In this document: piece by piece, positions 1 to 64,000 of the stretch
Layout of the letters: the number at the start of each line of letters is the position of its first letter
Position numbering within the stretch: position 1 is the first letter of the stretch
NCBI RefSeq assembly: GCF_024204665.1
Contig: NZ_CP100355.1
Coordinates: 2,957,451-3,021,450, forward strand
From: Natronosalvus rutilus
GTDB lineage: Archaea > Halobacteriota > Halobacteria > Halobacteriales > Natrialbaceae
Direction: 5' to 3'
DNA: 64,000 nt
Translations under genes and position numbers: made by a program
Notes under the pieces: generated by a model
Seen by the model: the letters and a program-made list of their open reading frames with translations, nothing else
Databases searched by the model: none
Told to the model about the DNA's origin: nothing

Positions 1-372
1 CCACTCTTGACGGTCATCACCCGCAAGGCCTACGGCGGCGCCTACTGCGTGATGGCCTCGAAGAACCTCGGCGCGGACATCAACTACGCCTGGCCGACGG
101 CCGAAATCGCCGTCATGGGTCCGAAGGGCGCGGTCAACATCCTCTACCGCAAGGAACTTGCCGAGGCCGACGATCCGGACGCCCTGCGCGAAGAACTCAT
201 CGAGGAGTACCGCGAGGAGTTCGCCAACCCCTACACCGCCACGGACAAGGGCTTCCTCGACGACGTGATCCGCCCGACCGAAACCCGGCCACGGCTGATC
301 CGGGACCTCGAGATGCTCGAGACCAAACGCGAGGACACGCCCGACAAGAAACACGGGAACATCCCCCTGTGA
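1..372 (+). CDS. pccB: Acyl-CoA/propionyl-CoA carboxylase carboxyltransferase (beta) subunit, C-terminal part
   Basis: The open frame enters from the left edge, so only about 123 C-terminal residues are present. It carries the conserved end of the carboxyltransferase fold: [17 protein letters not shown], then [15 protein letters not shown] and a final FANPYTA segment. In the family this subunit moves the carboxyl group from carboxybiotin to propionyl-CoA or acetyl-CoA in the cytoplasm. The stop overlaps the next start by 4 bp (ATGA), so it is translationally coupled to the small subunit that follows. The pccA gene lies about 1.4 kb further on. Substrate preference cannot be read from this fragment. 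Confidence 0.95.
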
Positions 373-725
373 TGACGGCGAACGACTCCGAGGCGCTCGA
401 GGTCGAGGGTGGCTCGGGCGAGCGAGCGAATGGCGAACCCACCGACACCGCCATCGACGTCGACGTGGCGCTCGACGAAGACGTCTCGATCACGCTCCCG
501 GCGGACGCCACCAGCGAGGAAGCCGCGGCCATCGTCGCAGCAATCGGTGCCCACCTCCGGGACCTCGAGGCGGCAGCCGCCCAGGCCGACGACGAGGTAA
601 CCTGGGATGGCAAGCGCTGGTCGTTCGCCGGCCGGATCGACGCCCAGCAGGGTCGAACCGTTCGCGTCCCGACCCGAGCGCCGACGAACCCCTGGACTGC
701 GGCGGGGCGAGCCGATCGGTACTGA
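369..725 (+). CDS. pccX: Small acyl-CoA carboxylase subunit, PccX/epsilon-like
   Basis: This 118-residue acidic protein starts at an ATG overlapping the pccB stop. Residues 1-40 are disordered and acidic. The middle reads [18 protein letters not shown] followed by a helix ([10 protein letters not shown]). The C-terminus has [11 protein letters not shown] and an [11 protein letters not shown] motif. A short third subunit of this shape downstream of pccB is known in haloarchaea (PccX of Haloferax mediterranei is needed for propionyl-CoA carboxylase activity). The assignment rests on position, size and the W-GKRW-F-GR motif. It probably stabilises the PccA-PccB complex. Confidence 0.8.
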
Positions 726-751
726 GAGCGTTACGGCCGTCTCGAGTCCTT

Positions 752-1507
752 CTACACCGCGTAATCGAGGTTGGGTCGTAGCGATTCGATCAACGACGTC
801 GCGACCGTCTCGATCCCGTCGATGCAGGCCTCTTCGTCGCGGTCGTCCTGGAACTGGACGATCACGCCGCGGACGCCGTCGCCGTCGTGAGCGGGGAGCA
901 GGAAGCGCCACTGGCGATTCTCCTCGCTGCTCTGGATGCTCTGGTAGACGTCGATCTGTTCGCCTTCGTAGGTGAAGGTCCAGTCGATGAGTTCGTTCGT
1001 GCCGAAGCCGGTCACCCAGTTGGTCGTAGCCTCCTTGTCGTCGGTGGGGTGTTTGTGCTGCTGGACGAGCACGTTGACCGGGTACGACGCGCTCTCTTTC
1101 GACCCAACGTGGCCCAGTTGCGCGCCGATTCCGCTCTCCGACTCGTTGATCCCCTCGTTGTACTGCTCGAACGTGTCGGGGTGGTCGAAGTGAATCGGGA
1201 ACGATCGATTGCCCTGATCGAATGGGATCCACGCGCCCTCGAGGCTGGCACAGGAATCTATCACATCTCCGTCGTCGCTCTCGTCGTTCTGGTCGTTCTC
1301 GTCCTCGACGTTCGCGTCACCGGAGTCGTCGGTGGACCCATCGGTGCCGTCACCGTCGCCATCGGGTTCGTCGCCGAGATCCCCGTCGCTCTCGTCTGTT
1401 CCTCCGGTACACCCAGCGAGCGCGGTCGTCGCCGCGAGTCCCACCAGAGCGAGGAGTCGTCGTCTACTGTACCGACCGTCCGAACGTGACCCAGAATCGA
1501 TGAGCAT
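752..1507 (-). CDS. Secreted haloarchaeal lipoprotein of unknown function
   Basis: The protein has 251 residues from the ATG at 1507. The open frame runs further upstream, but this start puts a Tat-type signal at the N-terminus: SRRRLLALVGLAA, then lipobox LAGC. Next comes an acidic, Asp/Gly/Glu-rich linker (about residues 35-85). The C-terminal domain begins near SCASLEGAWIPFDQ and contains HFDHPDTFEQYN and a QQHKH stretch. It should be exported folded and anchored by lipid to the outer face of the membrane. It sits convergent to pccX and divergent from pccA, separating the carboxylase genes. I do not recognise the fold and infer no function beyond surface location. Confidence 0.75.
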   Translation of the reverse strand: MLIDSGSRSDGRYSRRRLLALVGLAATTALAGCTGGTDESDGDLGDEPDGDGDGTDGSTDDSGDANVEDENDQNDESDDGDVIDSCASLEGAWIPFDQGNRSFPIHFDHPDTFEQYNEGINESESGIGAQLGHVGSKESASYPVNVLVQQHKHPTDDKEATTNWVTGFGTNELIDWTFTYEGEQIDVYQSIQSSEENRQWRFLLPAHDGDGVRGVIVQFQDDRDEEACIDGIETVATSLIESLRPNLDYAV

Positions 1508-1697
1508 GAATTCTCCGTCGAACGCGCGAGTCGATCGTTCCGACCGCACTCGCGTCGTTCGTCTCGACCAAACAGACGACAACTCGAGCGATATACTCAC
1601 CCCGTGACGAAAATTCGTCCAGTGAACGCTCGGTGTCTGCCGCTTCGAAGTGGAGTGCCTCGGCGAGAACTCGTTTAACCGTTGACTCGTTCCGTTG

Positions 1698-1708
1698 CGA
1701 AAAAGTAA
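1698..1708 (+). promoter_or_regulatory. Probable TATA/BRE region of pccA
   Basis: An A-rich block (gaaaaagtaag) lies 31-41 bp before the pccA ATG, preceded by purines as expected for a BRE. This would place the transcription start a few bases before the ATG. It is assigned by spacing only. Confidence 0.4.
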
Positions 1709-1738
1709 GGTAGGGTCCTTCCGTCGATTCGAACAGGA

Positions 1739-3568
1739 ATGTTCAGGAAGGTTCTGGTCGCGAACCGAGGCGAGATCGCGGTTCGAGTCATGCGGGCCTG
1801 CGAGGAATTGAACGTTGGCACCGTCGCCGTCTACTCCGACGCCGACAAACACGGCGGTCACGTCCGCTACGCCGACGAAGCCTACAACGTCGGCCCCGCC
1901 CGTGCGGCTGACTCCTACCTCGACCACGAGGCGGTCATCGAGGCCGCACAAAAGGCCGACGCCGACGCGATCCACCCCGGCTACGGCTTCCTCGCCGAAA
2001 ACGCCGAGTTCGCCGCCAAAGTCGAGGAGGTAGAGGGCATCACCTGGATCGGCCCCTCGAGTTCGGCCATGGAGAGCCTCGGCGAGAAGACCAAGGCCCG
2101 AACGATCATGCACGAGGCCGACGTGCCCATCGTGCCCGGCACTACCGACCCCGTCACCGACCCCGACGAGGTCCGTGCCTTCGGCGACGAACACGGCTAC
2201 CCGATCGCGATCAAAGCCGAGGGTGGCGGTGGCGGCCGCGGCATGAAGGTCGTCGAGGACGAGAGCGAGGTCGACGACCAGCTCGAAAGCGCCCAGCGCG
2301 AGGGCGAAGCCTACTTCGGCAACGACTCGGTCTACCTCGAGCGCTACCTCGAGAAGCCTCGCCACATCGAGGTCCAGATCATCGCCGACGAGCACGGCAA
2401 CGTGCGCCACCTGGGCGAGCGCGACTGTTCGCTCCAGCGTCGTCACCAGAAAGTCATCGAAGAAGGCCCATCGCCCGCGTTATCGGACGAACTGCGCGAG
2501 CAGATCGGTGAAGCCGCCCGCCGCGGTGTCGCCGCTGCCGACTACACGAACGCCGGCACCGTCGAATTCCTCGTCGAGGAAGAACCCGGGCGAGAGGACG
2601 TCCTCGGGCCCGACGCGAACTTCTACTTCCTCGAGGTCAACACCCGGATCCAGGTCGAACACTGCGTCACCGAGGAGATCACCGGCCTCGACATCGTCAA
2701 GCGTCAGATCCGGGTCGCCGCGGGCGAGGAACTCGACTTCGAGCAGGACGACGTCGAGATCGACGGCCACGCGATGGAGTTCCGGATCAACGCCGAGAAC
2801 GCCGCGAAGGACTTCCAGCCGGCTTCCGGGGGGACGCTGACGACCTACAACCCACCAGGTGGGATCGGCGTCCGCCTCGACGACGCCCTCAGCCAGGGCG
2901 ACGACCTCGTCACCGACTACGACTCGATGATCGCGAAGCTCATCGTCTGGGGCGAGGACCGCGAGGAGTGTATCGAACGCTCGCTTCGCGCCCTGCGAGA
3001 GTACGAGATCGAGGGCATCACGACCATCGTCCCGTTCCACCGCCTGATGTTGACCGACGAGAAGTTCGTCGAGGGTCGACACACCACGAAGTACCTGGAC
3101 AACGAACTCGAGCAGTCCAGAATCGAGCAGGCCCAGGAACAGTGGGGAAGCGAGGATTCGACCGCGACCGACGAGGAGGTCGTCGAACGCGAGTTCACCG
3201 TCGAGGTCAACGGCAAACGCTTCGACGTTAACCTCGAGGACCGTAGCGGCGAGATTCCGCAGGCAGCCAGCAACGGGGGATCGAGCACCGCCAGCAGACC
3301 ACCACAATCTGCCAGCAGTGAGGACTCGAGCAGCGACGTAGAGATTCAGGGCGACGGCGAACGCGTCGACGCCGAGATGCAGGGAACGATCCTCTCCGTC
3401 GAGGTTGCAGAGGGCGACGAGGTCGCCGCCGGTGACGTCGTCGTCGTCCTGGAAGCGATGAAGATGGAAAACGACATAGTCGCCTCGACGGGCGGCACCG
3501 TCTCGCAGGTGGCCGTCGAAGAAGGCCAGAGCGTCGACATGGGCGATACGCTCGTCGTCCTCGAGTGA
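1739..3568 (+). CDS. pccA: Acyl-CoA/propionyl-CoA carboxylase alpha subunit: biotin carboxylase plus biotin carrier
   Basis: The 609-residue protein has the order biotin carboxylase N-domain ([16 protein letters not shown] from residue 5), ATP-grasp domain with the glycine-rich loop [12 protein letters not shown], the catalytic signature [14 protein letters not shown], biotin carboxylase C-domain ([10 protein letters not shown]), a Ser-rich linker (about 510-535) and a C-terminal biotinyl domain. The biotin site is EAMKMEN, with Lys575 as the modified residue. It carboxylates biotin using ATP and bicarbonate and passes CO2 to PccB. Length and domain order match the two-domain alpha subunits of haloarchaea. 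It has its own promoter and is separated from pccB-pccX by an opposing lipoprotein gene. Confidence 0.95.
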
Positions 3569-3656
3569 GTGGCGACGACAATCGGAGACGAGTAACGTAC
3601 AACAATCGCAGATTTCCAACGCCGACTGACGATTCTCGAGGCGTTACTCGGTGTTG

Positions 3657-4223
3657 TTAGTCTTCGTGCTCGTCCTGTTCGTCCTGCTCGTCCTCAACAC
3701 CGATCTGGGCCTTGATATGTCCGAGATCCGGGACGAACGCGCTGACGTCCTCGTGCGTCGCCATCGCGAGTTCGGTCCCGTCGATGAGTTTGACCCGGGT
3801 CTGTAGTTTGCCCTCGTCGATCGCCGAGGCGATCATTCCGCGAGCGAGGTGGAGGTCGTACTGACTCGCAATGAGAATACCAGTCTCGGAGTCCGGATCG
3901 AGCAACTCGGTGACGAGATAGACGAAGCCGTCGACCGTGTTCCGGTAGGCCTCGCTCCTCGGGAACGACCCCTTCTCGTAGGCCGCTCGAAACGTATCGG
4001 CGTGATTATCTGCCAGCACGTGAATGAGTCCGAACCGATCCTCGCTCCCGTCAGCTTTCGACAATACGGACGTCTGAATCGCTGGAAGTGTCGTCATCTC
4101 CCACCCTTCGGACCGTCGCTCCTCGGCGATCGCTTGCATGTCCTTGAGCGTTCGCTTCCAGGCCTGTGTCGCCGCCGGGGTACGAGCTCGAATCCCGACT
4201 GAATCGTCATCCGGTTTTGGCAT
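3657..4223 (-). CDS. Conserved haloarchaeal hypothetical protein
   Basis: A soluble 188-residue protein starting MPKPDDDSVGIRARTP. It has no signal peptide or membrane segment. The body has mixed alpha/beta character: WEMTTLPAIQTSVL, then FGLIHVLADNHADTF and VYLVTELLDPDSE, followed by QYDLHLARGMI. The tail is a poly-acidic DEQDEQDEHED. The gene lies 64 bp behind the small membrane protein that follows the dpp operon and points the same way, so it may be the last gene of that transcript. I do not recognise a characterised family and claim no function. Confidence 0.75.
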   Translation of the reverse strand: MPKPDDDSVGIRARTPAATQAWKRTLKDMQAIAEERRSEGWEMTTLPAIQTSVLSKADGSEDRFGLIHVLADNHADTFRAAYEKGSFPRSEAYRNTVDGFVYLVTELLDPDSETGILIASQYDLHLARGMIASAIDEGKLQTRVKLIDGTELAMATHEDVSAFVPDLGHIKAQIGVEDEQDEQDEHED

Positions 4224-4287
4224 ATGGGGACACAGAATCGGGACTCGGTTAATGGTTTCGAGTCCACTGCTTTCCAGGCGAAACGAC

Positions 4288-4740
4288 CTAGACGACGCCG
4301 AACACCGTCTCCATCAGATACGAGATCAGCAGGACCCCCAGGCTGCTCCAGAAGAGCTTTCCCGCAGACGAGAGTTCTCGATCCGGCGGCGGCGGCTCGA
4401 TCCAGCGAGCGGGTGGAAGCGCTCGAGCGAACCGCTGGAAGCGGGTCTCGTTCGATCCTGTCGGTGATACCGACATCCCGATTGCATCCGCCGCGTCCGT
4501 CGATCGACCGGACACCTCCTCGGGCGAGTTCGGCCAGAGGCGAACGGTCGCGTACGCGAGCAACAGGAATCCGGCGAAAAACAGGACGACCTTGGCCCCG
4601 CCGAACCCGCCACCGACGGCGAGACTGATCGGGACTGCTGTGAGGGTCGCCACGACGACGACGGCGAACACGTACGATATCGCGTCTGCACAGACGAGTG
4701 CAAGCAGGCGCCACTGCACAGATTCGAGCCGGGTCATCAC
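4288..4740 (-). CDS. Small integral membrane protein attached to the dpp operon
   Basis: The 150-residue protein has two N-terminal membrane helices (about residues 15-40 and 47-66), a cytoplasmic-type loop rich in Arg and Pro (PPARWIEPPPPDRE), and one C-terminal helix (LFWSSLGVLLISYLMETVFG). The start codon lies only 6 bp past the dppF stop on the same strand, so it is almost certainly cotranscribed with the transporter. No catalytic motif is visible. Its linkage suggests a transporter accessory role, but this is inference from position. Confidence 0.75.
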   Translation of the reverse strand: MMTRLESVQWRLLALVCADAISYVFAVVVVATLTAVPISLAVGGGFGGAKVVLFFAGFLLLAYATVRLWPNSPEEVSGRSTDAADAIGMSVSPTGSNETRFQRFARALPPARWIEPPPPDRELSSAGKLFWSSLGVLLISYLMETVFGVV

Positions 4741-4746
4741 AGTGCC

Positions 4747-6102
4747 CTACTCGTTCGGGACGTAACCGTGCCGTTCCTCGAGAACTGGCTCGGGGTCTCG
4801 GTAGGAGTCGTCGTGGCGATGGCAGAGACTAACCCGGTTGCTCTCACCCACGGGGTAGAACTCGGGGTGTTCGCTTCCGCAGACGCTTTCGAAGTCTGCA
4901 GCCAGCACCTCGAGTGCGGTAGCCTCGTCGTTTTGCCGGACGTGTTCGGCGATTTCGTCGAGGACCGATTGCACCTCTTCGGGGACCGAAACGTCGCTGA
5001 AGAGTTCGTCGTAAATTTCTTCGATCGTGCCAAAGCGCGTCTCTTTGCCGAGTAACGCCTTGATTCGGTCGGATACCGATCGATCGGCCCGGTGGCGCTC
5101 TCGAAGGACCTCCCGAAGCGTATCGATCCGATCCCAGAGTTCGTTGGACAGGTGTCTGTACTCCTCCGGTCGGATCCGCGCCGGACAGCGTGTGCTGAAC
5201 GGACACCCGTTCGGCGGGAATCGGGGATTTGGCGGCGTTCCCTGGAGCGTGATCCGATTTTTCTTCGCCGTCGGATCCGGTTCCGGAATCGCCGAGAGCA
5301 ACGCGTGTGTGTACGGGTTCGACGGATCGGTGAACAGTTCCTCGGTCGGTCCAATCTCCATGATGTTCCCGAGGTACATGACCGCTACCCGGTCACAGAT
5401 GTGCCTGACGACCGAGAGGTCGTGGGCGATGAACAGGTAGGTGAGCCCGAATTCGTCCTGTAAGTCCTCGAGGAGGTTGATGACCTCAGCCTGGACGGAC
5501 ACGTCGAGCGCGCTCACCGGCTCGTCGAGGACGATGAACTCCGGTTCGAGCGTCAGCGTCCGTGCGATGCCGATCCGCTGGCGCTGGCCACCGGAGAACT
5601 GGTGGGGATAGCGGTAGTAGTGTTCGCGCTGAAGCCCCACCTTCTCGAGGAGATCGCGCACGTGCTGGCGACGCTCGTCGGGTGTCTTCCAGTCGTGAAC
5701 GTCGAGCGGTTCGCGAACGATTTCGCCGACGGTCATCCGATCGTTCAGGCTCGAATCGGGATCCTGGAAGACGATCTGGGCGTCTCGACGCCAGGCCTTG
5801 AGTTTCGGGCCGCTGAGTTCCGTGATGTCGGTCCCGTCGAAGCGGATCTCGCCGCCCGTCGCCTGCTCGAGCTGGACGAGCGTTCGTCCGAGGGTCGTTT
5901 TCCCGCAGCCGGATTCCCCGACGAGCCCGAGCGTTTCACCGCGTTTGATCTCGAAGGAGACCCCGTCGACCGCTTTGACTGGGTTCCCACCCAGTAGCCC
6001 CCCTTCGTCGTAATACGTCCGTAGATTCGATACCTCGACCATGACGTCCTCGTCGGCGCCCATGGCCTCGTCGGTATCTGTACGTAGCGATTCTTGGCTC
6101 AT
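4747..6102 (-). CDS. dppF: Dipeptide/oligopeptide ABC transporter ATPase, DppF/OppF type, with large insertion
   Basis: The 451-residue ATPase has Walker [10 protein letters not shown] (residues 62-70), a Q-loop FQDPDSSLN, signature [13 protein letters not shown] and Walker [13 protein letters not shown]. It should pair with the DppD homologue to energise peptide import. The C-terminal oligopeptide-transporter region keeps four cysteines in the family pattern (GCPFSTRC ... VCGSEHP ... LCHRHD), which in relatives bind an iron-sulfur cluster. About 100 residues separate the second and third cysteines, where relatives have fewer than ten. The insert is helical and charged ([15 protein letters not shown] and later [12 protein letters not shown]). 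The start overlaps the dppD stop by 4 bp. Confidence 0.92.
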
Positions 6103-7484
6103 TGATCTTCGTTTGCACCTCCTTCAGTCGACGACGGCTCTGCCGCCTGGTCTGTGTGGTGATCGATCCGTTCGAGTTCGGACTTCCCCTCGGGATAGAG
6201 GAGACAGGCCGCCGTGTGGTCGTCGGCTCCTTCTCGGACCGGAATCGAAACGGGATGGATCTCGTTACAGGCGTCGAACGCCTCCGGACAGCGCGGTGCG
6301 AATCGACAGTACGTTGCCGGTTCGTTCGGCGTCGGCACGTTCCCTTCGATAGTCTGGAGCCGTTCTCCAACCTGTCGACCGGGAATCGATTCGAGTAGCC
6401 CCTGCGTGTAGGGGTGCTTCGGTGAAGCGAACAACGTCTCGACGTCCGCCGTCTCGACGATTTCGCCCGCGTACATGACGTTCACCCGATCGGAGACGTC
6501 GGCGATGACGCCCATGTCGTGGGTGATGAACATGATCGCCAGGTCGCGTTCTTCCTGCAGGTCCTCGAGTAGTTCGAGGATCTGTGCCTGAATCGTCACG
6601 TCCAGCGCCGTCGTCGGCTCGTCGCAAATCAGCACCTCCGGTTCACAAGCGAGTGCCATCGCGATGACCGCTCGCTGTCGCATCCCGCCGGAGAACTGGT
6701 GAGGATACTCTCTGACGCGTCGCCGGGCGTCCGGAATTCCGACGGCCTCGAGCAACTCGACGGCCTCGTTGGTCGCCTCCCCTCCGGTCATTCCCTGGTG
6801 GAGTCTGAGCGCTTCCTTGATCTGGTTGCCGACGGTATAGACGGGGTTGAGACTCGTCAGCGGGTCCTGGAAGACCATTGCAATCTTGTTGCCACGCATG
6901 GCGCGCTGGGCCTTCCCCTCGAGTCGAGTGATCTCTACGAATCCGGACTCGATCCTCGAGGGATCGTCGGGTGACCCCTCGGTCACGAAGACGAAATCGT
7001 CGGCGTCGATAAGGCCGAGCGATTCGCCATAGCCGGAGCCGAGGAAGTCGACAATCGATGCCTCCTCGGGCGATTCGTAGCCGAACGCCGCGGGCGTCAT
7101 GTCGACTTCGGGCCGGTCGAACAGCTCTGCCGGATCGTGGGTTTGCTCGAGCGCGTTCACGTCGACCGCGTTCCCTGAGAACCGCTGGGCGAATTCCCGG
7201 ACGGTCTCGAGGTGGTGGAAGCGAATACTGCTGCCGGGCAGGATTCGTCCAGGGCTGTCGACGAGCCCCATGATCGAGCGTGCGGTGACGCTCTTTCCGG
7301 ACCCGCTCTCGCCGACGATGCCGACCGTTTCACCGGTTTCGATGTCGTAGGAGATCCCATCGACAGCCCGAATCACCTCCTTGTCGGTGAAGAACGCGGT
7401 CTGGAGATTTCGAACCGAGAGGATGGTCTCGGATCGGCCTGTGTTCGTCTGCGTCGTCTGCGTCTCTGCGTTCATGGACATCAC
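6099..7484 (-). CDS. dppD: Dipeptide/oligopeptide ABC transporter ATPase, DppD/OppD type, with insertion after Walker A
   Basis: The 461-residue protein has Walker [15 protein letters not shown]-loop [17 protein letters not shown], signature [15 protein letters not shown], Walker [14 protein letters not shown] and a C-terminal four-cysteine region with normal spacing ([14 protein letters not shown] ... ACLLY). Between Walker A and the Q-loop there are roughly 85 extra residues, from [15 protein letters not shown] to [11 protein letters not shown]. The DppD homologue of the second cluster in this window lacks them. The insert would sit where the ATPase meets the permease, so it may modify coupling. 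That is inference. Start and stop overlap dppC and dppF by 4 bp each. Confidence 0.92.
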
Positions 7485-9220
7485 GCACCACCTCCAGTCG
7501 TCGTCACGTCACCTTCTCCGGATTCGCTCTCCGGATCCATCGCGTCCCGGATCCCGTCACCGAGGGCGTTGAACCCCGTGACGACGAGGACGATCAGGAT
7601 CCCCGGAATCGTCGCGATGTGCCACGATTCGGTGGAGACGTACGAGCGGCCGTCACTGATTATCCGCCCCCACTCCGGCGTCGGCGGGTTGATGCCGAGC
7701 CCGAGGAACGAGAGAGCAGCGGTGACGATGATGACACCGCCCAGCAGCAACGAGGCGTAGATCATGACGTAGCTAAAGATGTACGGAGCCATGTGCTTTC
7801 GCATCGTCATCATCGGCGTTTGACCATAGCTCTTCGCGGCGTCGACCCACTCCTGTTCGGCGACCTGGAGCGAGGGCCCGCGTATCGAACGCCACAGTCC
7901 TGGCCAGTATAGTCCGGCGAAGATGAGCGCCAGCAACAACCCGCCGTTGTAGTAGCTGGCGATGGGATGGTTCGACTCCTGGAAGACCACCGAGAGCAAC
8001 AGGACCGCCAGGAACACCGGGACGGCAATGACCGTGTCACTGACGATGACCGTGACGAGGTCGACGAGCCCCTTGTAGTAGGCAGTGAGCAACGACAGCC
8101 CGAGAGCAATGCCCGTCGCCAGCCCGATCGCCGTGATCCCGATGACTAGGGACGTTCGCGCCCCGAAGACGAGGTACGTGAACAGGTTCTTCCCGTTAGC
8201 GGTCGTTCCGAACGGCGACCACCGGTCGTAATTGTCGTAGCTCATCGGGCTAACGGGATCACTCCCCTGGGAACGCGAGTCGATGTTAGCCGTGCCGTGG
8301 CTGACTGTCTCGAGTTCACCCGACTCCGAATTTAGATACTGGAATTCGTGGCCGTACGGGCTGTAGATGTTCTCCTGCGGGCCGACAGGCCCGAGCGCGG
8401 GAGCCCACAGTGCCATCACGACGAACATGAAGACGACGATGAGTCCGAAGATTCCCCAGTAGTGATTCCGGAAGCGGTTGATCGAATCGTCTCGAGGGGT
8501 CCAGTCGGCTTCGCGGTAGTGTTCGCGGAAGATCGTGTATCCCTTCCAGAGCCACGCGAACGTAACGAACGCGTACACGTAGACGACGGCGACGCGGAGT
8601 GCCCACGCCCAGGCTGGTGAGAGACCCATAAAGGTCCCCTCCCAACCGCTGCCGTCGGGTGATCGGTACCCCTGGTTCGGAATCGTTTCTGGACTCGTGA
8701 CCGCTCCCAGCGAGGCGACCCACTCGAAGAATGACGTGAACGCCCCGACGACGAGGTCGATCGCTACGGCGGCTGGCGTCATCGTGACGACAAACGTGAC
8801 AGCCGTCAAGACGGCGAGCAACAGCCCTCGGTCGAGTCGTTCCTCGGTTACGTACGGGCTGTCGAACCGATCGTAGTGGAACCCGAACCGTTCAGCTAGC
8901 GGGCCGGTGACGATCGTCGCCCTGAGAAGGATCGTCGCCACTGATAGGACGAGTAGTGCGGTAATCACGAACCCGATTTCGGCGGCGATCAGTCCAGCAG
9001 AGGGCTGGATGTTGCCGTGAACCCAGTGGGGAATCGCAGCGAGCCCACCCAGGATCAGTCGAACCACACCGCCAAGTTTGACGATCCCCGCCCCGATACG
9101 ACCGATCTCAAGCAAGAGCAACACCCCGAGAACGGCCGCCCAGATCGCGGCCGGACGCGGATTCGCGGCAATACGTTCGCGAATCGTCTTGAGTTCGTCC
9201 GTGTCTTGATCGTGACTCAT
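7481..9220 (-). CDS. dppC: Dipeptide/oligopeptide ABC transporter permease, DppC type, with long N-terminal membrane extension
   Basis: At 579 residues this is nearly twice the usual DppC length (about 300). The C-terminal half is the normal permease: FGARTSLVIGITAIGLA, then the EAA loop EWVDAAKSYGQTPMMTMRKHM, then FLGLGINPPTPEWG. The first 270 or so residues add about five further hydrophobic segments (for example AAVLGVLLLLEIGRIG, FVITALLVLSVATILL and LLLAVLTAVTFVVT) and a charged linker READWTPRDDSINRF. A large external loop follows the first helix of the normal permease (residues about 280-350). It forms the membrane channel with DppB. It overlaps dppB and dppD by 4 bp. Confidence 0.9.
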   Translation of the reverse strand: MSHDQDTDELKTIRERIAANPRPAAIWAAVLGVLLLLEIGRIGAGIVKLGGVVRLILGGLAAIPHWVHGNIQPSAGLIAAEIGFVITALLVLSVATILLRATIVTGPLAERFGFHYDRFDSPYVTEERLDRGLLLAVLTAVTFVVTMTPAAVAIDLVVGAFTSFFEWVASLGAVTSPETIPNQGYRSPDGSGWEGTFMGLSPAWAWALRVAVVYVYAFVTFAWLWKGYTIFREHYREADWTPRDDSINRFRNHYWGIFGLIVVFMFVVMALWAPALGPVGPQENIYSPYGHEFQYLNSESGELETVSHGTANIDSRSQGSDPVSPMSYDNYDRWSPFGTTANGKNLFTYLVFGARTSLVIGITAIGLATGIALGLSLLTAYYKGLVDLVTVIVSDTVIAVPVFLAVLLLSVVFQESNHPIASYYNGGLLLALIFAGLYWPGLWRSIRGPSLQVAEQEWVDAAKSYGQTPMMTMRKHMAPYIFSYVMIYASLLLGGVIIVTAALSFLGLGINPPTPEWGRIISDGRSYVSTESWHIATIPGILIVLVVTGFNALGDGIRDAMDPESESGEGDVTTTGGGA

Positions 9221-10269
9221 TGGTCGTACCCCACGCGTGGATCAAGTATCGTGTACAAGAGGTCCTGTAGAATGTTCATACTGATCGTGATAATAGTGAA
9301 GATGTACACCAGCGACCCGGCAAGCGGCAGGTCACCCTGGGTCAACGACATGAAGTACAGCCGACCGATGCCGTTGATACCGAAGACGACCTCGACGATG
9401 ACGGACCCGCCGATCAGCAGGAACGCCTCGTTGGTGATGATCGGTACCAGCGGGATCAGGGCGTTCCGGAAGACGTGCTTCCAGATGATCACTCGGTTCG
9501 AGAGTCCCTTCGCTTTGGCCGTCTCGACGTAGTTCGAGTTGATCGTCTCGAGGACCGCCGTTCGGCCGATGCGGAGTTCGGTCGCCATCGATGCCGATCC
9601 GAGAACGATTGCCGCCGGCAGGATCACTTTAATCGCGACAGCGAGTTCCCCGCCATTGAAGTAGAACCCCCCTGGGGGGAACAACTGGGTGAATCCAACG
9701 AAGTCGAGCGGCGGCGTGCCGATGATACTATCGATGTTGGGCCCGATCGTGTACCAGTCGAACCCGAGGAATCCACCCCCCTGGGTCTGTCGCAGTATAG
9801 CCAGGAACATGATTGCGAGCCAGAAGTTCGGCATCGCCAGCCAGACGATCCCCGAGAAGGAAGCGATGTAGTCGCCCCAGCTATTCGAGTTGAGCCCAGC
9901 GTAGAAGCCGAGCGGGATCCCGATGAAAAGCGGCAGCAGGATCGCCCAGAACCCGAGCCAGACCGTTCGAGGTCCGTACGTGGCGACCATCGACGTCACG
10001 CTGTACCCGCGCCGAAGTACCCACGACTGGCCGAGATCGAAGGTGATCAGCCCGACCATGAAGTCGACGTACTGTTGCCACAGCGGCTCGTTCAATCCCA
10101 TGTTTTCGCGGATCTGTGCAGCCTGCGCTCCGCTCGCTTCCGGACCGAGCATCGCTGCAACCGGGTCGAGCGGTCCCATCCTGAGGATGACGAACAACAA
10201 CGTCATCACGAGAAAGAGGACCGGAATCGAGAGCAGGACCCGCTGGAAAAAGTATCGCCAGCGGCTCAT
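9217..10269 (-). CDS. dppB: Dipeptide/oligopeptide ABC transporter permease, DppB type
   Basis: The 350-residue membrane protein starts MSRWRYFFQRVLLSIPVLFL and has the usual six hydrophobic segments. The EAA loop is NYVETAKAKGLSNRVIIWKH followed by VFRNALIPLVPII. The C-terminus ends ILDPRVGYDQ, typical of the family. It forms the translocation pore with DppC. It is the first of four genes (B-C-D-F) whose starts and stops overlap by 4 bp, and it lies 154 bp downstream of dppA. Substrate is unknown beyond peptides or related oligomers. Confidence 0.92.
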   Translation of the reverse strand: MSRWRYFFQRVLLSIPVLFLVMTLLFVILRMGPLDPVAAMLGPEASGAQAAQIRENMGLNEPLWQQYVDFMVGLITFDLGQSWVLRRGYSVTSMVATYGPRTVWLGFWAILLPLFIGIPLGFYAGLNSNSWGDYIASFSGIVWLAMPNFWLAIMFLAILRQTQGGGFLGFDWYTIGPNIDSIIGTPPLDFVGFTQLFPPGGFYFNGGELAVAIKVILPAAIVLGSASMATELRIGRTAVLETINSNYVETAKAKGLSNRVIIWKHVFRNALIPLVPIITNEAFLLIGGSVIVEVVFGINGIGRLYFMSLTQGDLPLAGSLVYIFTIITISMNILQDLLYTILDPRVGYDQ

Positions 10270-10385
10270 GGAGCATCACACGTCTGCCAGACGTTTACCA
10301 TATGTCGCACTATCGGATCGGTATGCATTCGAGGGTATTAGGTATCATGATTTCCCCGGACGGGTTCCGAGGATGAACAATTGTG

Positions 10386-10406
10386 TCGGCGGAAACGAAC
10401 CGCCGA
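10386..10406 (-). promoter_or_regulatory. Hairpin between dppA and dppB
   Basis: A perfect 7-bp inverted repeat (TCGGCGG / CCGCCGA) with a 7-base loop starts about 20 bp after the dppA stop. Binding-protein genes are often followed by such stems, which protect or end part of the transcript so that the binding protein is made in excess. That role is inferred here. Confidence 0.5.
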
Positions 10407-10423
10407 GCTATTCGCGTCCGACG

Positions 10424-12277
10424 TTACTCTTCGCTTTCCATTTCGACTTGCCAGTCGAGATAGTAGCCGTCCGCGTCTTCGGGGATCTTTTCGGTGTTGG
10501 TGTTCTCGGGCTCGAAGCCGAACAGACCGTAGGCGATCGACGGGTAGCTCCAGATCCAGCCGAGCGAGTAGAACTGAAGTTCGCCGTCCTCACCGCGGCT
10601 GATCAGCGTGTTGAACTCGGACTGCTCGAGCTCGAGTTCGATGCCGAGGTCAGCGACTTTGTCACGGGTGATCGTAGCGGCTTCGTTGAACACTTCGCTC
10701 TCGTAGGTCGTCAACGTCAGCTCGGCTGGTTCGTCGGGCGTGAAGCCGGCCTCTTCGAGAACTTGCTGGGCGCCCTCGCGGTCAGTCTCGTTGGGCGTGT
10801 ACGGCCACTCCTCGACGAACGTCTGGTAGGCCTCGTTTCCTCCGGGGAAGATTCCCGGCGGCGTGAAGCTGAACGCCTCGACGCCACGGCCGGCGAAGAC
10901 CTGGTTAATGAGTTCCTCGTGGTCGGTGACGTACGCGATGGCCTGTCGAACCGCCTTATCAGCGTAGCGAGCGTTGAACGCGAAGTAGAACGTCGACATC
11001 TCACTCACACCGAGGTAGTTGACGGTGTCACCGTTCTCGAGCTCGCCGTAGGTACCAATCTGGCGACCCATGTCGTCCTCCTCGGCCTCGATTTTGTCCT
11101 GGTCGTAGAACGGCGTCGGGATACCGAAGATGTCGGCGTTTCGCTCGTTGTAGTACGTTCGAATAGCCTCGTCGTCCTCGATGATCTGCCAGTGAATCGC
11201 GTCGAGTTCCGGCCCGCTGCCGTGGTAGTTGTCGAACGCGGTCACCTGAACCTCGGTGCCACCCTCCCACATGTCGAACTGGAACGGTCCGCAGCCGACC
11301 ATCACTTCCTGGGAGATCTGCTCCTGGCTGTACTCCCCGTCGTAGCCCTCGATGTCGCCCACGAGTCCCTCGGGCATCGCTGCGAAGGAGTCGTAGGTGA
11401 GGATGTCGAGCGTGGACGGCTGGGGCTCCGTGATCCGCATCTCGATCGTGCGGTCGTCGACGGCCTCGACGCCGAGGGAGTCCGGGACGATCGTGGCCTC
11501 TTCGCCTTCGCCCTCCGTCTCGTGCTCGACGGCGAGGAAGCCGGGTTCGACGAGGAAGTTCGCGCGCTCGCTGGCGGTGGACTCGGCGAGACGCCGCCAG
11601 GCGTAGACGAAGTCACTCGCCGTCAGTTCGCTACCGTCGTGGAACTGGGCCTCCTTGATCGTGAACGTGTACGTCAGCAGGTCGTCGGAGACGTTGACCT
11701 CCTCGACGAGCTGGTTCTCGACTTCCGGAACGCCGTTGGGGTAGTGCACGAGGTTCTCGTACACCTGGTTGATGATGACGCCGGAAGCCGTGTCGGTCGA
11801 CTGGATCGGGTCGAGCGACGAAACCCCCGAGTTGATCAGGTTCAGCGTACCGTCCTCGGTGGTGGTTTCGTTGTGCTGCTGGCGGTGGGATCCCAGCGAC
11901 CCCGTTGGTTCGACTTCGACGGTGTCGTACCAGAAGCGCTCGGTCAGGCCGTGGTACAGCGGCAGGAGAATCATGTCGTCGCGGATGGCCTCCTCCATCT
12001 CGAGGTACGCTTCCATCCGGGTCTCCTCGTCCTCCGGCGCAGGGTTGTCCTGGGCACGCTCCCAGGCCTGCTGGGCCTTCTCGACGTTGGACAGATCCCC
12101 GTCGCCGTTGCCGTTTCCGTTTCCGTTGCCAGATTCGTTGCCGTTACCGTTACCGTCGCCGTTCCCATCACCATTGCCTTCGTCGCCGCCAAAGCACCCG
12201 GCCACCGCCGCGGTGGCTGCACCGGCGCTCGTGGCCTTCAGGAATGATCGTCGGGATACACCGTTGTCGTTGGGCAT
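10424..12277 (-). CDS. dppA: Dipeptide/oligopeptide-binding lipoprotein, DppA type, apparently circularly permuted
   Basis: The 617-residue protein has a Tat lipoprotein signal (SRRSFLKATSAGAATAAVAGC, lipid-anchoring Cys28) and a Gly/Asn/Asp/Glu linker (about residues 30-62). Residues 63-135 look like the normal C-terminal end of SBP_bac_5 proteins: AYLEMEEAIRDDMILLPLYHG, then a WYDTV strand. Only after that, from about residue 143, comes the usual start of the fold (TLNLINSGVSSLDPIQSTD, then VYENLVHYPNG). The protein stops just after YPSIAYGLFGF and DGYYLDWQ, where relatives continue into the segment found here at the front. It captures substrate outside the cell for DppBCDF. It is first in the operon with a promoter 26-31 bp upstream. 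Confidence 0.92.
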   Translation of the reverse strand: MPNDNGVSRRSFLKATSAGAATAAVAGCFGGDEGNGDGNGDGNGNGNESGNGNGNGNGDGDLSNVEKAQQAWERAQDNPAPEDEETRMEAYLEMEEAIRDDMILLPLYHGLTERFWYDTVEVEPTGSLGSHRQQHNETTTEDGTLNLINSGVSSLDPIQSTDTASGVIINQVYENLVHYPNGVPEVENQLVEEVNVSDDLLTYTFTIKEAQFHDGSELTASDFVYAWRRLAESTASERANFLVEPGFLAVEHETEGEGEEATIVPDSLGVEAVDDRTIEMRITEPQPSTLDILTYDSFAAMPEGLVGDIEGYDGEYSQEQISQEVMVGCGPFQFDMWEGGTEVQVTAFDNYHGSGPELDAIHWQIIEDDEAIRTYYNERNADIFGIPTPFYDQDKIEAEEDDMGRQIGTYGELENGDTVNYLGVSEMSTFYFAFNARYADKAVRQAIAYVTDHEELINQVFAGRGVEAFSFTPPGIFPGGNEAYQTFVEEWPYTPNETDREGAQQVLEEAGFTPDEPAELTLTTYESEVFNEAATITRDKVADLGIELELEQSEFNTLISRGEDGELQFYSLGWIWSYPSIAYGLFGFEPENTNTEKIPEDADGYYLDWQVEMESEE

Positions 12278-12299
12278 CGACTGGCAAAATTCTCTCGAG

Positions 12300-12309
12300 T
12301 CGTATAAGT
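12300..12309 (-). promoter_or_regulatory. Probable TATA box of the dppABCDF operon
   Basis: Read on the minus strand, aacttatacg lies 23-32 bp before the dppA ATG (12277), giving a very short leader or a leaderless transcript, as is common in haloarchaea. Confidence 0.55.
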
Positions 12310-12580
12310 TTTGCCTTTGTGAGCGAGAGAACCTCTGTCGTCCCTGGACAGATACTCAATAGTGAGTGATTAATATGCTTAATTTCCAGTCGCACCTATA
12401 ATAACACCATATTATATGTAGTTCTACCAGTCATTCGAACGATTATTTGAAAAATAATCGGACATTCCACGATCATTGCCGATCGTACGTAACGGTGACG
12501 TCTCACTCGAGAGGCACCACCACTACCACCGCATCACCGCCGCCGGTCTCGAACCCACCTCGGTTGCGGCCACAGGTAAG
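12310..12580. other. Intergenic region between dppA and hisC
   Basis: This is part of the divergent space between dppA (minus) and hisC (plus). The stretch 12355-12470 is AT-rich with repeated ttaat/aataat blocks. No open frame or RNA gene is apparent. It probably holds regulatory sites for both units. Confidence 0.5.
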
Positions 12581-12583
12581 CAC

Positions 12584-12592
12584 GCTTAAGCG
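12584..12592 (+). promoter_or_regulatory. Probable TATA box of the hisC operon
   Basis: The sequence gcttaagcg lies 22-30 bp before the hisC ATG at 12614, which suggests a near-leaderless start. Confidence 0.45.
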
Positions 12593-12613
12593 TCGCGAGG
12601 AAAAGGCTCACGT

Positions 12614-13750
12614 ATGAAACCGCGCGATCTGTCCGACCACGTCGCCTACCAGGCGGGTCGAGGCATCGAGGAGGTCGCCCGCGAACTCGGGCGCGACCCC
12701 TCGACGTTCGTCAAACTCGCCTCCAACGAGAACGCCCACGGCCCCTCGCCCGCGGCCGTCGACGCCATCGAGGACGCCGCCGGAAGCGTGAGTTCCTACC
12801 CGAAGGCGGCTCACGCCGATCTCACCGCCGCGGTCGCCGACCGCTGGGCTGTCGCGGACGACCAGATCTGGCTCGCAAACGGCGGCGACGGCGCCATCGA
12901 CTACCTCTCGAGGGCGACCCTCGAGCCGGGCGACGACGTGCTCGTCCCCGCGCCGGGGTTCGCCTACTACGGCATGAGCGCTCGGTTCCACCACGGCGAC
13001 GTCACCGAGTACGCGCTCGCGCGCGAAGACGACTTCTCACAGGACGCCGAGACGGTCCTCGAGGCCTACGACGGCGAGCGGATCGTCTACCTCACCAGCC
13101 CGCACAACCCCTCGGGATCGACGATCGACCTGGAGGCCGTTGCAGAGATCGCCGATCGAACGGACGAGGAGACGCTCGTCGTCGTGGACGAGGCCTACGG
13201 CGAATTCGCCGACGTCGACAGCGCCGTCGCCCTGATCTCGGGTCGCGACGGGTTCGACGCCCGCGACGACGTCGCCGTCCTCCGGACGTTCTCGAAGGCG
13301 TACGGCCTGGCGGGTCTGCGACTCGGATATGCAATCGTTCCGCACGCGTGGGCTGAGGCCTACGCTCGCGTCAACACCCCGTTCGCCGCGAGCGAACTCG
13401 CCTGCCGGGCCGGCCTGGCCGCCATCGAGGACGACAAACACGTCGAGCGAACCGTCGCGACCGTCGCCGAGGCTCGAGCGACCATGCGCGAGGAAATCGA
13501 CGCCCTCGTCTGGCCCAGCGACGGGAATTTTGTCCTCGTCGACGTCGGGGAGGCGACGCCGGTCGCTGAGGCGATGCAAGAACGGGGCGTGATCGTTCGC
13601 GACTGTACGAGTTTCGGGCTGCCGGCGTGCATCCGCATTACCTGCGGTACGCCGTCCGAAACCGATCGAGCCGTCGAGACGCTCAACGAGGTGCTCGAGG
13701 ACCGTGGACTGGATGCCGACGGCGGAACAACCGGGGTGAACGGCGCGTGA
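12614..13750 (+). CDS. hisC: Histidinol-phosphate aminotransferase
   Basis: This 378-residue fold-type I PLP enzyme converts imidazole-acetol phosphate to L-histidinol phosphate with glutamate. Visible motifs are KLASNENAHGPSP near residue 35, the cofactor region NGGDGAIDYL, TSPHNPSGSTI, VVDEAYGEFAD and the Schiff-base lysine segment RTFSKAYGLAGLRLGYAI. The size is normal. Other histidine genes are not nearby. The stop overlaps the next start (GTGA), so it is cotranscribed with the adenylate kinase gene. Broad class I aminotransferase activity is possible, but the sequence type is HisC. Confidence 0.93.
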   Translation: MKPRDLSDHVAYQAGRGIEEVARELGRDPSTFVKLASNENAHGPSPAAVDAIEDAAGSVSSYPKAAHADLTAAVADRWAVADDQIWLANGGDGAIDYLSRATLEPGDDVLVPAPGFAYYGMSARFHHGDVTEYALAREDDFSQDAETVLEAYDGERIVYLTSPHNPSGSTIDLEAVAEIADRTDEETLVVVDEAYGEFADVDSAVALISGRDGFDARDDVAVLRTFSKAYGLAGLRLGYAIVPHAWAEAYARVNTPFAASELACRAGLAAIEDDKHVERTVATVAEARATMREEIDALVWPSDGNFVLVDVGEATPVAEAMQERGVIVRDCTSFGLPACIRITCGTPSETDRAVETLNEVLEDRGLDADGGTTGVNGA

Positions 13751-14265
13751 GAATCGCGATCACCGGCACTCCAGGAACGGGGAAGACGACGGCGACGACG
13801 ATTCTCGAGGGCCGACTCGAGGACTACGACGTGATCTACCTCAACGACCTCCTCGAACGCGAGGGACTGTACACGTCCGTCGACGAAGAGCGCGACAGCA
13901 AGGTCGCCGACCTCGATGCCCTCGAGGAACGACTCGCGGAGCGAGACGACGTCCTCGTCGAGTCGCACCTCTCCCATCACTTGCCGGCCGATCGCGTCGC
14001 CGTCTTGCGGTGTGCCCCCGAGGTACTCGAAAAACGACTGCGCGAACGCGGAGAACGCACGGACAAAGCTCACGAGAACGCGGAGAGTGAGGCGCTCGAC
14101 GTCATCCTCTCGGAGGCCGTCGACCACCACGGCCTCGAGTCCGTGTACGAAATCGATACTACGGACCGCGAACCCACTGAGGTGGCCGACGAACTCGAGG
14201 CCGTCGTCCGCGGCACGCGAGCGCCAAGCGCTGGCGAAGTCGACTTCGTGGGGTACCTGACATGA
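13747..14265 (+). CDS. AK6/Fap7-type adenylate kinase
   Basis: The 172-residue P-loop kinase starts at a GTG overlapping the hisC stop. An in-frame extension upstream lies inside hisC and is rejected. The Walker A motif is GTPGTGKTTATT at residues 7-18, followed by YLNDLLEREGLY. Further motifs are VESHLSHHLPADRVAVLRC and a lid-like LEKRLRERGERTDKAHENAESE. This family includes archaeal Fap7, which joins ribosome small-subunit maturation besides interconverting AMP and ATP. The same neighbours (hisC upstream, phosphatidyltransferase downstream) recur in haloarchaea. I call the family confidently, the cellular role less so. Confidence 0.85.
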   Translation: MRIAITGTPGTGKTTATTILEGRLEDYDVIYLNDLLEREGLYTSVDEERDSKVADLDALEERLAERDDVLVESHLSHHLPADRVAVLRCAPEVLEKRLRERGERTDKAHENAESEALDVILSEAVDHHGLESVYEIDTTDREPTEVADELEAVVRGTRAPSAGEVDFVGYLT

Positions 14266-14876
14266 CCCTCGATAAGTTCCGACCGTACATCTCGAAGTTC
14301 CTGGATCCGTTCGTCCGTGGGTTCGACCGGGTCGGGATGTCCCCCGACGGCGTGAGCGTGATCGCCGGGTTCGTGGCGATCACCGCGGGCTTCGCGTTTT
14401 ACCTCGGCGGCGTCGCCCATCCCGTCTGGTACGCCGTCGGCGCGGCCCTCGTCTTCCTGAACGGCTGGTTCGACATCATCGACGGCGCACTCGCTCGAGC
14501 ACAGGGCGTCTCCTCCCCGTCGGGGGACCTGCTCGACCACGTCCTGGACCGCTACGCCGACATCGTGATCATCGGTGGACTCGCCGCCGGCGTCGGCGAC
14601 TACTGGCTGGGCTTCCTGGCGGTTACAGGCGTCGTCATGACCTCCTACCTCGGCACCCAGGCCCAGGCGGTAGGCCTCGACCGGGTCTACGGGGGGCTCG
14701 TCGGCCGTGCGGACCGGCTGGCGATCATCGGAATCGTCGGCTTCCTCGCCTATCCGCTCGAGTCGTTCGACGCTGGCGGCCTCTCGCTCGTCGGCTGGCT
14801 GCTCGTCTTCCTCGCCGTCGTCGGTCACCTGACGGCCCTCCAGCGGTTCTTCTACTCCTGGAGCGCGCTCGAGTAG
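14262..14876 (+). CDS. CDP-alcohol phosphatidyltransferase family membrane enzyme
   Basis: The 204-residue membrane protein has about five or six hydrophobic helices. The catalytic motif is complete: D-I-I-DG-AL-AR followed by G-DLL-D-HVL-D around residues 69-90, matching DxxDGxxAR(x)8Gx3Dx3D. Such enzymes join a CDP-activated lipid to an alcohol headgroup. In archaea these make archaetidyl-glycerol, -serine or -inositol phosphates. Which headgroup is used here cannot be decided from sequence. The start overlaps the kinase stop (ATGA), so three genes share one transcript. Confidence 0.9.
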   Translation: MTLDKFRPYISKFLDPFVRGFDRVGMSPDGVSVIAGFVAITAGFAFYLGGVAHPVWYAVGAALVFLNGWFDIIDGALARAQGVSSPSGDLLDHVLDRYADIVIIGGLAAGVGDYWLGFLAVTGVVMTSYLGTQAQAVGLDRVYGGLVGRADRLAIIGIVGFLAYPLESFDAGGLSLVGWLLVFLAVVGHLTALQRFFYSWSALE

Positions 14877-15057
14877 TGCCGATCTCGAGGGACTTCTCGT
14901 CGTCTCCCCGCCGTCTTCACGTCATCTTCCCACCCTCCTCCCCGGCGTCCTCCCGCCATCTTTCCATCTCCAGGAGTGGCTGACCTCGTTCGAGACACGA
15001 CTCGTCCAGACCGCCGGCGCCGCACCCTTTATCACGCGTGGTGCGTTAGACCCGACC

Positions 15058-15597
15058 ATGGTTCAGTGCGAGATGTGTGGCGCCGAGACGTCGTCCCCGA
15101 AGACTATCAAAGTCGAAGGCGCGAAGCTGGACGTGTGTTCGAACTGCACCGACTTCGGCACCGAGGTGAAGACCGCCTCCTCGTCGAGCACGTCAACGAA
15201 GTACTCGACGGACTCCGGGTCGGGATCCGGGTCAGGGTCCAGCAACACGTCCTCGAGCGGGAGTCGCTCCTCGGGGTCCGGTGGCTCGCGTCGCCGCGAT
15301 ATGTTCGACGAGATGGACGAGATCGTCACCGATTACGACGACCGCATTCGCCGAGCGAGAGAGAAGAAGGACCTCAGCCAGTCCGACCTCGCGAACGAAC
15401 TCAACGAGAAGGCGAGTCTGATCCGCAAACTCGAGCGCGGGGATACCCTGCCCAGTGACCGGGTCCAGAGCAAACTCGAGCGCTTCCTGGGGATCAGCCT
15501 CACCGGCGGGTCCGGGTCGAGCGAGGACAGCGACTGGGAAGGCGGCTCCTCAAGTGGGAGTTACACGCTCGGTGACGTTGTCAAGCGAAAGGATTGA
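15058..15597 (+). CDS. Archaeal multiprotein bridging factor 1-like protein (zinc ribbon plus HTH)
   Basis: The 179-residue protein has an N-terminal zinc ribbon (MVQCEMCGAETSSP, then VCSNCTDFG), a long Ser/Gly-rich flexible linker (about residues 42-80) and a Cro/C1-type helix-turn-helix (KKDLSQSDLANELNEKASLI, then RKLERGDTLPSD). This is the aMBF1 architecture. In eukaryotes MBF1 bridges activators to TBP, and in archaea it has been tied to translation and the ribosome. The C-terminus adds another Ser/Gly stretch. It stands alone with about 180 bp in front, following the phosphatidyltransferase gene as in other haloarchaea. Confidence 0.88.
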   Translation: MVQCEMCGAETSSPKTIKVEGAKLDVCSNCTDFGTEVKTASSSSTSTKYSTDSGSGSGSGSSNTSSSGSRSSGSGGSRRRDMFDEMDEIVTDYDDRIRRAREKKDLSQSDLANELNEKASLIRKLERGDTLPSDRVQSKLERFLGISLTGGSGSSEDSDWEGGSSSGSYTLGDVVKRKD

Positions 15598-15639
15598 TCG
15601 AGCGGCGACAGCGTTTTTCCCCGGTCGCAGGTGCTGTCC

Positions 15640-16623
15640 TCACCGCGATCCAGTGTCCACTCGAGGGTCGAGTAGCGAGTACGCCAGGTCCTGAACGACG
15701 TTGCCGACGACGCCGAAGGCGACGATGACGACCGTTACGCCCATCATGACGGGCAGGTCGCGCGTCCAGACGGCGTTGTAGAAGAGCGAGCCGATCCCGC
15801 CGATGCCGAACACGGCCTCGATGATAATCACCGAAATCGCGAGCAGCGCGAGCGTCTCGGCGAACACGAGCGAGAGCAGTGGGATCGCCGCGTTTCGCAA
15901 CACGTGTCTGGCGACGTCGAGCCGCCCACCTCCTTTCGCGCGAACGAGTTTGGTGAGGTCCGCGGTGTAGTACTGGCGGGCGTACGCTCGAGCGTAACTG
16001 ACGATGGCAGCGAGTAACGTCGTCGTCACCAGAACGACCGGGAGGACGCGCCCGTAGAGAAACGGCAACTCGGTCACCGTGATGTAGTTGAACTCGCTGC
16101 CCCACCTGAAGGCGGCAGCGGCAGTCGCGGACGCGCTCAGGATCAGGAAGCCGATCCAGAAGTTCGGAACCGCGAACAGCAGGTACACGATTCCCGTAGC
16201 TCCGTTGCCGCGAGTCGAGCGCACGTTCATGGCGGCGTAGGCGCCGACGGCCAGCCCGAGCGTGGTCGCCAGCACGATCGCCGGGACGACGTACAGCGCC
16301 GTCTCGAGGGTGGCCTCACGCACCAGCGGAAACACGGCCTCGCCACTCTGGAAGGAGTTTCCCCACTCCAGGGAGATCATGTTCCCTATCCAGTCGACGT
16401 ACTGCTCGGTGAGCGGTCGGTCGAGCCCTCGGTCGGCGAGGTACGACTGGCGAATAGACTCGAGTTCGTCGGGATCAGCGCCGCCGTAGGCTGCAAGCGC
16501 GAGCCGTCTGTCGAGCACCCAGTCTTCGGTCGCGGCGAACAGTGTGAACATCACCGTGAGCACGGCCCAGGCGGCAACTACCCCCAGTGCGAGACGCCGA
16601 GCCAGTATCCGCACCACTCTCAC
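15640..16623 (-). CDS. Peptide ABC transporter permease, DppB type (second cluster)
   Basis: The 327-residue membrane protein uses a GTG start (MRVVRILARRLALGVVAAW). It has the family end DPRVDTGSR and the EAA loop DLTKLVRAKGGGRLDVARHVLRN. The long first external loop (DWVLDRRLALAAYGGADPDEL) is normal for DppB. It is transcribed away from the dppC-D-F homologues that begin 150 bp to its right, which is an unusual arrangement. Together these genes could form one importer. No binding protein gene lies in either unit. Confidence 0.88.
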   Translation of the reverse strand: MRVVRILARRLALGVVAAWAVLTVMFTLFAATEDWVLDRRLALAAYGGADPDELESIRQSYLADRGLDRPLTEQYVDWIGNMISLEWGNSFQSGEAVFPLVREATLETALYVVPAIVLATTLGLAVGAYAAMNVRSTRGNGATGIVYLLFAVPNFWIGFLILSASATAAAAFRWGSEFNYITVTELPFLYGRVLPVVLVTTTLLAAIVSYARAYARQYYTADLTKLVRAKGGGRLDVARHVLRNAAIPLLSLVFAETLALLAISVIIIEAVFGIGGIGSLFYNAVWTRDLPVMMGVTVVIVAFGVVGNVVQDLAYSLLDPRVDTGSR

Positions 16624-16773
16624 CGGCGGTCACCTGCAAGCGACGCGGCCGTGATGACGGGGTCGCAAATCACGAGTACTGCACACGTGTCAGCCAGGGA
16701 TATATGAGTGTTGCGGTCGTGACGGAACAGAAACACTTATTCACAGAGGCGACAGGTTCCTGCACGACTCGCA
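16624..16773. promoter_or_regulatory. Divergent promoter region of the second dpp cluster
   Basis: The gap between the divergent permease genes holds a TATA-like acttattc near 16735, about 30-38 bp before the ATG at 16774, giving a short leader for the rightward unit. A ggatatatgag at about 16698-16708 is AT-rich enough to serve either strand. Confidence 0.4.
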
Positions 16774-18012
16774 ATGACGGAATCGGGATCGAACGGCCCC
16801 TCCAGGGACGAGCCACCGGGGCAGGCGGACGTCGCGGCACTCGAGCGGATCGACTGGGATCGGGTCGACTCGTCGACGCGGCGGTTTTCGACCGAACGGA
16901 TCGCGCTCGTGATCGGCGTACTCGCGGTTGGACTGGCGTACCTCTACTACCGGTCGAAGGACAGCATCTTTCTCGTCGCTCGATGGCACGTTGGTCCCGA
17001 GGACTGGCTGCTGTTGCTCGCGCTGGCCGTGGTCGTCGCTTACGGCGTCGTCCCGATGCTCCTCGACCCGTCGCGCGGCCGCCGACTCCTCGCTCGGCTT
17101 CGGCGACGGTGGGCGACAGTCGCCAGCCTCGTGGTTCTCGGCGCCGTCGTCCTCACGGCGTTCTACGCGATGATCACGGGGTTCCAGCCCCGGTTGACGC
17201 TCGACTCGGGGACGGTCGGAACCGACAAACTCCAGCCGCCAGTCGGCTTCAGCGGCTCCTACCTGGAAACGAGGCAGGACTGCGTGGGCACGGTTACTGG
17301 TGACACGATCTACGAACAGCAGTGTCACGGGACCTGGGAGTACGTGCTCGGAACCGACCGCTGGGGGTACGAGATGGTCGACCTCCTCGTGGTCGGCGCT
17401 CGACCCGTTGCCTACGCCGTGTTCGTCACCGTCGGCATCATCGTCCCGCTGGCGACGGTCGTCGGGCTCGTCGCGGGGTACTACGGCGGCTCCGTCGACG
17501 ACCTCCTGATGAGCTACGTCGACGTCCAGCTCAGTATCCCGGCGATCGTCATCTACATGATCGCGTACCTGTTCATCGGGGACTCGTTTTTCGTTCTGCT
17601 CGCCGCGTTCGGCCTGCTCTCGTGGGGCGGGATCGCCCGCATCGTCCGGAGCGAGACGCTGCAACGCCGCGAAGAAGGGTACATCCTCGCTGCCAGAGTG
17701 CTCGGGGCCTCGAGGCCGTACGTCTTGCGTCGACACATGCTACCGAACATCACCAACAGCGTGATCCCGGCGGCGTTCCACCTGATGGCCGTGCTCGTCC
17801 TGACCGAGGCCGCGCTTGCCTTCCTCGGGTTCCACGCCACGTTCCAGTCGTGGGGCATGACGATGGGCGAGGGACTGTTCAGGGCGGCCCCGCTCGATGC
17901 CTGGTGGGTCTCGACGTTCCCCGCTATCGCCCTGGGACTGACCGTCGCGGCGTTCAAGGTGGCCGGCGACGGACTACGAGACGCGCTCGATCCACGGGGG
18001 GCCCATGACTGA
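16774..18012 (+). CDS. Peptide ABC transporter permease, DppC type (second cluster)
   Basis: This 412-residue permease is about 100 residues longer than typical. The extra part is at the N-terminus: an acidic cytoplasmic start (MTESGSNGPSRDEPPGQAD), then two hydrophobic segments (ERIALVIGVLAVGLAYLYY and WLLLLALAVVVAYGVV) before the canonical first helix. The core has EAA loop GYILAARVLGASRPYVLRRH and ALAFLGFHATFQSWGMTMGE. It overlaps the next ATPase gene by 8 bp. Function: pore subunit with the divergent DppB homologue. Confidence 0.88.
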   Translation: MTESGSNGPSRDEPPGQADVAALERIDWDRVDSSTRRFSTERIALVIGVLAVGLAYLYYRSKDSIFLVARWHVGPEDWLLLLALAVVVAYGVVPMLLDPSRGRRLLARLRRRWATVASLVVLGAVVLTAFYAMITGFQPRLTLDSGTVGTDKLQPPVGFSGSYLETRQDCVGTVTGDTIYEQQCHGTWEYVLGTDRWGYEMVDLLVVGARPVAYAVFVTVGIIVPLATVVGLVAGYYGGSVDDLLMSYVDVQLSIPAIVIYMIAYLFIGDSFFVLLAAFGLLSWGGIARIVRSETLQRREEGYILAARVLGASRPYVLRRHMLPNITNSVIPAAFHLMAVLVLTEAALAFLGFHATFQSWGMTMGEGLFRAAPLDAWWVSTFPAIALGLTVAAFKVAGDGLRDALDPRGAHD

Positions 18013-19051
18013 CACGGATCCACTGCTCTCCGTCGACGACCTGCACGCCCACATCGCGACCGCCGATGGCACCGTTCGGGCCGTCGACGGGGTAAGCTTC
18101 GACGTCCAGCGGGGGGAAACCGTCTGCCTCGTCGGCGAGAGCGGAAGCGGGAAGACGCTGACCTGCGATTCGATCACCGGTCTGGTCTCGAGTTCGCAGG
18201 TCGACGTCTCCGGATCGGTGACGTTCGAGGGCGAGGAGTTGCTCTCGGCCGGTGAGAGGCGGCTTCGATCGATCCGCGGCAACCGGATCGCCTACCTCTT
18301 CCAGAACGCCCAGAACGCGCTGGACCCCGTCTACACCGTCGGCGACCAGCTCGTCGAGGCGATCACGTTCCACCGGGACGTCAGCGACGGGACCGCGCGG
18401 GAGCGTGCGATTGACCTGCTGCAGACAGTCGGCCTCTCACGACCAGCGGAGCGGCTCGACGCGTATCCCCACGAATTCTCCGACGGCATGCGACAGCGCG
18501 TCCTGATCGCCATCGCCCTGGCCGCCGAACCTGACCTGCTCATCGCCGACGAGCCGACCTCCGCGCTGGACGTCACGATTCAATCGCGGATCATCGACCT
18601 GATCGACGACCTCCGACGAGAGCGAGATTTGACGCTGTTGCTCGTCACTCACGACCTCCGAGTCGTGGCCTCGCTGGCCGATCGCGTCGTCGTCATGTAC
18701 GCCGGAAACGCCGTCGAGCGCGGCCCCGTCGAGGCCGTCCTCGAACAGCCGGGACACCCCTATACGCAGTCGTTGTTCCGGAGTTTCGTCGGCCAGGGTG
18801 GGACAAACGGGCCGGACCGTCGTACCGAAACCGTCGGACGCGACGGCTCAATCCCGAAGGAGGGCTGTTGCTTCCGTCGAGAGTGTCCACATGCCGTCAA
18901 GGCGTGTCGAGGCGACGAACCGCCGTTCGAGCCGGTCGCCGGCGTCGAAGACCACCGCGCGGCGTGTATCTACCACGGCGACCGAAAGGACGCGAGGACG
19001 GTCCTCGACACCGCTCCCCAACTCGACCGCGGGGTAACCGACGATGACTGA
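18005..19051 (+). CDS. Peptide ABC transporter ATPase, DppD type (second cluster)
   Basis: The 348-residue ATPase has Walker A GESGSGKTLTCDS, Q-loop YLFQNAQNALDPVYTVG, signature FSDGMRQRVLIAIAL and Walker B LIADEPTSALDVT. The four C-terminal cysteines have normal spacing (CCFRRECPHAVKAC ... AACIYH). Unlike the DppD homologue of the first cluster it has no insertion after Walker A, so its length is close to the family norm. The signature reads FSDGM rather than FSGGM. It overlaps genes on both sides by 8 bp, so the three are translationally coupled. Confidence 0.92.
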   Translation: MTDTDPLLSVDDLHAHIATADGTVRAVDGVSFDVQRGETVCLVGESGSGKTLTCDSITGLVSSSQVDVSGSVTFEGEELLSAGERRLRSIRGNRIAYLFQNAQNALDPVYTVGDQLVEAITFHRDVSDGTARERAIDLLQTVGLSRPAERLDAYPHEFSDGMRQRVLIAIALAAEPDLLIADEPTSALDVTIQSRIIDLIDDLRRERDLTLLLVTHDLRVVASLADRVVVMYAGNAVERGPVEAVLEQPGHPYTQSLFRSFVGQGGTNGPDRRTETVGRDGSIPKEGCCFRRECPHAVKACRGDEPPFEPVAGVEDHRAACIYHGDRKDARTVLDTAPQLDRGVTDDD

Positions 19052-20372
19052 GGCCGATCCGTTGCTCTCGGTCAGGAACCTCGAGAAACACTACCCGATC
19101 ACCGAGGGATTGCTTCGGCGCGAGGTCGGGACCGTTCGGGCCGTCGACGGCGTGAGCTTCGACGTCCAGCTCGGCGAGGCGTTCGGGCTCGTCGGCGAAT
19201 CCGGCTGCGGGAAATCCACGACCGCGCTGTCGGTACTCCGCCTCGAGGAGCCGACTGGTGGCGACGTTCGGTTCGACGGCGACGACGTTCGCGCGTACGA
19301 CGACGACGAACTGCGTCGCTTTCGCCGACGCGCACAACTCGTGCTCCAGGATCCGGATTCGGCGCTCAACCCGCGTCGAACGGTCGGCGAGTCCGTGGAG
19401 GAGCCCCTCCGTATCCACGGCTTACACGGCTCCCAGCGGCGTCGACACGTCGTCGAGGACACCCTCGAGCGCGTCGGACTCTCCGCCGCCGCGGCCGACC
19501 AGTACCCACACGAGTTCTCCGGCGGGGAGAAACAGCGCATCGCCATCGCCCGCGCGCTGGTGTTGAACCCGGACCTGATCGTCGCCGACGAACCGGTGAG
19601 CGCGCTCGACGGTCGAACCAAGGCCGACGTCCTCGAGTTGCTGGGGCGTCTCCAGCGGGAGTTCGATGTCGCGATCGTCTTCATCAGTCACGACGTCGAT
19701 CTCGTGCGTCGGTTCTGCGACCGCGCGGCGGTAATGTACCTCGGCGAAATCGTCGAGTCCGGGGCGGTCGACAAGGTCTTCGACGAGCCTCGCCACCCGT
19801 ACACGCAACTGCTCGTGTCGTCGATTCCCAGCCTCGATCCGAGCGCGCCCCACGTCGGCGTCGAACCCCTGACCGACGACCTCCCCGACGCGTCGGACCC
19901 GCCGTCCGGGTGTCGGTTCCATCCTCGGTGTCCGGCGATCATCCCGCCTGCCGACACAACGATCCCTCGCGACCAGTGGCGTGGGCTCGTGCGGTTCCGC
20001 TTTCGCCTCGAGAACGACTGGACGACCGCGGACGACGTGCGGGCCGCCGTCGCCGGGCGCGAGTCGGACGACCCCGCAACCATCGGGTCCGTCCCCGCCA
20101 CCGACGACGCCGTTCGATCGACGTTCGATCTGCCCGCTAAACTCGCGGATCCGGATCTCGAGGCGGCGCTCACGACGGCCGTCGAATCCATCGAGGAGGG
20201 CGACCTCGAAACGGCTCGAGCCCACCTCGCCGCGCCGATAGAGACCGTCTGCGAACGCGAGTCGCCGACGCTCGAGACCCGCACAGAGGGCCGACCGGTC
20301 GCCTGCCACCGGTACGATCCGTCGGTTCCCGGCGAGCCCGAGACGGACCTCGAGACGACGACCACTCGGTAA
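19044..20372 (+). CDS. Peptide ABC transporter ATPase, DppF type (second cluster), with C-terminal insertion
   Basis: The 442-residue ATPase has Walker [15 protein letters not shown]-loop [17 protein letters not shown], signature [15 protein letters not shown] and Walker [14 protein letters not shown]. As in dppF of the first cluster, the C-terminal cysteine cluster is split: GCRFHPRC, then about 106 residues, then VCERESP and ACHRYDP. The insert here has a helical repeat-like end ([19 protein letters not shown]). The shared insertion site in two diverged paralogues suggests an old haloarchaeal domain rather than a chance event. Last gene of the unit. Confidence 0.92.
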
Positions 20373-20403
20373 CTATTTTGGTCGCGAGGGCCTCCTCTCG
20401 AGC

Positions 20404-21048
20404 ATGTTCGTTCTGATCAACCTCAAGACGTATCCGTGTGACCCCGTGGCCGTCGCCGAAGCCGCGCGCGACGTCGACGAGACGACCGACGCTCGCATCG
20501 CCGTCGCCCCGCAGGCGACCCACCTTGAGCGAGTCGCCGAGACGGGCGTCGAAACCTGGGCCCAGCACGTCGATCCGATCGACTACGGGAGCAACACTGG
20601 GCACACGCTCGCGGAGGCGGCCGCGGATGCGGGCGCAGTGGGCACGTTGATCAACCACTCCGAGCGCCGCCTGAAACTCGCCGACGTCGACGGCGCGATC
20701 CGGGCGGCCGAACGTGCCGGCCTCGAGACCGTCGTCTGTGCGAACAACCCGGCCCAGATCGGGGCGGCCGCGGCGCTCGCTCCTGACGCCGTCGCCGTCG
20801 AACCGCCGGAACTGATCGGCACCGGGACGCCGGTCAGCCAGGCCGATCCGGACGTAGTTGAGGACGCTGTCGACGCCGCCGCTCGGGTCGACGAGGACGT
20901 CACCGTGCTCTGTGGCGCGGGGATCAGTACCGGCGAGGACGTCGTCGCCGCCGCCGACCTCGGCTCGAGCGGCGTCTTGCTTGCCAGCGGCGTCGCCAAG
21001 GCCGATGACCCTGCGGCGGCGCTCGCTGACCTGGTCGAACCCCTGTGA
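20404..21048 (+). CDS. tpiA: Triosephosphate isomerase
   Basis: The 214-residue TIM-barrel enzyme interconverts dihydroxyacetone phosphate and glyceraldehyde 3-phosphate in glycolysis and gluconeogenesis. Visible active-site segments are INLKTY (lysine near residue 8), INHSERR (histidine) and the archaeal catalytic glutamate region [12 protein letters not shown]. The phosphate loop is [11 protein letters not shown] and ends [10 protein letters not shown]. The short length is typical of archaeal enzymes. A TATA-like actattttgg lies about 27 bp before the ATG. Confidence 0.96.
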
Positions 21049-21187
21049 ACGGAGGCGGAAGCGGAATGGTGACGAGGACGAAGACGAAGACGACAACGAG
21101 AACGGAAATACGGACGAGAGCCAGAGCGACGCCACTGCCAGAGCCCGACACCTTTTCCCCACCGAACGCGAACTCGAGGCATCACCG

Positions 21188-21616
21188 ATGAGCGACGATG
21201 ACCGGAACTCGAACTCGCACTCGCCTACCAACGCGAACTCGAACCCCGACGACACGTCCAACGCCCACCCGCTCGAGGTTACCCTCGAAAACCGCCTGAT
21301 GGGTCAGGGCGTCTACGTCAATTCGCTGGAGCGAACCGACGACCGAACGCGACTCGAGTACGAAATGGTGCACGACGTACCGGGCGTGACTACCCACGAG
21401 GTCAGTACCATCGTTCGAATCGTCCTGACGGTCGCGGAGGAGCGTGAGTGGGAGCCAGGAACGCTCGAGGCGGTCTCTCGATCCACTGACGGGGACCGGC
21501 GCGGGACGTGGCGAGTCGAACGCGAGTGGTTCGATCAGCTGGGTGACGAACTCTCCGAACTCGAATTTTCAGATCTCGTTCTCGATACAATTACTCACGC
21601 CGGGTCTAAGAAGTAG
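21188..21616 (+). CDS. Conserved haloarchaeal hypothetical protein
   Basis: The protein has 142 residues from the ATG at 21188. The frame extends further upstream into tpiA without a better start. The first 35 residues are an Asn/Ser/Asp-rich disordered tail. The rest is a compact domain: PLEVTLENRLMGQGVYVNSL, then RLEYEMVHDVPGVTTHEV, then RIVLTVAEEREW. The end, WRVEREWFDQLGDELSELEF, looks helical. No signal or membrane segment is present. It lies between tpiA and the TIR gene on the same strand, 46 bp before the latter. Function unknown. Confidence 0.7.
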   Translation: MSDDDRNSNSHSPTNANSNPDDTSNAHPLEVTLENRLMGQGVYVNSLERTDDRTRLEYEMVHDVPGVTTHEVSTIVRIVLTVAEEREWEPGTLEAVSRSTDGDRRGTWRVEREWFDQLGDELSELEFSDLVLDTITHAGSKK

Positions 21617-21661
21617 TTACATTCATTACGGATTGCTGTCTTCGGTTCCGTAGAGCTACTG

Positions 21662-22300
21662 ATGACCGGAGAACAGGTGTTCGTCTCCCACGCACCCGTT
21701 GACCTCGACCTCGTGCAGGAGCTGTTCTCGACGGTCAAGAACTTCCCGTTCGGCGTCCACATCGCCCTCGAGGAGATCGAATCCGGTCGAACGCGCGATC
21801 GACTCGAGGGCCGACTCGCCAACAGCGACGTCGTCGTCGCCGTACTCACTGAGGCGTCGGCGACCAGCAACTGGGTCAACCAGGAGATCGGCTACGCGCT
21901 CGCGAAGGGCATTCCGGTTCTCCCGCTGTACGACGAGGAGGCGTTCCGCGGCGGGTTCATCGCCGACATCGAAGGAGTCGCCATCGATCGGGAGAACCTC
22001 TCGTTCACGATCTTCAACCTGCTCTGTCGGCTTCGGAGCGAACTCTCTCCGCTCGGAGCACTGTCGGTCCCCAACTGGTACGTCCGGTTCCCGTGTACGG
22101 TTCCGGACTGCGGCCACCCCGTGACGCTTGATATCACGCAGGGCCAGACGAAACTCTGGAAACTCTCGGAACACGGCCAGTTGCTCGAGGCCACCTGCGA
22201 GGTCTGCGACGCCGCCTACGCCTTCGATCCGGCGACGATCGGGTTCGTCAGGCGCATGGACGGCCTCGAACAGCGTGACGGTCACTTCAGCCGGTCGTAG
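21662..22300 (+). CDS. TIR-domain protein with C-terminal zinc ribbon
   Basis: The 212-residue protein starts with a TIR fold: EQVFVSHAPVDLDLVQELF (residues 4-22), FGVHIALEEIESG (the BB-loop region), SDVVVAVLTEASATSNWVN and QEIGYALAKGIPVLPLY. Glu75 in NWVNQEIG aligns with the catalytic glutamate of NAD-cleaving TIR enzymes. Residues about 120-212 form a second domain with Cys145, Cys150, Cys179 and Cys182 spaced as a zinc ribbon (FPCTVPDCGHP ... CEVCDAAY). TIR proteins act as NADases or cyclic-ADPR synthases in immunity, or as scaffolds. The last 19 bp overlap a convergent gene. Whether this is defence or housekeeping is open. Confidence 0.85.
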   Translation: MTGEQVFVSHAPVDLDLVQELFSTVKNFPFGVHIALEEIESGRTRDRLEGRLANSDVVVAVLTEASATSNWVNQEIGYALAKGIPVLPLYDEEAFRGGFIADIEGVAIDRENLSFTIFNLLCRLRSELSPLGALSVPNWYVRFPCTVPDCGHPVTLDITQGQTKLWKLSEHGQLLEATCEVCDAAYAFDPATIGFVRRMDGLEQRDGHFSRS

Positions 22301-22971
22301 GCCTCTTTGACGAGTTTGAACGCCGACTCGCTCCCGCTCTTCTTGTCGGGGTGGGCGTGTTTGATCTGGGTCAGGAAGGCCTCGCGAAGCTCCTGGTTCG
22401 TCACGTCGTCGCCGACGCGAAGGATCTCCCGTGCCTCCGACTTGCGCATCTTGACGCCGCTGACCACGCCTTTCTCCTCGGCCAGCGCCTTACAGTCCGA
22501 ACACAGCTCCTCGGTCCGGCCGTCGATCGTAGTCACGTGGTAGAGTTCCTCGTCGACGTACTCGTGACACTGGCTACAGAGCGTTCGACGGGTCGCGAGT
22601 TCGGTCGTTTCCATCGCCTCGTTGACGGACGCTCCGGTACCGTCGTCTAGCCCATCCGACTCCGAGGTCCCCGCCTCCCCGTGGCCGGGAACTTCCTCGA
22701 GACAGTCGGAGCAGCACGTGATCACCGTTCCGTCGGTCAAAACGACGTCCTCGAGGTCGTTTCGCGGAACGCTCGAGCGACAGCCATCGCACGTCCCGCG
22801 CGGCCGGTCGATCGACTCGAGTTTCCGGGCGGCCTCGCGGGCGTGGGGCGCACACGTCGGGCAGCAGGCCAGGCGTTCCCCGTCGGGCATCGTCACGGTG
22901 GACAGATTCTCGAGCGCGACGGCACGTCCGCACCCATCACACCGCTCGCGGCGTTGGTCGACCACGGCCAT
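22282..22971 (-). CDS. Triple zinc-ribbon protein with C-terminal J domain
   Basis: The 229-residue protein contains three similar four-cysteine ribbons: C11/C14 with C37/C40, C61/C64 with C87/C90, and C132/C135 with C157/C160. Each is followed by a helix. A J-like domain comes last: TNQELREAFLTQIKHAHPDK with the HPD motif at residues 207-209, then ESAFKLVKEAYDRLK. HPD normally stimulates DnaK ATPase, and dnaK/dnaJ lie about 6 kb away. The domain order is inverted relative to classical DnaJ. It may direct Hsp70 to particular partners, but this is inference. Convergent overlap with the TIR gene. Confidence 0.8.
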   Translation of the reverse strand: MAVVDQRRERCDGCGRAVALENLSTVTMPDGERLACCPTCAPHAREAARKLESIDRPRGTCDGCRSSVPRNDLEDVVLTDGTVITCCSDCLEEVPGHGEAGTSESDGLDDGTGASVNEAMETTELATRRTLCSQCHEYVDEELYHVTTIDGRTEELCSDCKALAEEKGVVSGVKMRKSEAREILRVGDDVTNQELREAFLTQIKHAHPDKKSGSESAFKLVKEAYDRLK

Positions 22972-22993
22972 CTGTCACATTGTTTGTATTCGG

Positions 22994-23007
22994 AGTATAT
23001 TATTGTA
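22994..23007 (-). promoter_or_regulatory. Probable TATA box of the zinc-ribbon/J-domain gene
   Basis: An AT-rich block (gagtatattattgt on the plus strand) sits about 23-36 bp before the ATG at 22971 on the minus strand. It gives the usual short leader. Confidence 0.45.
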
Positions 23008-23125
23008 GTCATCTCCTGAAATGCACGGCGGACGGTTCGAGAGCTACGGCCGAGACGGAGCGACCCCGGCGGTACCGATACTAGAACCAGAAACCGTGAC
23101 AGCAATACGGGCTCCACCCGGACCG

Positions 23126-23569
23126 ATGAACATGGGAGCGCTACCTACCGTATTCGATACCGATCGTCCCGGACAGCGAGCCATCGCGCTGGTCGGGACG
23201 GTCGACCTCGCCCTCATCACGGCGATCATGATGATCGGCCGACGCCAGCACGGCCTGCCGATCGCGAGCGAACCGGGGGCCGCCCTCGAGACCGCCCTGC
23301 CGTTTCTCGTCGGCTGGACAGTCGTCGCCCTCTTGGCTGGCGCGTACGCTCGACGTGCGATCGTGTCGACGAAGACCGCCGCCGTGGTCACGACCGTCGC
23401 GTGGCTCGGCGGGGCGAACGTCGGCCTCATTCTTCGCTCGTCGCCGTTCTTCGACGGCAACGCGCTGTGGGCGTTCAACGTCGTCATCACCGCCATCGGG
23501 CTGCTCGTGCTCGGAACCTGGCGCATTGGGCTCTCGGTGGGGCTCCGCAATGCGGACTGGCTCGAGTGA
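23126..23569 (+). CDS. DUF3054-type membrane protein
   Basis: The protein has 147 residues from the ATG at 23126. The longer frame from 23021 adds a non-hydrophobic stretch unlike the family, and a second ATG lies two codons on. Four hydrophobic segments are visible: AIALVGTVDLALITAIMM, FLVGWTVVALLAGAYA, AAVVTTVAWLGGANVGLIL and NVVITAIGLLVLGTWRIG. The pattern fits DUF3054, a small prokaryotic membrane family without known function. It is a single gene transcribed away from the J-domain gene. Confidence 0.75.
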   Translation: MNMGALPTVFDTDRPGQRAIALVGTVDLALITAIMMIGRRQHGLPIASEPGAALETALPFLVGWTVVALLAGAYARRAIVSTKTAAVVTTVAWLGGANVGLILRSSPFFDGNALWAFNVVITAIGLLVLGTWRIGLSVGLRNADWLE

Positions 23570-23814
23570 TCCCCGGTCAGAAACGAGGGCCTCGAGTGCA
23601 GGCCGACCCGGATCAAATTGTTTGTCGAAGCGATCGACAATTCAAAACCGGGCGTTCACGGCCCGAGTGCGCACCGAATTCGGTAATACCGATTTTGAGA
23701 GAGGGTTTCGAATGAGGACATACTGGCCGATTGGAACCACTCGATAAGTTACGAGGATAATCCCCCCTCTATCTGAATCAGGGACAAATTCAATATCGGC
23801 TAATTATGGGAAAC
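23570..23814. other. Intergenic stretch
   Basis: About 245 bp between two small membrane-protein genes. The end is AT-rich, leading into the TATA box of the next gene. I see no gene or repeat here. Confidence 0.4.
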
Positions 23815-23823
23815 GCTTATATG
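23815..23823 (+). promoter_or_regulatory. Probable TATA box of the 71-residue membrane protein gene
   Basis: The sequence cgcttatat lies 28-36 bp before the ATG at 23851. The transcript is predicted to be leaderless. Confidence 0.55.
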
Positions 23824-23850
23824 CCTATTCCTCATAGAATGTAATAGATT

Positions 23851-24066
23851 ATGGCTGGCTATTATGACATTGTTCTCGGACTTATCCCGGTCGCACTGCT
23901 CGGTATCACCGCTGCCCTGACCGTCGTTGGCGTCTCGTTGACGGCTGCGGTCCCGATTAGCGCTACCGTCGCAATCGGCGTCATCGGTCACGCGATGTTC
24001 GTCAACGGTCCCGTCGATTCCGTCGAGGACGCCCCAGCCACGCGCCCCAGAGTCAACTCCGAGTAA
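23851..24066 (+). CDS. Small two-helix membrane protein
   Basis: The 71-residue protein has two long hydrophobic segments (IVLGLIPVALLGITAALTVV and LTAAVPISATVAIGVIGHAM) and a short polar tail. Its clear TATA box, coding bias and position between two real genes support it despite its size. Haloarchaea carry many such small membrane proteins of unknown role. Confidence 0.7.
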   Translation: MAGYYDIVLGLIPVALLGITAALTVVGVSLTAAVPISATVAIGVIGHAMFVNGPVDSVEDAPATRPRVNSE

Positions 24067-24110
24067 TCCCCAGCCACGCGGTTTTTATCTCTCGGTCTCC
24101 TCGTGGGAGT

Positions 24111-25115
24111 ATGACCGACGTCCTGTTTCTCACCAGCGAAGAGACGGCAGGCCTCGCCTCGCCCGCAGACTACGTTACTGCCGTTCGAGACGGCTACCGT
24201 CAGCGCGGCGCCGGCGCGCCCGCCGAGCCCAGAACCAAACTCTTTCACGCCGACCCGGGCGGACTCCTAACGACCTACTCCGCCGTACTCCCGGAAACCG
24301 GCGCGATGGGAGGCTACATGTACAGCGCCGGGTTCGGATCGGGCGACGCCTGGTTCGTCACGCCACTGTTCGACGCCGACAGCGGCGAACCGGTCGCCCT
24401 GCTCGACGGCGCCCACATGAACCCCTTCAAGACCGGCGCCGCCGGAGCGGTCGCCGTCGACGAACTCGCTCGCCAGGATGCCACCACGCTCGCCGTGATC
24501 GGCACCGGCCCGCAGGCGCGCGGACAGCTCCACGCGACGGCGACCGTTCGCGATTTCGAGACTGTTCGCGTCTTCTCGCCGACGACGTCCAATCGGGAGG
24601 CGTTCGCCGCCGAGTTCGACGACGAACTCGCCGCCAGCGTCACGGCCGTCGACTCGAGCGCCGCCGCCGTCGAGGGTGCCGACGTCGTGATCACCGCGAC
24701 GACGGCGAGCGATCCCGTCTTCGATGGGTCACTCCTCGAGCCCGGAACCCACGTCACGGCGATGGGGCAGTATCACCCGAAGAAGCGCGAACTCGACGTG
24801 GAGACGATCGAACGGGCCACCTACGTTCCCGACCTCCGGGACCGGGCGACCTACGATGCGGGGTCGTTTCTCGCGGCGCTCGAGGCCGGCGCGATAGCCG
24901 AAGATCACGTTCACGCCGAACTGGGCGAGGTCGTGGCTGGCGAGGCACCTGGACGAACGAGCGACGACGAGATCACGGTGTTCGACAGCGGCGGGACCGG
25001 GATCGAAACTGTCGCGGCCGCGGCGATGCTGTACGAACGGGCCGTGGAGGAGGGACTCGGCTCGACCATTTCGTTCGCACCCGCGAGCGAGGCGCTGACG
25101 GGGCGGCGTTCCTGA
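24111..25115 (+). CDS. Ornithine cyclodeaminase/mu-crystallin family NAD(P)-dependent enzyme
   Basis: The 334-residue protein has the family layout. An N-terminal substrate region holds PRTKLFHADPGGLLTTYSAV and GGYMYSAGFG. The Rossmann motif is VIGTGPQARGQLHATATV (glycine loop near residue 129). Then come VVITATTASDPVFDG and GTHVTAMGQYHPKKRELD. Known members are ornithine cyclodeaminase, alanine dehydrogenase (archaeal Ala-DH) and ketimine reductases; sequence alone does not separate them here. A TATA-like gtttttatc about 25-32 bp upstream suggests a leaderless mRNA. It stands alone. Confidence 0.88.
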   Translation: MTDVLFLTSEETAGLASPADYVTAVRDGYRQRGAGAPAEPRTKLFHADPGGLLTTYSAVLPETGAMGGYMYSAGFGSGDAWFVTPLFDADSGEPVALLDGAHMNPFKTGAAGAVAVDELARQDATTLAVIGTGPQARGQLHATATVRDFETVRVFSPTTSNREAFAAEFDDELAASVTAVDSSAAAVEGADVVITATTASDPVFDGSLLEPGTHVTAMGQYHPKKRELDVETIERATYVPDLRDRATYDAGSFLAALEAGAIAEDHVHAELGEVVAGEAPGRTSDDEITVFDSGGTGIETVAAAAMLYERAVEEGLGSTISFAPASEALTGRRS

Positions 25116-25158
25116 AACGAGCGGCGAGAGAGCGGTCGAGCGAACGGCCGGTCACTCG

Positions 25159-26685
25159 TCACTCGCTCTCGACGGCGACCTCGTGGACGACGACCGTCAG
25201 GTGGTCCAGTTTCGGAGGCAAGTGCTCCGGTGGGATCGCGATCGTCGGCTCGACGGTCGAAAGCGACGGGTCGTACGTCAACTTCGCGTTCTGGGCGATC
25301 GACATCGGGCCCGAGATGATCGATCCCGTGAAGTCGACGCTCCCCGTTCCGATGCAGACGTCGGCCCAGTCGGCGTCGGGCGAGCAGTCGGCGTTGGTCA
25401 GGTACTCGCCGACGAGTTCGTTCGTCCCCTCGGCCGGTTCGTCCCGTGGTGCGTAGATGGTTCCCGTGAAGGTCCCCTGGCCGATCGCGAACTTCATCTC
25501 GGAGGTTCCGTAGAGCTGGAAGCGCTGAGGATCGTCGGATTCGACGGTGACGCCGCCGCTACCGCCCCCCATGGCCACGTCACCGGTCGTGTACATTCTC
25601 GCGACGTGATCCGTTCCTGCACCGTCGACGACCTCGATCTTCGTGTTGTCGAGTCCGATGTTCCCGTCGACGAGGACCGTCACGTCCCCCTCGCTCAGAT
25701 CGATCTCGAGGTCGTCGTCTCGAAGCAACTCGTCCGCGTAGTAGGTCCCGTTCTCGAGGGTCGATCCGTCGATCGACTGGGCGTCGCCGGCCGACGTCTC
25801 GAACAGGTACGCAATGTCGTCATCGAGCGGCCGAAGGTCCACATCTTCGCCGCCCGTACAGTTAGCAGGCGCCTCGCAAGTGATATTGACGTTTCCTGTC
25901 GCCGAGATCGAGCCGTTCACGGAGGGGTTCCCGCCGTTATCGAGCACGTCCCCGACGGCGGTGACTGCTCCGTCGTAGGACCCGTCGGGATCGGGTTGTC
26001 CGAGGAGGACGGCGACGGTCTGGTTCGCGTGATCGACCGTCACGTACTGGTCGCCGACCTGTCGTTCGTAGTGAGCCGCCCAGCCGGCGTAGTACGGACT
26101 TTCGATCGTGATCGTGACGAACCGGCCGGCGACGCTCGGAATGTCGCGGCTCGGCCGATCGCTCTGCACTTTCGAGAGGCGAACCCGATCGTTCGACACC
26201 GATTCGACGCCCTCTAGTCGCGTAATTGGCAGCCGGAAGGCGTCCTGGCGGTACTCGGCCTGTGGTGCGGAGATGAGTCTCGCCTGGGCGCCCGTGCCGT
26301 GGAAGACGCCACCGCCCTCGTAGGCGACGACCGTCTCGCCGTCGCGATACTCGATCGCCCGCATCGGTTCGTCGATAATGGGGTCCTCGAGTCCGGACGC
26401 GGTCACCGTAATGTGGCCCGATTCCACGAGCGAGACGCCGCCATTGGCGTCTGCCAGGCCGAGCGCCACCGACCGCGTGTCGTCGCTCGAGGCGGCGACC
26501 GTGTTCAGTTCCGAGCCGAGGTTGACGAACGACTGTTCGACGCGTTCGTCCTCGAGCTGGTCGGACGACGTCGTGAGGGCTCCGGTTCCCACGAGGACGA
26601 TGCCGATGCTGGCAACGGCGACCATGCCGATGATAATCGTCAGGGCGAGTACCGGCGTTAGCCCTCGGTCGGCGCGGTCGATCAT
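25159..26685 (-). CDS. Secreted pilin-like protein with N-terminal membrane anchor
   Basis: The 508-residue protein begins MIDRADRGLTPVLALTIIIG, a short charged start followed by one hydrophobic helix, as in archaeal type IV pilin-like and related secreted families. The remainder is acidic and beta-rich, with low predicted hydrophobicity. It includes CEAPANCTGGEDVDLRPLDD, a DVAMGGGSGGVTVESDD turn region and two further cysteines near CSPDADWADVC. It ends HLTVVVHEVAVESE. It probably sits on the cell surface with the bulk outside. No pilus assembly genes are adjacent. Function unknown. Confidence 0.75.
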   Translation of the reverse strand: MIDRADRGLTPVLALTIIIGMVAVASIGIVLVGTGALTTSSDQLEDERVEQSFVNLGSELNTVAASSDDTRSVALGLADANGGVSLVESGHITVTASGLEDPIIDEPMRAIEYRDGETVVAYEGGGVFHGTGAQARLISAPQAEYRQDAFRLPITRLEGVESVSNDRVRLSKVQSDRPSRDIPSVAGRFVTITIESPYYAGWAAHYERQVGDQYVTVDHANQTVAVLLGQPDPDGSYDGAVTAVGDVLDNGGNPSVNGSISATGNVNITCEAPANCTGGEDVDLRPLDDDIAYLFETSAGDAQSIDGSTLENGTYYADELLRDDDLEIDLSEGDVTVLVDGNIGLDNTKIEVVDGAGTDHVARMYTTGDVAMGGGSGGVTVESDDPQRFQLYGTSEMKFAIGQGTFTGTIYAPRDEPAEGTNELVGEYLTNADCSPDADWADVCIGTGSVDFTGSIISGPMSIAQNAKLTYDPSLSTVEPTIAIPPEHLPPKLDHLTVVVHEVAVESE

Positions 26686-27004
26686 CGCGTGCCTCGCGAT
26701 AGAACGCTACACTGCTCGCGGTTTCGTCGTCCCCACCGACCGACTGGCGTGCTCCCTCCCTTCCCCCGAAGCTGATGGAGCAACCGAATCATACACGCAT
26801 TCATTACCGTCACTGGTAATGACGTTTCCCATACGTTCCAGTTCCTGAACACGAATGATGTAGATGGCATCGATCATAGCGTATCCATGTTCTCGAGAGC
26901 AATTATCGTCTCATCGGTCTATCCGAGCCTCGAGGTCGGTGTCCGACCAGGCCGTCGGGCCACGAATCGAAACGGTTAGGAACGCATTCGACGACCGACA
27001 GAAC
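26686..27004. other. Intergenic region with a palindrome
   Basis: About 320 bp between the divergent pilin-like gene and the next membrane-protein gene. Its one notable structure is a perfect 8-bp inverted repeat described separately. Otherwise I see no gene. Confidence 0.5.
26801..26822. promoter_or_regulatory. Perfect palindrome, possible operator
   Basis: TCATTACC and GGTAATGA form a perfect 8-bp inverted repeat around six bases. It lies about 120 bp upstream of the pilin-like gene. The symmetry and AT content fit a dimeric regulator site. The binder is unknown. Confidence 0.4.
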
Positions 27005-27406
27005 GTGGCTCGAGGTGAGACGGGAAGCGGCGACCGTTCACGTCGACTGGCGGGAGCGATGGTACTCGTCGTCGCCGGCGGACTCGCTCTGTTCGTCCCG
27101 GCCGTCCGACTCCTCTTGGCCGGCCTCGTCCTCCTTGCAGGACCGCTGTCGATTTACGGGGGTCTCCTCGCGTTCCTCAGGGGGAACCTCGGAATGCGCA
27201 GTGCGTTTCGACTCGTCCTGGGGCTGGCGGCCGGGACGCTCTCCCCGATGTTACTCGTCCTGGCGCTGATCGCGTCGGGGACGTTCGCGTTAGTCGTGGG
27301 CGTCCTCGGTGGCTCGTGTAGCGTGCTGGCGCTCGTGTTCGCGTCGACCGCGTTCAGTCGCGAACGAACGCCGGCCGAGCGGTACGTCCCGCCGACCGAC
27401 GGCTGA
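27005..27406 (+). CDS. Small haloarchaeal membrane protein
   Basis: The likely product is about 133 residues from the GTG at 27005. The open frame reaches back to 26864, and an ATG at 27059 would give a shorter form, so the start is uncertain. Hydrophobic segments are LAGAMVLVVAGGLALFVPA, LLLAGLVLLAGPLSIYGGLL, FRLVLGLAAGTLSPMLLVL and ALVVGVLGGSCSVLALVF. The tail is SRERTPAERYVPPTDG. No motif identifies a function. Confidence 0.6.
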   Translation: MARGETGSGDRSRRLAGAMVLVVAGGLALFVPAVRLLLAGLVLLAGPLSIYGGLLAFLRGNLGMRSAFRLVLGLAAGTLSPMLLVLALIASGTFALVVGVLGGSCSVLALVFASTAFSRERTPAERYVPPTDG

Positions 27407-27497
27407 CGTCGACCAGGGCGGATACGACCGACTCGACCAACCACGCAGAACAGTCGAGCGCTCGAGTGCTCGAGCGGTCGTGAATATCGAACGCCGT

Positions 27498-28265
27498 CTA
27501 CTCGAGTTGGATCGCAGAAAGCGATTGTTCGGGGCTAGCTGTGCGAGAACGGTCGTCCTCGGTCGTAACGACGAAGTCGACGTCCGCACCGACGTCGTCG
27601 ACCGGAGGCTCTGAATTTGAATCCGAATCCGGATCGGAGAGCACGGTGACCGCATCCACGAGCAGCGGCGCGACGACGCCCCCGACGACCGCTCGCGGAT
27701 CCGAAAGGGGCGCCCGCAGCGCCACCCGATCGCCAGTCTCGAGCCCCCACTCGTCGACGACATCGGTGGCCGCCTCGAGCACCGACCGGTGACTGTACTC
27801 GCGCCGGCCGTCGACGAGCAACGGCGTCTCGGGATCGACCTCGAGGGGCGGAAACGACGGATTCTCGCTCCAGAGGCCGCTCTCGAGGTGACGGACTCCT
27901 GGATCGTCGGGGCGCTCGCCGTAACCGACTCGCTGAGCACCTTCGGGGAGAGCGTACTCCCCGAGGTTGCTAACCGGCGCGACGAGTGTTCGCAGATCCT
28001 CGCTCCCTCCCAGGTCGTGGGGCGGATCGAACCTGGTCCGGGACTCGAGCAGCGCCGTCCCGAAAAACGAGAGCAGTGCGAGCGGGCCCGATCCGACGAC
28101 GCCGACGGTAACGCCCCGGCGAACGCCCGTGTGGCGCAGGAAGTTCCCGGCCTTCCACGCCGAGGTGCGAAGCCAGTGGGCGTCGTACGTCCGACCGGTT
28201 GCGTCCTCGAGTGCCGGCCGCTCGCTCCGCCGCTCGCGTTCGAAACACGCAGCCAGCGTCTCCAT
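27498..28265 (-). CDS. Short AMP-binding-enzyme-like protein (truncated acyl/acetyl-CoA synthetase family)
   Basis: The protein has 255 residues from the ATG at 28265 (METLAACFERERRSERPALE). The pattern resembles the start of AMP-forming synthetases: DATGRTYDAHWLRTSAWKAG, then LRHTGVRRGVTVGVV, then LALLSFFGTALL. Later REYSHRSVLEAATDVVDEWG and LETGDRVALRAPLSDPRA resemble the central segment. The usual adenylation core (T-S/T-GTTG-P-K) and the C-terminal lysine domain are absent, and the length is less than half the family norm. It is probably non-catalytic. Similar short forms occur in haloarchaea, so I treat it as a gene rather than debris. Confidence 0.65.
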   Translation of the reverse strand: METLAACFERERRSERPALEDATGRTYDAHWLRTSAWKAGNFLRHTGVRRGVTVGVVGSGPLALLSFFGTALLESRTRFDPPHDLGGSEDLRTLVAPVSNLGEYALPEGAQRVGYGERPDDPGVRHLESGLWSENPSFPPLEVDPETPLLVDGRREYSHRSVLEAATDVVDEWGLETGDRVALRAPLSDPRAVVGGVVAPLLVDAVTVLSDPDSDSNSEPPVDDVGADVDFVVTTEDDRSRTASPEQSLSAIQLE

Positions 28266-28366
28266 ACCGGTCCTACTCACCGTGATTACAAAAGCGCCGT
28301 CACTTCCGGGCTGGCTCGAGGGTGCAGGAAGTAGAGACGAGAAGTGAGAGACTCGAAAACGAGAAC

Positions 28367-29530
28367 TTAGAAACTCCGCTTGATCTTCTCGAAGAAGCCC
28401 TCGCTGACCTCAATTTCCTCGCCGCCGGCCTCGGCGAACGCCTCGAGCGCCTCCCGTTGCTCGTCGTTGAGCGACTCGGGTGTGACGACCTGCACGCGCA
28501 CGTAGAGGTCCCCCTGGCCGTAGCGCCGGAGCCGCGGCATCCCCTTGCCCTCGAGGCGGAACGTTTCCCCGCTCTGGGTTCCCTTCGGGACCTCGAACTC
28601 GACCGAGCCCTCGAGCGTCGGCACCTGTACGCTGTCGCCGAAGGTGGCCTGCGGGAACGAGATTGGGAGCTGGTAGTGGAGGTCGTCACCCTCGCGTTCG
28701 AACTCGGGGTGATCGGCGATCGAGATGTCGATCAGCAGGTCGCCGTGGGGCCCACCGTTCGGACTCGGGGCGCCCTCGCTCTCCATCCGGAGGGTCTGGC
28801 CGTCGTCGATGCCCGCTGGAATTTCGACGGACAGCGAGGCCTCGTTACGAACGTACCCCTCCCCGCGACAGTCGTCGCAGGTTTCGGAGTACAGCGTCCC
28901 CTCGCCCTCACACCGAGGACAGGTCGTCGTCTGCTGGACCCGACCGAGCGGCGTCTGCTGGACCTGGGTCACCTGGCCGCGACCCTGACACTCCGGACAG
29001 GTCGACGCCTCGGCTTCGGGCGGATGGCCCTCGCCGTCGCAGGTCTCACACGCCTCCGGGCGCTCGACCGTGAACTGCTTTTTGACGCCCTCGAACGCCT
29101 GCTCGAGGTCGATCTCGAGGCCCGTTCGGAGGTCTCGACCCTTGCGGGGCCGGTTGCGACCGCGGCCGCGACTACCACCGCCGAAGACCTGCTCGAAGAT
29201 GTCGCCGAGGCCGCCGCCCATGCCACCCATACCGCCCATGCCGCCGAACGGATCGCCGCCCATCCCACCCGGACCGCCACCGCCGGCATCGAAGCCGTGT
29301 TTCTCGGCCTGTTCGAATTGATCGTGGCCCATCCGGTCGTAGGCCTGGCGCTTGTCCTCGTCGGTGAGCACCTTCTTCGCCTTCTGGATCTTCTTGAACT
29401 TCTCTTCGGCGTCCGGATCGTCGCTGACGTCCGGATGGTACTCCGTGGCCTTCTTCCGGTACGCCTTTTTGATCTCCTCGGCGGAAGCGTCCTGGCTCAC
29501 GCCGAGCACGTCGTAGAAGTCCTCGCTCAT
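28367..29530 (-). CDS. dnaJ: Chaperone DnaJ (Hsp40)
   Basis: The 387-residue protein has a complete class I layout: J domain (FYDVLGVSQDASAEEIKKAY, HPD in YHPDVSDD near residue 33), Gly/Met/Phe-rich region (about 75-120), four CxxCxGxG zinc repeats (CETCDGEG, CPECQGRG, CPRCEGEG, CDDCRGEG) and the C-terminal substrate domains. It stimulates DnaK ATPase and delivers unfolded clients in the cytoplasm. It lies 353 bp downstream of dnaK on the same strand. The spacing suggests its own promoter or a processed transcript. Confidence 0.97.
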   Translation of the reverse strand: MSEDFYDVLGVSQDASAEEIKKAYRKKATEYHPDVSDDPDAEEKFKKIQKAKKVLTDEDKRQAYDRMGHDQFEQAEKHGFDAGGGGPGGMGGDPFGGMGGMGGMGGGLGDIFEQVFGGGSRGRGRNRPRKGRDLRTGLEIDLEQAFEGVKKQFTVERPEACETCDGEGHPPEAEASTCPECQGRGQVTQVQQTPLGRVQQTTTCPRCEGEGTLYSETCDDCRGEGYVRNEASLSVEIPAGIDDGQTLRMESEGAPSPNGGPHGDLLIDISIADHPEFEREGDDLHYQLPISFPQATFGDSVQVPTLEGSVEFEVPKGTQSGETFRLEGKGMPRLRRYGQGDLYVRVQVVTPESLNDEQREALEAFAEAGGEEIEVSEGFFEKIKRSF

Positions 29531-29883
29531 TCGTTATCCAATGGTATACCGTTGAGACACTTGAAACGACCGTTCTGCGTTCACTGCTTGAGCGAGGGCA
29601 GAGCGGAGAGCGAAACGGCGAGGGCCCGAACTCGAGTCTCCTGGTCTCCGGATCGAGTCTTTCGACTTTCTGAGTGTACCTTTTTTCTCATGTCGAGCCA
29701 CCGCCCTCAGGTCGAGCCTCACAGTCCTCGGATCGGTGCCCAGACGTCGCTCTCGACCAGGCTCGTAATCAGGAACGTATCCAGATCCGTAACGAACGCA
29801 AGTGCTGGCTGACGAGCACCGACTCGTTTCGTCCTCGACAGCGATCAGCACGTTGTCGACGGCCGATTCAGCGTTGGGCCTCG
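29531..29883. other. Spacer between dnaK and dnaJ
   Basis: 353 bp. The only frame across it (105 codons, minus strand) has no clear composition or motif of a real protein. The dnaJ promoter should lie here. Confidence 0.5.
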
Positions 29884-31803
29884 TTACTCGTCGTCGTCTT
29901 CTTCCACATCTTCGAAATCGGCATCGACGAACTCCTCGCCCTCGTCGTCGCCAGCCGCACCGCCGGGGCCGGGGTTCGGGCCGCCGCCCATGCCTGCGCC
30001 GGCTCCAGCGGCGCCAGCACCGCCTGCGCCACCTGCGCCGCCAGCACCGCCTGCCGCCGCGGCCTCCTGGTAGATCTGCTTGCCGATCTCCTGGAGTTCG
30101 GTGCTCAGATCCTCGGTCGCCGCTTCGATCTCCTCGGCACCGGCGTCGGAGTCGTCGATCGTCTCCTCGAGGTCGTCGACCGCGGCCTCGATGCTCTCGC
30201 GGAGGTCGTCGTCGACGTCGTCGTTCTCCTCGAGGAGCGTTTCGGCGCGCTGGATCGTCGCCTCGGCCGTGTTCCGGGCCTCGATACGGTCGCGGCGCTG
30301 CTTGTCCTCTTCGGCGTGTTCCTCGGCCTCGCGCTGCATGCGCTCGATCTCGGCGTCGGAGAGACCTGCGCCGCCCTCGATGGTGATCTCTTCGCTGGTG
30401 CCGGTTCCCTTGTCCTCCGCGCTCACGTTGACGATGCCGTTCTCGTCGATGGAGAACGTCACCTCGATTTGTGGAGTTCCCGCAGGCGCGGGCGGAATAC
30501 CGGTCAGGTGGAACTCGCCGAGCATCTCGTTCTTGTTCGCGAGTTCGCGCTCACCCTGGAAGACCCGGACCTGGACGGACGTCTGGTTGTCCGCGGCGGT
30601 CGTGAAGATCTTCGACTCCTCGGTCGGAATCGTCGTGTTCTTCTCGATAAGGCGCTCGAAGAGGCCGCCCTTGACCTCGATCCCCAGGCTCAGGGGGGTG
30701 ACGTCGAGCAAGACGATGTCGTCGACCTCGCCGCCCAGCACGCCGCCCTGGATCGCCGCGCCCAGCGCGACGGCCTCGTCGGGGTTGACGTTCTTCTGGG
30801 GGGCCTCGCCGATCAGTTCCTCGACCTGCTCGCTGACCTGAGGCATCCGGGTCGACCCGCCGACGAGGATGACCTCGTCGATGTCCTCTTTCTCGTAGCC
30901 CGCGTCCTCAAGGGCCTGCTCGGTCGGCTCGACCGTGCGACCAATCAGGTCCGAGGTGAGCGATTCGAACTTCGCCCGCGTGAGGGACTTCTCCAGGTGG
31001 ATAGGTCCGTCGTCGGTGGCCGTGATGAACGGCAGGTTGATCTCGGTCTCCTTGCGCGAGGAGAGTTCGATTTTGGCCTCCTCAGCGGCGTCCTTGAGCC
31101 GCTGGAGGGCCTGTCGGTCCTCGCGGAGGTCCATGCCGTGTTCGTCCTCGAACTCCTCGGCCAGCCAGTCGATGATCGCGTGGTCCCAGTCGTCGCCACC
31201 GAGGTCGTTGTCCCCGTTGGTCGCGACGACCTCGTAGACGCCGCCACCGAGGTCGAGGATGGAGACGTCGAAGGTACCGCCACCGAGGTCGTAGACGAGT
31301 ACCGTCTGGTCGGAGTCGTCGTCGAGACCGTAGGCCATCGACGCGGCCGTTGGCTCGTTGATGATGCGCTCGACGTCGAAGCCGGCAATTTCGCCGGCGT
31401 CTTTGGTCGCCTGTCGCTGGGTGTCAGAGAAGTACGCCGGGACCGTGATGACGGCCTTCTCGACGTCGTCACCGAGGTACTCCTCGGCGTCGCGCTTGAT
31501 CTTCTGGAGGATCATCGCCGAGATCTGCTGGGGCGTGTACTCCTCGCCCTCGATCTCGACGGTGTAGTCCTCCTCGCCCATGTGGCGCTTGATCGACGCG
31601 ATGGTCTTCTCCGGGTTCTGGATCGCCTGGTTCTTCGCCGGTTTGCCGACGAGGCGCTCGTCGTCGTCGGTGAACGCAACGACGGAGGGCGTCGTTCGGT
31701 CGCCCTCCGCGTTGACGATGATCTCCGGATCGCCGCCTTCCATCACCGCGAAGGCGCTGTTCGTCGTCCCGAGGTCGATTCCGAGAATCTTGTTACTCGC
31801 CAT
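29884..31803 (-). CDS. dnaK: Chaperone DnaK (Hsp70)
   Basis: The protein has 639 residues from the ATG at 31803 ([18 protein letters not shown]). The longer frame adds seven residues that relatives lack. Signatures are [22 protein letters not shown] and [13 protein letters not shown]. The substrate domain follows [13 protein letters not shown]. The lid ends in an Ala/Gly/Met-rich repeat (GGAGGAGGAGGAGAAGAG) and an acidic tail [17 protein letters not shown] typical of halophiles. It folds and protects proteins with DnaJ and GrpE. grpE, usually adjacent in haloarchaea, is not seen upstream in this window. Confidence 0.97.
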
Positions 31804-31828
31804 CTGGTCCCCACTTGTGCGCACTTTG

Positions 31829-31840
31829 GTTTAAAGGTTA
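31829..31840 (-). promoter_or_regulatory. Probable dnaK promoter
   Basis: On the minus strand aacctttaaacc places a TATA-like tttaaa 27-32 bp before the dnaK ATG. The leader would be only a few bases. No repeat that would mark a known heat-shock regulator site is evident. Confidence 0.45.
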
Positions 31841-32229
31841 CTACACGGCACGAGGTGGCGAATATAATCCACGTTTAGCAGCGTGCTCACAAGTTGACGG
31901 TGGGCTACGGGTGATAGACGGTCGATAAGACGTCATCGACTCGTTCTCGAGAAGACGGTATTCCTACCGAAGCGATGGTACTCGGCGAACGACTGTTAGC
32001 GAGGTCTATAATATGGATTAAACGGGTTCGTTCGTCTCGAGAGAACAACGTCGAGAACAGTCCGGTCTTCGTGGAATTGCATTCAGGGACACCGAGTATT
32101 TCGATGTTAATCGGCCGCAGAGACGACTTACATTAGCTCAAGAGTTTTTGCATGTACTCCTTAATTAATAGACATACATTCACACATCGTTGAATACCAC
32201 AACAAACGCACAATTATTGGACGAGAAAG
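31841..32229. other. Divergent intergenic region between dnaK and the beta-helix protein gene
   Basis: About 390 bp that become AT-rich towards the right (ttaattaatagacatac near 32161). No convincing open frame or RNA gene. It marks the change from core genes to the surface-polymer block. Confidence 0.5.
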
Positions 32230-32261
32230 TTTATGTATCATTGGTAAAGTCCCCTGACTGT

Positions 32262-34454
32262 ATGGCACGCGACACTCCGGTCGACTCGAGTAGCGATCAG
32301 CTACCTGAACGTAATCAGCGCCAAACGACTGATGGAATCCTCCATCGGCGTTCGTATCTCAAACTTGCTGGCTCGGCTGCCGGCCTAGTCGCCGGGACAG
32401 GAACGGCGGCGGCCGCCGCTGACGTCGACCCGGACGTCAACATTGTAGATGCCGGTGCGGATAACTCCGGGAACACGTCGATCAACCACGTTCTCGAGTC
32501 CGTTCACGGGAACGGTACGACGATTTACTTTCCGCCGGGAGAGTATCGCCTCGATTCCTTTCATAACGGGGCGGACGACTGGACGTGGTACGGCGAGGAC
32601 GCGAGGTTCGTTGTTCCATCCCACGTCACCGAGAAGTACCTTCACCTGACGGGAAATGGCTGGACCATCGACGGCATCGACATCGACCTGTCCGCTGACG
32701 GCGCGGCCCCGGTCAACTTCCTTCATGGCGGCAACTGGACGTTCAGGAACGTCGAGTTCGTCGGGCGGATGAGCGACCCATCAAACCGCGGCAGTTCGAG
32801 CCTCCTCTATATGGACGCCGACCGCGGCACCCAAGGGCTCGTCGAAAACGTCCGCGCGATGGACGGCTCAGCGGCCGTCGACGAATCGTCTAACCGCGGC
32901 GGACTACGAATCGTCGGCTCCGAGGGTGACCTAACGCTGCGAAACGTAGCGGTCTCGGGCTTCGCGAACAACTCGATGTACTTCCACAACATGCCCGGTC
33001 ACCTGTTGATCGACAACTGCTACCTCGAGGACACGAACACGGGTATCAGAATCGGTGGGAACACGACGGTTCGAGACACCGTGTTCAACCAGTCGCAAGC
33101 CCCACCAGCGCGATGGTCTGGTGCGAGCGCGGCGCGCGGTATCTGGATCAACTCGAATAGCTCGACTTCGGGCGACATCACCATCGAAGGCTGTGAGTTC
33201 GTGATGACCGATCCGAGTGGTGCCCACGCGATTTACACGTCGAATTCTCACGAGGGAATCGAGGTCCGCGATTGCGTGATCCGCCAGGATAGCGACTTTT
33301 ACGCCGTTCAGCTCACCGAGGGCGGTTCAGGACAGACGATCATCGAGAACGTCTCGATCACCGGCGACTCCTCGAAGGCGGGCATCTACCTCAGCGGTCG
33401 GAGCGGTGCTCGACTGCGCAGTCTTTGTCTCCAGAAAGCCGGAGACGGCGTCCGCGTTCGGAACTCGAGCGACGTTCGGGTCGAGAACTCGACGATCAAC
33501 GTCACCGGAAACCCTGTCAGTGGAAGCCCGACCACGAGCGGTATCTCGAATAGCGGAACGTGTCCGGTCCCGGACGGCGACTGGGCACCGGAGGAGACGA
33601 ACGACAAAGATAGCGGGAACGACGACGAACGGGAAGAGGCAACCGAACCCGACGGAACGCCGATCCGTCTCGAGGGCGAAGCCGAGTACCGAATCGCCGT
33701 CAGCGGCGACATCCAACCAGCGCCCGAGATCGCTCAGTGGGTAACCGAAGGCGAACAGTACGGCGACAGCGAGGTCGACTGGTATCTCACCGGCTCATGG
33801 ACGGAGTGGTACTTCACTGGGGAGATCGAAGCGTTCGACCTCGAGAACGTCGAGGAGCTCACCGTCTACCTCGACGGAGAGGAGGTGGACCCGGATGCGC
33901 TCGGAGCGTCCGACGACGCCGAATCAACGGAGAAGACTCTCCGACTCGAGGGTGAGTGCGACTACCTGATTGAGGTCAGCGGCGACATCCGTCCGGATGA
34001 GAAGATCGCTCAGTGGGTGACCGAGGGCGAGCAGTACGGCGATGGGCAGGTCGACTGGTATCTCACCGGCTCATGGACCGAGTGGCACTACACGGGTGAG
34101 ATTGAGACCTTCGAGGTCGACTCGACCGACGACCTTCGAGTCTTCGTCGACGGCGAGGCGGTCGATCCCTACAGTCTGGCCGCGTCGAGTGGGACGGACA
34201 CAGAGTCCGTGTTGCGACTTGAGGGAACTACGGACTACTTCGTAGAAGTGAGCGGCGACATTCGCCCGGACGAGGAAATCGCACAGTGGGTGACCGAGGG
34301 CGAACAGTACGGTGATGGGAAGGTCGACTGGTATCTCACCGAATCCTGGACCCAGTGGTACTTCACCGGCGATATCGAAACGTTCGAAGTGAACTCCACC
34401 GACGACCTTCGGATTTTCGTCGACGGGATCGAAGTGAACACGAACTCGCTGTAG
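32262..34454 (+). CDS. Tat-exported right-handed beta-helix protein with three C-terminal repeats
   Basis: The protein has 730 residues from the ATG at 32262. The frame starts earlier, but this ATG follows a TATA-like tttatgta at 32230-32237. A Tat signal HRRSYLKLAGSAAGLVAG lies near residue 28 and ends in an Ala run. About residues 55-440 have pectate-lyase-like beta-helix character: VDAGADNSGNTSINHVLES, TIYFPPGEYRLDSFHN, then rungs such as LTLRNVAVSGFANNSMYFHN. After an acidic linker come three tandem repeats of about 91 residues sharing EIAQWVTEGEQYGD and VDWYLTGSWTEW. The fold suits polysaccharide binding or cleavage. No catalytic site can be assigned. It opens the surface block. Confidence 0.85.
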   Translation: MARDTPVDSSSDQLPERNQRQTTDGILHRRSYLKLAGSAAGLVAGTGTAAAAADVDPDVNIVDAGADNSGNTSINHVLESVHGNGTTIYFPPGEYRLDSFHNGADDWTWYGEDARFVVPSHVTEKYLHLTGNGWTIDGIDIDLSADGAAPVNFLHGGNWTFRNVEFVGRMSDPSNRGSSSLLYMDADRGTQGLVENVRAMDGSAAVDESSNRGGLRIVGSEGDLTLRNVAVSGFANNSMYFHNMPGHLLIDNCYLEDTNTGIRIGGNTTVRDTVFNQSQAPPARWSGASAARGIWINSNSSTSGDITIEGCEFVMTDPSGAHAIYTSNSHEGIEVRDCVIRQDSDFYAVQLTEGGSGQTIIENVSITGDSSKAGIYLSGRSGARLRSLCLQKAGDGVRVRNSSDVRVENSTINVTGNPVSGSPTTSGISNSGTCPVPDGDWAPEETNDKDSGNDDEREEATEPDGTPIRLEGEAEYRIAVSGDIQPAPEIAQWVTEGEQYGDSEVDWYLTGSWTEWYFTGEIEAFDLENVEELTVYLDGEEVDPDALGASDDAESTEKTLRLEGECDYLIEVSGDIRPDEKIAQWVTEGEQYGDGQVDWYLTGSWTEWHYTGEIETFEVDSTDDLRVFVDGEAVDPYSLAASSGTDTESVLRLEGTTDYFVEVSGDIRPDEEIAQWVTEGEQYGDGKVDWYLTESWTQWYFTGDIETFEVNSTDDLRIFVDGIEVNTNSL
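33663..34454 (+). repeat. Three tandem coding repeats in the beta-helix protein
   Basis: Units start at 33663, 33939 and 34212 (periods 276 and 273 bp). Each encodes LRLEG, a (V/I)SGDI motif, EIAQWVTEGEQYGD, VDWYL, W-(E/Q)W-(Y/H)(F/Y)TG(E/D)IE and a final (V/I)FVDG-like strand. Units 2 and 3 are closest to each other. The pattern suggests a repeated beta-sandwich adhesion or carbohydrate-binding module. Confidence 0.85.
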
Positions 34455-34771
34455 CCGCTGCATCGGTACCCAAACGTTCTTTTCTGCGTCCGGACTGCTC
34501 TGCTGGATCACCCGCACTCGGTCGATACGTAACAGACGAGGCCGGTGCCGTTGGGAGCGTTACCGACGAGCGTGTACCGCGGCCCGGATTGCTCAGCACC
34601 GATAGGGAGTGAATAACGATTTTCCCCGCGATTCAGTCCTTCAATAACAATGTCTGTCTCACCTGACTATCATCGTATGAACAGTAAATTCGCGGGGACG
34701 GCTCGAGCCGCCGTACGTATCCGCTCGAAGAGTGCGCGAGTCACGACTAGGTATGCGAGCAGCCCACGGAT
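34455..34771. other. Intergenic region before the flippase gene
   Basis: 317 bp without a gene. It holds a 9-bp inverted repeat, TCCCCGCGA (34623-34631) and TCGCGGGGA (34690-34698), separated by 58 bp. This could be an operator pair or a long stem in the transcript. No strong TATA was identified before 34772. Confidence 0.45.
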
Positions 34772-36244
34772 ATGAGTCGGCCGGATTCGCTCGGATCTCG
34801 ATTCACAGTCGAGTTCGTCGGTCAGCTCGCCGCGACGGTTGCCGGTGGGCTGCTGACGATTCTCCTCGCCCGGCTGCTCGGTCCCGATGAGTATGGGCTC
34901 CTGTTCCTTGCGATCGCCGTCTTCGGCTCGCTCGGCATCCTCAGCAAACTCGGAATCGCGAAGTCGGGCGCTCGATACATCGCCGAGTACAAGGAACGGC
35001 GACCCGAGCAGATCCCCCACATCATCCGGACGACCGCCTGGTACAACTTGCTGGCCATCGCCGTCGTCGGTACCGCACTGGTCGTCGGTCACCGACACCT
35101 CGCTCGAGTGATCGGAGAGCCGTCATTGACGCCATTTTTGCTCCTCGGCGCTCTCTACCTCGCGCTCGAGGCGAGCAGCACATACGTCCGCCTCATACTG
35201 CAGGGGTTCGAGCAGATCAAGGTATCGGCTGCGGTCCACGCGCTAGACCGCGTGAGTCGTTTGGCGTTCGCCGTGGGCCTCGTTGTCCTCGGATTCGGCG
35301 CCCTTGGTGCTCTCGCCGGTTACCTGCTAAGCTTCGCCTTCGCATCAGCAGTCGGAATTGGCTTTCTCTATGTTCGCCAGTATCGGCCGCTCGACACCGG
35401 CGCGTCGATCGAGGACGGTCTCCGACGAAGGATCGGATCATACACTGTCCCGCTGACCGCGACCAGCACGGCGAACACGCTCGACAAGAAAGTCGACACC
35501 ATTCTCGTCGGCTTCTTCCTCTCGCCGGTCGCAGTCTCCTACTACGTCCTCAGCAAACAGATCGTCCAGTTCGTCGAGACACCCATGTCGGCCCTCGGGT
35601 TCACGCTCTCGCCGACGTTCGGCGCCGAGAAGGCGAGCGACAACATTGAGCGAGCCGCCCGACTGTACGAAACCTCGCTCGTTTACTCGCTGCTCCTCTA
35701 CGTTCCCGTTGGAGCGGGTATCGTCCTCGTCGCCGAACCGACCGTCTCACTCCTGGTCGGTCAGGAGTATCTCGGAGCCGTCCCCGTCCTGCAGGTTCTC
35801 GCGGCGTACGCCGTCTTGCAGGCCGTAACGAACCTCACCAGCAACGGGCTAGACTACCTCGGCCGCGCCCGGTCCCGAGCCGTTGTCAAGGGGACGACGG
35901 CCGCACTGAACGTCGTCCTTAACGTCCTCCTGATACCGACGCTCGGTGTCGTTGGGGCCGCTATCGCGACCGTCATTACGTACTCGATGTACACCCTCGC
36001 GAACGTCTACATCATCCACCAGGAGTTCTCCCTACGTCTCGGCTATCTGGTTCGACGACTCGTCGCCATCGGCGCCATCACGGGCATCATGGCGCTCACG
36101 GTCGCCGCCGTCACCGACTACATCACCTCGATTCCGTCTCTCCTCCTCGTCGTCGGTCTCGGAGTCGTGGTCTGGGGAGCACTCTCGGTGGCGACCGGCC
36201 TACTCGACATCGCCGACGTTCGCTCAACGCTTCAACACTCATGA
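34772..36244 (+). CDS. Polysaccharide/lipid-linked oligosaccharide flippase (Wzx/MOP type)
   Basis: The 490-residue protein has about 12-14 hydrophobic segments throughout. It opens with the family-type start FTVEFVGQLAATVAGGLLTI, then LLARLLGPDEYGLLFLAIAV and KLGIAKSGARYIAEYKERRP. Later FFLSPVAVSYYVLSKQIVQF and LVEPT-like VLVAEPTVSLLVGQEYLGAV match the MOP exporters. Such proteins turn lipid-linked sugars across the membrane for exopolysaccharide, S-layer glycan or lipoglycan synthesis. The stop overlaps the next start (ATGA). No glycosyltransferase lies beside it, which is unusual. Confidence 0.88.
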   Translation: MSRPDSLGSRFTVEFVGQLAATVAGGLLTILLARLLGPDEYGLLFLAIAVFGSLGILSKLGIAKSGARYIAEYKERRPEQIPHIIRTTAWYNLLAIAVVGTALVVGHRHLARVIGEPSLTPFLLLGALYLALEASSTYVRLILQGFEQIKVSAAVHALDRVSRLAFAVGLVVLGFGALGALAGYLLSFAFASAVGIGFLYVRQYRPLDTGASIEDGLRRRIGSYTVPLTATSTANTLDKKVDTILVGFFLSPVAVSYYVLSKQIVQFVETPMSALGFTLSPTFGAEKASDNIERAARLYETSLVYSLLLYVPVGAGIVLVAEPTVSLLVGQEYLGAVPVLQVLAAYAVLQAVTNLTSNGLDYLGRARSRAVVKGTTAALNVVLNVLLIPTLGVVGAAIATVITYSMYTLANVYIIHQEFSLRLGYLVRRLVAIGAITGIMALTVAAVTDYITSIPSLLLVVGLGVVVWGALSVATGLLDIADVRSTLQHS

Positions 36245-38082
36245 CACCGCCAAACCACTCACCGACTTCCGTGGTGGACGACGTTTTGCTCAACCTCGAA
36301 TCCGCTACTGGTGTTTTCGAGACTACAGAAGACGCCTCATCCCCGGTCCCCACTCGCGGACGAGATACGACTCAATCATCCGCTAACGCGCTCATCGACG
36401 TAAAGCGTGACGCGTGGCTGGCGCTCGCCGCGGACGTGATCGACGGCCCTTGTCTAGCCGTCGGTCCCGGATCCGCCCGACGTGCGATTAGTCTGGCATC
36501 GTTCGCCGAGCGCCTGTGCGTCGTCGACTCGAGCGAGTTCGGTCGGCCCGCTTCGACAAATCACGCCAGGGAACCCCACTCGAACCGAGGACCATCGCTC
36601 GCCGATCGTATCGTACACGTCCGTGCACGCGAAGATCGGCTCCCGTTTTCTGCTGGTGCTTTCGAATCCATCGTCGCCGACCTCACCGGTGCGGACGACG
36701 TTCGAGCGCGGCTCGAGAAATTGGTCGACCAGCTGACGGACACGGGCAATCTGACGTTCGTAGCCGACGGGTTCGTCGGCAGGTCCGGGCTTGCCTCGAT
36801 GGCCGGGTTCGGCAAACCCACCGAACCATCGGCCTCGCTCGCGGGCCGCCTCTACGGGACCGCAAACTGGTACCGCTCGGCTGCCGCCGCTCTTGGCTTC
36901 GATGAGGTCACTGTCTACGCCTGCGTGCCGACGGCCTCGAACCCAGCCTACGTAGTTGCCGTCGACGATGAACGGGCTGTCTACCGGATGAGTTCGTTCG
37001 TTCTCGCCGAATTCGAGCGATGGGGAGACCTGGGTGAGAGGGTGCTTTCAACCATACGATCGAGCGAATCCGCGGCCTCCTTGTATCCGGCGCTACTTGA
37101 GCGCCTCTATCCGAGCTTCGTTGTCGTGTGTACGAACGAGTCGTCCGCGCCCAACGTCCTAGGAACCCCGCTGGAGAATGGGGTCGAGCCCCTCCTTCTC
37201 TCGGGACGTGCTCGATCCGTCGTCCTCGAACTAGGCGAACAGGGGATTCGCCGCGTCTGGAAGATTCCTAACTGCCGGGCGAACGCGGCGCTGACCGCCC
37301 GCGAACACACGTTGCTCACCTGGCTTCAAAGCCAGGACACGCCGCTCCGAGGGACGTTTCCTGACGGCACTGCCGTCGAAACACCGTTCGGCACAGCGAG
37401 GATCGAAGAGCCGGTTGGGGGAACTCCCCTGATTGAGCGCCTCGAGGGTGACCCGGAAACGTTCGGCTCTGTGCTCCAGACGGGCCGCAACTGGCTCGTC
37501 GAGTTTCAGCGAACGTTCCGCGGCGATCGTGTCGTACGATCGCCGGATGCGGTACGCGAGGAACTACGCTTCGAGCCGACCGGCATCGAGCCTCCGTCGA
37601 TCTCGGACCCCGTTCCGACGTTCACCACTCCGGTTCACGGTGACTTCATGCCGAGCAACGTCCACGTTCACGACGACGAGTCCATTGCCGGCGTGATCGA
37701 CTGGGAGTACGGCACCGTCGCCGGTTCGCCGATCATCGACGCCGGCCTCTTTCTCCTAGATGCTGCTAATCGCGCCTTTGGGAGCTATCCAGCCGGGTTC
37801 GAGGCCGTCCTCTGTGACTCGAGTGTGCGTCCATCGGCGGCGAAGCCGTTCGTCGAACACGCCCGCGAGTACGTTTCGAGTTACTGCGACGCGCTTGACA
37901 TCCCGGAGCGGACCTTCGGGATCTATTTGCCATCAGTCTACCTCCATCGGCTCGCACTTGACTGGCGTTATGGGACCACGTCCCACTACTCAGAGAAACG
38001 CGTTAACAGGAGTAAGTTCGTGATCGATCTGTTCGAGGCACGGGATTCGATGTGGCTCGAGTGCGAGGAGGTGGCACAGTAA
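36241..38082 (+). CDS. Fused methyltransferase-like and APH-type kinase protein
   Basis: The 613-residue protein is translationally coupled to the flippase. The N-terminal half looks like a class I methyltransferase: CLAVGPGSAR (motif I, residues 71-80), LCVVDSS (motif II), then REDRLPFSAGAFESIVADL. Motif I is somewhat degenerate (GPGSA). The C-terminal half is an aminoglycoside-phosphotransferase-like kinase: HTLLTWLQSQDTPLRG, then PVHGDFMPSNVHVHDDES with catalytic Asp468, and VIDWEYGTVAGSPIIDAG with metal-binding Asp487. Bacterial WbdD combines methyltransferase and kinase to cap O-polysaccharides before export. A similar role is inferred here, not shown. Confidence 0.75.
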   Translation: MTPPNHSPTSVVDDVLLNLESATGVFETTEDASSPVPTRGRDTTQSSANALIDVKRDAWLALAADVIDGPCLAVGPGSARRAISLASFAERLCVVDSSEFGRPASTNHAREPHSNRGPSLADRIVHVRAREDRLPFSAGAFESIVADLTGADDVRARLEKLVDQLTDTGNLTFVADGFVGRSGLASMAGFGKPTEPSASLAGRLYGTANWYRSAAAALGFDEVTVYACVPTASNPAYVVAVDDERAVYRMSSFVLAEFERWGDLGERVLSTIRSSESAASLYPALLERLYPSFVVVCTNESSAPNVLGTPLENGVEPLLLSGRARSVVLELGEQGIRRVWKIPNCRANAALTAREHTLLTWLQSQDTPLRGTFPDGTAVETPFGTARIEEPVGGTPLIERLEGDPETFGSVLQTGRNWLVEFQRTFRGDRVVRSPDAVREELRFEPTGIEPPSISDPVPTFTTPVHGDFMPSNVHVHDDESIAGVIDWEYGTVAGSPIIDAGLFLLDAANRAFGSYPAGFEAVLCDSSVRPSAAKPFVEHAREYVSSYCDALDIPERTFGIYLPSVYLHRLALDWRYGTTSHYSEKRVNRSKFVIDLFEARDSMWLECEEVAQ

Positions 38083-38285
38083 GATACACCGAACCCCGTG
38101 ACTCTCGCATTTTGGTGGAGCGTAGTCAAGTTCGATCAGCAGGGCGAGCGAAACCTGCGGCTCGCAAATTCTACCCCTAAAAGCACACCGACTACGTCAA
38201 ACCCTATTCATCGATCGGTATGGCGAAGAAAAAGCTACATGTTTGAAGAATTATATAGTACCGACTACTGCGGCAGACTGTAAGT

Positions 38286-39035
38286 TCAGATGTCGGGATA
38301 ATCTTTCGGAATTCTGGTGCCTGCAGTGACGGTTTCGCCGTCGTAGCCCGGAATCGAGAGGTGGTTGCCGTTCCGTTCGATAGTGAAGTGTAGGTGAGGA
38401 CCGGTCGAATTACCGGTGTCGCCCATGCCACCGATCTTCTGGCCACGTGCGACGCTCTCTCCTTGCACCACGTCGAAGCTGTTCAGGTGGCAGTACATCG
38501 TCTGGTAGCCATTTCCGTGTCCCAGTTTGAGGTAGTAGCCACAGCCATCTGCCTGGTAACTTCGGATGTCCACGACACCGCTATGGGCCGCGTAAATCGG
38601 TTCGCCGATGTTGCCGTTAGCGCCGAAATCCACCGCGTAGTGACCAGGACGAGCGCCGTACGGAGACGTAATGTATCCTGTAATTGGCCAGTCGAAGTCT
38701 GACTCCGAACCCCCGCCGGAGGTGGACTGGAGGTACCGTTCGACCGACCAACCCCACACGTTCCGGTCGAGCCAGTGGACGCCCCACCACCTGTAGCCAT
38801 CCTTGTCGGTCGGCCCGTTCATGATTTCGCCGACCTCGCCGTTGTTCAGTGTGGCGACGATGGGCGAATCGGTGCCGGGTTGTTCCCGCGTGTTCAGTGC
38901 GCTTGCGGTTACTTCGACGCGCTCGCCGTCGCTAAACGCGCTCACCGAGCCACTCAGTGCTGCAGTTCCGGTGATTCCCGTCGCGGCGATTCCGAGTGAC
39001 TTGACGATCGAACGCCTGCTGAATTTTCGTGGCAT
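38286..39035 (-). CDS. Tat-exported M23 (LytM/lysostaphin-type) metallopeptidase with SH3 domain
   Basis: The protein has 249 residues from the ATG at 39035. A Tat signal (KFSRRSIVKSLGIAATGITG) is followed by an SH3b-like domain (about 38-103: VTASALNTREQPGTDSPIV, then RWWGVHWLDRNVWGWSVERY), a Gly/Ser linker and an M23 domain. Zinc ligands are in place: His132 and Asp136 (GHYAVDFGA) and the HLH motif His214-Leu-His216, with His183 (YCHL) as the usual catalytic partner. M23 enzymes cut peptidoglycan cross-bridges, and SH3b domains bind cell walls. Haloarchaea lack murein, so a bacterial target is a reasonable inference. It stands alone, convergent with the kinase gene. Confidence 0.88.
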   Translation of the reverse strand: MPRKFSRRSIVKSLGIAATGITGTAALSGSVSAFSDGERVEVTASALNTREQPGTDSPIVATLNNGEVGEIMNGPTDKDGYRWWGVHWLDRNVWGWSVERYLQSTSGGGSESDFDWPITGYITSPYGARPGHYAVDFGANGNIGEPIYAAHSGVVDIRSYQADGCGYYLKLGHGNGYQTMYCHLNSFDVVQGESVARGQKIGGMGDTGNSTGPHLHFTIERNGNHLSIPGYDGETVTAGTRIPKDYPDI

Positions 39036-39132
39036 AGCCAAGCACAAAATATATTCATGTATGTTTAATAGTTATTGTTTTTGATATCTCTATTATATAA
39101 ATTTCTCATCAATAGATACTCAACCAGTGATG

Positions 39133-39198
39133 CATTCGCGCCTTGAATTCAGCATGGTCGTTGAAACCTATCACCGTTTGAGGATCTCAACAAAGCCT
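39133..39198 (+). repeat. Dispersed element, copy 1 (decayed)
   Basis: It begins cattcgcgccttgaattc and continues with ggtcgttgaaacctatca, ending tcaacaaagcc. It aligns nearly end to end with 44585-44648. Its inner inverted repeat is damaged. Confidence 0.7.
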
Positions 39199-39764
39199 TC
39201 AAATCCTCCTCGCTCACAGTGTTCGCACAATGTCGTCTTTTGGCCACAGAAACAAATTGACGATCCAGAATTCGAAAGAGGGTCGAAAATTTTCTCGTCC
39301 TTAACCGCAAGAGAGTGTCAACGGCGGCGTTTGAGGATATAGAACATAATTGATGGGCGTTTGTGTAGCCCTCAACTACGAGTACGTATGGTGATCTCGC
39401 GCATACCGGTTCCGGGCTACTAACCGCATGTTCACCCCGACATGGAGTACAGGTTGGACGTAGCAGCGCTTGATTCCAGAGTAACCGCTACACTGAAAGC
39501 GGAAGGTAGGGGTCGCAGTGAATATGCTCCCTAACGAATAGAGGAAATCACAGAGGGATGAGCGCTTCTATGATCGTATTGACCGAAACACTTGGCGGTC
39601 ATAATCACGACAGTTGTCCGGAAGATGTGTGTAGAAGTGATCTAAAGACGAATCTAGGAAGAGATCCTGGAGTAGGCGATTATCGCTCGAGATGACTTTT
39701 CAGGATAGAGGCAAGCGTGAGCGGGAGAAATAGAGTGGCCCGAAAAGAGGGAAAAACCACGCTC

Positions 39765-40336
39765 TCAAAAGTTCATAATCGGTTTCCGTCTTGCGTTTTC
39801 CGGGTTGACGGTAACCAGGTAGAGAAGCTCTACGAAGATAGCCTCGAACCGATTTCACGAAATTGGATTCGGCGGTTTAGAGCCTTCTCTGGAGGGATCT
39901 CACTCACCAACTCGAGCCGAGCGTGTGATCGTCCAGTACACGGTTCAAAAGTTCATAATCGGTTCCCCGCTATCGGTTTTAGGGTGCTAGACAGCACTGG
40001 AGTTACCGATGGGACTGAGACACTTTCCGAGAAGGTAAACGCGCCCAAGAGCGCGTCTCGAACCGGTTATGCACGTTTGACGCCCTGAGCCCTGCATCTA
40101 CGCAGCGAGTACCGGTCTTGAAACGGGACTCGCTCGCCCATCAGCCCTGGAAATCATCGAAACAGACCTGAATATCCCCTAATCGCCTCGAGAGGTCTCC
40201 TACTCGACGATTAGGTCTCAAGCCATGCTCTCGAGGGCGATTCTCATCGTGCAACCGTTCCTAGACGATCTTCATAATCGGCCCTCGAAACAGAGACCAT
40301 ACCTACTCTTCCGGACAGAGAACCCGATTATGAGGT
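39765..40336. repeat. Scattered ttCATAATCGG motifs
   Basis: The string caaaagttcataatcggtt occurs at 39766-39784 and again exactly 180 bp later at 39946-39964. A shorter ttcataatcgg lies at 40271-40281, and the reverse form ccgattatgagg at 40324-40335. The spacing and the loss of similarity outside the motif argue against a CRISPR. They may be protein-binding sites or transposon remnants. Confidence 0.5.
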
Positions 40337-40392
40337 ATCTGAAACGCGATTAGTACGTTTTGTTGTAATCCCCAGTAGATAACAAGAGTTGT

Positions 40393-40420
40393 CTGCTGAA
40401 TACAGAGGTTGGGTGCAGCA
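40393..40420 (+). repeat. Dispersed element, right half only
   Basis: ctgctgaatacagaggttgg followed by gtgcagca matches the right arm of the elements at 41037 and 41729 (TGCTGAATA-AGAGG). No left arm precedes it. It lies 95 bp before the next open frame. Confidence 0.6.
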
Positions 40421-40514
40421 AGTAGGAGGAACGATATGCTTCTCGACGAGCGGTAACCCAATACGGGAGGTGGAGCGGTCGTTTTTTGAGGTGTGGCGGT
40501 CTGACTGAACCTGT

Positions 40515-40983
40515 ATGGACGTGGCCGAGGGCATTGACGTCAATCTGTGCGATTTACGTCGAAGTCGGCGAATACACCATTGCAGAGAGTCTCGAATGGC
40601 TGGCCGATGCAGCGAAAGTCGTGCTCCGGGTTCGTGATGAGGGTGGTGAAGTGACCAACCATCAGTATGAGTATACGTGTCTTGAGCATGCCTTTCTGCT
40701 GTTGGATCGCCTGGAAAAGCGCGAGTCGGGCCGGATGCTATGGGGAACGGGGCTCGTCAATCTTCGGTTCAATGATGAGACGGTAACGCTGGGTGCCAAG
40801 CCCCGTCTCACTGGCCCCGTCGGCGAGTTCCGCGCAGCGACTGAAGCCCTTGTCGCACAATTGTTTGAATATCTACGACGGCACGACATTGATGCCCACG
40901 AGGTGGCGACGAATATTGCAGAAGGTCGGTTTGCCCTATGGGAAATCGACCCAGCTAACGTCCACGACCGGGTCCTGGATTGA
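40515..40983 (+). pseudogene. Hypothetical gene with probable 5' frameshift
   Basis: The main frame (TTG at 40486) gives 165 residues, but its first 25 read implausibly and it has no good start. From YVEVGEYTIAESLEWLADAA onward it looks like a real soluble protein: VTNHQYEYTCLEHAFLLLDR, then NLRFNDETVTLGAKPRLTGP and RRHDIDAHEVATNIAEG. In another frame an ATG at 40515 reads MDVAEGIDVNLC and would join this body if one base were skipped near 40550. The gene therefore appears broken by a single-base change, or the read has an error there. Family not recognised. Confidence 0.55.
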
Positions 40984-41036
40984 GGAATCGCCCCGCTTCT
41001 AACACGTCAGGTAGACACCACTGAGTCTCGATACTG

Positions 41037-41125
41037 CACTCGCGCTCTCTATTCAGCAGACGGAATCAGGCCTGGCGAATTGTTGGCAGGAACTGTGTGC
41101 TGAATATAGAGGATGAGTTTAGCAC
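41037..41125 (+). repeat. Dispersed element, copy 2 (complete)
   Basis: The left arm cgcgctctctattcagcag (from 41041) and the right arm gtgctgaatatagaggatg (from 41097) contain a perfect 9-bp inverted repeat, TATTCAGCA / TGCTGAATA. The right arm closes with a second small inverted repeat (gtgctgaa ... tttagcac, 41097-41125). It starts 54 bp after the preceding gene. Confidence 0.7.
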
Positions 41126-41209
41126 GACGGTATCGTTTGTTTCACGTCGAAACGGATGAACAACCTGTTCGGTAGATGTGCGGATGCCTCACTTCCAATT
41201 ACATCACCA

Positions 41210-41219
41210 AACTTATCAC
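41210..41219 (+). promoter_or_regulatory. Probable TATA box of the small lipoprotein gene
   Basis: aacttatcac lies 23-32 bp before the ATG at 41242, followed by an AT-rich start region. Near-leaderless mRNA expected. Confidence 0.5.
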
Positions 41220-41241
41220 TTAGAATTATTAATAACTTAGC

Positions 41242-41673
41242 ATGGTTTCCGACCATACTCCCTCCAGCGAGGCGTTGTCACGTCGGAAAATCCTTGCATC
41301 CGGTGCTGTGATTGGTGCGACCGGGCTAGCAGGGTGTTCAGGTGATGCCAGTTCTGAGTCCCCCGACTGTACGACAACCGCTCTCGAACACGGTGACGGA
41401 GATGTCCTACAGCAAGCGAGTGCTATGATATCCGATGAATCAGTTGCGCTGCTGGTCTCATTACAGGAATCAGGTGACACACTCCCTATCGAGTCAATTC
41501 TTCTCAAGAACTCTGAAGGCGACCTCCTAAACGAAATCCCCACAACCGATGCTCGTGAATACCGTATCACTATCGGCTCACCACCACACCACGGCCGCCT
41601 CGCACTACTCGCTGAAAACGACCAAAGCGACGAAATCGACTCGATGGAAATCGAATACCACTGTACTGATTAG
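41242..41673 (+). CDS. Small Tat lipoprotein of unknown function
   Basis: The 143-residue protein has a Tat lipoprotein signal: LSRRKILASGAVIGATG followed by lipobox LAGC with Cys at about residue 32. The mature part of about 110 residues has a beta-rich pattern: ESVALLVSLQESGDTLPIES, then LLKNSEGDLLNEIPTTDARE and HGRLALLAENDQSDEIDSME. One further cysteine pair (SPDCTTT and YHCTD) could form a disulfide. Base composition is lower in GC than core genes. It is bounded on both sides by copies of the dispersed element. Function unknown. Confidence 0.75.
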   Translation: MVSDHTPSSEALSRRKILASGAVIGATGLAGCSGDASSESPDCTTTALEHGDGDVLQQASAMISDESVALLVSLQESGDTLPIESILLKNSEGDLLNEIPTTDAREYRITIGSPPHHGRLALLAENDQSDEIDSMEIEYHCTD

Positions 41674-41728
41674 TAACTGAGTCGTCTGATCTCTGCATTC
41701 TCTCTACTGAACGAGTGGGCTGCCCCGA

Positions 41729-41840
41729 GAATGGGCGTCGGTCCCTGCGACATTCGCGCTTTGTATCTTGCAGAGGTGCAGTGAGCTACCGAATCGCTGT
41801 CAAGAGAGCCGTGCAAGATACAGAGGATGTGTGCAGCACG
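41729..41840 (+). repeat. Dispersed element, copy 3 (complete)
   Basis: It begins gaatgggcgtcggtccctgc and has arms TATCTTGCA (41764-41772) and TGCAAGATA (41812-41820), a perfect inverted repeat that extends to 10 bp. The arms differ from copy 2 (TATTCAGCA / TGCTGAATA), yet pairing is kept. It ends gaggatgtgtgcagcac. It starts 56 bp after the lipoprotein gene. Confidence 0.7.
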
Positions 41841-41898
41841 GAGACTACATTTGATTCAGAAAGAAACGACTGAAACACTCATGAGGTAGCTCTGTGAT

Positions 41899-42089
41899 TC
41901 AGACGGTCGTTGGACCTGCTTCGGTCAGATCACCTCTTCGTCGCAGTGTAACATAGTCGGCGCTGATTATCGACTCAGTTGCGGTGTGTTTGAACTCCGC
42001 TCCGCCGCATGCCGGATACTCATCTTGACGGGACCGTAGGTCTCGTTTTCCTGAACCGCTTGCACGAACTCGCCGCACGCCCGGCACAT
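41899..42089 (-). pseudogene. Frameshifted remnant of a small zinc-finger protein
   Basis: From the ATG at 42089 the minus strand reads MCRACGEFVQAVQENETYGPVK. A one-base shift then gives DEYPACGGAEFKHTATES, continuing to the stop at 41899. Together this resembles the small CxxC(G) zinc proteins of haloarchaea, but the second pair is YPAC instead of the expected CPAC (one base change), and the frame is broken. It lies just downstream of the DUF7344-type regulator gene. Confidence 0.45.
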
Positions 42090-42100
42090 TCCCTATTCCA

Positions 42101-42424
42101 TCAGGCGCCCTCCACGTTGGCAGGGAACGCGCGCCACTCCGTCGACGGATGCTCGCAGGCGCATACCGTCCGCGTCCGGGCGTCGTACTCGATGAACCCT
42201 GCTTCAGCCAACTTCGGCAGTGCCACGTGGTGCAGTTCGATGGCGACGTGTCTTCGGTCATCGGTGATCTCGTCTTGGCTGAGGAGTTCGTCGACGAGGT
42301 TCTCAACCGAGGCAACGTCGTCCTCACCGGCCACCAGATATCGCAGGACCTGGCGCCGGTACGCGCTGGCCAGCACATCGCAGAACCTAGTCTGCGTGTC
42401 GCAATCGGTCGGTGGCGCGTTCAT
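42101..42424 (-). CDS. DUF7344-type winged-helix regulator
   Basis: The 107-residue protein reads TRFCDVLASAYRRQVLRYLV near the start, then DDVASVENLVDELLSQDEI, then RRHVAIELHHVALPKLAEAG and FIEYDARTRTVCACEHP. This is the short haloarchaeal regulator type in which a winged helix covers the whole protein. It probably binds DNA as a dimer. It may control the neighbouring HTH_10 gene, which points the same way 73 bp upstream. Target genes are unknown. Confidence 0.75.
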   Translation of the reverse strand: MNAPPTDCDTQTRFCDVLASAYRRQVLRYLVAGEDDVASVENLVDELLSQDEITDDRRHVAIELHHVALPKLAEAGFIEYDARTRTVCACEHPSTEWRAFPANVEGA

Positions 42425-42497
42425 ATATACTCGCAGTCATCCACTACAGTTGGAACTCACTATTGAAGGGTCAACCCTTTTTTGAGTAGGGTTCGTC

Positions 42498-43157
42498 TCA
42501 CCTGAGGTCGCTTGCAGACGTGAGCAACACCTGCTGGAGGATCTTCTCGTTCCCGCGGCGAATCCGGTTCGAGACGGCCTGCTCGCTGATGTCGAGTTCC
42601 TCAGCGAGGGCGTCGAGCCCGGTCTCTCGCGGGGTGGCGAAGTACCCCCGCCGGGCGGCGAGGACCAGGGCCTCGCGCTGTTCTTGAGAGAGGTTGAACC
42701 GGTGACCACGCTCGGTCGTTTCGGTCAACGTGTACGTCCGGTCGATGTGAATCGGGAGGTCGTGTTCGAGGATGAAATTGTGAAAGAGCGAGAGCTTGTC
42801 GTGATCGGGTAAGCGCAGCCGGAAGGTCCACTGTTCGTTGCCGCGGGCATCGAGGACGACCGCGTCTGCCTCCGCAATCCCTTCGATGAGGTCGGTCGGG
42901 TCGTCTGTCCATACGATCCGATACAGGGCACTCTCTTCGACCGTGTCCAGTGCGAGGAACTCCTTGACCGCCGGATGGGCCTGGACTTGTGCCTCGAATG
43001 CGTCGTGGCTGTCGCCGGTCGCCCAGATGAACGGCATAATCATGGGTCCCGTCGGGACGATGCGTTCGAGTTCGAGGTGCATATTCGGGGTTCCCGAGAG
43101 AACCTCCCCGAGCTGAAAGTCCTCACTGCCAATGGTGAACTCCAGGATGACACTCAT
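42498..43157 (-). CDS. Bat-like HTH_10 transcriptional regulator
   Basis: The protein has 219 residues from the ATG at 43157 (MSVILEFTIGSEDFQLGEVL), the usual start of this family. The longer frame to 43370 adds unlikely sequence. The N-terminal region is a bacterioopsin-activator-like sensor domain (HLELERIVPTGPMIMPFIWA, then ALYRIVWTDDPTDLIEGI). The C-terminal HTH_10 is complete: LSQEQREALVLAARRGYFAT, then PRETGLDALAEELDISEQAV and SNRIRRGNEKIL. It probably senses a signal and activates local genes. It faces a histidine kinase gene across a 287-bp gap. Confidence 0.85.
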   Translation of the reverse strand: MSVILEFTIGSEDFQLGEVLSGTPNMHLELERIVPTGPMIMPFIWATGDSHDAFEAQVQAHPAVKEFLALDTVEESALYRIVWTDDPTDLIEGIAEADAVVLDARGNEQWTFRLRLPDHDKLSLFHNFILEHDLPIHIDRTYTLTETTERGHRFNLSQEQREALVLAARRGYFATPRETGLDALAEELDISEQAVSNRIRRGNEKILQQVLLTSASDLR

Positions 43158-43444
43158 GAACCGCCAAACGGGAGCCAGCAATGTGAACTCCTCGGGGTCA
43201 AGCCCCGAGGCACTCGGCCTGCTTTTCCTGTAGAGATTTCCTGCCCCGGGTTGATCGAGCAAGCGGAGTACTTGGCGTTCCCTGTCAGCTGCAGTCTCTG
43301 TGCTGCATCTGCGCCACGTATCTCGTACACCTTGCTCGACCTCTCGAAGGTTACCAGGAGTGGCGTGCAAGATCCAGAGAGTGTCCCGTCTCCTGTAACC
43401 AGAATGGGAACAACGTTATCTACGTCAGCCTTCTGGAAACGGAT
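43158..43444. other. Gap between regulator and kinase with a strong hairpin
   Basis: 287 bp. It includes a perfect 8-bp stem (43190-43210), a right-arm-like fragment of the dispersed element (gtgcaagatccagagag, 43365-43381) and a TATA-like cgttatcta at 43414-43422 for the kinase gene. Confidence 0.5.
43190..43210. repeat. Perfect hairpin CCTCGGGG-tcaag-CCCCGAGG
   Basis: An 8-bp perfect GC-rich stem with a 5-base loop lies 32 bp upstream of the HTH_10 start. Such stems occur at ends of IS200/IS605-type elements. No transposase remains beside it, so it may be a remnant or a regulatory stem. Confidence 0.5.
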
Positions 43445-44530
43445 ATGAATGCCCGGGAGCCAGAGACTCTTATTCCGGCGGCTGTAGAGACACTCCCGAT
43501 CAACTTTGCAATCCTCGATGACGAAGGGACGATCCTGTATACGAATCGTGCATGGCAGGAGTTTGGCAAGGCGAACGATATCGATATTCGGCCAGATACC
43601 ATCGGAACTAACTATCTGACGATCACCAGACAAGCGGAGACGGAAACGGCACAGACGGCTGCTGCCGGGCTATCCGAGATTTTGACGGGCGGACGGGAAC
43701 TCTTCGAGTTCGAATATCCGTGCCACTCTCCCGACAACCAGCGGTGGTTTCTCATGCGGGCAGCATCGTTCACCGACGGTGAGCAGCGATACGTCGCTGT
43801 TGCGCATTTCGACATCACCGATCGATACACGTATCAGCGCCGGTTGGAAGAATCCAACGAGCGTCTCCAGCAGTTCGCCAGCGTTGCCTCTCACGACCTG
43901 CAAGAGCCGTTACGGATGGTCACGAGCTACCTGCAACTGCTCGAGAGTCGGTATAGCGACGAACTCGACGAGGACGCCAAAGAGTTCATCGAGTTCGCAG
44001 TTGATGGTGCCGAGCGGATGGAGGCAATGATCGACGGGTTGCTTACGTATTCCAGAGTCGAAACACAGGGGAAGCCCTTCGATTCAGTCAATCTGGAGGC
44101 AGTACTCGACGATGTGTTGACGGATCTTGATATCCGACTCGACGAAACCGGTGCTAAAATCACTGCTGAACCGCTGCCGACTGTCAGCGGTGACGCCAGC
44201 CAACTTCGCCAACTCTTTCAGAACCTGATGGAAAACGCTCTCCAGTACAGCGGCGAGCAGGAACCCCGAGTAGCAATCTCTGCGACGCGTGACGAGGAGG
44301 AGTGGATCGTTTCGGTCAGTGACGAGGGGATCGGTATCGATCAGGAGGATGCAGATCGCGTTTTCAAGGTGTTCCAGCGACTTCACAGCCACGAGGAGTA
44401 CGAAGGGACAGGGATCGGTCTCGCACTTTGCAAGCGAATTGTGGAACGACACGGCGGGGAAATTTGGATTGACTCGAACCCAGACGACGGCTCGACGTTC
44501 TCGTTTACGCTTCCGGCTGCCGATACGTAA
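43445..44530 (+). CDS. PAS-domain sensor histidine kinase
   Basis: The 361-residue soluble kinase has a PAS domain (about residues 15-125: INFAILDDEGTILYTNRAWQ, then AHFDITD). The HisKA region has phospho-accepting His150 in SVASHDLQEPLRMV. The HATPase region shows N box QNLMENALQYS, G1 VSDEGIGIDQED, F box VFKVFQRLHS and G2 GTGIGLALCKRIVERHGG. It has no membrane helix, so it senses an internal signal. No response regulator receiver gene is adjacent, which is common for orphan kinases of haloarchaea. Confidence 0.92.
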   Translation: MNAREPETLIPAAVETLPINFAILDDEGTILYTNRAWQEFGKANDIDIRPDTIGTNYLTITRQAETETAQTAAAGLSEILTGGRELFEFEYPCHSPDNQRWFLMRAASFTDGEQRYVAVAHFDITDRYTYQRRLEESNERLQQFASVASHDLQEPLRMVTSYLQLLESRYSDELDEDAKEFIEFAVDGAERMEAMIDGLLTYSRVETQGKPFDSVNLEAVLDDVLTDLDIRLDETGAKITAEPLPTVSGDASQLRQLFQNLMENALQYSGEQEPRVAISATRDEEEWIVSVSDEGIGIDQEDADRVFKVFQRLHSHEEYEGTGIGLALCKRIVERHGGEIWIDSNPDDGSTFSFTLPAADT

Positions 44531-45146
44531 ACGACTCGTATTGAACGATTGGACTCCTTTCAGAATGGGCGTCTGCCCGTGCGACATTCGCGCTCTGTAT
44601 GCAGCACGGTCGTTGAAACCTATCATCTCTTGGGGTTTCAACAAAGCCAATGAAGTATTCTCCGCGCACAGGTAGAACCGTCCGCTCAAAAACCAGTCCG
44701 AGTGGTGGCCGGATTCATTGTCCCAGTCGACACCACGGCAGGGCGGTGAAATCGGATACTGACGGGAGATTTCGAAACGAGTGAAAACAGGATGTACTTG
44801 TCCAGGGTCAAACAGTTCTATTTCCCTTCACTCTGAAGTTTGGCTATCTCGTGACCGTCTGGAAGAAGCGAACTGGACAGATAACGTGGATGCAAGTACC
44901 GGATTGACTGAGTTCGTCGTAGGAGCGGTTGGCTACTTTGTGAACAAAGAAACTAACTGTGTTCAACTGTGTTTGGCGTCGACCGTCAGAATGGAGGTTT
45001 TGCGCGCGAGAACTCAGTAGTAGATGCTAGACGTGGTAGAGTACCGTTCACCGCGTTATTCAACTCAAACAGTGAGTGCGTTAGCGCGGAGCCAATCAGC
45101 TTCCCGTCTGCCGATTATCGTGACTCACTTTCGTGAATTAATTAAG
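44531..45146. other. Gap after the kinase with a repeat copy
   Basis: About 615 bp. It holds copy 4 of the dispersed element (44563-44648). One open frame of 79 codons (44781-45020) has no motif, poor composition and no promoter, so I do not call it. The end is AT-rich towards the tRNA terminator. Confidence 0.55.
44563..44648 (+). repeat. Dispersed element, copy 4
   Basis: It opens gaatgggcgtctgcccgtgc as copy 3 does, keeps the left arm cattcgcgctctgtatgcag, then switches to the sequence shared with copy 1. This includes a perfect 9-bp inverted repeat GTTGAAACC (44612-44620) / GGTTTCAAC (44634-44642). It starts 33 bp after the histidine kinase stop. Confidence 0.7.
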
Positions 45147-45220
45147 CGGGCCGGGCGCGATTTGAACACGCGACCGTCTGATTAAGAGTCAGACGCTCTG
45201 CCTAACTGAGCTACCGGCCC
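45147..45220 (-). tRNA. tRNA-Lys (CTT)
   Basis: Read on the minus strand, a full cloverleaf is present. The acceptor stem is GGGCCGG / CCGGCCC, the D-arm begins TAGCTCAGTTAGGCAGAGC, the anticodon arm is TCTGA-CTCTTAA-TCAGA with anticodon CTT, and the T-arm is CGCG-TGTTCAAAT-CGCG. No intron and no encoded CCA are seen. It decodes AAG. The 3' end faces the accessory stretch. Confidence 0.95.
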
Positions 45221-45335
45221 TGTACATTCGAGTTTTTGCCCGCCGCTCAAATAGGTTTCCTTTAGGAAGCAATGTGGCACGCACGGACATGCCGTCGGCC
45301 GGACAGTGCAACGACAACCGTAACCGTCTTCGGGA

Positions 45336-45366
45336 ACGTTAAGTACAGTCGGTTCAACCGGACTGT
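45336..45366 (+). promoter_or_regulatory. Promoter and palindrome before the RCK-DHH gene
   Basis: A TATA-like acgttaagtac (45336-45346) overlaps a nearly perfect palindrome, ACAGTC-GGTT-CA-ACCG-GACTGT (45345-45366, one bulged base), ending 3 bp before the ATG. Its place over the expected start of transcription fits an operator or a leader hairpin. Confidence 0.5.
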
Positions 45367-45369
45367 CAC

Positions 45370-46812
45370 ATGAGTACGGGGGTTACAATTTCGTCGATCT
45401 CGGACTACGCGATCCTCGGGTGCGGGAGCGTCGGCTACGCCGTCGCCGAGGAACTCGCCGAGCAGGGAAAAGACGTCCTGATCATCGACCGCGACGAAAA
45501 CCGCGTCGAGTCCCTCCGTGACCAGGACCTCGACGCCAGAACCGCCGACATCCGCGAGGTCGAGGCCGCCAACCTCGTCGCCGACCGCTCGGTCGTCCTC
45601 ATCCTCGCCTCCGACGTCGAGGCCAACAAACAGGCCGTCGAGCACATTCGCAACGTCAACGGCGACCAGTTCATCGTCGCGCGCGCGAGCGATCCAGTCT
45701 CCGGCGACGAACTCGCCGACCTCGGGGCCGACATCGTCATCAACCCCTCGACCGTCATCGCCGACTCCGCACTACGAGCCCTCGAGTCCGGCGAACTTGA
45801 GCACAACGCCGCGACCCTCGCGGGCCTGCTCGAGGAGACGACGGGTCGGCTGGCGATCCTCACCCAGCCGAGCCCCGACCCCGATTCGATCGCCAGCGGA
45901 GCGGCGTTGCAGGCGATCGCTGCCCATCTCGGCATCGAATCCGACATCATCTACCTCGGGGACATCGGCCACCAAGAGAACCGGGCGTTCGTCAACTTAC
46001 TCGGCATCGACCTCCTGCAGTGGGACGACGTCGAGGACCAGTCGGTCTACGACACCGTCGCGCTCGTCGACCACACGAGCACCGAGGACCTCACGCTCGA
46101 GGTCGACGTGCTAATCGACCACGCCGAGCCCGAGGAGGGCCTCGAGCCTTTCTTTACCGACATTCGGCCCAACATGTCCTCGACCTCGACGATCATGACG
46201 AAGTACATCCAGGAGTTCGACATGAACGTCTCCGAGGAAGTGGCGACGGCGCTGCTCTACGGCATCCGCGCCGAAACCCTCGATTTCAAACGCGACACGA
46301 CGCCCGCAGACCTCACCGCCGCCGCCTACCTCTATCCCTTCGCGAACCACGACACGCTCGAGCAAGTCGAGTCGCCCTCGATGTCGCCCGAGACGCTCGA
46401 CGTGCTGGCCGAGGCCATCGCGAATCGGGACGTCCAGGGGAGTCACCTCGTCTCGAACGCTGGCTTCGTTCGCGACCGGGAGGCGCTGATGCAGGCCGCG
46501 AGCCACCTCCTGAACCTGGAAGGCGTGACGACGACGGCCGTCTTCGGGGTGGCGGAGGAGACCATCTTCCTCGCCGCTCGCTCGAAGGACATACGAATGA
46601 ACATCGGGAGCGTCCTGGCCGACGCCTATGGCGAGATCGGCGAGACGGCGGGTCACTCGACGCAAGCCAGCGCGGAGATTCCCCTCGGGATCTTTACGGG
46701 AATCGAAATCTCCGACGACACGCGCGAGACGCTCCTGACGCTGACTGAGGAGGCCGTGAAGCGAACACTGTTCGACGCGATGGGCGTCGAGGGCGAAGGA
46801 AACGGGAGCTAA
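45370..46812 (+). CDS. TrkA-N (RCK) domain fused to DHH/DHHA1 phosphoesterase
   Basis: The 480-residue protein begins with a Rossmann domain of the TrkA/RCK type (DYAILGCGSVGYAVAEELAE; glycine loop at residues 17-22; VLIIDRDENRVESLRDQ). From about residue 160 a DHH phosphoesterase follows: LTQPSPDPDSIASGAALQ (Asp170 and Asp172), VALVDHTSTED (Asp234), VLIDHAEPEEG and the C-terminal DHHA1 part with SVLADAYGEIGETAGHS. The DHH triad is altered (DHT/DHA). DHH enzymes cut c-di-AMP, nanoRNA or ssDNA, and RCK domains bind NAD(H) or c-di-nucleotides in K+ transport. A link between the two is inferred. Confidence 0.85.
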   Translation: MSTGVTISSISDYAILGCGSVGYAVAEELAEQGKDVLIIDRDENRVESLRDQDLDARTADIREVEAANLVADRSVVLILASDVEANKQAVEHIRNVNGDQFIVARASDPVSGDELADLGADIVINPSTVIADSALRALESGELEHNAATLAGLLEETTGRLAILTQPSPDPDSIASGAALQAIAAHLGIESDIIYLGDIGHQENRAFVNLLGIDLLQWDDVEDQSVYDTVALVDHTSTEDLTLEVDVLIDHAEPEEGLEPFFTDIRPNMSSTSTIMTKYIQEFDMNVSEEVATALLYGIRAETLDFKRDTTPADLTAAAYLYPFANHDTLEQVESPSMSPETLDVLAEAIANRDVQGSHLVSNAGFVRDREALMQAASHLLNLEGVTTTAVFGVAEETIFLAARSKDIRMNIGSVLADAYGEIGETAGHSTQASAEIPLGIFTGIEISDDTRETLLTLTEEAVKRTLFDAMGVEGEGNGS

Positions 46813-46890
46813 GACGGTCCGCTCTTGATAGGATAGATAGAAGCGAATTGGTGGTGTCTGTGTCCACGACCGCAGCCGCGTACCGCCAGC

Positions 46891-47184
46891 CTACGCGACC
46901 AGTTCGTCTTCTTCCTCGTCCGGTTCCTTGACGCGTTCGACGACGTCGGTCACGAGGATGATGTCACCGACGGAACGGACCCACCGGTACGGCAGGATGA
47001 CGCCACGAGCGGTGGTGACTTCGTCGCCGAAGAGTTCGTAGTTGAGTCCCCCCAGTGCCAGTCCGGTGACGGCTTCGCCGCCGACGTTCAGTCGCAGGTC
47101 CTCGACTTCGCCGACGAAGACGCCGTTGTTCGAGTAGACCTCGCGTCCGACGAGCGAGGTAATCTCCTGTGGAGTGTCGTCCAT
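46891..47184 (-). CDS. PRC-barrel protein, probable CdpB-type cell-division factor
   Basis: The protein has 97 residues from the ATG at 47184 (MDDTPQEITSLVGREVYSNN); four further codons upstream are possible. The single PRC-barrel domain fills the chain: GVFVGEVEDLRLNVGGEAVT, then GVILPYRWVRSVGDIILVTD, and an acidic tail. Haloarchaeal one-domain PRC proteins CdpB1 and CdpB2 join SepF and FtsZ at the division site. Size and composition agree. I cannot tell CdpB1 from CdpB2 or rule out another PRC protein. Confidence 0.72.
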   Translation of the reverse strand: MDDTPQEITSLVGREVYSNNGVFVGEVEDLRLNVGGEAVTGLALGGLNYELFGDEVTTARGVILPYRWVRSVGDIILVTDVVERVKEPDEEEDELVA

Positions 47185-47362
47185 GTACCCACCCATGCAC
47201 GGCGGACTCTTAATTCTTAGTCAGACAGTCCGGTGCTCGAGTGGGTGTTCACCGATTCCTCGATCACGCGATCACTCGTTCACTCGAGTTCGCGCGGCCG
47301 GTCGAGGATCGCCCCATCGGTCGTTCCCGAACGATTTTGTCGGCGGCCACGAACGAGTGCCC

Positions 47363-48070
47363 ATGAACGACGTTCTCGAGCGGGTTCGCCCCGTCGCCAG
47401 ATCCTACTTCGACGACGCGGTGACGCCGGCCCACGACTGGCACCACGTCATGCGCGTCGAGACGAACGCGCGCCGCCTCGCTGCCGAACGGACGGACGTC
47501 GACCAGGACGTACTGCTGTTGGCTGCGGTTCTCCACGACATCGGCAGACCGAAGGAAGATTCGGGCGCCATCGACGACCACGCCGAGTGGGGTGCCCGCG
47601 AGGCCCGGACGATTCTCGAGTCGGTCGACCACCCTCCAGAGTCGGTCGACGCCGTCGCCCACTGCATCCGCGCGCACCGCTTCTCGAACGACGTCGACCC
47701 CCGGACGGCCGAGGCACGCCTCCTCTCGGACGCCGACAACCTGGACGCGCTCGGAGCCATCGGCCTCGCGCGCACGTTCTCCTTCGGGGGCGAACTCGGA
47801 ACGACGATTCACGATCCCGGCCTCCCGCCGGCCGAGGATGATACGCGTGCTGGCGCAACCAGCATCAACCACGTTCACAAGAAGTTGCTCCGACTGCCCG
47901 AACGCATGTACACGCCCGAGGGACGGGCCGTCGCCGAGGAGCGCGCGAAGGTCGTCGACTCGTTCCTCGAGTCGCTCGAGTGTGAGGTGAGCGGTGGGTC
48001 GAGCGACCACGACTCGAGCAGCGAGCCGATCGATTACGACTCGAGCGAGGAGCAAGGAGACGGAGCGTGA
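47363..48070 (+). CDS. HD-domain metal-dependent phosphohydrolase
   Basis: The protein has 235 residues from the ATG at 47363. An upstream extension overlaps the divergent PRC gene and lacks similarity to the family. The HD signature is complete: HDWHHVMRVETNARRL, then LLAAVLHDIGRPKED with the metal-binding His-Asp pair, and later LLSDADNLDALGAIG. The C-terminus is an acidic Ser/Asp tail (about residues 210-235). Such enzymes hydrolyse nucleotides or other phosphates in the cytoplasm. Substrate unknown. The next gene begins 4 bp after the stop. Confidence 0.88.
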   Translation: MNDVLERVRPVARSYFDDAVTPAHDWHHVMRVETNARRLAAERTDVDQDVLLLAAVLHDIGRPKEDSGAIDDHAEWGAREARTILESVDHPPESVDAVAHCIRAHRFSNDVDPRTAEARLLSDADNLDALGAIGLARTFSFGGELGTTIHDPGLPPAEDDTRAGATSINHVHKKLLRLPERMYTPEGRAVAEERAKVVDSFLESLECEVSGGSSDHDSSSEPIDYDSSEEQGDGA

Positions 48071-48074
48071 ATCG

Positions 48075-48767
48075 ATGCCTATCCACGATCTCTCGTACCC
48101 GCTCGAGACCGGCATGCCTGTCTATCCTGGTTCGCCGCCGGTCGCGGTCGAACCCGCAACGACCGTCGAGGACGATGGTTACGCGACCACGGACCTGTCG
48201 TTCGATTCCCACACGGGGACGCACATCGACGCGCCCGCGCACATGCGATCGGATGGCCCGACGCTCGACGACTTCGACGTGGAACGGTTCCGATTTCGGG
48301 CCGTTCTCGCGGATTGCCGTCCGCTCGAGCCTCGAGAACCGATTGGGGCGGACGACCTCGAGCGGGCGGTAGCCGCTGGTGCGGACGCAGACACGATCGG
48401 CAACGAAGACGGAGACCCCGACCTCCTCATCTGCCGAACTGGCTGGGAAACCCACTGGGGAACCGACCGAGCGTTCGACCACCCCTACCTGACCGCATCG
48501 GCTGCCGACTGGCTGGTCGAGCGCGAACTCGACCTCGGCATCGACGCGATGAACGTCGACCCAACGCCAGGAAGCGACCCCGCCCCGGACGAACCGGACG
48601 GCTACCCGTTCCACCGAACGATGTTCGCCGACGACCGGGTCCTCCTCGAGAACCTCAGGGGGCTCGAGGCGCTTCCCACCGGCGAGGTGTTCACCGTCCA
48701 CGCGTATCCACTCGCGGTCGCGAACGCCGACGGCGCCCCGGTACGGGCGGTCGCCATGGTCGAGTGA
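48075..48767 (+). CDS. Cyclase family protein (kynurenine formamidase-like)
   Basis: The protein has 230 residues from the ATG at 48075 (MPIHDLSYPLETGMPVYPGS). The metal-binding motif SFDSHTGTHIDAPAHM matches the HxGTHxDxPxH signature of the cyclase superfamily, which includes kynurenine formamidase and isatin hydrolase. Other segments are LLICRTGWETHWG and GIDAMNVDPTPGSDP and a C-terminal VFTVHAYPLAVANADGAPVR. It is probably a metal-dependent amidohydrolase. It is cotranscribed with the HD gene. Its substrate is not evident from neighbours. Confidence 0.88.
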   Translation: MPIHDLSYPLETGMPVYPGSPPVAVEPATTVEDDGYATTDLSFDSHTGTHIDAPAHMRSDGPTLDDFDVERFRFRAVLADCRPLEPREPIGADDLERAVAAGADADTIGNEDGDPDLLICRTGWETHWGTDRAFDHPYLTASAADWLVERELDLGIDAMNVDPTPGSDPAPDEPDGYPFHRTMFADDRVLLENLRGLEALPTGEVFTVHAYPLAVANADGAPVRAVAMVE

Positions 48768-48854
48768 GACGAGCGAGAGCGAGACAGGCGAGATGGGCGA
48801 GAGCGAGCCGTCGTCTCAGAACGCTTTTCCCCCGATCGGTCCTTGCTTGAGGTA

Positions 48855-49220
48855 ATGGCACTTCCCGCCCAGTTCGTGGTCGCCCTCGTCGGTGCCGTTC
48901 TCGTCGCCGTCGCCACCATCGTCGTCTACCGGGACGCCGACCGCCTCGAGTTCGAGCGGCCGTGGCTGTGGGCCGCCGTCGTCGCCGCCCCGATGCTCCT
49001 CGCGCTGTCGCTCCACCTCGTGATCGGGACCGTCCCGATCCCGGGCCTGCTCGTGCTCGTGGTCGCGGGGCTCGCCTTCTACGCGTTCGAACGCGACGAC
49101 GCGGTCCACGGCGACGATACCGCCGATCCACACGTCCTCCCCGGCGGGTCCGATGCAGGTGATGGGCCTCCACCAGGCGAATCCGATGCGGAGACCGGCG
49201 AAGGCGAAGGCGATCGGTGA
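48855..49220 (+). CDS. Small membrane protein with acidic tail
   Basis: The protein has 121 residues from the ATG at 48855. Three hydrophobic segments are clear: AQFVVALVGAVLVAVATIVV, WLWAAVVAAPMLLALSLHLV and IPGLLVLVVAGLAFYAFERD. A Gly/Asp/Pro-rich tail of about 40 residues follows. It is common in haloarchaea with no known role. Neighbour genes give no clue. Confidence 0.68.
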   Translation: MALPAQFVVALVGAVLVAVATIVVYRDADRLEFERPWLWAAVVAAPMLLALSLHLVIGTVPIPGLLVLVVAGLAFYAFERDDAVHGDDTADPHVLPGGSDAGDGPPPGESDAETGEGEGDR

Positions 49221-49322
49221 CCGGCGATTCAGATACCGGCGAACGCGACGATAATCGGTGACCTGATGCCAGAACGACTGAAACCCCGTCACACCTTTTG
49301 CCGGTCAGCACGTACGACGTCC

Positions 49323-49862
49323 ATGGAACGAACGACCGTCGGCGGCGGCTGTTTCTGGTGTATCGAGGCGGCGTACAAGGAACTCGAGGGCATCGAGTCG
49401 GTCACGTCGGGCTACGCGGGCGGCCACGTCGAGGACCCAAGCTACGAGGCCGTTTGCAGGGGCGAGACCGGCCACGCGGAAGTCGTCCAGCTCGAGTACG
49501 ACCCCGACGTGATCGGGTACGACCAGATACTCGAGGTCTTCTTCACCGTCCACGACCCGACGCAGGTGAACCGACAGGGACCGGACGTCGGCAGCCAATA
49601 CCGATCGGTGATCTTCACCCACGACGACGAGCAACGCGAACTCGCAACGGCGTTCATCGAAGAACTCGAGGCGGAGGGCGTCTACGACGACGAAATCGCG
49701 ACCGAAGTCGAACCGCTCGAGACGTTCTACGAGGCCGAGGCGTATCACCAGGACTACTTCGAGAAGAACCCCACGGACGCCTACTGTCGGATGCACGCCG
49801 CGCCAAAGATCGACAAGGTTCGCGAGCGGTTCACCGAGCGCGTAGCCGGATCGACGCAGTAG
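49323..49862 (+). CDS. msrA: Peptide methionine-S-sulfoxide reductase A
   Basis: The protein has 179 residues from the ATG at 49323; 19 further in-frame codons upstream are unlike the family. The active site is GGCFWCIEAAYKELEGI (Cys at about residue 10). Other signatures are VTSGYAGGHVEDPSYEAVCR, GHAEVVQLEYDPDVIGYDQI, HDPTQVNRQGPDVGSQYRS and FYEAEAYHQDYFEKNP. A C-terminal cysteine (YCRMH) may resolve the disulfide. It repairs oxidised methionine. No msrB is adjacent. Confidence 0.96.
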   Translation: MERTTVGGGCFWCIEAAYKELEGIESVTSGYAGGHVEDPSYEAVCRGETGHAEVVQLEYDPDVIGYDQILEVFFTVHDPTQVNRQGPDVGSQYRSVIFTHDDEQRELATAFIEELEAEGVYDDEIATEVEPLETFYEAEAYHQDYFEKNPTDAYCRMHAAPKIDKVRERFTERVAGSTQ

Positions 49863-49946
49863 CGAGTGGCAGACGGAACCGTTTCGAACCTGGCAACGCC
49901 CGAGAGTTATTAATCCCTCACCACGAACCACGAGACGAACTGGTGC

Positions 49947-50699
49947 ATGGACGAGTTACTCGCAGCGCGAAACGCCCTCCTCGAAGCCCTCCTCGAAACG
50001 CCACGGACGAAACCCGAACTCGTCGACGAACTGTCCACGTCCCGGTCGACGATCGACCGCGGGGTCGCGTCGTTGCTCGAGACCGGGTGTATCGAACGAC
50101 GCGACTCGGCTTACCTCGCGACCGAGACGGGGCGACTCGCCTGTCGTGCTCGACGGGACTATCTCGCCGACCTGGATCGGATCGAACGGGGAAGACCGAT
50201 CCTGACGGAACTCCCCCTCGAGTCGATCGACCTGTCGTTCCTTCGCGAGGCGTCGATCGACGTGCCGAGTCCGCAGGCGCCGTGGACGGCCCTCGAGACG
50301 AGCATGCGTCACATCCGCGAAGCGTCGGCGGTGTTCGGCACGGCCCCGGTGGTCTTCAATCTCTACTTCGACGAGTTCCTGGAGTCGATCGAGAACGGTG
50401 GATTGTGCGCGGAACTGATCCTCGATCAGAACCTGTTTTCCTCGCTCGACGATGGTCAGCACGACCAGCTTCGGGAGATCATCGAAGCGGACTGCGGTCG
50501 GCTGTACACGGCCACGCTCGAGATGCCATACGCCATCTGGATCGCCGAAGGAGAGACCGTCGTCGCCGGACTGACGGTGTACTCCGAGAACGGGCTCGCG
50601 GGCGTCCTTCGAACCGACGACCCCGAGAGCGTCGACTGGGTTCGCGAACGGTACCGCGAACGCCGAGCCGAGTCCGAACTCGTCTGGAACCCTGACTGA
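49947..50699 (+). CDS. Winged-helix regulator with FilR1-type C-terminal domain
   Basis: The 250-residue protein has an N-terminal winged helix (NALLEALLETPRTKPELVDE, then LSTSRSTIDRGVASLLETG and ERRDSAYLATETGRLACRA). The C-terminal domain (about 105-245: RHIREASAVFGTAPVVFNLY, then YAIWIAEGETVVAGLTVYSE) resembles the FilR1/DUF1724 group found in methanogen and haloarchaeal regulators. It likely represses or activates in response to a ligand or cell state. It is a single gene, and the target is unknown. Confidence 0.82.
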   Translation: MDELLAARNALLEALLETPRTKPELVDELSTSRSTIDRGVASLLETGCIERRDSAYLATETGRLACRARRDYLADLDRIERGRPILTELPLESIDLSFLREASIDVPSPQAPWTALETSMRHIREASAVFGTAPVVFNLYFDEFLESIENGGLCAELILDQNLFSSLDDGQHDQLREIIEADCGRLYTATLEMPYAIWIAEGETVVAGLTVYSENGLAGVLRTDDPESVDWVRERYRERRAESELVWNPD

Positions 50700-50768
50700 G
50701 GTCGGTCGGCGCGAGGAGGCGGCGGTCGATGGCATAAACGGTTAGGTCGTGACGGCCCGAGATGACCT

Positions 50769-51575
50769 ATGGACGGGCCAGAGGAAAACGGCGGCGAGAG
50801 TAAGGGCGACAGCAATGGTGAGCGTGAGGGCGACAGCAATGGTGAGCGTGAGGGCGACAGCGACGTCGATAACGAACCGGAAGCCGGGACCGACGTCGGC
50901 AACGAGTCTGACGTCCTCGAGAACACTCCTGGTGGCGGAACCACGCCCGCCGCCCGGCCGATCACACCCGACGCCCCCTCGGAGTTCGGCCTGGTGCAGG
51001 TGTGGTGGGGCGACGGAAAGGGAAAGACCACGGCCGCGATGGGACTGGGACTGCGGGCCGCGGGAAACGGCTTCCGGGTCCACATGCTCCAGTTCATGAA
51101 AGGCGGCGCCTCGAGCGTCGAGGCCGTCCGCGGCGAGTACAACGCCATCGAGTCGCTTCCCGGGTTCAGCTATGAGAACCTCGGCCACTACGGCTGGCAC
51201 GGGATGGCCGACGGCAGCGACGACGTCGACCACGAGCGCGAGGCCAGATCCGGACTCGAGCGCGCTCGCGACCTGGTGTCGGCGGCGAACGAAGCCGACC
51301 TGACGACGCCGTTTCCGCTCGATTCCGATCCCGACGACGGCGTCCACATGCTCGTTCTCGACGAGATCCTCTACGCGGTCGAGAGCGACCTCATCGAGCC
51401 CGAATCCGTGGTCGAACTTCTCGAAATTAAACCGGACTCGCTCGAGATCGTGCTCACGGGCGGACACACCGAACCGGCGTACCTCCTCGAGCACGCCGAC
51501 CTCGTGACGGAGGTTGCCAAGCGTCGACACCCGTTCGACGACGGCCAGCGGGCGCGACGCGGGACGGAGTACTGA
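50769..51575 (+). CDS. Cob(I)yrinic acid a,c-diamide adenosyltransferase (CobO/BtuR type)
   Basis: The 268-residue protein has a disordered acidic N-terminus (about residues 1-70) that contains a coding tandem repeat. The enzyme core starts at LVQVWWGDGKGKTTAAMGLG, the P-loop of CobO/BtuR. Further signatures are VHMLQFMKGGASSVEAVRGE, then HMLVLDEILYAVESDLIEPE and VLTGGHTEPAYLLEHADLVT. It transfers the adenosyl group of ATP to cobalt in coenzyme B12 synthesis or salvage. Methylmalonyl-CoA mutase, which needs B12, would act just after propionyl-CoA carboxylase, whose genes are in this window. No other cobalamin genes are adjacent. Confidence 0.92.
   Translation: MDGPEENGGESKGDSNGEREGDSNGEREGDSDVDNEPEAGTDVGNESDVLENTPGGGTTPAARPITPDAPSEFGLVQVWWGDGKGKTTAAMGLGLRAAGNGFRVHMLQFMKGGASSVEAVRGEYNAIESLPGFSYENLGHYGWHGMADGSDDVDHEREARSGLERARDLVSAANEADLTTPFPLDSDPDDGVHMLVLDEILYAVESDLIEPESVVELLEIKPDSLEIVLTGGHTEPAYLLEHADLVTEVAKRRHPFDDGQRARRGTEY
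50800..50861 (+). repeat. 24-bp tandem repeat in the cobalamin adenosyltransferase gene
   Basis: About 2.5 copies of a 24-bp unit (gagcgtgagggcgacagcaa + tggt) encode the peptide EREGDSNG repeated in the disordered tail. The repeats are nearly identical at DNA level, so copy number may vary between strains. Confidence 0.75.
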
Positions 51576-51680
51576 CGCGAGACAGTGTACTGACTGTCCG
51601 AAAACGACCCGCCGTGCTGTCACTCCTCGACAAAACGGACAGTACAGTTATGGGGAACGCCCGACGAATCGTCCACAGCA

Positions 51681-52445
51681 ATGGTCGCGCTCCGCGTCGC
51701 CGGACTCGAGAAGTCGTTCGGGTCGGTGACCGCACTTTCGGAAATGAGTTTCGCCGTCGAGTCGGGCGAACTCTTCGGCTTTCTCGGCCCTAACGGCGCC
51801 GGCAAGACGACGACGATCGGCATCCTCACGGGCCGTCTCACGCCCGACGCGGGCGAGGTGTCCGTTCTGGGGACCGATCCCACGACCGAGCCGGTCGAGA
51901 CGCGCCGACGCGTCGGAATCCTCCCCGAACAGCAGTCGCCGCCGAGCTTCCTGACGCCGCGCGAGTACTTCGAGTTCGTAGGCTCGATCCGCGAACTCGA
52001 GCCCGACACCGTTTCCGCCCGCGTCGACACCTGGGCCGACCGCCTCGGCTTCGCGAGCAAACTCGAGACGCTGCACACCGACCTCTCGCGAGGCCAGCAA
52101 CAGAAGGTCATGATCACGCAGGCGTTCCTCCACGAACCCGACCTCGTCTTCATCGACGAACCGCTCGTCAACCTCGACCCGCTCGTCCAGGAGCGGGTGA
52201 AGGCGTTCCTGCTCGAGTACGTCGACCGCGGACACACGATATTCGTGTCGACCCACAACGTCGACGTCGCGGAGGCCATCTGCACCCGCGTCGGATTCGT
52301 TGCCGACGGGACCTGTCGGATCGTCGAGACGGCCTCCAACAGTGGTGGACTTCGCGAGCAATTCCTCGCGTACGTCGAGACGACCGATTCCGAGGACGTG
52401 CCGACGCTCAAGGACGAGGGCTCAAGTCCGGTGCCGCGCCACTAG
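51681..52445 (+). CDS. ABC-2-type exporter ATPase
   Basis: The 254-residue ATPase has Walker A GPNGAGKTTTIG, Q-loop PEQQSPPSFLTPREYFEF, signature LSRGQQQKVMITQAFL and Walker B LVFIDEPLVNLDP with the H-switch STHNVDVAEAIC. It powers the membrane protein encoded 52 bp downstream. The ATPase type and the all-membrane partner fit export or lipid/peptide transport rather than import. Substrate unknown. Confidence 0.9.
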   Translation: MVALRVAGLEKSFGSVTALSEMSFAVESGELFGFLGPNGAGKTTTIGILTGRLTPDAGEVSVLGTDPTTEPVETRRRVGILPEQQSPPSFLTPREYFEFVGSIRELEPDTVSARVDTWADRLGFASKLETLHTDLSRGQQQKVMITQAFLHEPDLVFIDEPLVNLDPLVQERVKAFLLEYVDRGHTIFVSTHNVDVAEAICTRVGFVADGTCRIVETASNSGGLREQFLAYVETTDSEDVPTLKDEGSSPVPRH

Positions 52446-52497
52446 TCCCGCTGTCACACGTATTCACGTACTACCACACTCACACACTACCGAACCA

Positions 52498-53928
52498 ATG
52501 ACTACGTCCCACGATTGGCTCGTCTTCCGCGCGCTCGCCCTCGAGGAGTGGCGACTCCACGCCCGACTGTTCGGCGGCCGACGGTTCTACGCCTTTCCGC
52601 TCGTCGTCGCCGCCCTCGTCGTCGCCGGTGGGTTCGCCCTGCGAGAGACGGGCTACGCGACCGATTCGATCCTGGCCGGCGTCCACGTCGCGGCCCTCGC
52701 CTTCGGCCTCTACAGCGGCACCGCCGCCTTCGCCGGCTCGGACATGCTCGAGAACGTCTTCGGCGACCTCTCCTTGCTCCTCTCGAGTGCGGACACCCTG
52801 CCGCTGTCCCGACGACGGTTGCTCGCACACTTCCTGCTGAAGGACGCCCTCTTCTACGGGGTAACGATGATCCTGCCGCTCTCGCTGGTGGTCGTCCCGC
52901 TCGAGGGGCTCTCGGTTTCGACGCCCGGGGACGTCATCGGGCTCTGGCTCTCGCTGTGGCTCGTCTTCGCTGCCGGAATGACGGCGACGCTCGCCCTCAT
53001 CGCCCTTCGAACCCGAGGTCTCTCGACCCGGGGCGGACTGCTCGGCGCCCTCGCAGTCGGCGGCGCGTGGTTGGTCGCGGGCCGCCCTCGCCCGTCCGTC
53101 TCCGTGGCCGACCTCGTCCTGACCGAGGTGCCGCTCTGGCTGACTGCCTCCCTCGTCGCCGGACTCGTCGTGACCGCCGCGCTCTCCGTGCGAATCTACG
53201 ATCCCGCGTACGTGCGCCCGACGCGGACGCACCGCCAGCGCTTTCGTGCGCTCGAGTCTCTGCCCGGGAGCGATCCTCTCGTCGCGAAGACGCTGCTCGA
53301 CCTGGCTCGCTCGAGCGGCGGCGTCTGGAAGCCGCTCGTATCGGTGGGAATCCTCCTCGGCCTCGTCGTCGTGCTCGTCGGGGTCGTTCGAGACGGTGTC
53401 GGGGTCGAACCCGCGCTCGGCCCGTTCTTTGGGAGCGTGCTCGGCCTGTCGGCCTTCACGACCTACAACTGGCTGACCCAGTTCGACGCGGTCGAGTCCT
53501 ACGCGGCCTACCCCGTCTCGGTTGCGGCTGTCTTTCGGGCGAAGCGAGTCGCCTTCTACCTCGTCGGCCTCCCGACGATGACGCTCGCCTACCTCGTTGC
53601 ACTCGCCTGGGCTCGACCGCCGCTTCTCGACGCCGTCGTCGGGTTCGTGCTCCTCGTCGGCCTCGCGCTGTACTACTACGGGCTGACGGTCTTCGTCGCC
53701 GGCTTCGACCCCAACGAGTTCCTCTTCGACGCGGTCCGGTTCGGTGCGTTCACCCTCGGCATCGCCGTCGCCCTGGTCCCGACGCTCGTCGTTGGCTTCG
53801 TCGCCGCGCCGCTGACTACCACTATCGCGGCCGTACTGACCGCGATTGGCTGTATCGCCGGGGCGCTCGGATGGTGGCTCGCCGTCCGTTCGGAGCCGCG
53901 GTGGACGCGACGGTATCGCCGCGGGTGA
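52498..53928 (+). CDS. ABC-2-type exporter membrane subunit
   Basis: The protein has 476 residues from the ATG at 52498 (MTTSHDWLVFRALALEEWRL). The earlier in-frame start overlaps the ATPase gene. About ten to twelve hydrophobic segments are present, for example AFPLVVAALVVAGGFAL, MTATLALIALRTRGLS and LIGLGVV-like VGILLGLVVVLVGVVRD. Charged loops sit between helices 6 and 7 (RPTRTHRQRFRALESLPGSD). The pair forms a transporter whose cargo cannot be inferred. Confidence 0.85.
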   Translation: MTTSHDWLVFRALALEEWRLHARLFGGRRFYAFPLVVAALVVAGGFALRETGYATDSILAGVHVAALAFGLYSGTAAFAGSDMLENVFGDLSLLLSSADTLPLSRRRLLAHFLLKDALFYGVTMILPLSLVVVPLEGLSVSTPGDVIGLWLSLWLVFAAGMTATLALIALRTRGLSTRGGLLGALAVGGAWLVAGRPRPSVSVADLVLTEVPLWLTASLVAGLVVTAALSVRIYDPAYVRPTRTHRQRFRALESLPGSDPLVAKTLLDLARSSGGVWKPLVSVGILLGLVVVLVGVVRDGVGVEPALGPFFGSVLGLSAFTTYNWLTQFDAVESYAAYPVSVAAVFRAKRVAFYLVGLPTMTLAYLVALAWARPPLLDAVVGFVLLVGLALYYYGLTVFVAGFDPNEFLFDAVRFGAFTLGIAVALVPTLVVGFVAAPLTTTIAAVLTAIGCIAGALGWWLAVRSEPRWTRRYRRG

Positions 53929-53971
53929 CGAACCGACGGAGCAAAGACCTTCGAATCGAAAGGACTGGCGA

Positions 53972-55366
53972 ATGCCCGCTCGCGTCCTCCAGTACTCCGA
54001 CGTCGAAAACGCCTGCGACGAGCCCGCACGGATCGGTCGGCTCGCGACCGCCCTCCAGCGGTACCGGGACGAGGACACGGTAGTCGTCGGCACCGGCGAC
54101 AACACGGCACCCGGCGTGTTGCCGCTCGTGATGGAGGGGAGACAGGCCCTGGAATTTTACGACGCCGTCGACCCCGACCTCGAGACCTTCGGCAACCACG
54201 ACTTCGATTTCGGCGTCGACGCGACTCGCGAGATCGTTCGCCGCTCCCCCCAGACCTGGCTGAGCGCGAACGTGCGGCGCAACGGCGGTCCGTTCGGGTC
54301 GGACGTGGGCGTCCGGCCGTGGACCGTGCTCGAGCGAGACGGGACGCGGGTCGGTTTCACGGGGGTCACGACGCCGCGGACGGTGTCGCTGAACCCGATG
54401 GCGACGGACATCGACGTTCGCGACCCCGTCGAGACGGCGCGGGCGGCGATCGACGACCTTCGCGACGAGGGGGTCGACTACGTCGTCGTCTGCTCACACC
54501 TCGGGCGAGGCGACGACGCTCTCGCTCGACAGGTCGACGCCGACGTCGTCCTCGGCGGGCACGTCCCGAGCGCCCGGAACGAGGTCGTCGAGGGGACGTT
54601 GCTCACGCGACCCGGCGACGGCGGGACGGCGATCGTGGACCTCTCGTTCGATCGCGACGGGCCGACCGCGACGATTCGGCGAACGACCGAACTCGAGCCC
54701 CACGAAGACGTGTGCCGGTCGTTCGAGACCCTCCAGGCCGAGACGGGACTCGACGAGGTGATCGCCCGCGTCGACGAACCGCTCGATCGGTCCGAGACGA
54801 CGCTCTTTGGCGGCGAGGCCAGGCTCGGGAACTTCGTCACCGACGCCTATCGCTGGAAAACCGGGACAGACGTCGCCATCCAGAACAGCGGCGGGCTCAG
54901 GACCGGGACGACGCTCTCGGGTGACGTCACGGTCGCCGACGTCATCAGCCTCGTCCCGTTCGAGGAACCCGTCGCCGTCGCCGAGGTCAGCGGGTCGACC
55001 CTCGAGGCCATCTTCGAGGGTGCCGCCGGACTCGACCTGGGTTTTGCCGAACCGGACTGGTGGCACGCCCAAGTGAGCGGCGCCGTCCTCGAGTGGAACC
55101 CGACGGATCACCGCGTCGTCGTCGACAGCGTCGGCGGAGAACCGCTCGATCCCGACCAGTGTTACCGAGTGGCAACCTCCGATTACCTCTTTCACACCGA
55201 CGACGAGTTTCCCGCGCTGGACCCGGCAGATCGCGTCGAGCGAACCGAGGCTTGCCAGTACGATGTGCTGGTCGAATACGCCAGACGGCACGGCATCGAC
55301 CCCGCTATCGAGGGGCGCGTGCGTCGACTCGAATCACGACTCGAGTCGAGCGAACGCACCGAGTGA
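53972..55366 (+). CDS. 5'-nucleotidase/2',3'-cyclic phosphodiesterase family metallophosphatase
   Basis: The protein has 464 residues from the ATG at 53972. The N-terminal metallophosphatase has the usual motifs: TVVVGTGDNTAPG, ETFGNHDFDFG (GNHD), VVVCSHLGRGDDA and LGGHVPSARNEVV; the family HxH is here HVP. The C-terminal 5'-nucleotidase domain starts near VIARVDEPLDRSETTL and shows AIQNSGGLRTGTTLSGDVTV. No signal peptide is visible, so it may be cytoplasmic, unlike many relatives. It releases phosphate from nucleotides. The first motif DVENA replaces the usual DxHG, which may affect metal binding. Confidence 0.88.
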   Translation: MPARVLQYSDVENACDEPARIGRLATALQRYRDEDTVVVGTGDNTAPGVLPLVMEGRQALEFYDAVDPDLETFGNHDFDFGVDATREIVRRSPQTWLSANVRRNGGPFGSDVGVRPWTVLERDGTRVGFTGVTTPRTVSLNPMATDIDVRDPVETARAAIDDLRDEGVDYVVVCSHLGRGDDALARQVDADVVLGGHVPSARNEVVEGTLLTRPGDGGTAIVDLSFDRDGPTATIRRTTELEPHEDVCRSFETLQAETGLDEVIARVDEPLDRSETTLFGGEARLGNFVTDAYRWKTGTDVAIQNSGGLRTGTTLSGDVTVADVISLVPFEEPVAVAEVSGSTLEAIFEGAAGLDLGFAEPDWWHAQVSGAVLEWNPTDHRVVVDSVGGEPLDPDQCYRVATSDYLFHTDDEFPALDPADRVERTEACQYDVLVEYARRHGIDPAIEGRVRRLESRLESSERTE

Positions 55367-55401
55367 AACGTTTACCACTACGGACCGCGTTTCCTCTCCT
55401 G

Positions 55402-55812
55402 ATGACACTGGTCGTGGTCCCCGTTCGGTACCCATTAACGAACAATTCTCGCCGCACGCTCGAGGAGGCTATCGAGGTCGCCAAGGAGCGGAACGCGGCT
55501 CTCTCGGTGCTGCACGTCAATCTCTATCAGAACGGAAAGACGGTGACGCGGACGGATCTGAAATCGGCTGTCGAGCGACAGTTCGGCCGTCTAGAGAACA
55601 CTCGATACGTCGTTCGATCGGGGTTTCTCGTCGAGGAGACGATTCTCGACGAAGTCGCCGGCGAAGAGGCGGATGTCGTCGTCGTGGGAACCAAACAGGT
55701 GAGCCGCTGGCGACGCATCCTCGGACGGGTGATGGACAATCCCAACATCGAGCGCTACCTCAAGAACCACCTCGAGTGCGAAGTGATCACGGTCGGCCAG
55801 GCCGTCGCGTAG
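55402..55812 (+). CDS. Universal stress protein family
   Basis: The protein has 136 residues from the ATG at 55402 (MTLVVVPVRYPLTNNSRRTL). The Usp fold pattern is present: EEAIEVAKERNAALSVLHVN, then ILDEVAGEEADVVVVGTKQV, then ECEVITVGQAVA. The nucleotide loop usually reads GxxGx9G(S/T). Here GTKQVSRWRRILGRVMDNPN is changed, so ATP binding is doubtful. Haloarchaea hold many such paralogues for stress survival. A TATA-like acgtttaccac precedes it by about 25-35 bp. Confidence 0.85.
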   Translation: MTLVVVPVRYPLTNNSRRTLEEAIEVAKERNAALSVLHVNLYQNGKTVTRTDLKSAVERQFGRLENTRYVVRSGFLVEETILDEVAGEEADVVVVGTKQVSRWRRILGRVMDNPNIERYLKNHLECEVITVGQAVA

Positions 55813-55921
55813 GCTGAGTCAGGGACCCTTTTCGTGGCGAGACTGCCCCGCTCGTTGTAACCCGGGCTGGACGGCTACTGGTCGAGACTGGAGTCCGTGT
55901 CTCAAACGGGTCGATCGTGGG

Positions 55922-56917
55922 CTATTCGTTCCCGTCTCCGTCCCCATCGGCGACCTGTTCGTGTTTTCGGCTCGTCGGCCGGGGCTCGAGTTCGCGGTCG
56001 ACCTGCGCGACCCGGGCAGTACCACTGGTTTCGTCGAAGACGTGGTGGGTGTGCGGGTAGGCGAACTCGACTCCCTCCGCGCTAAACCGGTCGCGGATCG
56101 CTCGATTGACCGCCGAGCGGACGACCGTGATCTTGTACGGGTGGTTCACCCAGAATCGGACCTGCAGGGTGACGCCGCTGTCGCCGTACTGGAGGACGTC
56201 GCACGTCGGCGAGGCGGCGTACCGGGCGCTCCCGATGCGAATGTCCGGGCCGCCGGCGATCACGTTGTCGACGCCTCGCGTCGCTCGTTCGGAGACGCGT
56301 ATGGCCGTCTCGAGGTCGCTCTCGTAGGTAATCTCGAACGAGACGGACAGTCGCGTCCGTTCGTCCTCCGCGGAGAAGTTGACGACGTCTCGGGCATTGA
56401 TCTCCGAGTTCGGGATGACGATGAACGTATTCTCGAGCGTGAATATCTTCGTGTAGCGGATCGTAATGTCCTCGACGAACCCCCGGTGGCCGCTGTCGGT
56501 GACTTCGATCATGTCGCCGATTTCGTAGGGCTGGTCCGAGAGGACGAACAGGCCGTTGATCAGGCTGCCGACCAGGGGCGCGAGCACGATACCCACCATA
56601 GCCGAGATGACGGTCACCGGAAGCAGGATTTCGACGCCGGTCAGACCGAGAATGTTGGCGGCGATCAGGACCGTGAACGCGATGACTGTGATTCGAACGG
56701 CCCGAAGGACCGTTCGCGTCACCGACGGCCGTTCGATTTTCTGGGCGATCGTTCGGCCAGTGAGGCGAACGACGACCTTCGAGAGATACCAGCCGACGAT
56801 CAGCACGAACGCGGCGAACGCCAGGTCGACGACCCCGGGTGGAATCCAGTCGGGAGCGAGAGACCGGAGCCCCTCCTCGACGGCCGTCTCGTTGCCACCC
56901 GTGGCGTTCTGCAGCAT
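55922..56917 (-). CDS. MscS-type mechanosensitive ion channel
   Basis: The 331-residue protein has three hydrophobic segments (VVDLAFAAFVLIVGWYLSKV, VRITVIAFTVLIAANILGL, TVISAMVGIVLAPLVGSLI), the last being the pore helix. A cytoplasmic MscS beta domain follows: FVLSDQPYEIGDMIEVTDSG, then FVEDITIRYTKIFTLENTF and VIPNSEINARDVVNF. It opens when membrane tension rises and protects cells from dilution shock. The C-terminus is acidic. It is a single gene. Confidence 0.93.
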   Translation of the reverse strand: MLQNATGGNETAVEEGLRSLAPDWIPPGVVDLAFAAFVLIVGWYLSKVVVRLTGRTIAQKIERPSVTRTVLRAVRITVIAFTVLIAANILGLTGVEILLPVTVISAMVGIVLAPLVGSLINGLFVLSDQPYEIGDMIEVTDSGHRGFVEDITIRYTKIFTLENTFIVIPNSEINARDVVNFSAEDERTRLSVSFEITYESDLETAIRVSERATRGVDNVIAGGPDIRIGSARYAASPTCDVLQYGDSGVTLQVRFWVNHPYKITVVRSAVNRAIRDRFSAEGVEFAYPHTHHVFDETSGTARVAQVDRELEPRPTSRKHEQVADGDGDGNE

Positions 56918-57012
56918 ACCCTCACTGTCAGGGGCGTCGTGGTTAAGCGTTCTGAAGGGTTCGACGCTGGGTACTCTGTTCTGAAATCAGGTGCTACTCG
57001 AAACATAAGAAA

Positions 57013-57020
57013 TGTTTTAG
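57013..57020 (+). promoter_or_regulatory. Probable promoter of the TrmB gene
   Basis: tgttttag lies 23-30 bp before the ATG at 57043, with a cgaaac BRE-like block 15 bp upstream. The leader is predicted to be short. Confidence 0.45.
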
Positions 57021-57042
57021 CGGTCGCGTTCGATGACCGCGT

Positions 57043-58101
57043 ATGGCCACTGACGAACTGCGTTCGACGGTCGAACGCGTGGGCGATCGATTCAATCTCG
57101 GCGAGTACGAGATCGACGCCTACCTGACCGTCCTCGCACACGGACAGCTCACGGCGAGCGAAATCGCCGATCGAACCGACATCCCACAGCCGCGCGTCTA
57201 CGACACCGTCCGCAGTCTGAGCGACCGCGGCCTGGTCGAACTCCGCGAATCCCGCCCGATGAAGATCGTCGCGATCGACCCCGGCGACGCCTTCGACGAC
57301 GTTCAGGACGCCCTCGAGGAGATGATCGACGAACTCGAGGCCCGGTACACCGCTCCGGCGCGGGAGACCGAGGCCGTCTCCCTCGTGAAGTCGCGGTCGA
57401 CGATCCTGCGCTACCTCGAGGAGATCATCGAGCAGGCCGAGTACGAACTGGCGCTCTCGCTGACTCCCGACCTGCTGATCCGCTTCGAGGACCAGCTCCG
57501 GGCGGCGACGAGCGCCGACGTCAGCGTCGACCTGATCGTGACGCCCGCCGTGGAGGCACCCCTTCCCGCGGAGTTCGACTACGAGGCCGTGGCGACGACG
57601 GCGCGTGCCCGCCGCGGGATCACGACGCCGGTCATCGCCGTCGCCGACGGCAACTATTCGATGTACGCGACCCAGGACGCGCTCCGGGACGATCAGGACC
57701 GATACGGCGTCATCTTCAATCGCTCCGCGCTCGGCTTCCTGGTGTCGGGCTTCTTCGGCACCGTGCTCTGGACGACCGCCGAGCAAATCCTGGGTGAGAA
57801 CAGCGAAGGTCGTCCCTATCCCCGGAAATACGCCTCCATCCGCCGTTGTGTCAAGGACCTCATCGAGGACGGTGGCGAGTTCTACGCCACCATCGAGGGG
57901 CGCGACGTCGAGCGCGGGGGCTCGCGAGTCGTTCGTGGCCAGGTCGTCGACGTCTCCTTCGAGATGAGCGAGGAGGTCGCCAGCCTGACCCTCGAGACCG
58001 ACGACGGCTCCGTGAGCGTCGGCGGCCGGGTCGCCGCAATCGAGGACGTCGAGGCCCACGAGATCCACATCGGTCGTCAGGAACCGCCGACGCTCGAGTA
58101 G
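57043..58101 (+). CDS. TrmB-family transcriptional regulator
   Basis: The 352-residue protein has an N-terminal winged helix of TrmB type ([20 protein letters not shown], then [20 protein letters not shown]), a coiled segment ([20 protein letters not shown]) and a large C-terminal sensor domain ([20 protein letters not shown], then YAVIFN-like [20 protein letters not shown]). TrmB proteins bind sugars and switch sugar-metabolism genes; several haloarchaeal members act globally. The final 90 residues form a beta-rich part resembling the maltose-binding region. Ligand unknown. Confidence 0.9.
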
Positions 58102-58262
58102 TGTGTGAGTCGGTGCATGACGCGGTAGGTGCGTGACGCAGTGGGCGTGCCCAATCGAGCGTTGAGTCAGACTCGAGGAGCGAGTCGGGAACTGAGCCAC
58201 GAACGCTGCCCTCGGCAGCCAAATGATAAAGGTTCTTGATGGGATTCCCCGACTAGCGGGTT

Positions 58263-59354
58263 ATGGACCCACGCGTCCGCGAACATGCTGAAATCATCGT
58301 CGACCACTCCGTCGACGTACAGAAAGGCGACAACGTCAGAATCAGCGCACCGCCGATCGCCCAGGACCTCGTCGTGGCGATCCACGAACTGCTCGGCGAG
58401 CGCGGTGCCCACCCATCGCTCAGCGCGTCGAACAGCGCCGCCAGCCGCGCCTACCGGCGAGCCGTCGATCCCGAGGACCTCGAGTGCCCCAGCCACGTCC
58501 TCGCGGCCGCCGAGGAGACGGACGTCTTCATCTCGATCCGGGCCTCGGAGAACACCTACGAGACGAGCGACGTCGACCCCGAAGTCACCGCGGCGTTCGG
58601 ACAGGCCTACAAGCCCATCCAGGACGAGGTCATGGGCAAGCGCTGGGTCGGGACCCAGTACCCCGCGCCGGGGAACGCCCAGGACGCGGAGATGAGCACC
58701 GAGGCCTACGAGGAGTTCGTCTGGGACGCGATCACCAGAGACTGGGACGCCCAGCGGGAGTTCCAGCAGCAGCTGGTCGAGATCCTCGATCCCGCCGACG
58801 AGGTTCACATCGTGAGCGGCGACACGACGGACGTGACGATGTCGGTCGCCGGGAACCCGACGCTCAACGACTACGCGGAGAAGAACCTGCCCGGCGGCGA
58901 GGTGTTCACCGCGCCCGTCCCCGACAGCGTCGAGGGCGAGGTGCTCTTCGACAAGCCGCTGATGGCCCAGGGGCGAGAGATCACGGACGTGTACCTCGAG
59001 TTCGAGAACGGCGAGGTCGTCTCCCACACGGCCGAGAAGAACGAGGACGTGCTCTCGACGGTGCTCGAGACCGACGACGGCGCCCGCCGACTGGGCGAAC
59101 TCGGCATCGGCATGAATCGCGACATCACCGAGTTCACCTACAACATGCTGTTCGACGAGAAGATGGGCGACACGGTTCACATGGCGGTCGGTCGCGCCTA
59201 CGAGGAGACAGTTGGCGAGGGCAACGAGCGAAACGACAGTTCCGTCCACATGGACATGATCGTCGACATGAGCGAGGATTCGTTCATCGAGGTAGACGGC
59301 GACGTCGTACAGCGTGACGGGGCCTTCGTGTTCGAGGACGGTTTCGAGGGCTGA
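58263..59354 (+). CDS. Aminopeptidase, M29 family
   Basis: The 363-residue protein begins MDPRVREHAEIIVDHSVDVQ and shows the M29 metal-binding motifs in order: NLPGGEVFTAPVPDSVEG, ELGIGMNRDITEFTYN, GDTVHMAVGRAYEE and SSVHMDMIVDMSEDSF. It removes N-terminal residues from peptides using two metal ions, so it may use peptides brought in by the dpp importers. Length is normal. A possible TATA at about 58223 precedes it by 40 bp. Substrate specificity is not clear from sequence. Confidence 0.9.
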   Translation: MDPRVREHAEIIVDHSVDVQKGDNVRISAPPIAQDLVVAIHELLGERGAHPSLSASNSAASRAYRRAVDPEDLECPSHVLAAAEETDVFISIRASENTYETSDVDPEVTAAFGQAYKPIQDEVMGKRWVGTQYPAPGNAQDAEMSTEAYEEFVWDAITRDWDAQREFQQQLVEILDPADEVHIVSGDTTDVTMSVAGNPTLNDYAEKNLPGGEVFTAPVPDSVEGEVLFDKPLMAQGREITDVYLEFENGEVVSHTAEKNEDVLSTVLETDDGARRLGELGIGMNRDITEFTYNMLFDEKMGDTVHMAVGRAYEETVGEGNERNDSSVHMDMIVDMSEDSFIEVDGDVVQRDGAFVFEDGFEG

Positions 59355-59484
59355 GCGCGTACATCTCGTCATCCATTCTCGATGTCGTACGTCGACTATC
59401 TCTTCGCTCGAGACACGGGCTACTTCGTGTGTGAACCGAACGGCTTGGCCCGTATCGGACAAATCAACCGGGCAGACGCTCGTC

Positions 59485-59961
59485 TCACTGATCTACAGTT
59501 ACGAGGTCGTGTAACGAGGAGTTGCACTGTTGCTCGCGGTCGTCGAGATCGACCGTTTCCCAGTGGGGAATGCCATTGCCATCGGGCCCGATCCAGTACG
59601 CGATCTGGTAGGCGGATTCCCCGGACTCTTCTTCAGAATCGATCGTCACCCACTCAGTGTGATGGTCCATGCGCATATGAACGCGGAAGTGGCCTGGATC
59701 GTCTGGCCAACTCCGTGGGATCCATTGGTATTGAAGCGACTCGCCCATTCTACTGCCATCGATGCTGTACGAGTCAGCATACACCTCGTCGCCCTCGTAG
59801 TCGACACGGAGATGAACGGTGTGTGGCGTATTACTTGCACTCACGACCTCGATGCAGTTGAGAACCGAGTTCTCGCTCCGCAAAACTGCCGAAGCACATC
59901 CAGCTAGAGAGATTGTCACCGACGAGGAGACGCCCGCGAGAAGTGCACGTCGTGAAACCAT
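59485..59961 (-). CDS. Small secreted lipoprotein
   Basis: The protein has about 158 residues from the ATG at 59961; an ATG seven codons upstream (59982) is also possible. The Tat-like start is VSRRALLAGVSSSVTISLAG, followed by the lipobox cysteine (LAGC). The mature part has NCIEVVSASNTPHTVHLRVD, then YSIDGSRMGESLQYQWIPRS, then FRVHMRMDHHTEWVTIDSEE, an immunoglobulin-like beta pattern. It is probably a surface protein, function unknown, convergent with the aminopeptidase gene. Confidence 0.72.
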   Translation of the reverse strand: MVSRRALLAGVSSSVTISLAGCASAVLRSENSVLNCIEVVSASNTPHTVHLRVDYEGDEVYADSYSIDGSRMGESLQYQWIPRSWPDDPGHFRVHMRMDHHTEWVTIDSEEESGESAYQIAYWIGPDGNGIPHWETVDLDDREQQCNSSLHDLVTVDQ

Positions 59962-60127
59962 ATTTTCCAGAAAGGTCGCCATACTATGTATTTTACGAAT
60001 AATGATGTAGCGAACGATACGAACGATCTGTATCGATCGTTACTCGCCGTAAAATGCCACGTTCTACGGTAGTCAATGCACCCCGTCCAGTGTGCGTGGA
60101 TGACGCCACAATGGCCGAAACAGATAG

Positions 60128-60745
60128 TTACAGTCGACGCATGAACTCGGGCAAGACCCCGCGCTCGTCGGAGTCACCGCCCGTGGGCGCGGGTCCGGCA
60201 CCCAGATGACCACTGCTCGAGTCCTCGTTCGAGACGTCTGGTCCGGACTCCGTTCCGTCCTCCGTGCCCTTCTCACCTTCGTCAGTCGCGGCCACGGCAT
60301 CTTCGAACTCGTCAGGCGAGTCCGGCCCGAAGTAGTAGGGTTCGGTGGGCTCGAGAGACGCCATCAACTGGAGGTTGGCGTACCCGGCCAGGACGAGCGC
60401 CAGTGGAAAGACGACGTCCGGAAGCAAGATGACGAGGAAGACTGATAGCGGCGAGTACACGAAGAAGGCGGCGACTCGAAACCAGTTGGCGACGTAGGCG
60501 TCGACCACGTAGGCGTAGAGGCCGTACGCGCCGATTACGACGCCGATGTCGAGGTAGAGTCCGACCGGCATCCAGACCCCGCCCGCGATGACCGAGTGGG
60601 TGTAGAGAGCGATCGCTCCCGTCAGCACCGTCGCCCGGTTGACGTAGGTCTCGTCGAGGGCCATCCCGAAGACGAGGATACCGAGCTGTAACAGTGGCGC
60701 GGCGATCCACCACGGCAGCGATTCGAAGATGAGTCCAGAATACAC
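60128..60745 (-). CDS. Multi-spanning membrane protein with acidic tail
   Basis: The 205-residue protein has five or so hydrophobic segments in the first 135 residues (PWWIAAPLLQLGILVFGMAL, VLTGAIALYTHSVIAGGVWM, IGVVIGAYGLYAYVVDAYVA, FFVYSPLSVFLVILLPDVVF), then an acidic, Glu/Ser-rich cytoplasmic tail. It is likely a conserved haloarchaeal membrane protein. No function assigned. Confidence 0.75.
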   Translation of the reverse strand: MYSGLIFESLPWWIAAPLLQLGILVFGMALDETYVNRATVLTGAIALYTHSVIAGGVWMPVGLYLDIGVVIGAYGLYAYVVDAYVANWFRVAAFFVYSPLSVFLVILLPDVVFPLALVLAGYANLQLMASLEPTEPYYFGPDSPDEFEDAVAATDEGEKGTEDGTESGPDVSNEDSSSGHLGAGPAPTGGDSDERGVLPEFMRRL

Positions 60746-60950
60746 GTCGGTCTCCCTGTCGTCATCCGAAGAGAGCCTCGGAAACCCCTAAAACGTTCGC
60801 GCCGTATCGAGCGTCGATACGAGTCTCGAGTCTCGAACCCTGAACTTTGAATCTGAATCTCGAGTCTCGAAGGCGTGGTCGACGACAAAAACATCAAAAA
60901 AACGAGGGTTCCCGCAACAATAATGCTGTCGTAGCAGTGAGTTGGAAGGT
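60746..60950. other. Divergent intergenic region
   Basis: 205 bp before the RHH gene. It contains repeated gagtctcga strings (60820-60870) that form near-palindromic pairs, possibly operator sites for the adjacent regulator. Confidence 0.4.
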
Positions 60951-61340
60951 ATGGCAAAAGATACCGTCAGATATCCCGACGACGTCGTCGAAGCCATCGA
61001 CAACCTCGTCGACGACGGTATGTTCGAGAGTAAATCGGAGTTCTACCGGTTCTCCGCGGAGTACGTGCTGACCATGATCAACCCGGACCACGAAGTCGAG
61101 ACGTTCAACTTCGACGAGATCAAGAGCGAGTTGAACATTGACCGACCGGCTCGAGCCGAGGAGGTGGGCGCAGACGGCGGGACGTTCTTCCTCGACGCGC
61201 TCATCACCGTCCGAAAGTACGGACTTCGCGGGAACTACGAGGACGCCGAGGACTTCATCGACATGCACTACGAACCGACCGACCAGGAGTGTCTGGTTCT
61301 CGAGGAGGTGCTCGGCACCTACCGGGACCGGTCGGGCTGA
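60951..61340 (+). CDS. Ribbon-helix-helix regulator
   Basis: The protein has 129 residues from the ATG at 60951. The RHH motif is DTVRYPDDVVEAIDNLVDDG followed by MFESKSEFYRFSAEYVLTMI (residues 3-43). A second part (RKYGLRGNYEDAEDFIDMHY) follows, ending VLEEVLGTYRDRSG. The N-terminus is close in kind to the haloarchaeal RHH regulators CdrS/CdrL, which control ftsZ2 and other division genes. No ftsZ lies beside it, so I give only the family. It probably binds its own promoter. Confidence 0.8.
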   Translation: MAKDTVRYPDDVVEAIDNLVDDGMFESKSEFYRFSAEYVLTMINPDHEVETFNFDEIKSELNIDRPARAEEVGADGGTFFLDALITVRKYGLRGNYEDAEDFIDMHYEPTDQECLVLEEVLGTYRDRSG

Positions 61341-61386
61341 GACCCGGAAGGACAGCCATTTACCCGCCGATTCCGTAGCGGGCGGT

Positions 61387-61626
61387 ATGCAAGCGGTGGC
61401 TACCGACGACGGGGACACGGTCTACGTCGCGACGACCGACGGCGACCGCGGATCCAAGGGACCGTTCCTGGTCGCCTTCGAGAGCCGCGAGCGGAGGCGT
61501 CGCTACGGCTGGTTCTGTTCGAATTGTGAATCGATCGACAACGCGATGGACCCGATGGGACGCATCCTGTGTAACCGCTGTGGCAACCTCCGGAAACCGA
61601 CCGAGTGGGACGCTGCCCACGAGTAA
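61387..61626 (+). CDS. Small zinc-ribbon protein
   Basis: The 79-residue protein has two CxxC pairs in WFCSNCESIDNAMDPMGRI and LCNRCGNLRKPTEWDAAHE. The N-terminal part is a short beta segment (DTVYVATTDGDRGSKGPFLV). It follows the RHH gene by 46 bp on the same strand and may be cotranscribed. It resembles DUF5816-type haloarchaeal proteins. Role unknown. Confidence 0.72.
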   Translation: MQAVATDDGDTVYVATTDGDRGSKGPFLVAFESRERRRRYGWFCSNCESIDNAMDPMGRILCNRCGNLRKPTEWDAAHE

Positions 61627-61723
61627 TTACGGGAAGCAGCTGAAGGTAGCGACGTCCTTCGAGATGTCCATTGCCTGTCGCCGTGCAAACGTTTATCATG
61701 GTGTCCGATGTAGTTCTACTCGA

Positions 61724-62044
61724 ATGGGTCCTGTTAACATGCGACTCGTCGAGCAGGCCAGGTCGATCTTTGCTGAACTCGGCTACACGGTCGAGGGCAA
61801 CGGACCGGATTTCCGAGCAGAACGGGCGTGGAAAGTCGTTCACGTCAACGCCGTCTCCGACGTCGAACAGCTTCCCCGATGCTCGGGACAATTTCACTGT
61901 TTCGTCACCGAACCCGGTGACGTAGACGACCTCGAAGTCCAACTCGAGAGCCTCGATCCGGGCTACGAGTGGGCCATCATCGCCGCCGACGGCGAGGATT
62001 ATCAGGTCGAACGCGCACCGCCAGGACCGACAGTCACTGTCTAA
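61724..62044 (+). CDS. Small conserved haloarchaeal protein (DUF7116-like)
   Basis: The protein has 106 residues from the ATG at 61724. A TATA-like gtttatcatgg near 61690 gives a leaderless start there; a second ATG at 61739 is possible. The sequence SIFAELGYTVEGNGPDFRAE, then RAWKVVHVNAVSDVEQLPRC, then SGQFHCFVTEPGDVDDLEVQ, is a compact soluble domain with no known function. It ends PPGPTVTV. Confidence 0.72.
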   Translation: MGPVNMRLVEQARSIFAELGYTVEGNGPDFRAERAWKVVHVNAVSDVEQLPRCSGQFHCFVTEPGDVDDLEVQLESLDPGYEWAIIAADGEDYQVERAPPGPTVTV

Positions 62045-62063
62045 CGACAGTCCCCGCACCCAC

Positions 62064-63266
62064 TTATCGGAGGGCCTCACGACACGCAGCGACGCCGCCG
62101 TCCGGATCGACGTCCGCACCGAAATCGTCGAGCACGTCGGCCAGCGCCGCGATGAGGAGTGTGACGTTCTCCGGACTCGCGGAGTAGCCCATACAGCCGA
62201 TGCGGAAGATTTCGCCCGCGAGGTCGCCCAGGCCGCCCGCGATCTCGAGGTCGTAGCGCTCGAGGAGTTCGTCACAGACCTCTCCGTCGTCGATCCCCTC
62301 CGGAACCCGGACGGCATTGAGGCTCGGGAGCCAGTACTCGTCGTCCGGGTTCATCTCGAGGCCCATCCCCTCGGCGCCGGCCTTGAGCGCGCCCGCGAGT
62401 CGACGGTGGCGCGCCCAGCGATTCTCGATGCCCTCTTCCGCGACCAGGCGGAGGGCCTCCCGGATCGAGTAGACGTTCGTGATCGGGGCCGTGTGGTGAT
62501 AGGCGCGTTCGTCGCCCCAGTAGCCCTCGAGCAGCGAGAGGTCGAGGTACCACGACCGGGAGGGCTCCTCGCGCGAGAGGACCTTCTCCATCGCCTCGTC
62601 GGAGAGGGTGAGCGGACTGGCCCCCGGCGGGCAGGAGAGACACTTCTGCGGGCCGGAGTAGGCTACGTCGATGTCCCACTCGTCGACGCGGAGTTCGACG
62701 CCGCCCAGCGAGGTGACGGTGTCGGTGATCACGAGCGCGTCGTGGTCGTGGGCCGCGGCGGTGAGTTCGGGGACGTTCGGCTGACGAACGCCCGTGCTCG
62801 TCTCGGCGTGGACGAATCCGAACACGTCGGGGTCGTGTTCCGCGAGCGCGTCCGAGACCGTCGCCGGATCGAGCGGTTCGCCCCACGGCGCGTCGACCTC
62901 GACGACCTCACCGCCCGCACGGCGAGCCATCGACGCCATGCGCCCGCCGAAGTAGCCGTTGGTCGGGACGAGCATCGTGTCTCCCGGTTCGACGACGTTA
63001 CCGATGGCCGCCTCCATCGAGGCCGAGCCGGTTCCCGAGACGGGGATCGTCCACTGGTTGTCCGTCTGGAAGGCGTATCGGAGTAGTTCCTGCACATCGT
63101 TCATAATCTCGATGAACGAGGGATCGAGGTGCCCGACGAGGGGCGTACTCATCGCCCGGAGTACGCGCGGGTGCACGTCGCTCGGCCCTGGTCCCATCAG
63201 GGTTCGCGTCGGCGGCGTCAGTTCGCCGACGTCCGGTGCGCTCGAGTCGTCGCTAGCTGGTGGCAT
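62064..63266 (-). CDS. Alanine-glyoxylate/serine-pyruvate aminotransferase family PLP enzyme
   Basis: The protein has 400 residues from the ATG at 63266. The class V aminotransferase features are TLMGPGPSDVHPRVLRAMST, VSGTGSASMEAAIGNVVEP, then DTVTSLGGVELRVDEWDIDV and the Schiff-base lysine YSGPQKCLSCPPG. The end SPENVTLLIAALADVL fits. Likely substrates are alanine or serine with glyoxylate or pyruvate. Members also act as phosphoserine or purine-catabolism aminotransferases, so the reaction is not fixed. It is a single gene ending close to, and convergent with, its left neighbour. Confidence 0.88.
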   Translation of the reverse strand: MPPASDDSSAPDVGELTPPTRTLMGPGPSDVHPRVLRAMSTPLVGHLDPSFIEIMNDVQELLRYAFQTDNQWTIPVSGTGSASMEAAIGNVVEPGDTMLVPTNGYFGGRMASMARRAGGEVVEVDAPWGEPLDPATVSDALAEHDPDVFGFVHAETSTGVRQPNVPELTAAAHDHDALVITDTVTSLGGVELRVDEWDIDVAYSGPQKCLSCPPGASPLTLSDEAMEKVLSREEPSRSWYLDLSLLEGYWGDERAYHHTAPITNVYSIREALRLVAEEGIENRWARHRRLAGALKAGAEGMGLEMNPDDEYWLPSLNAVRVPEGIDDGEVCDELLERYDLEIAGGLGDLAGEIFRIGCMGYSASPENVTLLIAALADVLDDFGADVDPDGGVAACREALR

Positions 63267-63429
63267 GGCATAGTGTGGTGTGGGAACCACCAAAAGCGTT
63301 CACTCCCCGGCGAATCTGTGTCTGGAGGGCGAGGGCGTCTCAGCGTTCCCGGAGTACGTCTCGGCTCGAGCGAACGTTCCGTGCCAGAGATAGTCATGTG
63401 GGAGCGTCACCAGGCGAAGTCGAATCCGT

Positions 63430-63440
63430 GCTCTTAAGTA
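63430..63440 (+). promoter_or_regulatory. Possible promoter of the 23S rRNA unit
   Basis: ctcttaagtac resembles the TTAAGTA-type boxes I associate with haloarchaeal rRNA promoters. If used, transcription would begin near 63465, ahead of the hairpins. Confidence 0.4.
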
Positions 63441-63515
63441 CGTGACCGAAAGAGAATATAATCCGTAAGCAAAACTGATGCACCTCCCGGCGCAAGCGAG
63501 GGAGGGAAGGGTCGA

Positions 63516-63540
63516 TGCCACCAGCCGTCTACTGGTGGCA
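63516..63540 (+). repeat. Perfect hairpin in the pre-23S leader
   Basis: TGCCACCAG-ccgtcta-CTGGTGGCA is a perfect 9-bp stem with a 7-base loop, about 95 bp upstream of the 23S start. It may serve in processing of the precursor. Confidence 0.6.
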
Positions 63541-63633
63541 GATGAAGACCGTATGTACGTGTAGTCCAGGCGTCCACTGGACCCGTTCCCGGGTCACAAC
63601 CGCTGCATTCTGTGCAGCACCGATCCGAAAGAA

Positions 63634-64000
63634 CGTGGCTACTGTGCCAACTGGTGGATCGCTCGGCTCGAGAGCCGACGACGGACGTGCCAAGCTGCGA
63701 TAAGCTCGGGGGACCCGCACGGAGGGGAAGAACCCGAGATCTCCGAATAGGAATCCTCTTGCAATTGCTTAGCGCAATGGGGAACGTCGAGAATTGAAAC
63801 ATCTTAGTATCGACAGGAAAAGAAAGCAAACCGCGATGTCGTTAGTAACGGCGAGTGAACCCGACACAGTCCAAACCGAAGCCCTCACGGGCAATGTGGT
63901 GTTCGGACTGACTCTCAGCACTCGACCATCGACGAGAAATCCCTTGGAATAGGGTACGAAACAGGGTGACAGTCCCGTACCGTCGATCACTAAAGTGTGC
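63634..64000 (+). rRNA. 23S ribosomal RNA, 5' part
   Basis: From gtggctactgtgccaactgg onwards the sequence follows the haloarchaeal 23S 5' domain: GTGCCAAGCTGCGATAAG, then CGCACGGAGG-GAAGAAC, CAATTGCTTAGCGCAATGGG and CCAAACCGAAGCCCTCACGG. It runs off the right edge, so only about 365 bases are seen. The exact 5' end is approximate. Some positions differ from the form I know best (taacggcgagtgaacccgac in place of ccgcgagtgaacgcg), so it may be a divergent copy. Confidence 0.93.

What the first reader, a model, noticed from the sequence alone, without database searches (positions are those of the whole stretch)
10424..12277. Binding lipoprotein with its C-terminal segment moved to the front (apparent circular permutation)
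After the lipobox linker, residues 63-135 read as the end of an SBP_bac_5 protein (an EMEEAIRDDMILLPLYH helix-strand, then a closing WYDTV strand). The usual first strand (TLNLINSGVSSLDPIQSTD) begins only at about residue 143. The protein then stops right where relatives enter the missing segment. Lipid anchoring by a N-terminal cysteine would keep the permuted protein functional. The order is seen in the sequence; the reference order is family knowledge; permutation is the inference.
Basis: partly seen in the sequence, partly recalled or inferred. Interest (0 to 1): 0.85.

Follow-up and report, generated by a model that had tools for sequence, protein, structure and literature searches.

The report
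Circularly permuted peptide-binding lipoprotein family
Salt-loving archaea carry peptide-catching surface proteins whose chain has been cut open and re-joined in a different order, naturally and at three different places in related proteins, apparently with the same final shape and job, so they offer a natural series for asking how proteins tolerate this kind of rearrangement.

Summary
The 617-aa Tat-lipoprotein at 10424-12277 (-) is a family-5 (OppA/DppA-type) binding protein whose C-terminal ~75 residues stand at the front, directly after the lipobox linker. The segment is present once, and the protein ends where relatives enter it. A genome from the same genus has the canonical order at the syntenic locus (main body 69%, moved segment 61% aa identity; a 212-bp block sits at the other end of the gene). 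A compact AlphaFold model (pLDDT 93, pTM 0.90) and dN/dS of 0.08-0.37 on the moved segment argue against artefact and decay.

It is not an isolated case. Doubled-sequence queries over several hundred archaeal genomes gave 137 distinct haloarchaeal homologues in just four orders, all perfect cyclic rotations: 69 canonical, 47 like the window (type A), 19 opened elsewhere (B), 2 at a third site (C). None has a duplicated segment. Nearly all examined head dppBCDF operons. Three cut points require at least three permutation events; type A may have switched more than once (AU p=0.018 on full sequences, not rejected on parts).

A circularly permuted binding protein is known (Treponema TpMglB-2, cluster B); none was found reported for cluster C. 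Verdict: a real, new variant of a known kind.

The parts
10424..12277 (-). Whole gene: circularly permuted family-5 substrate-binding Tat-lipoprotein, 617 aa (type A order 5-1-2-3-4)
12194..12277 (-). Tat signal peptide and lipobox ending in Cys28 (aa 1-28)
   Evidence: sequence; PF10518 E 4e-4, below its gathering score
12095..12193 (-). Gly/Asn/Asp linker (aa 29-61); signal and linker stay at the front in all four orders
11864..12094 (-). Moved segment (aa 62-138): canonical C-terminal segment (two helices, a strand and the closing stretch), here at the front
11849..11863 (-). Fusion of the old C-terminus to the old mature N-terminus (aa 139-143), with no long linker between
10427..11854 (-). 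Main body (aa 142-617): canonical mature N-terminus to the point where relatives enter the moved segment; PF00496 at aa 185-586
9217..10269 (-). DppB-like permease of the same operon
   Evidence: PF00528, PF19300
7481..9220 (-). DppC-like permease of the same operon (long N-terminal extension)
   Evidence: PF00528, PF12911
6099..7484 (-). DppD-like ATPase of the same operon
   Evidence: PF00005, PF08352
4747..6102 (-). DppF-like ATPase of the same operon
   Evidence: PF00005, PF08352

Best explanation
The gene encodes a naturally circularly permuted OppA/DppA-type binding lipoprotein. The old C-terminus of the mature domain has been joined directly to its old N-terminus, and the chain has been opened in a loop just before the C-terminal helices (shown by sequence). 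The Tat signal, lipobox and flexible linker stayed in front, so the permuted chain is still exported, lipid-anchored and delivered to the DppBCDF importer encoded beside it (inferred from signals and operon). It should fold into the usual two-lobed trap, with the tether now entering at a different point of the fold (predicted by model). The same cassette in front of a rotated domain exists with three different cut points in haloarchaea. The likely route is permutation by duplication (tandem copies, then loss of the front part of one copy and the end of the other), with the signal-linker acting as an adaptor for any in-frame loop start. The route is inferred; no intermediate was found.
For: Order and homology of the moved segment. 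Four orders, all cyclic rotations, 137 distinct proteins, no odd order; no duplicated segment in the 116 checked; the cut point is read out directly by doubled queries. Same genus and same flanking genes (pgsA, adk-like, hisC) with the canonical order in G251; a 212-bp block at 74.5% nt identity lies after, not before, the 1.4-kb main body. AlphaFold pLDDT 93.3, pTM 0.90. Fold is OppA/DppA: Z up to 27.8; model 84-555 aligns to chain 1-439 of the 507-aa DppA 1dpp, leaving the model's first ~80 residues and the chain's last ~68 unmatched by a sequential aligner, as a permutation predicts. Purifying selection on the moved segment. Tight C-to-N fusions. Almost all examined loci of every order head a dppBCDF operon.
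Against: No order-independent superposition was possible, so placing the moved segment in the old C-terminal site rests on homology and model confidence. The moved segment alone finds no PDB chain at E<=1; the link to solved structures goes through canonical haloarchaeal relatives. The model of a type B protein failed (pLDDT 50). No duplicated or half-length intermediate was seen, so the mutational route is unproven. Binding and transport are inferred.
Confidence: 0.93

Rival explanations
1. The N-terminal segment is an unrelated extra domain, or an extra copy of the C-terminal segment, added in front of an otherwise ordinary (or C-terminally truncated) binding protein.
For: Pfam PF00496 alone does not cover the segment, and the segment finds no PDB chain by itself.
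Against: About 50-63% identity to the C-termini of canonical-order relatives; no second copy in the proteins checked; predicted inside one compact fold; conserved in 47 proteins and under purifying selection.
Confidence: 0.02
2. Artefact: assembly error, gene-model error or a decaying pseudogene.
For: None found.
Against: One open ATG-started frame; 47 distinct type A homologues from many genera and independent assemblies; dN/dS 0.08-0.37 on the moved segment.
Confidence: 0.01
3. Same product by another route: the ~75-residue segment was moved alone (cut-and-paste or gene conversion), or fission and re-fusion occurred, rather than tandem duplication and trimming.
For: No duplicated intermediates were found, and the joints are tight.
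Against: Three different cut points, each a perfect rotation, are more economical under duplication and trimming. No half-genes were seen, although they were not searched for systematically.
Confidence: 0.25
4. Type A arose once, and the canonical proteins that fall among type A rows (L117, L142, L144, L189) only seem to lie inside; versus several switches, including reversion to the canonical order.
For: Single origin is not rejected on the main body alone (p 0.21) or the moved segment alone (p 0.24).
Against: Rejected on the full alignment (p-AU 0.018); four changes are needed on every tree shown. The group was tested after the first tree had been seen.
Confidence: 0.35

Closest known systems
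TpMglB-2 (Tp0684) of Treponema pallidum and relatives, 'Type Ic / Cluster Bc' (PMC4990184)
   Same: A naturally circularly permuted, lipid-anchored ABC-importer binding protein; clade-wide; its authors link the permutation to tethering.
   Different: [quoted passage not shown] Here the fold is cluster C (family 5), there are three cut points, and the moved segments are about 50-63% identical between orders in close relatives.
OppA/DppA-type family-5 binding proteins (PF00496 SBP_bac_5, cluster C)
   Same: Pfam match, predicted fold, operon with DppBCDF, Tat-lipobox anchoring as in canonical haloarchaeal members.
   Different: Order of the chain: the C-terminal segment stands first (type A), or the chain opens at two other loops (types B, C).
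DNA methyltransferases and saposin/swaposin (reviewed in PMC3320104)
   Same: Families with natural permutations; in DNA methyltransferases duplicated intermediates are documented.
   Different: Different proteins; here no intermediates were found, and export signals must be kept in front of the rotated domain.

Membership tests
SBP_bac_5 (PF00496), family-5 / cluster C binding proteins | Score above Pfam's gathering threshold | tested here: met
   217.6 bits against 32.4
SBP_bac_5 (PF00496), family-5 / cluster C binding proteins | OppA/DppA fold | tested here: met
   Predicted model; VIA Z 24-28 to OppA, DppA, AapF, MppA over ~400-425 residues
SBP_bac_5 (PF00496), family-5 / cluster C binding proteins | Canonical chain order (N-terminal strand first, C-terminal helices and strand last) | tested here: not met
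   Order 5-1-2-3-4
SBP_bac_5 (PF00496), family-5 / cluster C binding proteins | Linked importer genes (two permeases, two ATPases) | tested here: met
SBP_bac_5 (PF00496), family-5 / cluster C binding proteins | Peptide or other ligand binding and transport | not testable with these tools
   Needs biochemistry
Circular permutant of a known protein | All parts present once, joined in cyclically rotated order | tested here: met
Circular permutant of a known protein | Same 3D arrangement as the unpermuted protein | tested here: inconclusive
   High-confidence single fold and sequential match of the main body; order-independent superposition not available
TpMglB-2-like 'Type Ic / Cluster Bc' permuted binding proteins | Cluster B (sugar-binding type I) fold | tested here: not met
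   Fold and sequence are cluster C / PF00496

The most novel reading that the evidence does not exclude
Haloarchaeal family-5 binding lipoproteins are a natural hot spot of circular permutation: at least three separate events at three cut points (in OppA numbering roughly 430-445, 328 and 127), plus further switches, possibly back to the canonical order, within the window's own lineage. The Tat-lipobox-linker cassette would make any in-frame loop a usable new N-terminus.
Probability: 0.55. Interest if true: 0.82.

Novelty: new variant of a known kind. Interest (0 to 1): 0.72.

Why it matters
Natural circular permutants are usually isolated and ancient. Here one family shows four orders side by side, with canonical and permuted forms at about 65-70% identity and at the same locus within one genus. 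That makes how permutants arise, whether they revert, and what moving a membrane tether does to a binding protein directly testable. Practically, order-dependent profiles and sequential structure aligners hide such proteins: the window protein is a routine PF00496 hit that would simply be annotated as a substrate-binding protein.

Tried and rejected
PDB search with the moved segment's profile alone: no hit at E<=1. The third phmmer stretch to OppA 456-489 points the right way but is not significant by itself. AlphaFold model of a type B protein: unusable (pLDDT 50), no conclusion drawn. First scan of genome contigs with the single sequence: nothing. Search for a duplicated segment (C-M-C or M-C-M-C intermediates): none among 116 proteins. 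Search of the wider phylum: no further cut point; outside Halobacteria one canonical match at E<=1e-30. Reading the G251 case as an in-place flip was weakened: hisC and pgsA are 94-97% identical between the two genomes but the operon only 63-82%, so the operon may have been exchanged as a block. Literature: no report of a permuted family-5/cluster C binding protein in the open library; subscription journals are not covered.

Full report
OBSERVATION. The ORF at 10424-12277 (-) is open from an ATG and encodes 617 aa. It ends at YYLDWQVEMESEE. Pfam PF00496 matches 185-586 (profile 1-358 of 368, 217.6 bits). That model does not contain the family's last segment, so it cannot show the split here.

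THE MOVED SEGMENT IS THE MISSING C-TERMINUS. Residues 61-140 and 141-617 were compared separately with the 30 best genomic homologues. In 26 the segment stands in front of the main body, as in the window. In 4 the same segment (49-63% identical) stands at the end. The clearest canonical case is a genome of the same genus, G251 (L029 = L098 = L117): main body 69%, segment 58-61%. At DNA level, window against L098 gives collinear blocks apart from one: a 212-bp block (74.5% nt identity) that lies before the main body in the window and after it in L098. Both genomes, and G175 with the window's order, share the flanks pgsA, adk-like gene and hisC on one side and dppBCDF on the other. Caveat: hisC and pgsA are 94-97% identical between window and G251 but the operon genes only 63-82%. 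One of the two genomes may therefore have received the operon as a block; the two orders share the locus without proof of an in-place flip.

A FAMILY OF ROTATIONS. A query of the unit written twice (main body, segment, main body, segment) reads the cut point from the position at which the match starts. It was used on the family (125 genomes), order (392), class with a type B unit (242), the family of G067 (26) and the phylum with a canonical unit (393); these sets overlap. After cutting the units into five segments, every one of 137 distinct proteins shows one of four orders: 12345 canonical (69), 51234 type A (47, the window), 45123 type B (19), 23451 type C (2); none has any other order, and none of the 116 checked has a segment twice. 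Type B opens between ...PGG..Y and ..YPYG.NET; type C opens in the variable loop between ...LGV.HETE and ..PGS.AVEA. In OppA numbering, read from the alignment, the cuts lie near 430-445 (A), 328 (B) and 127 (C). PF00496 splits visibly into two stretches in types B and C. In all three types the old C-terminus runs into the old mature N-terminus with no long linker, and the signal and linker sit in front of the new start. Almost all loci of every order that were examined with enough flank head a complete or near-complete dppBCDF operon. Named records that match include Natronosalvus hydrolyticus, whose contig length (253,265) equals that of type A genome G254 of the window's genus, and Natronoglomus, Natronorubrum, Natronococcus, Natrinema, Saliphagus, Halorubrum, Halovenus, Natrialba and Halovivax records (which lists matches but not their order).

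STRUCTURE. AlphaFold2 on residues 60-617 with 37 type A sequences gives mean pLDDT 93.3 and pTM 0.90, the moved segment included (87-96), as two helices, a long strand and the closing stretch. Foldseek and VIA-align place the model with OppA, DppA, MppA and AapF. The sequential alignment mostly starts at model residue ~77-85 and ends in the chains about 40-80 residues before their C-termini, for example model 84-555 to 1dpp_A 1-439 of 507. This is what a permutation gives with an order-bound aligner. The best type A profile match stops near residue 434 of the PDB chain (at most ~477 in others), whereas canonical profile matches run somewhat further into the C-terminal part (to 453-475 in several). 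The moved segment alone finds no PDB chain, so the bridge to solved structures is the canonical haloarchaeal relatives. The type B model failed.

SELECTION. Nei-Gojobori dN/dS between near relatives is 0.08-0.37 on the moved segment and 0.10-0.29 on the main body, in permuted and canonical pairs alike. This looks like a working gene.

HISTORY. Type B is one clade (100) and the two type C rows fall apart on the tree, one with a long branch. Type A (47 rows) shares a clade with four canonical rows, two of them inside the window's own subgroup, and the trees need four changes. One origin of type A is rejected on the full alignment (p-AU 0.018) but not on the main body (0.21) or the segment (0.24). 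Three cut points alone require at least three events. More switches, including reversion to the canonical order, are likely but not proven.

HOW IT WORKS (shown and inferred). Shown: order, single copies, homology, conservation, operon, and Tat/lipobox sequence features. Predicted: same fold. Inferred: export and lipid anchoring at Cys28, peptide or related ligand capture, delivery to the DppBC permease. Under the usual OppA domain division (from general knowledge, not tested here), the linker would enter domain III in types A and B and domain II in type C, instead of domain I. Mutational route inferred: permutation by duplication, one of the two main models in PMC3320104, with the signal-linker as adaptor. 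No duplicated intermediate was found.

COMPARISON AND NOVELTY. The nearest precedent is TpMglB-2 of Treponema (PMC4990184): a circularly permuted, tethered cluster B binding protein, for which its authors proposed the label Type Ic/Cluster Bc and a link to anchoring. The present case is cluster C, has three cut points, and has canonical and permuted forms close enough to align at DNA level. No report for cluster C was found in the open library, which lacks most subscription journals. Filed as a new variant of a known kind.

Noticed in passing
L070:3768-6665 (+), genome G165: A 965-aa protein joins a weak protein-kinase-like domain (PF00069, E 1.9e-5, below threshold), an RR-type hydrophobic stretch and a type A permuted binding protein, with no dpp operon beside it: possibly a membrane sensor built from a permuted binding protein.
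   Followed up: partly
L178:5818-7641 (+) and L199 (genomes G067, G383): Third cut point (type C) in two genera of one family, 48% identical. In L199 the N-terminal linker (TTTVEQEVYKPGS) and the C-terminus (ETVTVEQ) share TVEQ, perhaps a trace of a duplicated loop.
   Followed up: partly
L184 (genome G339), C-terminus: A type A protein with an extra C-terminal Gly/Asn/Glu/Thr-rich tail of about 50 residues that resembles the N-terminal linkers.
   Followed up: no
window 4747-12277 against L098: Flanking hisC and pgsA are 94-97% identical to G251 while the dpp operon is only 63-82% identical, suggesting exchange of the whole operon at a fixed locus.
   Followed up: partly
window 6099-7484 (-): The DppD-like ATPase is 461 aa, about 100 aa longer than its L178 counterpart, with the extra stretch between Walker A and the signature region (Pfam ABC_tran falls into two stretches).
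   Followed up: no
window 15640-16623 (-) and 16774-18012 (+): Two further Dpp/Opp-type permease genes stand head to head on opposite strands about 150 bp apart, an unusual layout for a permease pair; L091 and L098 also carry a DppB-like gene on that side.
   Followed up: no
window 9923-12247 (+): A 774-aa ORF lies antisense to the binding-protein gene; most likely a codon-bias shadow of the GC-rich coding strand.
   Followed up: no

Follow-up and report, generated by a model that had tools for sequence, protein, structure and literature searches.

Does a haloarchaeal protein that joins a methyltransferase-like half to a kinase half, and whose gene starts within the stop of a polysaccharide flippase gene, mark a surface glycan, and does it do so in the manner of the bacterial capping enzymes? 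We know of no methyltransferase-kinase family of this kind in archaea, and, to our knowledge, glycan phosphorylation and methylation are combined in one enzyme solely for bacterial polymers exported by ABC transporters. No such archaeal protein came up in the literature, as judged by titles and abstract openings, most subscription journals lying outside the coverage. Previously, as far as the available text of two reports goes, methyltransferase-kinase proteins have been shown to make methyl-phosphate caps (PMC3482155, PMC11231755). WbdD of E. coli O9a is described there with a eukaryote-type kinase, a trimeric coiled-coil ruler, an ABC exporter and a mannan polymerase (PMC3482155, PMC11231755); the mannan end is phosphorylated and then methylated (PMC3482155). 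Klebsiella O7 ORF6, whose kinase is AmiN-like, is described as phosphorylating and then methylating its own polymer (PMC11231755). The initial annotation of our locus took WbdD, which caps O-antigen chains and sets their length before export, as its model, and raised a capping role in an archaeal surface polymer.

The locus lies in a 64,000-nucleotide stretch (the window) of a 4.3 Mb haloarchaeal genome from the genus Natronosalvus (Table 1). Translation of 36241-38082 (+) gives 613 codons without a stop, and bases 36241-36244 read ATGA, so that the start overlaps the TGA stop of the flippase, as had been annotated. The Polysacc_synt profiles place this partner in the Wzx/MOP flippase class: in Pfam it matches PF13440 (E=1.8e-26, 93.5 bits vs a cut-off of 23) and PF01943 (E=1.5e-25, 90.6 bits vs a cut-off of 28.2), and MATE more weakly (E=4.4e-10). 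The beta-helix protein upstream carries a putative twin-arginine-like signal. Pfam scans of window neighbours, including ten further proteins between ~22 and 47 kb, revealed no glycosyltransferase. Therefore, the cassette is small, and the genes that make the glycan presumably lie outside it.

Table 1. Positions of the fusion gene, its domains and motifs, and the adjoining genes in the window.
Feature	Position	Strand	Basis
Fused methyltransferase-like/APH-type kinase protein, 613 aa	36241..38082	+	ORF, Pfam, AF2 model, structure matches
Class I methyltransferase-like domain, residues ~56-300	36406..37140	+	AF2 model, structure matches; Methyltransf_11/25 in relatives
Degenerate SAM motif I CLAVGPGSARR, residues 71-81	36451..36483	+	Family alignment
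APH-type kinase domain, residues ~305-603	37153..38049	+	Pfam APH; structure matches (best VIA Z 15.3)
Invariant lysine K341	37261..37263	+	Kept in 30/30
Catalytic loop HGDFMPSN, residues 466-473	37636..37659	+	H, G, D and N kept in 30/30
Metal-binding DWE, residues 487-489	37699..37707	+	Same in all 30; D487 in 30/30
Wzx/MOP-type polysaccharide flippase, 490 aa	34772..36244	+	Pfam; stop shares 4 bases with fusion start
Right-handed beta-helix protein	32262..34454	+	317 bases before flippase, same strand

The kinase half is readily assigned. Residues 460-514 match the Pfam APH family (PF01636) at 39.2 bits against a curated cut-off of 23.2, and the half bears HGDxxxxN (466-473) and IDWE (486-489). 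K341, H466, G467, D468, N473 and D487 are each kept in all 30 aligned members, 28 of which match Pfam APH at E<=0.01; we infer from its position that K341 is the ATP-binding lysine. Profile and catalytic residues together place this half among the APH phosphotransferases, and phosphorylation of a hydroxyl acceptor at the expense of ATP or GTP is the activity predicted from sequence. The fusion protein is like the PF01636 family in profile score, HGDxxxxN and DWE, but unlike it in being fused to a methyltransferase and in its glycan gene setting. The intact kinase motifs read by the initial annotation were thus upheld across the family. In three genomes of another family (G141, G143 and G188; L093, L094), partial matches cover the kinase half alone (E ~1e-26 to 1e-25); these may be kinases joined to some other domain.

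Structure models gave both halves a fold. The AF2 model of the window protein has a mean pLDDT of 70.1 and a pTM of 0.71, with residues 1-55 below 50, and that of a relative (L060) a mean pLDDT of 65.9; both models are moderate and were built from 6-sequence alignments. Foldseek placed SAM methyltransferases at the top for the window model (TleD, E 3.6e-7), with macrolide kinases following from 3.3e-6. The initial annotation had staked its reading on the N-terminal half not adopting some other fold, and in this respect it held. In VIA-align, the best kinase match was APH(3'')-Id (Z 15.3, rmsd 3.4, 227 aligned), NahK (4ocj; Z 12.5, rmsd 4.4, 266 aligned) was also matched, and residues 42-300 matched the methyltransferase SpnL (Z 13.1, rmsd 4.5, 188 aligned). 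The L060 model gave LicA (Z 14.5, rmsd 4.2, 240 aligned), APH(3'')-Id (13.9) and hAmiN (13.7), which are ties within 1; AmiN (6sum, hAmiN) also matched the window model at 12.5. WbdD (4azt) appeared for L060 in Foldseek at rank 22 (E=1.2e-4, 608 columns), with a TM-score of 0.18-0.25. Such a low TM-score over 608 columns fits, in these models, two similar domains in another arrangement. Elsewhere WbdD was not among the matches listed (60 sequence-profile rows and 50 rows per VIA list), which is uninformative. An N terminus of low model confidence and two domains account for the 613 residues; kinase fold matches end at residue 600-609, leaving ~13 residues beyond the kinase fold.

The methyltransferase half presents a different picture. 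No methyltransferase profile in Pfam matches the window protein itself, whereas Methyltransf_11 matches 20 and Methyltransf_25 19 of the 30 aligned members. Its motif I reads CLAVGPGSARR, compared with, for example, CLDVGAGFGRR in relatives, with A73 and A79 where D and G stand in most members; the degeneracy noted in the initial annotation is thus real. In other words, the window copy has the class I SAM methyltransferase fold but not its motif I. Across the family, motif I (D/E73, G77, G79) is intact in 22/30, with ~5 changes on the kinase tree; the eight others are the window copy, its sister L033, L046, L055, L056, L057 and both L059 copies. When an acidic residue 96 is also required, 17/30 pass. 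An N-terminal zinc-ribbon pattern, sought by regular expression, is present in 15/30 and absent from the window copy and L033.

Between the window copy and L033, identity is 74% for the flippase and 57% for the kinase half, against 34% for the methyltransferase half, indicating that the last is drifting in this lineage. The branches leading to the two copies are 0.58 and 1.37 in the methyltransferase half vs 0.27 and 0.56 in the kinase half, and all kinase residues tested are retained in both. Furthermore, the two halves give concordant trees (patristic r=0.88), and five close pairs were compared in which dN stays below dS for either half (methyltransferase half, 0.045/0.239 to 0.248/0.723). 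The fusion is therefore old and selected. Within it, the kinase half stays constant, and the methyltransferase half can be dispensed with.

Matches at E<=1e-20 occur in 27 of 125 genomes of the same family (Natrialbaceae), spread over 12 of 29 genera. In 26 of the 27, one match spans most of both halves; the exception (G021) shows two pieces of one open frame. Such recurrence takes the fusion beyond chance. A profile search matched 31/391 genomes of a class sample and 7/294 of a phylum sample, all of these genomes belonging to the same taxonomic order, and G096, G141, G143 and G188, among others, gave partial matches only. One match was found among 72,556 plasmid records. In genome contigs, a single-protein query returned no relatives and an alignment query five loci. 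Methylation of the haloarchaeal phospholipid PGP-Me was considered as a function and rejected because the family is so patchy in the class sample.

The coupling to the flippase, proposed from the one locus, extends through the family. A polysaccharide flippase lies within 1 kb of the fusion gene in 22/30 loci; it is upstream on the same strand in 19/30, with the 4-base ATGA overlap in 6/30. With ~69 flippases (E<=1e-40) in the ~116 Mb of the 27 genomes, both hand-summed, a flippase would fall within 1 kb of a random gene with a chance of ~0.3%, a rough value that ignores relatedness. At several loci (L047, L049, L051-L053) the two genes form a unit of their own beside other conserved chromosomal genes. 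The flippase is 7.9 kb away in L048, and none was found in the fetched stretch at 7/30 loci (L043, L050, L055, L056, L057 and both L059). Flippases at least 62% identical to that of the window, a cut-off picked after seeing the list, occur in 12 genomes, and all 12 have the fusion gene as well (p ~1e-9 on the assumption of independent genomes, which does not hold). In 11 of these, the dedicated flippase and the fusion gene are adjacent; in G021 they are ~150 kb apart. The G021 flippase is followed by a 604 aa protein (L104:7154-8968), asparagine-synthase-like by eye.

The wider neighbourhoods agree with the surface-polymer setting that the initial annotation had assumed. A flippase, a beta-helix protein or a glycan-synthesis gene is present in the fetched stretch at 29/30 loci, and surface-polymer genes at five of six further loci (L095-L100). 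That annotation would have been weakened by relatives lacking such genes, and these are marginal: no recognised surface-polymer gene was seen in the fetched stretch of L050, nor at L095, and both sit among apparent housekeeping genes. Neighbour functions were assigned per cluster, one representative of each being scanned with Pfam. They include two glycosyltransferase types, sugar epimerases, a Bac_transf sugar transferase, a deacetylase, a GNAT acetyltransferase, a sulfatase and a phosphodiesterase; some frequent clusters have no Pfam match. A beta-helix protein adjoins the fusion at many loci. On a plasmid of Halomontanus rarus, annotated independently of this analysis, the order is DUF6541 protein, flippase, phosphotransferase, beta-helix, polysaccharide deacetylase, beta-helix, with some hypothetical proteins interspersed. 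A motif scan found ABC-like ATPases at 4/30 loci, the nearest 6.2 kb away.

Two sister genomes close to that of the window (G112 and G113; DnaK 99%, TrkA/DHH 98-99% identical) have a shorter site. In G112, tblastn found neither flippase nor fusion gene at the site, and the beta-helix and M23 genes are retained. In G113, the beta-helix gene and the last 163 flippase codons are kept, about two thirds of the flippase are missing, and the fusion gene left no trace. Thus, the two genes of the pair are missing jointly, and the beta-helix gene can be separated from them. G096 provides a counter-case, where an intact flippase open frame stands beside a fusion remnant of ~125 residues over two frames (L103:8855-9219, -), so a flippase can outlive the fusion gene.

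ATP and SAM are cytoplasmic, and the fusion protein should therefore act before the flippase. On this basis, we suggest, at about an even chance, that it is a cytoplasmic glycan-tailoring enzyme, with the kinase phosphorylating a lipid-linked surface glycan, the partner flipping it, and methylation being optional. A sugar chain would be assembled on a lipid carrier at the cytoplasmic side of the membrane; the APH-type kinase would use ATP to phosphorylate one of its hydroxyls, and the Wzx-type flippase would then take the chain so marked to the exterior. Most relatives may have an active SAM methyltransferase as their N-terminal half, working on the same chain, either at the phosphate, as WbdD and Klebsiella O7 ORF6 do, or at a sugar. 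In the window copy and its closest sister, where the SAM motif is lost, this half would probably only bind or position the substrate, and the mark would probably be phosphate alone. Since the kinase is invariant and the methyltransferase dispensable, the window locus more probably yields a phosphate mark than a methyl-phosphate cap. The two predicted folds, the invariant kinase residues, the repeated losses at motif I, the pairing with the flippase and the joint absence all support tailoring; acceptor and reaction order are inferred. Against it count the many small molecules that APH folds phosphorylate, the lack of a glycosyltransferase among scanned neighbours, and the housekeeping surroundings of L050 and L095. 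The G096 remnant, the loci without a flippase, the distance in L048 and the separation in G021 weigh on the same side.

The structural matches suggest another acceptor. A kinase like NahK or LicA might phosphorylate a free sugar and so activate a glycan precursor, with the methyltransferase half modifying that precursor; APH-fold sugar/choline kinases, LicA and NahK 4ocj, are indeed among the close matches. However, the tightest partner is a flippase, also in the two-gene units, and this better suits a late step. We consider this explanation unlikely.

Unlikely, too, is a chain terminator as in WbdD, where phosphorylation (with or without methylation) of the non-reducing end would halt polymerisation and set chain length. 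The domain order shared with WbdD and Klebsiella O7 ORF6, the appearance of WbdD among the L060 matches, and surface-polymer genes close to most loci speak for it. In contrast, the ~13 residues past the kinase fold leave no room for a coiled-coil ruler, and the partner is a Wzx-type flippase rather than an ABC exporter, ABC-ATPase-like proteins being rare and none of them nearer than 6.2 kb. Besides, the kinase is of the APH type and not that of WbdD, and the TM-score to WbdD is low. Kinship with WbdD and control of chain length are thus not supported for this protein.

That the window copy is merely a decaying gene, in a cassette on its way out, we consider quite improbable. Its lost motif I, missing zinc ribbon and fast methyltransferase branches (shared with its sister), the absence of the gene from G112 and G113, and a codon score low against that of the flippase would all agree with decay, but 613 codons remain open and the tested kinase residues are kept here and in L033. 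A drug-modifying APH paired with an exporter for self-protection is hardly credible, even with APH and macrolide kinases as the nearest solved kinases and weaker MATE matches in the flippase, because polysaccharide flippase profiles fit the partner much better than MATE does (1.8e-26 vs 4.4e-10) and glycan genes are the neighbours.

If the glycan-tailoring reading is right, a further step can be envisioned, to which we give only a small chance: the phosphate mark, with a methyl group in most lineages, would serve as an export licence, written by the kinase and read by a dedicated type of flippase. Recognition of the mark by the flippase is suggested by the pairing of the genes. Were this true, it would be the flippase counterpart of the bacterial phosphate-based cap linked to ABC export, and would generalise the transient methylation that dolichol-linked glycan undergoes in Halobacterium salinarum, for which Lechner 1985 is reportedly the source. 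As stated in the available text of one report, the methyl group of Halobacterium occurs solely while the glycan is lipid-linked and is believed to be important for its passage through the membrane (PMC4335974). The two systems would be alike in placing a haloarchaeal mark on a lipid-linked glycan; they differ in that a single methyltransferase and no kinase is proposed there, as far as that text goes, and in that the glycan marked there is an N-glycan, and here would be a surface polymer. The ABC-exported S-layer glycan of Clostridium difficile, as partly described, has a modified phosphate in its terminal group (PMC6254364).

Taken together, this is a real, conserved, flippase-coupled family that is functionally comparable to the bacterial methyltransferase-kinase glycan enzymes and fails the defining features of WbdD. 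With WbdD it shares the methyltransferase-then-kinase order, a class I methyltransferase fold and a surface-polymer setting. It differs in a kinase assigned to APH (28/30 members) and not to the eukaryote-type protein kinases; coiled coil, ABC exporter and mannan polymerase belong to WbdD, and none was found for the fusion. ORF6 of Klebsiella pneumoniae O7 is the closer analogue, likened by its description rather than by sequence: as its report partly describes, an N-terminal methyltransferase precedes an APH-like, AmiN-nearest kinase in a glycan setting (PMC11231755). The carbohydrate-binding domain, coiled coil and fused glycosyltransferase modules described for ORF6 are lacking in the fusion, which is archaeal, has a flippase instead of an ABC exporter as its partner, and has lost motif I in the window copy. 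Through a flippase-linked haloarchaeal family, phosphorylation and methylation chemistry would reach another domain of life and another export route. The enzyme pair could also be used to ask for what reason a lipid-linked glycan is marked ahead of its export in a haloarchaeon, a question left open in the available text of an earlier report (PMC4335974). Furthermore, a methyltransferase site lost repeatedly next to a kinase that does not vary amounts to a natural experiment to tell which mark is important.

Some further features of the window are worth recording. The stretch 34540-45144, between dnaK and the TrkA/DHH gene, is a presence/absence region where similarity to G112 and G113 breaks and the contents differ in each. 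It includes an M23-type peptidase with an SH3-like domain at 38286-39047 (-), which scores 188 bits with an NCBIfam peptidoglycan hydrolase model (cut-off 500); bacterial peptidoglycan is absent from archaea. No similarity to this gene was seen at the G113 site, and G112 has retained it. Finally, the beta-helix gene holds three tandem units of ~91 codons at its C-terminal end (33664-34441), 69-76% identical in DNA to the first copy, and C-terminal units resembling these repeats, judged by eye, occur in another member.
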